Source of the DNA: Solobacterium sp.
GTDB taxonomy: Bacteria; Bacillota_I; Bacilli_A; Erysipelotrichales; Erysipelotrichaceae
Direction: 5' to 3'
Assembly (NCBI GenBank): GCA_017536845.1
Contig: JAFWCP010000064.1
Coordinates: 1-15,432, forward strand
DNA length: 15,432 bases
How positions within the stretch are numbered: the first letter of the stretch is position 1; each line of letters starts with the position of its first letter. The position numbers and the translations under genes were made by a program. The notes below the pieces were generated by a model that had not been told where the DNA came from, did no database searches, and saw only the letters and a program-made list of their open reading frames with translations. This document shows positions 1 to 15,432 of this stretch, one piece after another.

Positions 1-899
1 TAGTACTGCCAGCACCAGCCGGTATTCCCGAAATGAAACATGAACCCGGCCGCAGTGACAATCTCATTGCCGTATGTATCTCGATAGCCTTTCAGGACCT
101 CGATACAGTCAGCAATGCTTTTCTTTTCCTCTTCCTTCTTTGTCTTGTAGGAGGACAGATGGGCAATGGAGGCATCGACATTGATTTCCGTGACATAGAT
201 ATCCGCGTATTGGCCAAAGCATTCCAGCAGGTTCAGATAATATGCCCTGTCATCAGGCCGGAACCCTTTGATGGCAGAAAGCTGTTTCTGCAGTTTCATC
301 AGGCAATCCAGATCCTGTTCATTCCCTCTTCTGGTAAGCATTAACATCTTTTCCGCTTTCCTGATCAGTGTCCTTCGATGGGAAGAGAACTTTCTGAATA
401 CGCCGGTCATATCATCCAGGTCAACGATCAGGGTAAAGCGGTTTGTCCAGCTGCCGTCATATGCATAGCCATAGCCTTTATGTACATAACCGATGGTTTT
501 CAGTGTTTCCGTGACATCGGAATGGTCTTCACCTCCGATGATGACATTCCCTTTCAGATCCTTTTCCATCCGCAGGATATTCGGATCAATCCTGAGAAAC
601 ACAGCCTTCCTGTATATTGCATATTCCTTCAGCAGCGTATATGCTTCTTCCACAAGGTCCAGAGAATCCAGGCACATTCCCTTGGGAACATACAGGTAAG
701 GAAACAGGCCGTGCTTTTCCAGAATCAGGGCGGTTCCTTTTAATGAATTGCCGTCAAACAGTCCCATCATCCGGTAAGACATTCCGTTTGTCTTTTTCTG
801 CATTTCTCCCCACATGGATGTCTTCATGTAATGACAGAATGCGTTTCCTGCGACATACTGGTCAAAGGTTTTCCGGTCAGACATCTCTTTTAAATACAT
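1..899 (-). CDS. FemAB-family peptidoglycan bridge aminoacyltransferase, C-terminus cut by window edge
   Basis: The reverse complement is open from ATG at 899 to base 1, about 299 codons with no stop, so the 3' end lies outside the window. AGGAG sits 6 nt before the ATG and fixes the start; the ATG at 903 is in another frame and stops quickly. The product begins MYLKEMSDRKTF. It has features I associate with FemA/FemB/MurM proteins: an early F-x-Q/H-...-W-G motif (residues about 20-32), PKG followed by an acidic stretch, FLRIDP in the middle of the first half, and a basic FSSHRRTLIRKAEK segment, then GxxxHF-x-GNTGWCWQY near the cut end. Family members add amino acids from aminoacyl-tRNA to the lysine of lipid-linked peptidoglycan stem peptides at the cytoplasmic membrane face. 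The specific amino acid cannot be told. It lies downstream of the dha terminator, so it is probably transcribed separately, though no convincing promoter was found in 900-1009. Confidence 0.8.
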   Translation of the reverse strand, partial: MYLKEMSDRKTFDQYVAGNAFCHYMKTSMWGEMQKKTNGMSYRMMGLFDGNSLKGTALILEKHGLFPYLYVPKGMCLDSLDLVEEAYTLLKEYAIYRKAVFLRIDPNILRMEKDLKGNVIIGGEDHSDVTETLKTIGYVHKGYGYAYDGSWTNRFTLIVDLDDMTGVFRKFSSHRRTLIRKAEKMLMLTRRGNEQDLDCLMKLQKQLSAIKGFRPDDRAYYLNLLECFGQYADIYVTEINVDASIAHLSSYKTKKEEEKKSIADCIEVLKGYRDTYGNEIVTAAGFMFHFGNTGWCWQY

Positions 900-1009
900 A
901 CATCTCTCCTTCCGCGTGCTTTCCGTCAGTGGCGTTAAGCTGTTCATACTTTTATGACGCAGAAAGCTGTTCATCAGTTACATATGTATTTATTAAGATT
1001 GGCTATAAC

Positions 1010-1041
1010 AAAAAAAGGATTGACATGACCTGTCAATCCTT
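1010..1041 (-). terminator. Rho-independent terminator of the dha operon
   Basis: On the minus strand, 14 nt after the dhaK stop codon, a perfect 11-bp stem AAGGATTGACA / TGTCAATCCTT (plus 1015-1025 and 1031-1041) closes a 5-nt loop. It runs into seven consecutive T residues (plus A-run 1010-1016). Position and shape are typical of an intrinsic terminator ending the dhaLMK transcript. Confidence 0.9.
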
Positions 1042-1055
1042 CTGTCTTCCGGAAA

Positions 1056-2051
1056 TCAGTTATGCACGAAGGCCGGTGTATCTGCCGGTGCATCGAGCAG
1101 AGGCTTCAGTTCATCATCTACCTTGAGCAGGGTGATGGAGAAGCCTTCCATATCCAGTGACGTCATGTAGTTGCCGACGAGGGTCTTGTAGATCCTGATG
1201 CCCTTGCCTTCCAGGACTTCATGGACATGCTTGTTGGCAACGAACAGTTCCATTAACGGTGTTCCGCCCATGCCGTTGACCATGACGGCAACCTCATCCC
1301 CTTCGTGATAGATATCCTCAGCCAGGATCTTATCGAGCAGGGTATCGGAAATCTCGTTGACTGTGGAAATCTTTTCGCGTCTGACACCCGGTTCACCATG
1401 GATGCCGATACCGATTTCGATTTCATCTTCTGCCAGGTCAAAGCTTGGTTTGCCGGCTGCCGGAACCGTGCAGGCATCTACTGCCATACCCATGGAACGG
1501 ACATTCGCAATGACCTTTTCCGCAATGCGTTTGACATCTGCCAGGCTGCCGCCTGCCTCGGCGCAGGCACCTGCCAGCTTGTGCACAAAGATCGTGCCGG
1601 CGATGCCTCTGCGGCCGGTGGTCCAGGTCGAGTTCTGAACGGCAACGTCATCCGCGACAATGACCTGATCCACTTCAATGCCTTCATCCCTTGCCATATC
1701 AGCGGCCATTTCAAAGTTCATGACGTCGCCGGTGTAGTTCTTGATGACAAGCAGGACGCCCTTGCCGCCGTTGGCTGCCAGGATGGCCTCATAAATCTGG
1801 TCTGGTGTCGGTGATGTAAAGATTGCGCCGGCTACTGCCGCATCCAGCATGCCTTTGCCGACAAAGCCGCCGTGGGCGGGCTCATGGCCGCTGCCACCGC
1901 CGGATACAAGAGCGACTTTTCCTTCTGAGCCGCCAGCCCGTACGAGCACTTCCAGACCCGGCAGACGTTTGACATACTGCGGGTAAGCGAGCGTCATGCC
2001 GTCAAGCATTTCGTCGACAATGTTGTCGATTTCGTTAATGAGTTTCTTCAT
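1056..2051 (-). CDS. dhaK: Dihydroxyacetone kinase subunit DhaK (PTS-dependent)
   Basis: This 331-residue protein binds dihydroxyacetone and, with DhaL, yields dihydroxyacetone phosphate for glycolysis. The N-terminal Dak1 fold shows VSGGGSGHEPAHGGFVG (about residues 49-65), the loop that holds the substrate. GIGIHGEPGVRR carries His218, the residue that forms a covalent hemiaminal with the substrate carbonyl, at the same number as in the E. coli enzyme. MVNGMGGTPLMEL follows near residue 260. The length matches DhaK and is far shorter than the ATP-dependent DhaK-DhaL fusions, so the PTS-dependent type is expected, as the neighbouring dhaL and dhaM confirm. AAAGGAGGAG lies 4 nt upstream of the ATG. 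It is the last gene of the operon, 68 bp after dhaM, and a terminator follows at once. All catalytic motifs look intact. Confidence 0.95.
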   Translation of the reverse strand: MKKLINEIDNIVDEMLDGMTLAYPQYVKRLPGLEVLVRAGGSEGKVALVSGGGSGHEPAHGGFVGKGMLDAAVAGAIFTSPTPDQIYEAILAANGGKGVLLVIKNYTGDVMNFEMAADMARDEGIEVDQVIVADDVAVQNSTWTTGRRGIAGTIFVHKLAGACAEAGGSLADVKRIAEKVIANVRSMGMAVDACTVPAAGKPSFDLAEDEIEIGIGIHGEPGVRREKISTVNEISDTLLDKILAEDIYHEGDEVAVMVNGMGGTPLMELFVANKHVHEVLEGKGIRIYKTLVGNYMTSLDMEGFSITLLKVDDELKPLLDAPADTPAFVHN

Positions 2052-2098
2052 GGTCTCCTCCTTTAATACATTATGTGTTCATGAGAAACAGTATTTCA

Positions 2099-2112
2099 GC
2101 CGGGATTCCGGC
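2099..2112 (-). other. Small intercistronic hairpin between dhaM and dhaK
   Basis: GCCGG-N4-CCGGC forms a perfect 5-bp stem in the 68-bp dhaM-dhaK gap, the only sizeable gap inside the operon. No T-run follows, so it is not a terminator. It could be an mRNA processing or stability element, but this is inference from position only. Confidence 0.3.
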
Positions 2113-2119
2113 CAGATTC

Positions 2120-2506
2120 CTACAGTTTATGGAACTCCCTTGTCTTTTCGGTTTCGGTTAAGACATGTTCAAAAGGGTTTCCGATGGAAGCTTCCACAGC
2201 TGCGACAATGGCGCCTTCAACAATCGGAGCATCCGCGATCTGTACCTTAATTTCCCCATCCAGCATGTCAATGGCAGTTTCGGCGGAGATGATGCCGCTG
2301 CCAAGGTCAGCCAGGACAATGACGCCGTCACCTTGATCCGCTTCCTGGATGGCTTCCATGATTCTGACGGCATCCGTGCCGATGGAGCCGTCTTCCATGC
2401 CGCCGGCCGCAATCAGCTGGTCATAATTCTGCGCCATCTGCAGGGCGAGTTCCTTGATGCCTTCTGCGATTTTTGCGCTGTGGGATACGATGACAATGCC
2501 GACCAT
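2120..2506 (-). CDS. dhaM: PTS-dependent dihydroxyacetone kinase phosphotransferase DhaM (EIIA-Man type)
   Basis: A 128-residue single-domain EIIA-mannose-type protein that passes phosphate from HPr to the ADP held permanently by DhaL. The start MVGIVIVSHSAKIAEG contains His9, the expected phosphoacceptor. ADLGSGIISAETAI (about residues 66-79) and DAPIVEGAIVAAVEAS (about 92-107) are characteristic of the family. Only the EIIA domain is present, as is usual in Firmicutes; E. coli DhaM adds HPr-like and EI-like domains. It starts 4 bp after the dhaL stop, so the two are probably translationally coupled. The general PTS proteins EI and HPr must be encoded elsewhere. Confidence 0.93.
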   Translation of the reverse strand: MVGIVIVSHSAKIAEGIKELALQMAQNYDQLIAAGGMEDGSIGTDAVRIMEAIQEADQGDGVIVLADLGSGIISAETAIDMLDGEIKVQIADAPIVEGAIVAAVEASIGNPFEHVLTETEKTREFHKL

Positions 2507-2510
2507 GGTC

Positions 2511-3131
2511 TTATGCCTTCAGGAAATCACGGATGGTTTCCAATGTGAGGGTTGCTGAAGTGGCACCGGGATCCTGGTGGCCGAGGCTTCTTTCACCCAG
2601 ATAGCTGGCACGTCCTTTGGTCGCGATGATGGTCTTGGTGTATTCGACGCCTTTTTCCGCTTCTTCGCAGGCAGCGTCAAGCGCTTCCACAATACCGGCA
2701 CCGGCGCCGATTTTTTCCATGTATGTATCATAGGCGGGCATCAGGGCATCCAGCATGGTCTTTTCACCACGTACGGCCTTGCCGCGTTTCTGAATGCCGG
2801 CGATGGCGGCCGCAAACATTCTGCCGAAATCTTCCGGCGTCAGTTCCGTCTTGCCGGCTGCCGCCTTTCCTGCTTCCATGTAGGCTGTGCCATACAGCGG
2901 ACCGGATGCACCGCCGACGGTGGACAGCAGGGTCATGCCTGTCTTTTTGAGTGCCGCGCCGATGTCGGCTTCCTCGGCGGGAAGTTTTTCCGCGACAGCG
3001 TGGAAGCCGCGGGCCATATTGACGCCATGGTCGGCGTCACCGATCTCACGGTCGAGTTCAGTCAGGAAGTCTTTGTTTTCGGCAATGGTTTCGCCGATCT
3101 TCGTAATGCAGTCATAAATTCTGCTGGACAT
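2511..3131 (-). CDS. dhaL: Dihydroxyacetone kinase ADP-binding subunit DhaL
   Basis: A 206-residue Dak2-domain protein in which ADP acts as a tightly bound cofactor that is rephosphorylated by DhaM and donates phosphate to substrate on DhaK. The motif LDREIGDADHGVNMARG supplies the three Mg-ADP-binding aspartates at residues 27, 32 and 34. STVGGASGPLYGTAY (about residues 70-84) is the conserved nucleotide loop, and RASYLGERSLGHQDPGA near residue 175 is the C-terminal family signature. AAGGAGGAG lies 5-6 nt before the ATG. It is the first gene of the operon, giving the order dhaL-dhaM-dhaK rather than the K-L-M order of E. coli. Confidence 0.95.
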   Translation of the reverse strand: MSSRIYDCITKIGETIAENKDFLTELDREIGDADHGVNMARGFHAVAEKLPAEEADIGAALKKTGMTLLSTVGGASGPLYGTAYMEAGKAAAGKTELTPEDFGRMFAAAIAGIQKRGKAVRGEKTMLDALMPAYDTYMEKIGAGAGIVEALDAACEEAEKGVEYTKTIIATKGRASYLGERSLGHQDPGATSATLTLETIRDFLKA

Positions 3132-3186
3132 GATTTCTCCTCCTTATACGGATTGCGGGGACATCAGGTGAGATATTTGATAGCAC

Positions 3187-3211
3187 AAAAAACACTTCCG
3201 TAGGAAATGTG
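3187..3211 (-). terminator. Terminator-like hairpin in the dha leader (attenuator or nhaC terminator)
   Basis: On the minus strand CACATTTCC-TAC-GGAAGTG folds with a 2-nt bulge and is followed by six T residues (plus A-run 3187-3192). It lies between the predicted dha promoter (3326-3354) and the dhaL start codon (3131). It may end nhaC read-through or act as an attenuator on the dha transcript. The stem is short and imperfect, so its strength is uncertain. Confidence 0.4.
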
Positions 3212-3325
3212 CGGACCGGTTGATTATGATACCGTCAGCGGTATGGATAAGAAGCATATCATCCATGGTTTCCATAAATACCTGACTTATGATGTTTGCC
3301 GCAAAGCCTTTCTTGATCTGAATTC

Positions 3326-3354
3326 ATTCTACACCCAAACCCTTATGCGGACAA
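3326..3354 (-). promoter_or_regulatory. Predicted sigma-A promoter of dhaLMK
   Basis: Minus strand: -35 TTGTCC (3354-3349), a 17-bp spacer, and -10 TAGAAT (3331-3326). Transcription would start near 3319, leaving a leader of about 190 nt before dhaL. The spacing is ideal, the -10 matches 5 of 6 and the -35 matches 4 of 6. Confidence 0.5.
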
Positions 3355-3405
3355 GTTGCAGATACCGGCAGGGAAGCAGAACCTGTGTCTCGTATATCAA
3401 TCATT

Positions 3406-4704
3406 TCACTCCTTGATCATCAGGATAGAAAGCATAACACAGCCCGCCAGGAAAAACGGGTAGTAAAGAAAGGGAATGATGGCCATGGAAGGGATGCCGC
3501 ATAAGCCGGACGCAATCAGCAGCTGCGCCCCATAGGGAATGATGCCCTGGACAATGCAGGAAGATGTATCCAGCAAGGAAGCGGTTCTGGCCGGGGAGAT
3601 GTCATATTCCATGGCAATTTCCTTTGCGATGGGTGCGGCAATGACAATGGCAACGGTATTATTGGCAGAAGCGACATCCATCAGAGCGGTTAACAGGCAG
3701 ATGCCGGCCATGCCGCCTCTTTTGTCGGAGGTATGGTTCCGGATCAGCTGCAGGATGGCTTCAAAGCCGCCGCCGGCTTTCATCAAAGCGCTGATGGAGG
3801 CAACAAGGATGGTGACGATGATGGTTTCATACATGCCGGCTGTTCCATCACCCATGGCGGCAAAGGCTGCCGCAAACGTCAGTGTACCTGCCCATAAGCC
3901 GGCGGTTAAGAAAAGCAGAATGCCGATGCCGAGGACAAGAAATACATTCATGCCGGTGAATGCCAGCAGCAGTACAATCAGATAAGGAAGGGCCAGGCGA
4001 ATGTCATAGCTGAGGGCTGCCTGGTAGGCACCTGGGTGATGAAGGGTGTAGATTGTCAGGACAGCAATTGTCAAAAGGGCTGCCGGCAGGGCAATCCGGA
4101 TGTTGGTACGCAGCTTATCATGCATCTTTGCCCCTTGTGTTCTTGTTGCGGCAATGGTGGTATCGGAAATCAGGGACAGGTTGTCGCCGAACATGGCACC
4201 GCCGACAACTGTCCCGACCAGAAACGGCAGGGAAAATGAGGTGCTCTGCACCATCTCCACGGCAATCGGCACGAGCACGGTAATGGTGCCGACACTGGTG
4301 CCCATGGCCATTGAAATCAGGCAGGCAATGATGAACAGGCCCGGTACGGCAAAATGGGCCGGAATGATTTCCAGCATCAGCGCTGAGGCAGACGCGGCGC
4401 CGCCGGCTGTTGAGGCAATGCCGCTGAAGGCTCCGGCCATTAAGAATATCCACAGCATGATGACGATGTTGTCATCGCCGATGCCTCTGGCGCATAAACG
4501 GATTTTATCATCGAAGGACAGTGTGCGGTTCTGGGCAAAGGCGGTGATTAAAGCCAGGCCGAAGGCGACAACAACCGACATGACATAAAAGCCCATCTGT
4601 CCTTCGGATGGGTTGATGTATTCGAAATAGATGCCGCTGCCCAGATACAGAATCAAAAATACCGCAATCGGCAGCAGGGCCATTGGGTTTGCTTTGTTTT
4701 TCAT
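3406..4704 (-). CDS. NhaC-family Na+/H+ (or Na+/organic acid) antiporter
   Basis: A 432-residue polytopic membrane protein with about 10-12 hydrophobic helices. GGAMFGDNLSLISDTTIAA (about residues 160-180) followed by RTQGAKMHDKL is the hallmark of the NhaC family. MAMGTSVGTITVLVPIA and, near the C-terminus, GIIPYGAQLL also fit. Most members exchange Na+ for H+; some, such as Bacillus MleN, exchange malate and lactate, so a metabolite-coupled role beside the dha genes is possible. The frame extends to 4725, but the GGGGGAGGA ribosome binding site lies inside that extension, 4 nt before ATG 4704, which is therefore the start. It sits downstream of the kdpE terminator and has no clear terminator of its own before dhaL. 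Confidence 0.88.
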   Translation of the reverse strand: MKNKANPMALLPIAVFLILYLGSGIYFEYINPSEGQMGFYVMSVVVAFGLALITAFAQNRTLSFDDKIRLCARGIGDDNIVIMLWIFLMAGAFSGIASTAGGAASASALMLEIIPAHFAVPGLFIIACLISMAMGTSVGTITVLVPIAVEMVQSTSFSLPFLVGTVVGGAMFGDNLSLISDTTIAATRTQGAKMHDKLRTNIRIALPAALLTIAVLTIYTLHHPGAYQAALSYDIRLALPYLIVLLLAFTGMNVFLVLGIGILLFLTAGLWAGTLTFAAAFAAMGDGTAGMYETIIVTILVASISALMKAGGGFEAILQLIRNHTSDKRGGMAGICLLTALMDVASANNTVAIVIAAPIAKEIAMEYDISPARTASLLDTSSCIVQGIIPYGAQLLIASGLCGIPSMAIIPFLYYPFFLAGCVMLSILMIKE

Positions 4705-4729
4705 AAATCCTCCCCCTTGGAACATACAA

Positions 4730-4758
4730 AGTATACAGCCGGAAGGGAAAAAGAGGAA
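4730..4758 (-). promoter_or_regulatory. Possible promoter of the NhaC-family gene
   Basis: Minus strand: -10 TATACT (4735-4730) with only a poor -35 (TTCCTC, 4758-4753) 17 bp upstream. A promoter is required here because a terminator separates this gene from kdpE, and this is the best -10 in the gap. Confidence 0.25.
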
Positions 4759-4803
4759 TCTGTTAAGCGCATGCGAGACCTGTCCTTTTGCGTATGGGCA
4801 TAC

Positions 4804-4823
4804 AAAAACCCGGCATTGCCGGG
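4804..4823 (-). terminator. Rho-independent terminator of the ktr-kdpDE operon
   Basis: Immediately after the kdpE stop codon, the minus strand reads CCCGGC-AAT-GCCGGG followed by TTTTT. This is a compact 6-bp GC-rich stem (4809-4823) with its T-run on plus 4804-4808. Confidence 0.88.
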
Positions 4824-4825
4824 AG

Positions 4826-5518
4826 TCAGTCTACACGGATCATCTGATAGCCGATGCCGATATGGGTGCGGATCAGGTCTTCCTGGCCGCTGGCTTTGAG
4901 CTTCTTGCGCAGGGAAGTCATATATACCCGCAGTGAGACGATGCTCATGGAGGCGTCACCGCCCCAGATGCGGTCGATGATGTAAGTGTGGGTTAGCACC
5001 TTGCCGACATTGCGGGCAAGCAGGCATAGCAGTTTGTATTCAATGCCGGTCAGGTGGAGTTCGGAGCCGGCGAGAAAGACAAGGTTGGACGCGTATTCAA
5101 TCCGCAGGCTGCTATTGAGGAAGACGGGGCTTTCCTGCTTGGCGGAAAGGTAGTGCATTCTTCGCTGGGCGGCGCGGATCCTTGCCGTCATTTCATCCAC
5201 CGAGAACGGCTTGGTCAGATAATCGTCAGCACCGGCATCGAGAGCTTCAATCTTGTCGCTGTTTTCGCTGCGGGCGCTGATGATGATAATCACGGCTGAA
5301 GACCAGCTGCGGATGCTGCGGATGACGTCGATGCCGTCCATATCCGGTAAGCCAAGATCCAGCAGGATCAGATCAGGGTTCTGGGAGGAACAAAGGGCCA
5401 GGGCCTGTTTTCCGTTTGCGGCAGTGAGGCAGGTATACTGGTGGATCTTCAGTGTGGCGGTGATCAGGTTCATGATGGACCGGTCATCCTCAACAATCAG
5501 AATACGGATATCATTCAT
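4826..5518 (-). CDS. kdpE: KdpE-like OmpR-family response regulator
   Basis: This 230-residue regulator has an N-terminal receiver domain (residues 1-120) with acidic pocket E10-D11-D12, phosphoacceptor Asp54 in LLDLGLPDMDG, and Lys in DDYLTKPFS. An OmpR-type winged helix follows (residues about 130-230) with LTGIEYKLLCLLARN and VYMTSLRKKL. The frame is open to 5602, but the start is ATG 5518: AAAGGAGG lies 9 nt upstream and MNDIRILIVEDD is where the receiver fold begins. It overlaps the kinase stop codon by 8 bp (ATGAATGA), a sign of translational coupling. KdpE proteins normally control the kdpFABC K+ pump. No kdpFABC is present here, and the operon instead carries ktrB and ktrA, so the likely target is this operon itself. 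Confidence 0.92.
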   Translation of the reverse strand: MNDIRILIVEDDRSIMNLITATLKIHQYTCLTAANGKQALALCSSQNPDLILLDLGLPDMDGIDVIRSIRSWSSAVIIIISARSENSDKIEALDAGADDYLTKPFSVDEMTARIRAAQRRMHYLSAKQESPVFLNSSLRIEYASNLVFLAGSELHLTGIEYKLLCLLARNVGKVLTHTYIIDRIWGGDASMSIVSLRVYMTSLRKKLKASGQEDLIRTHIGIGYQMIRVD

Positions 5519-7430
5519 ACGCTTCTGCCTCCTTTGCTGCCAGAGAGAACCGGAATACCGATCCCTGCGGGCTGTTGTCATACACTTCGATGGATGAGCC
5601 ATGGGCTTTCATGATCATGGCGCATACATTCAGGCCGATGCCCATGGAACGGGCGCTGTCGGATGCTGTTTTCGTACCGGTATAAAACAGATCGAATACA
5701 TTTTTCTTCTCTTCATCGGGAATGCCGGGCCCTTCATCAGATACCGATACATAGACCCGGCCGTCTTTCTTTTCCGCCTTGATCTCTATGGGAGAATCCT
5801 GAGGGGTATATTTGAACGCATTGCTTAACAGGTTGATCAGGACCTGGCAGATCAGGCGGGAATCCATTTCCGCAAAAAGCGGTGCATCAGGCAATGTGAC
5901 GTGAATACGGCTGTTGTGCTCGCCGATATGGCGCAGGCTTTCTTCGATGACATCTTCAATGCTTTCAAACGAGAGGTGGATATGGGGATCGGTTTCCAGC
6001 CTGGTGACGGAGAGGATGTTCTCCATCTGGTCGATCAGCCATAAGGAATCTTCCCGGATGTCGTCATAGATCTTCTGTTTTTCTTCTGAAGTGAACAGAG
6101 AACTGTTTTCAGCCAGGTTGGACGCATTGCCGTATATGGATGTCAGGGGTGTGCGCAGGTCATGGGATACGGACCGTAACAATGCAGCCCGCATATGTTC
6201 TTTCTCTGCCGCGATCTCTGCCTGCTGCCGTTCTCTGAGCATTTTCCGGTTGTCCAGAGCCATTGTAAACTCATGCACGATGGAATGGAAGACAGTTGCT
6301 TCGAATTCTGACAAAGGGCCTTCAGACATGTCGACACCGATGACGCCATAGCATTCGTGGTCCGAATGCACGCTGAGATACTGGCAGCGGCAGGAGGAAA
6401 ACTGCGGTGTCAGGGCACCGGAGAAACGGCGGTTGTCCATTGTCCACTGCACTGCTTCCTGCTCCTGTTCTGTCAGCTGGATGGAATCGGTGCCGAAACA
6501 GAACGGTTCTTCCTCTTCCTGCAGGAACAGTACGGTGCGGTTGAGCAGGCTGCTTAACTGGGTGCCGGTCACGCGGATGATATCATCACTGCTCTGGGCC
6601 TGTTCCAGCTGTTTGGAGGTATCCAGCAATACCTTGGCTTGGTAGGCATTTTCAGCGGATTTGCGGGCAATGGTTTTGACGCTTGCCGCAAGGGAGCCGG
6701 TGATTAATGCTGCTAATACGGTGACAAAGTAGGTCATCATGTATTCCGGGTCATACACCAGCAGGGTAAAACGGGGATCGATGAACAGGAAGTTGAACAA
6801 TAAGATATACAGGATGGCCGCGAAAATGCCATAGAAGGTGTGGGATGTCCAGAGCGAGGCAATCAGCACGGCCAGGATGTAGATGGTGATGATGTTGGCA
6901 TTTGAGAATCGTGAGCGGTCGATGAACAGACACAGGACAGTGGCGGCAGCCATGAAGAATAACACAAGGCCAGTATCCTTGAAGTTCAGATGGAAGCGGG
7001 TGCTGCGCCTTTTGAACAGGGAGACGTCGGCGGACAGGGAGTCGGGGATGACGTGGATATCGACATTGGGCAGGGTATCGGTCAGAACTTCGGAGAGCGG
7101 CTTGGTCGTCTGGATGAATACCGGTGTGCCGCTGCGGCCGATGAAAAGGTCCGTTGTGCCCAGGCGTCTTGCATATTCGGCGATGCTTAAGGCAATGTCA
7201 CTGCTTTCCAGACTCTGGATTTCAAAGCCGGCCTGTCTGGCAGCTTCGAGGTTTTCCCGCAGCTGGGGACGATCTTTGACATCTTCTGTCAGTCTGCCGA
7301 TGTATAACGCAACGCCGGTGCTGCCGGGAATCTGCAGGCAGCGGGAAGCGGCGTGCACCAGTCTTCTTCCTGAAGGGGAAGCAGACAGGCACAGCAGAAT
7401 AACGGGTGTCTGTTTTGTTTCATGTGCCAT
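5511..7430 (-). CDS. kdpD: KdpD-like sensor histidine kinase lacking the N-terminal KdpD domain
   Basis: A 639-residue kinase. Domains in order: universal-stress-protein (USP) domain (about 8-140), a DUF4118 four-helix membrane block (about 150-255) with FNFLFIDPRFTLLVYDPEYM, a coiled linker, a GAF-like domain (about 280-395), then HisKA with His423 in SVSHDLRTPLTSIYGNASNL and HATPase_c with NLLSNAFKYTP, DEGPGIP and GIGLNVCAMIMKAHG. E. coli KdpD is about 890 residues; the missing part is the N-terminal Walker-containing KdpD domain, since the protein starts directly at the USP domain. That domain begins SAS, then 20 residues, then GVALY, close to the SXS-X20-FTAXY motif I recall for c-di-AMP binding in S. 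aureus KdpD. AGGAGG precedes ATG 7430 by 5 nt; a GTG at 7436 overlaps that site and is less likely. The gene is 12 bp after the small membrane protein gene. Confidence 0.93.
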   Translation of the reverse strand: MAHETKQTPVILLCLSASPSGRRLVHAASRCLQIPGSTGVALYIGRLTEDVKDRPQLRENLEAARQAGFEIQSLESSDIALSIAEYARRLGTTDLFIGRSGTPVFIQTTKPLSEVLTDTLPNVDIHVIPDSLSADVSLFKRRSTRFHLNFKDTGLVLFFMAAATVLCLFIDRSRFSNANIITIYILAVLIASLWTSHTFYGIFAAILYILLFNFLFIDPRFTLLVYDPEYMMTYFVTVLAALITGSLAASVKTIARKSAENAYQAKVLLDTSKQLEQAQSSDDIIRVTGTQLSSLLNRTVLFLQEEEEPFCFGTDSIQLTEQEQEAVQWTMDNRRFSGALTPQFSSCRCQYLSVHSDHECYGVIGVDMSEGPLSEFEATVFHSIVHEFTMALDNRKMLRERQQAEIAAEKEHMRAALLRSVSHDLRTPLTSIYGNASNLAENSSLFTSEEKQKIYDDIREDSLWLIDQMENILSVTRLETDPHIHLSFESIEDVIEESLRHIGEHNSRIHVTLPDAPLFAEMDSRLICQVLINLLSNAFKYTPQDSPIEIKAEKKDGRVYVSVSDEGPGIPDEEKKNVFDLFYTGTKTASDSARSMGIGLNVCAMIMKAHGSSIEVYDNSPQGSVFRFSLAAKEAEAYE

Positions 7431-7442
7431 AAGCACCTCCTG

Positions 7443-7673
7443 TCATGCCATGTGACCGGGTCGGCAGTCCGGTGGGGAAGAGGCGGCTTCCTTCAGTTTT
7501 ATGAACTGTTTTCTGATGGGTTTCAGACGGAGGGAAATCTCCTTGCGGATATCAGGGCGTTTCCCGGGAAGCTTTTTCTTCTTCGGATAAATCATATCAA
7601 GAAGAAGCTTTTGAATAAAGAAGGTAAAGACAGTCAGGTAAATGGAGATTGTAATCAGAAGGATCGTGAACAT
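7443..7673 (-). CDS. Small single-helix membrane protein of unknown function in the K+ operon
   Basis: This 76-codon gene is flanked by 10-bp and 12-bp gaps to ktrA and kdpD, and AGGAGG lies 6 nt before ATG 7673, so translation is well supported. The product has one hydrophobic segment, MFTILLITISIYLTVFTFF, extending to about residue 27. A strongly basic stretch follows (PKKKKLPGKRPDIRK), then a mixed charged tail. The positive-inside rule predicts N-out, C-in with a cytosolic basic tail. I recognise no family. It is longer than KdpF (about 30 residues). Position suggests an accessory or regulatory subunit of the KtrAB channel, or a link between transporter and kinase; this is inference. Confidence 0.8.
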   Translation of the reverse strand: MFTILLITISIYLTVFTFFIQKLLLDMIYPKKKKLPGKRPDIRKEISLRLKPIRKQFIKLKEAASSPPDCRPGHMA

Positions 7674-7683
7674 GGTGTGCCTC

Positions 7684-8328
7684 CTAGAGATAGAAGATTC
7701 TCTGTACGTATTCATACTTGCCTAAGACAAGCATTGTCTGTCCTTCTTCCAGAAGGGTGTCATTGGTGATATTCATATTCATGCGGCCGTTTCGTACGCC
7801 GAGGATGTTCAGGCTGTATTTCCGTCTGACATCCAGCTCGCCGACTTTCTTGCCGCTCCATTTCGGCGGGACGCTGACTTCGAAGATTGAATAACCGTCG
7901 GAGAGTTCAATGTAGTTGGAAATGTTGTCGGAACTGTAGCGTATTGCGGTCCAGCTGCCTAACTGCCGTTCCGGATAGACAACTGCTTCCGCCCCGTTGC
8001 GCAGCAGGAATTTTTCCTGGGACCCGTTGGTGGCTCTTGCGATGATGTGCTTTGCGCCTAATTCATCAAGCAGGAAGACAGTTTCCAGGGAAGCCAGGAA
8101 GTCGTCGCCGATGGCAACGATGCACAGGTCGAAGTCGCTGACGCCGATGGATTCCATGAATTCCTGGTCGGTACTGTCGCCGATGCGGGCGTCATCGACC
8201 AGGGAAAGTATTTTATTCAGCCTGTCTTCTTCCTTGTCAACTGCCAGGATCTGGTGGCCGAGTTCGTGAAGTTTGCGGATGGTATAGCGGCCGAATCGTC
8301 CGGCCCCGATGACAAATACATTTTTCAT
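7684..8328 (-). CDS. ktrA: KtrA/TrkA-type RCK gating protein of a K+ uptake system
   Basis: A 214-residue cytosolic regulator that forms a ring on the membrane subunit and gates K+ uptake in response to nucleotides. The RCK_N Rossmann fold opens MKNVFVIGAGRFGRY, with GxGxxG at residues 8-13 and the acidic end of strand 2 in LAVDKEED. IGDSTDQEFM and VAIGDDFLASLETVF follow. The TrkA_C domain covers roughly residues 135-214, with FEVSVPPKWSGKKVGEL and ILGVRNG; TrkA_C domains of KtrA proteins can bind c-di-AMP. The frame is open to 8532, but ATG 8328, 7 nt after AGGAGA, is exactly where the Rossmann fold starts. The single RCK unit and about 215-residue length match KtrA/KtrC rather than the double-length E. 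coli TrkA. It begins 11 bp after ktrB. Confidence 0.92.
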   Translation of the reverse strand: MKNVFVIGAGRFGRYTIRKLHELGHQILAVDKEEDRLNKILSLVDDARIGDSTDQEFMESIGVSDFDLCIVAIGDDFLASLETVFLLDELGAKHIIARATNGSQEKFLLRNGAEAVVYPERQLGSWTAIRYSSDNISNYIELSDGYSIFEVSVPPKWSGKKVGELDVRRKYSLNILGVRNGRMNMNITNDTLLEEGQTMLVLGKYEYVQRIFYL

Positions 8329-8339
8329 AAAGGTTTCTC

Positions 8340-9680
8340 CTAACCAATGGTGATTTTTTCGCTTAAGCAGCGACTGCTGATGCGGGCCGGCGCTGCAATC
8401 AGGCCATAGGCAAGGGTCAGACCGCCTACGCGCCCGAAGAACATGAAAGACGTTAACATGAGCCTGGACCATCCCGAAAGATAGGGAGTGATGCCGGTTG
8501 TCAGGCCGACCGTCCCAAGGGCGGATGCACATTCGAACATGCCGGCGGCCAGAGGAATCTGTTCGCCCATGCAGAGGATGAAGGTCCCCAGAAGCAGCAG
8601 GGCAAGGTAGACAGCTGCCAGGGTCATGGCATGCTGGATGTCATCCCGTTCAATCCTTCGGTTGAAGCAGTTCACGTCCTTTTCCCGTTTCAGGCAGGAA
8701 GATGTTCCGGCCGCAATGGCAAAGAAGGTTGTGACCTTCATGCCGCCGGCGGTGGAGCCGGGGGCTCCGCCGATGATCATCAGGACAATTGTCAATAACA
8801 GCCCGCTCTCACTCATGGAACCATAATCGGCTGTATTGAAGCCGGCTGTGCGGGGGGTCACCGCCTGGAACAGTGACTGCAGGACACGTTGCTGAAGGGG
8901 GAAGTCGTGATACTCAAAGAACAGGAAGATCAGAAACGGGATTCCGATCAGCACCAGGTTGGTGAACAGGATGATCTTTGTCTGCAGCCGTAAGGGCCTG
9001 AAGCGGAAGGGATGTTTCAGAAGGTCCTGCCAGGTAAGGAAACCGATGCCGCCGATGATGATGAGCAGGCAGATGATCAGGTTCACGGCTGTGTTGTCCG
9101 CGTATCCGGTCAGGGAACAGAAGGGTGTTTCCGTGCCCATCAGGTCAAAGCCGGCATTGCAGAAGGCGGAAATGGAATGGAATACGGCATAGCAGATGCC
9201 TTTCAGTATGCCGAAGTCTTTGATGAATATCGGGGCCAGGGCAATGGCGCCGATGCCTTCCACGATGGCGGTGCCGGCCAGGAAGAAACAGGTGAAGCGG
9301 ATGATACCGGCAGTCTGGGGGGCACTGATGGCATCCTGCATTGTCAGTCTTCCCAGCAGGCCGATGCGCCTTCCGGTGATGACCAGGGTGAAGATGATGG
9401 CGGTGATCACGCCGATGCCGCCGATCTGGATTAATATCAGGATGACGATTTTCCCGAACAGTGACCAGTAGGTGGCTGTGTTGTATACGACCAGGCCGGT
9501 CACGCAGGCGGCGGAGGTGGAGGTAAACAGGGCATCGCCGAACGGTGTAGCATGATGGGATGCGGAGGAGATGGGCAGACACAGCAGGATGGCGCCGATC
9601 AGGATGAGAAGGAAAAAGCCCAGGATGATGGTCCGGAAGGAATTCAGATGTTTTCGTAATTTGCCTGCAATCTTTGCCAT
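8340..9680 (-). CDS. ktrB: KtrB/TrkH-type K+ channel subunit
   Basis: This 446-residue membrane protein is the ion-conducting subunit of a Ktr/Trk potassium uptake system. Four pore-loop repeats with selectivity-filter glycines are visible: SAACVTGLVV (about residue 60), SAFCNAGFDL (about 173), VTPRTAGFNT (about 280) and SALGTVGLTTG (about 395). GGAPGSTAGGMK, within the third M2 region that forms the flexible gating loop of KtrB, is also present. Length matches KtrB. AGGAGA precedes the ATG by 7 nt. It is the first gene of the operon and is followed by its RCK partner. Confidence 0.95.
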   Translation of the reverse strand: MAKIAGKLRKHLNSFRTIILGFFLLILIGAILLCLPISSASHHATPFGDALFTSTSAACVTGLVVYNTATYWSLFGKIVILILIQIGGIGVITAIIFTLVITGRRIGLLGRLTMQDAISAPQTAGIIRFTCFFLAGTAIVEGIGAIALAPIFIKDFGILKGICYAVFHSISAFCNAGFDLMGTETPFCSLTGYADNTAVNLIICLLIIIGGIGFLTWQDLLKHPFRFRPLRLQTKIILFTNLVLIGIPFLIFLFFEYHDFPLQQRVLQSLFQAVTPRTAGFNTADYGSMSESGLLLTIVLMIIGGAPGSTAGGMKVTTFFAIAAGTSSCLKREKDVNCFNRRIERDDIQHAMTLAAVYLALLLLGTFILCMGEQIPLAAGMFECASALGTVGLTTGITPYLSGWSRLMLTSFMFFGRVGGLTLAYGLIAAPARISSRCLSEKITIG

Positions 9681-9751
9681 AGTGATTTCTCCTGGTTACA
9701 GTTTATGAGAAGCGGCATTAAATCGGCGTTAAAATACGGAAGCTGAAATAA

Positions 9752-9801
9752 AAATGACATTAAGACGCATCAGGAGAATCCTGGCACAGAGGAAATGACA
9801 T
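9752..9801. repeat. Direct repeat AAATGACAT x2 in the ktrB-bglA divergent region
   Basis: AAATGACAT occurs at 9752-9760 and 9793-9801, 41 bp apart, close to four helical turns. A small CAGGA-GAA-TCCTG hairpin (9771-9783) lies between. The pair sits upstream of ktrB where an activator such as the operon's own KdpE would bind. The repeat is seen directly; its function is inferred. Confidence 0.35.
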
Positions 9802-9848
9802 GTTGACATCAGAAATGCTTCATTCAGATAGGAAGTGATCCAAATGTA

Positions 9849-11366
<1,518 letters not shown>

Positions 11367-11381
11367 AGAATTTTCATCCTG

Positions 11382-11408
11382 AAAGGAGAGTCTGAAGCTC
11401 TCCTTTTT
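11382..11408 (+). terminator. Rho-independent terminator of the GH1 gene
   Basis: Perfect 9-bp stem AAAGGAGAG / CTCTCCTTT (11382-11390, 11398-11406) with a 7-nt loop, running into TTTTTG, 15 nt after the bglA stop. Confidence 0.92.
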
Positions 11409-11422
11409 GTATGCAAATGGGT

Positions 11423-11450
11423 TTGAAACAGATTCATTTCACGATATAAT
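11423..11450 (+). promoter_or_regulatory. Strong sigma-A promoter whose start site falls on the LytTR regulator's ATG
   Basis: -35 TTGAAA (11423-11428), 16-bp spacer, and a consensus -10 TATAAT (11445-11450). The ATG begins at 11457, 7 nt after the -10, which is where transcription normally starts. The intervening bases AACACC hold no ribosome binding site. A leaderless transcript is the simplest reading. Confidence 0.7.
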
Positions 11451-11456
11451 AACACC

Positions 11457-12155
11457 ATGAAGAAAAAACTGCTCAGAGTCTGTGTGATTGATGACGAAAG
11501 AAAATATGCCGATCTGATTGCCAAGGCTGTAAGGAAAATCCTGACGGAGCAGTCAGTACCTCTTGAGGTTTCCGGGTTTACGTCATTTGCGGATGTTGAT
11601 GGGACATATGATATCTATCTTCTCGATATCCGCATGCCGGGGCTGAGCGGGTTTGAAATCTCAGAAAAACTGCGTGCTTCCGCAAAGGCTGTCATTGCTT
11701 TTGTGACCGCGGATCTTTCGCTTGTCTATCAGGCGTTCTCATACAGCCCGTATGGGTTTGTTCGTAAGGATTGTCTTGAAGAAGATCTTAAAAACCTGTT
11801 CAGCAGATATCTGAAAGAATGCCGGAAACAGATTCGATTTCGCTTTCAGTATGAACAAGTCTGTCTTCCTGTAGATCAGGTGATCCTGATCGAAGTGAGG
11901 ATGAATCAGATGACTTTGTATACGCAAAGGAAAACGTATACTTTCCGCAGTTCAATGAAACGGTTTGTGGAAGATAATCAACTGGGTCAGCAGGCTGGTT
12001 ACTATCAGCTGAATCAATCACAGATTGTCAACCTGAACCATGTACAGGAAATCCTGAAAGGAAGTGTAAAGATGGACAACGGCATGCAGGTATACCCGTC
12101 CGGGAAATATAAGGATGCATATTATCAATTACAGGAGGCGTATTATGACACTTGA
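11457..12155 (+). CDS. LytTR-family response regulator (AgrA-like), first gene of the kinase operon
   Basis: This 232-residue regulator has an N-terminal receiver domain with D12-D13-E14, phosphoacceptor Asp57 in YLLDIRMPGLSG, Thr in FVTADLSLVYQAF and Lys in GFVRKDCLEEDL. A C-terminal LytTR domain (about residues 125-228) follows, with YQLNQSQIVNLNHVQEI and a closing VYPSGKYKDAY. LytTR proteins bind imperfect direct repeats and often serve peptide quorum sensing. The start cannot be moved downstream because the receiver fold begins at residue 7. No Shine-Dalgarno precedes it and a promoter ends 6 nt before the ATG. The regulator comes before its kinase, the reverse of the S. aureus agrC-agrA order, and the genes overlap by 11 bp. 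Confidence 0.9.
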   Translation: MKKKLLRVCVIDDERKYADLIAKAVRKILTEQSVPLEVSGFTSFADVDGTYDIYLLDIRMPGLSGFEISEKLRASAKAVIAFVTADLSLVYQAFSYSPYGFVRKDCLEEDLKNLFSRYLKECRKQIRFRFQYEQVCLPVDQVILIEVRMNQMTLYTQRKTYTFRSSMKRFVEDNQLGQQAGYYQLNQSQIVNLNHVQEILKGSVKMDNGMQVYPSGKYKDAYYQLQEAYYDT

Positions 12156-13395
12156 TTTGCTGTTCAATCTTATTGAGTCGTTTCTGTACGGCATGATCTC
12201 CATGCGGATTCTGGAAGGAGGGATTGCCGCACATTACAGAAGAGGAATTTTGCTTTCGCTTGCGATTTTAACGGAAATTACAATCCTGAATATGTATCTT
12301 CCTTATGAAGGTCTGTTTGCTGTAATCTTGATACTGACAATTTACTTGTTTCTTGTCTTGGAAGCGCCATTATACAGGATCAACATTCTGAATTACGCAA
12401 TCTGTTTCAACACTGTTGCCAGCATCGGCATCGAGCTTGCAGTATTGATCTTAAAGCGGTCTGCGGGATTGTCAGTTGAACAGATAGCGGATTCAGATCA
12501 TATGCTACTCACTTTCTTTCTTTCAAGAGTGATCATAGCGCTGGTACTGTGGCTCGTTGCCGGGTATACCGGCAGACATCTGTATGATGCGGGGAAAACC
12601 GGAATGGCGTTTACCATTGCCTTTACTGCCATGTATTTTATAACAATACACTTCGAAGGACTGATTCTTTCCGAATCACCTGAAGCCGAGCTGCTTACAG
12701 TGATCAACCTGGTCATTCTGGTGTTTGTTCTTTTTGTCTATTTTGTCTTTCTGCATTTCAGCCGTACGGTCCAGATCGAAAAAGAAAATGCATTGATTGA
12801 CAGCAATATCAAGTATTATCAGCAGAATATGGAGCAGTTCCGTAAAAGGGAAGAAGAATTAAGAACCATACGTCATGATATGAAAGGCAGTCTTGTTCTG
12901 ATACAGGCGGAAATTGATAATGGCAGACCGGAAGAGGCTTCCTCTTATATTCATGAGAAACTCGGTGAAATCAATCAGGCTGTCCTGCCTGTGCGCAGCG
13001 GCAATCTGCTGGTGGATACGGTATTGTCCAATTTTCTGACCAAGGCGGAAGAGAAAGGGATTCATCCGCTGATCATTGTCACAGTTGGTACGCTTTCACC
13101 GTCACAGGACAGGGATCTTGCATTGATTCTTACAAATCTGACTGACAACATCATTGAAAATACGGACCGGGAAAAGAAGGAAGCAAGGCTGGAACTCACA
13201 AGATCAGAAAACCAGATCTGCATACGTATGTCCAACACCACGGATAATAAAGAAATCCGCTCACGGAAAGCGGATCATGAGAATCATGGTATCGGACTGA
13301 AAAGCGTGCAGCGTATCGTGGAGCAGTACCATGGCACTTCAGATATCTATCTGCAGGATGGGGTCTGTTATCAGGAGTATGTGCTGTTTATCTGA
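12145..13395 (+). CDS. AgrC-like GHKL sensor histidine kinase
   Basis: This 416-residue protein has six or seven hydrophobic helices in its first 205 residues, then a coiled linker, then a GHKL kinase. The phosphoacceptor is His244 in RTIRHDMKGSL. The ATP-binding fold shows the N box as LTNLTDNIIEN and the G box as NHGIGLKSVQRIVEQYHG. This layout fits AgrC/FsrC-type receptors for cyclic peptides. The open frame reaches 12115, but AGGAGG lies 6 nt before ATG 12145, which overlaps the regulator gene by 11 bp. Its likely ligand is the product of the agrBD genes 0.8 kb away. Its 3' end overlaps a converging gene by 8 bp, with no terminator between. Confidence 0.88.
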   Translation: MTLDLLFNLIESFLYGMISMRILEGGIAAHYRRGILLSLAILTEITILNMYLPYEGLFAVILILTIYLFLVLEAPLYRINILNYAICFNTVASIGIELAVLILKRSAGLSVEQIADSDHMLLTFFLSRVIIALVLWLVAGYTGRHLYDAGKTGMAFTIAFTAMYFITIHFEGLILSESPEAELLTVINLVILVFVLFVYFVFLHFSRTVQIEKENALIDSNIKYYQQNMEQFRKREEELRTIRHDMKGSLVLIQAEIDNGRPEEASSYIHEKLGEINQAVLPVRSGNLLVDTVLSNFLTKAEEKGIHPLIIVTVGTLSPSQDRDLALILTNLTDNIIENTDREKKEARLELTRSENQICIRMSNTTDNKEIRSRKADHENHGIGLKSVQRIVEQYHGTSDIYLQDGVCYQEYVLFI

Positions 13396-14077
13396 GCGCA
13401 TCAATACGCGCCTGGCGAAGCTGGTCTTTCCGCCGGCGGGAATAGGGCAGTTTTTCGATTCTGGTTCCGCAGTTCAGATAGACAAAGTTATCGTCAAGCT
13501 TTATAATCCGGTGGATGTTAATAATATGGGTTCTGGAAATCTGCAGGAAGTACTGCTTCGGCAGAAGATCATGAAGCTCGGCAAGAGAGTTATAGGACAG
13601 GGAGACCTGTCTTTCTTTTGTGACAAGGATACAGGTACGGTAGGAGTAATAGATATAGTATATGGAATCTACAGGGAAACCTGATCTCTTTCCTTCCACC
13701 TGCAGCGTTACTCTGGCAGTATATCTGTCAAGCTTTTTAAGCGCTGCGGATAAATTCTTTTTCAGGTCATTTTTGAGTATAAAACCGATGGATTTGTTGT
13801 TAAAAGCACTGTATACCAGTTCGCTGTGAGAAGTCACGTAAAAGACCCTGTTGTCATAGGAAGCCGGCAGTGTTTCCGAGAGCCTGATGCCGTTCTCCTT
13901 GCCGATTTCAATATCCAGAAACAGACCGTCATATGTGCTGGTCTCCAGAGCTTTTCGAAGGGCATCCGGATGTGAGAAATACTCACACGTATGTTGATGA
14001 TCGGGATCTGCTTCATTGAGTGTCTGTCTGAAAACCTGCAGGCTTTCTTTTTCGTCATCCAGATATGCAAGTTTCAT
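13388..14077 (-). CDS. Second LytTR-family response regulator, divergent from agrB
   Basis: This 229-residue regulator has a receiver domain with D7-D8-E9, phosphoacceptor Asp55 in LFLDIEIGKENG, Thr in YVTSHSELVYSAF and Lys in GFILKNDLKKNL. A LytTR domain (about residues 125-225) follows, with FLQISRTHIINIHRII and a basic C-terminus rich in Arg. All phosphorylation residues are present. GGAGGTGAT lies 5 nt before the ATG. No kinase gene is next to it in operon order, so it must share the AgrC-like kinase or use one elsewhere. It is clearly diverged from the regulator at 11457, not a recent duplicate. Its stop overlaps the kinase gene's stop by 8 bp in convergent orientation. Confidence 0.9.
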   Translation of the reverse strand: MKLAYLDDEKESLQVFRQTLNEADPDHQHTCEYFSHPDALRKALETSTYDGLFLDIEIGKENGIRLSETLPASYDNRVFYVTSHSELVYSAFNNKSIGFILKNDLKKNLSAALKKLDRYTARVTLQVEGKRSGFPVDSIYYIYYSYRTCILVTKERQVSLSYNSLAELHDLLPKQYFLQISRTHIINIHRIIKLDDNFVYLNCGTRIEKLPYSRRRKDQLRQARIDALR

Positions 14078-14098
14078 GAGATCACCTCCGTTATCAAC

Positions 14099-14128
14099 AT
14101 TCTAAGGCATTGATTGAACATGATACAA
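14099..14128 (-). promoter_or_regulatory. Predicted promoter of the second LytTR regulator
   Basis: Minus strand: -35 TTGTAT (14128-14123), 18-bp spacer, -10 TAGAAT (14104-14099). The start site would be near 14092, just upstream of the ribosome binding site. The -35 lies inside the phased GTT repeats. Confidence 0.45.
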
Positions 14129-14142
14129 CGTGAATCAACTGA
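14113..14142 (-). repeat. Three 10-bp phased GTT repeats, candidate LytTR operator
   Basis: The minus strand reads TCAGTTGATT, CACGTTGTAT, CATGTTCAAT as three contiguous 10-mers, with GTT recurring at exactly 10-bp steps. The first copy begins TCAGTTGAT, which fits the LytTR half-site consensus as I recall it, [TA][AC][CA]GTTN[AG][TG]. Copies 1 and 3 are 20 bp apart, about two helical turns, close to known LytTR direct-repeat spacing. It lies between the second regulator and agrB. Confidence 0.45.
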
Positions 14143-14191
14143 ATGGTTATTTTTATGAACGAATGCAGGACATGTCACAGAAACAGATTGG

Positions 14192-14785
14192 ATGATCACG
14201 CATTCCGCGACATACAGGAAGCGGATCTTGTATGATCTGTATATGAAGTGGAAAAGAAATCTTGAACTGGCAGCAGAAGAACTGAATATCAATATGGAAT
14301 GTGTATGGTTCGGGCTGAAAACGGAAGGACTGTTTCTGACAGAGAGTGTGGTTTATCTCTTTTTGTTCGCATGGTTTGGATATCTGTTGAATGGATTAGT
14401 CTTTCTGGCAGGATTTTCCTTCCTGCGGGTATACTGCGGCGGATATCATTGTTCCTCTCGATTATCCTGCTTCCTGTCCGGCTTGTGTATTTGTCTTTGC
14501 ATCTGTGTTCTGGATCAATATATTCCCCTTCATATTCTGCAGGTGCTGATGATCGTAAGCATTGTTTATCTGTGTGTTGTATGTCCGGCAGAAAATGACA
14601 GATACAGACTGACAGAAGCAGACAGAATTGTGTTCCGAAAGACAGCTCAGTTGAGAGTGGTGGTTCTGACAGGATTATGTGTGATCTCATCAATAAGGGT
14701 TCCGGCAGCCTATGCGTTGATATGGACAGCAGGACTCTGCTTTCTCCAAGGAAAGAAAGGAGGTGAAGAGAATGACAGTAAGTAA
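14192..14785 (+). CDS. agrB: AgrB-like autoinducer peptide processing protease/exporter
   Basis: This 197-residue membrane cysteine endopeptidase removes the C-terminal tail of the AgrD precursor and helps form the cyclic signal. FLRVYCGGYHCSSRLSCFLSG contains the catalytic pair His86 and Cys93, seven residues apart as in S. aureus AgrB (His77, Cys84). CPAENDRYRLTEADRIVFRK near residue 130 matches the conserved AgrB segment after the middle helices. Four to six hydrophobic helices are visible. The start is uncertain: ATG 14192 has no Shine-Dalgarno, while an in-frame TTG at 14228 has AGGAAG 6 nt upstream and gives an N-terminus of more usual length. The 3' end overlaps agrD by 14 bp. Confidence 0.88.
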   Translation: MITHSATYRKRILYDLYMKWKRNLELAAEELNINMECVWFGLKTEGLFLTESVVYLFLFAWFGYLLNGLVFLAGFSFLRVYCGGYHCSSRLSCFLSGLCICLCICVLDQYIPLHILQVLMIVSIVYLCVVCPAENDRYRLTEADRIVFRKTAQLRVVVLTGLCVISSIRVPAAYALIWTAGLCFLQGKKGGEENDSK

Positions 14786-14927
14786 GCTGATTGTGCTGTT
14801 TGCATACAGGATTTCATACCTTGCCGCAAACAGACCGTCGTTCAAGCTGACATATCAGGAACAACTGCCTGATGCCGTAAAGAAGCTGAAAGAGATAAGG
14901 ATAAATCCCACTCAGTCAGAAAAATGA
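14772..14927 (+). CDS. agrD: AgrD-like autoinducer precursor without cysteine
   Basis: This 51-residue ORF has an excellent site (AAAGGAGGTGA, 5 nt before ATG) located inside the end of agrB, the usual agrB-agrD arrangement. The product has the three AgrD parts. They are an N-terminal amphipathic membrane-binding helix (MTVSKLIVLFAYRISYLAA), a central core (NRPSFKLTY), and a charged C-terminal recognition tail (QEQLPDAVKKLKEIR) resembling the E-x-P-x-x-L tail of staphylococcal AgrD. There is no Cys, so thiolactone formation is impossible. Ser23 is the best ring-forming residue, which would give a lactone of Ser23 to about Thr27 or Tyr28; serine lactones are known for the S. intermedius signal and for enterococcal GBAP. 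Identity rests on position, size and layout. It is too short for routine gene callers and easily missed. Confidence 0.75.
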   Translation: MTVSKLIVLFAYRISYLAANRPSFKLTYQEQLPDAVKKLKEIRINPTQSEK

Positions 14928-15228
14928 ACGTTCAGTCGAAATGCGTTGCAGCAGCGGTGAAACCTGAATAGACTGAAGGTGCAAGGCAGAACAGAGATTC
15001 AGCTATGGCTATATCCGAGATAAGCATACTCCATACATCCTGCGCAGGATGCTCTGCCTGTATAAAAGAAAAAGCCTGCGAATTCAAATGGCCAATGAAC
15101 AATCGCAGTGCTCACCAAACATCGAAAGGGTACCACAGTAAAGGTTCTTTCGGGATGCGGGTACATCCGGAAATGTCCCGGAAATATCCGCAGGAATTCT
15201 CATGATCATTAAATTAAGGAGGGCTAAA
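14928..15228 (+). other. Intergenic region of about 300 bp rich in inverted repeats, possible structured RNA
   Basis: No convincing gene lies between agrD and the secreted-protein start. Visible structure: TTCAGTC/GACTGAA (14931-14937, 14971-14977); a perfect 16-bp palindrome CATCCTGCGCAGGATG (15036-15051); CGAAAG/CTTTCG (15123-15128, 15147-15152); TGCGG/CCGCA (15156-15160, 15188-15192). Inside the last is an 11-bp tandem repeat, CCGGAAATGTC then CCGGAAATATC (15167-15188). TATAAA occurs at 15061 without a good -35. No known riboswitch class was recognised. It could be a long 5' leader, a small RNA, or degraded coding sequence. Confidence 0.4.
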
Positions 15229-15249
15229 ATGAAAAATAATGGATTTTAG
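15229..15249 (+). other. Six-codon ORF MKNNGF ending in TAG, with a strong ribosome binding site
   Basis: TTAAGGAGGG sits 6-7 nt before ATG 15229, the best ribosome binding site in this stretch. Translation gives MKNNGF and then TAG at 15247. After the stop, the same frame continues directly into a signal peptide. It is either a nonsense mutation in the first codons of the secreted protein, a leader peptide coupled to the GTG at 15253, or a readthrough site. Confidence 0.5.
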
Positions 15250-15252
15250 AGA

Positions 15253-15432
15253 GTGAAGCATGCGACAGCAGTAAGTATGATGAGTGCAGTACTGTTTGCC
15301 AATGGATTGACTGCTGTCAGCGCAATCGATGGTCCGTCAGATACGCCCAGGTATCCGGGCTGGACAGATCCCACTGAGGAGGATGAAGCCTTAAGAGAAG
15401 AATATCTGAGACAGGATCAGGCAGTTCAGGCA
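15253..15432 (+). CDS. Secreted protein of unknown function, N-terminus only, cut by window edge
   Basis: The frame is open from the TAG at 15247 to the window end. From GTG 15253 it encodes a Sec signal peptide: a short basic start (MKHAT when GTG initiates), a hydrophobic core AVSMMSAVLFANGL, and a signal peptidase site TAVSA before IDGPSD. The mature start is proline- and acid-rich (SDTPRYPGWTDPTEEDEALREEYLRQ). No family is recognised. GTG 15253 has only a weak AGAG in front; the strong site belongs to ATG 15229, six codons before an in-frame TAG. Position downstream of agrBD suggests a target of the quorum-sensing system, by inference. It may be a pseudogene if the TAG is a true nonsense mutation. 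Confidence 0.5.
   Translation, partial: MKHATAVSMMSAVLFANGLTAVSAIDGPSDTPRYPGWTDPTEEDEALREEYLRQDQAVQA

Follow-up and report, generated by a model that had tools for sequence, protein, structure and literature searches.

An agr-type quorum-sensing cassette with a Cys-less AgrD and a probable Ser-closed lactone signal in Solobacterium

The window, by which we mean the whole 15,432-nucleotide stretch of DNA analysed here, comes from Solobacterium, a member of the Erysipelotrichaceae, and carries five signalling genes in the order regulator 1, kinase, inverted regulator 2, agrB and agrD, with the following features.

11457..12155, + strand: response regulator 1, AgrA-like (receiver plus LytTR; Pfam Response_reg 40.9 bits, LytTR 42.5 bits; matched in relatives)
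12115..13395, + strand: AgrC-like histidine kinase with a GHKL ATPase and a hydrophobic N-terminal half (HATPase_c_5 61.7 bits; hydropathy; matched in relatives)
13388..14077, - strand: response regulator 2 (receiver plus LytTR), divergent from agrB (Pfam LytTR 47.6 bits, Response_reg 34.7 bits; matched in relatives)
14078..14227, no strand: divergent promoter region between regulator 2 and agrB, placed by position only
14228..14785, + strand: agrB, AgrB-family membrane peptidase (longest ORF from ATG 14192: 14192-14785, 197 aa; PF04647; CGGYH-x6-C; ribosome-site context)
14757..14771, + strand: agrD ribosome-binding site region within the 3' end of agrB (strong; AGGAGGTGA just upstream, AAGGAGGTGAAGAGA before ATG 14772)
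14772..14927, + strand: agrD, 51-residue signal precursor without Cys (relatives-only profile; TIGR04223 score; alignments A1 and A2)
14838..14852, + strand: codons of the predicted ring Ser23-Phe-Lys-Leu-Thr27 (register in A1 and A2 and the C. thermocellum lactone; the ring itself predicted)

The agrB reading frame scores 78.5 bits on the Pfam AgrB family PF04647, whose cut-off is 23, and encodes an AgrB-family membrane protein with the CGGYH-x6-C motif that is invariant across alignment A3 of subfamily AgrBs. His and Cys are the catalytic residues of this family; here they are His86 and Cys93 (numbered from 14192), seven residues apart as the original prediction stated, and invariant in all eight aligned subfamily AgrBs including that of the window. 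Translation may begin at TTG 14228, later than ATG 14192, as suggested by an AGGAAG six bases 5' of this TTG and by the AgrBs of relatives, which start near it (L142 and L145) or at the same point (P0003). Searching a large protein database with the AgrB sequence returned two matches, the window AgrB itself and the C-terminally shortened P0003. The latter is 92% identical and spans window positions 14228-14608 before jumping to sequence that matches 14909-15020, so that it seems, from this alignment, to have lost about 300 bases that comprise the 3' part of agrB and almost the whole of agrD. A PDB sequence search with AgrB gave no match at E 1 or better among 177635 distinct sequences, and a scan of the genome contigs with an AgrB pattern gave 33 pattern matches, none of them a relative.

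The downstream gene, agrD, runs for 51 codons from ATG 14772 to a stop codon ending at 14927 and overlaps agrB by 14 bases. Among the 238 ORFs of the window, this one came first with a hidden Markov model built from seven relatives without the window (E 1.4e-12; runner-up 1.3) and again with a model of 14 AgrDs outside the subfamily (E 5.2e-6; runner-up 0.38), identifying it as the AgrD precursor beside agrB and, with the PF04647 match, bearing out the agr-type pair that had been proposed. A second agrD in the window was considered and rejected, since neither AgrD profile gave any other ORF an E below 0.38. On the NCBIfam AgrD model TIGR04223 the precursor reaches 17.7 bits over the full model and narrowly misses the curated cut-off of 19, which is passed by its subfamily relatives in G264 (33.1 bits), G276 (contig C252; 23.5 bits) and G267 (22.2 bits). 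The large protein database held a single match to AgrD, P0001, from another contig and differing at 1 of 51 residues. Cys is absent from all 51 residues, as originally claimed, and the precursor lacks the Cys of a staphylococcal-type thiolactone autoinducing peptide (AIP). It has instead the layout of a Ser-lactone AIP, in which Ser replaces Cys at the ring position: Ser23, which had been picked out as the ring residue, does align with the Ser/Thr/Cys ring column.

The rest of the cassette fits such a pair, with a GHKL kinase that has a polytopic N-terminus and two LytTR regulators at the locus, not one. Regulator 2 scores only 24.9 bits on the NCBIfam AgrA model, far under its cut-off of 400. 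When regulators and kinases of relatives were matched to the window proteins by phmmer, the five-gene arrangement was complete in four of the ten fetched regions (L142, L144, L145 and L147, the regulator 1 of L144 being a shorter ORF), and at L146 and L149 it matches the window up to the contig ends. At L150, regulator 1, the kinase, a frame-broken agrB and agrD are present and regulator 2 was not detected; at L143 the contig ends next to agrB. No regulators were found by phmmer in the fetched region of L148, nor in that of L151, which belongs to a different branch. No shared site was recognised by eye in the divergent promoter region of the window and six relatives, and Rfam gave no match at gathering scores over the whole window.

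At 15229-15432 (+), downstream of agrD, an ATG with a strong ribosome site opens a frame that meets an in-frame TAG after six codons; past the TAG it resembles a secretion signal and continues to the window end (15432), and the TAG may be a mutation, an error or bypassed by a restart at GTG 15253. At 4826-9680 (-) a two-component pair that we read as KdpDE-like (DUF4118, HisKA, HATPase; Response_reg, Trans_reg_C) adjoins TrkA and TrkH genes, and the kinase and TrkH also lie close together in G003, G005, G006, G008 and G011. The KdpD-like kinase shares up to 54% identity with Solobacterium MAGs and TrkH at most 64% across 70 Solobacterium genomes, and the dihydroxyacetone kinase (Dak1) up to 93% with ruminant-gut MAGs labelled Lachnospiraceae, Solobacterium and others. 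These identities relate the window to the Solobacterium group, with no genome of the set standing close to it.

When the 315 genomes of the order were searched with AgrB and with AgrD alignment A2 (11 rows, including the window and some near-copies), five of them yielded nine strong AgrD loci, all at E <= 1.3e-18, with the next match at 1.1e-5; seven of the nine are A2 rows or near-copies, and the G267 locus and the locus on contig C75 of G276 are not A2 rows. The Ser members share A-x-N-x-P-S-x-K-x-x-[YF]-Q-E-x-[ML]-P with small departures. Ser occupies the ring position in seven of these loci and Thr in two (G254 C17 and G276 C75), and P0010 is a third Thr variant. The ring Ser is not strictly invariant across the nine loci. 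A Cys-type agrD beside a related agrB, which would have spoken against the original prediction, occurs at none of the nine, and the 51-codon ORF is kept beside related agrB genes with the apparent exception of P0003. The AgrBs of eight subfamily loci and the window form one clade (nine rows; support 100/100 and 100/99 in two trees), the broken AgrB of G267 having been left out. P0014, the subfamily AgrD of L150 in a Solobacterium sp. MAG, is already named 'cyclic lactone autoinducer peptide' in public records. Five of the nine loci lie in one 4.0 Mb assembly, G276 (contigs C39, C51, C75, C217 and C252), four of them Ser and one Thr, with differing ring sequences; this multiplicity may reflect paralogous signals or a mixed MAG.

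Counted from the ring Ser, the window precursor has its ring end at +4, Tyr at +5 and Pro at +10, the same register as in Clostridium thermocellum Clo1313_2818 (S25, F29, Y30, P35), whose Ser25-Phe29 lactone was confirmed in culture supernatant by targeted LC-MS/MS (PMC5322536). Because of this match, we predict SFKLT as the ring and place Tyr28 in the portion that is cleaved off. Of the two cores originally offered, SFKLT thus stands and SFKLTY was rejected, since the Tyr of the C. thermocellum peptide lies just past its ring (PMC5322536); Tyr28 also falls in the post-ring Tyr/Phe/Trp/His alignment column. Lys25 was dropped as a nucleophile even though Pro22, Lys25 and Pro33 are invariant in 11 of the 11 A2 rows, as it would give a ring of three residues only. 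In all nine Ser-type rows of A2, Asn-x-Pro precedes the ring Ser, and because Ala-Ala precedes Asn-Arg-Pro in the window and Pro22 is invariant, we propose Asn-Arg-Pro as a tail, which by analogy would also guard the lactone from an O-to-N shift.

Judged from gene content, conservation and register, the locus probably holds all parts of an agr-type quorum-sensing cassette, with a Ser-closed lactone as the autoinducing peptide. We propose that AgrB would bind the 51-residue AgrD at the membrane and that Cys93 would cleave it after Thr27, whereupon the Ser23 hydroxyl would attack the resulting acyl-enzyme to give the five-residue ring SFKLT. A second cleavage in the leader, plausibly after Ala18-Ala19 (the cut site being a guess), would leave the Asn-Arg-Pro tail, and the mature signal would be the octapeptide NRP(SFKLT). 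The AgrC-like kinase would then sense the peptide and phosphorylate one LytTR regulator or both, and the agrBD promoter may be a target of one of them.

A precursor without Cys could also mean that AgrB only cuts, the nucleophile having gone with the Cys, and that the product is a linear pheromone. In each of the 60 AgrDs that could be read in the order, however, Ser, Thr or Cys was assignable (a weaker argument, as the assignment sought these residues), Ser lactones are proven elsewhere, and the linear form of the C. thermocellum peptide was without effect (PMC5322536), which together make a linear signal very unlikely. A ring might also form and then change. Tail-less thiolactone and lactone pentamers rearrange into homodetic rings, and a Listeria lactone analogue was 36% hydrolysed and 48% rearranged after 22 h, both according to PMC11297923; because a tail-less lactone hydrolyses and rearranges, the lasting molecule here could be a homodetic cyclic peptide, formed as the Ser lactone shifts from O to N into a head-to-tail ring. 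We think this outcome very unlikely, given that Pro stands before the ring position in 11 of 11 A2 rows and Asn-x-Pro in the nine Ser-type rows, which suggests that the tail is kept, and a kept tail would block the shift.

Decay of the locus, with loss of the Cys and of signal production from the precursor, could draw on P0003, without the end of agrB and seemingly without agrD, and on the frame-broken agrB of L150. Both window genes are nevertheless intact, the nearly identical AgrD P0001 exists on another contig, and the AgrD core is conserved among members whose AgrBs share just 25-33% identity with the window AgrB, all of which leaves decay extremely improbable.

Across the 315 genomes of the order, TIGR04223 gave 63 matches in 45 genomes, with 34 Ser, 22 Cys and 4 Thr at the ring position and three matches without assignment, all weak (L250, L251 and L255; E 0.004 to 0.01); this set misses both subfamily Thr loci, G270 and three G276 Ser loci. 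To assign the ring residue, a script took the fifth position before a conserved [aromatic, Gly, His or similar][Gln/Glu/Lys]-x-x-Pro site, and its calls were then corrected by eye (by-eye calls: L191, L198, L203, L230, L234 and L176, L179, L180, L186, L236, L217), and the Ser count includes L201 (Ser then Cys) and six loci with a Cys-ended ring. The AgrD of L198 is interrupted by a stop. At L191, L232, L233, L240, L241 and L253 the fifth ring residue is Cys, and Ser holds the position usual for the nucleophile. Of the 60 readable AgrDs in the order, 34 have a ring Ser, more than have any other residue, and because of this a Cys-less ring is not unusual here; the original view of the signal as unusual finds no support, the more so as Ser lactones are known in other species. 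Outside the order, in a sample of the class (46 rows, less 14 rows of the window's order and G537), Cys leads: 31 loci read by eye gave 22 Cys, 5 Ser, 2 unclear between Ser and Thr and 2 without assignment. Among 50 distinct AgrB-like genes (L085-L141), 34 have no AgrD-like ORF above 25 bits within 500 bases, by a profile built from the AgrDs found there, and many AgrD-less AgrB-like genes carry a GGWH or GGLH motif; either they have a different substrate or the profile missed one.

The AgrBs divide along the same line as the ring residues. In a tree of 38 pairs including the window, restricted to same-strand AgrBs within 300 bases of AgrD (29 of 66 loci dropped, including 14 of 22 Cys loci), one branch separates 8 Cys-type pairs from 24 Ser-type and 6 Thr-type pairs; its support is 95/88, and it is present in 93% of 200 bootstrap trees. 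His-x6-Cys is found in all 38 AgrBs. A laxer tree of 44 rows, with AgrBs within 1 kb on either strand, separates 11 Cys and 1 Ser (L244) from 28 Ser and 4 Thr (support 83/81). Thr needs three changes on the 38-row tree, two of them forced by well-supported branches.

Thr-type AgrDs lie directly beside AgrB at L147:4744-4875, L113:1773-1940, L184:1492-1635, L236:995-1117, L239:1004-1123 and L254:977-1111. The rings of the six precursors read TLKTA twice, TWGGL, TWFGV, TWFGE and TWIWM. In four of them (L184, L236, L239 and L254) the Thr is preceded, at a distance of three residues, by a Ser through which a larger ring could close; such a Ser is missing from L147 and L113. In the Ser-type sisters of L254 (L235, L242 and L248), Ser aligns with the Thr of L254, which counts for the Thr reading. 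We tentatively suggest, as a possibility at rather less than even likelihood, that the order holds an AgrB branch committed to hydroxyl ring closure, with Ser and about three switches to Thr (TLKTA, TWGGL/TWFGE and TWIWM/TWFGV), some members making Thr-closed lactones, and that the window is a Ser member of a sub-branch whose Thr sister pair shares the five-gene, two-LytTR cassette.

Lactones through Ser are usually shown as exceptions to thiolactones, yet they would be the commonest type among the AgrDs read in this order, which reverses the premise. With the AgrBs themselves divided into a Cys-type and a Ser- and Thr-type group, naturally occurring pairs of this order could serve to ask how AgrB chooses between thiol and hydroxyl. 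We found no Thr-closed AgrD in literature titles or abstract openings, a coverage that mostly leaves subscription papers outside; if true, Thr lactones in the Thr members would be a ring chemistry without mention there. A literature search for AgrD in Erysipelotrichaceae returned nothing beyond an airway-microbiome review, and agrA/agrB have been reported from 199 rumen bacterial genomes (PMC10838665). Ser-closed agr signals are already known; what deserves following are the Thr members, together with the AgrB branch that unites Ser and Thr types.

Among known systems, C. thermocellum Clo1313_2818 shares with the window, whose ring is predicted, a Ser ring residue, a five-residue lactone, a Tyr right after the ring and a Pro ten residues after Ser, but it lies outside an apparent agr operon and is predicted to be tail-less, whereas the window has Asn-Arg-Pro before Ser (PMC5322536). 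P0014 at L150 belongs to the same AgrD subfamily (NSPSRKGMYQEKMP) and adjoins regulator 1 and the kinase, but differs in its frame-broken agrB and in that regulator 2 was not detected. According to PMC12312760 and PMC3673130, the agr system of Staphylococcus pseudintermedius/intermedius likewise has Ser in place of Cys and a lactone AIP (predicted for the window), but there the Ser type is the staphylococcal exception, whereas in the window's order it is the commonest type, and the window differs further in its second, inverted LytTR regulator and in a gene order that is not agrBDCA. The Fsr/GBAP system of Enterococcus faecalis, described in the same sources (PMC12312760, PMC3673130), resembles the window in having a Ser lactone, again predicted for the window, made by an AgrB homologue, but its ring has nine residues in an 11-residue peptide and fsrD lies inside fsrB in another frame.
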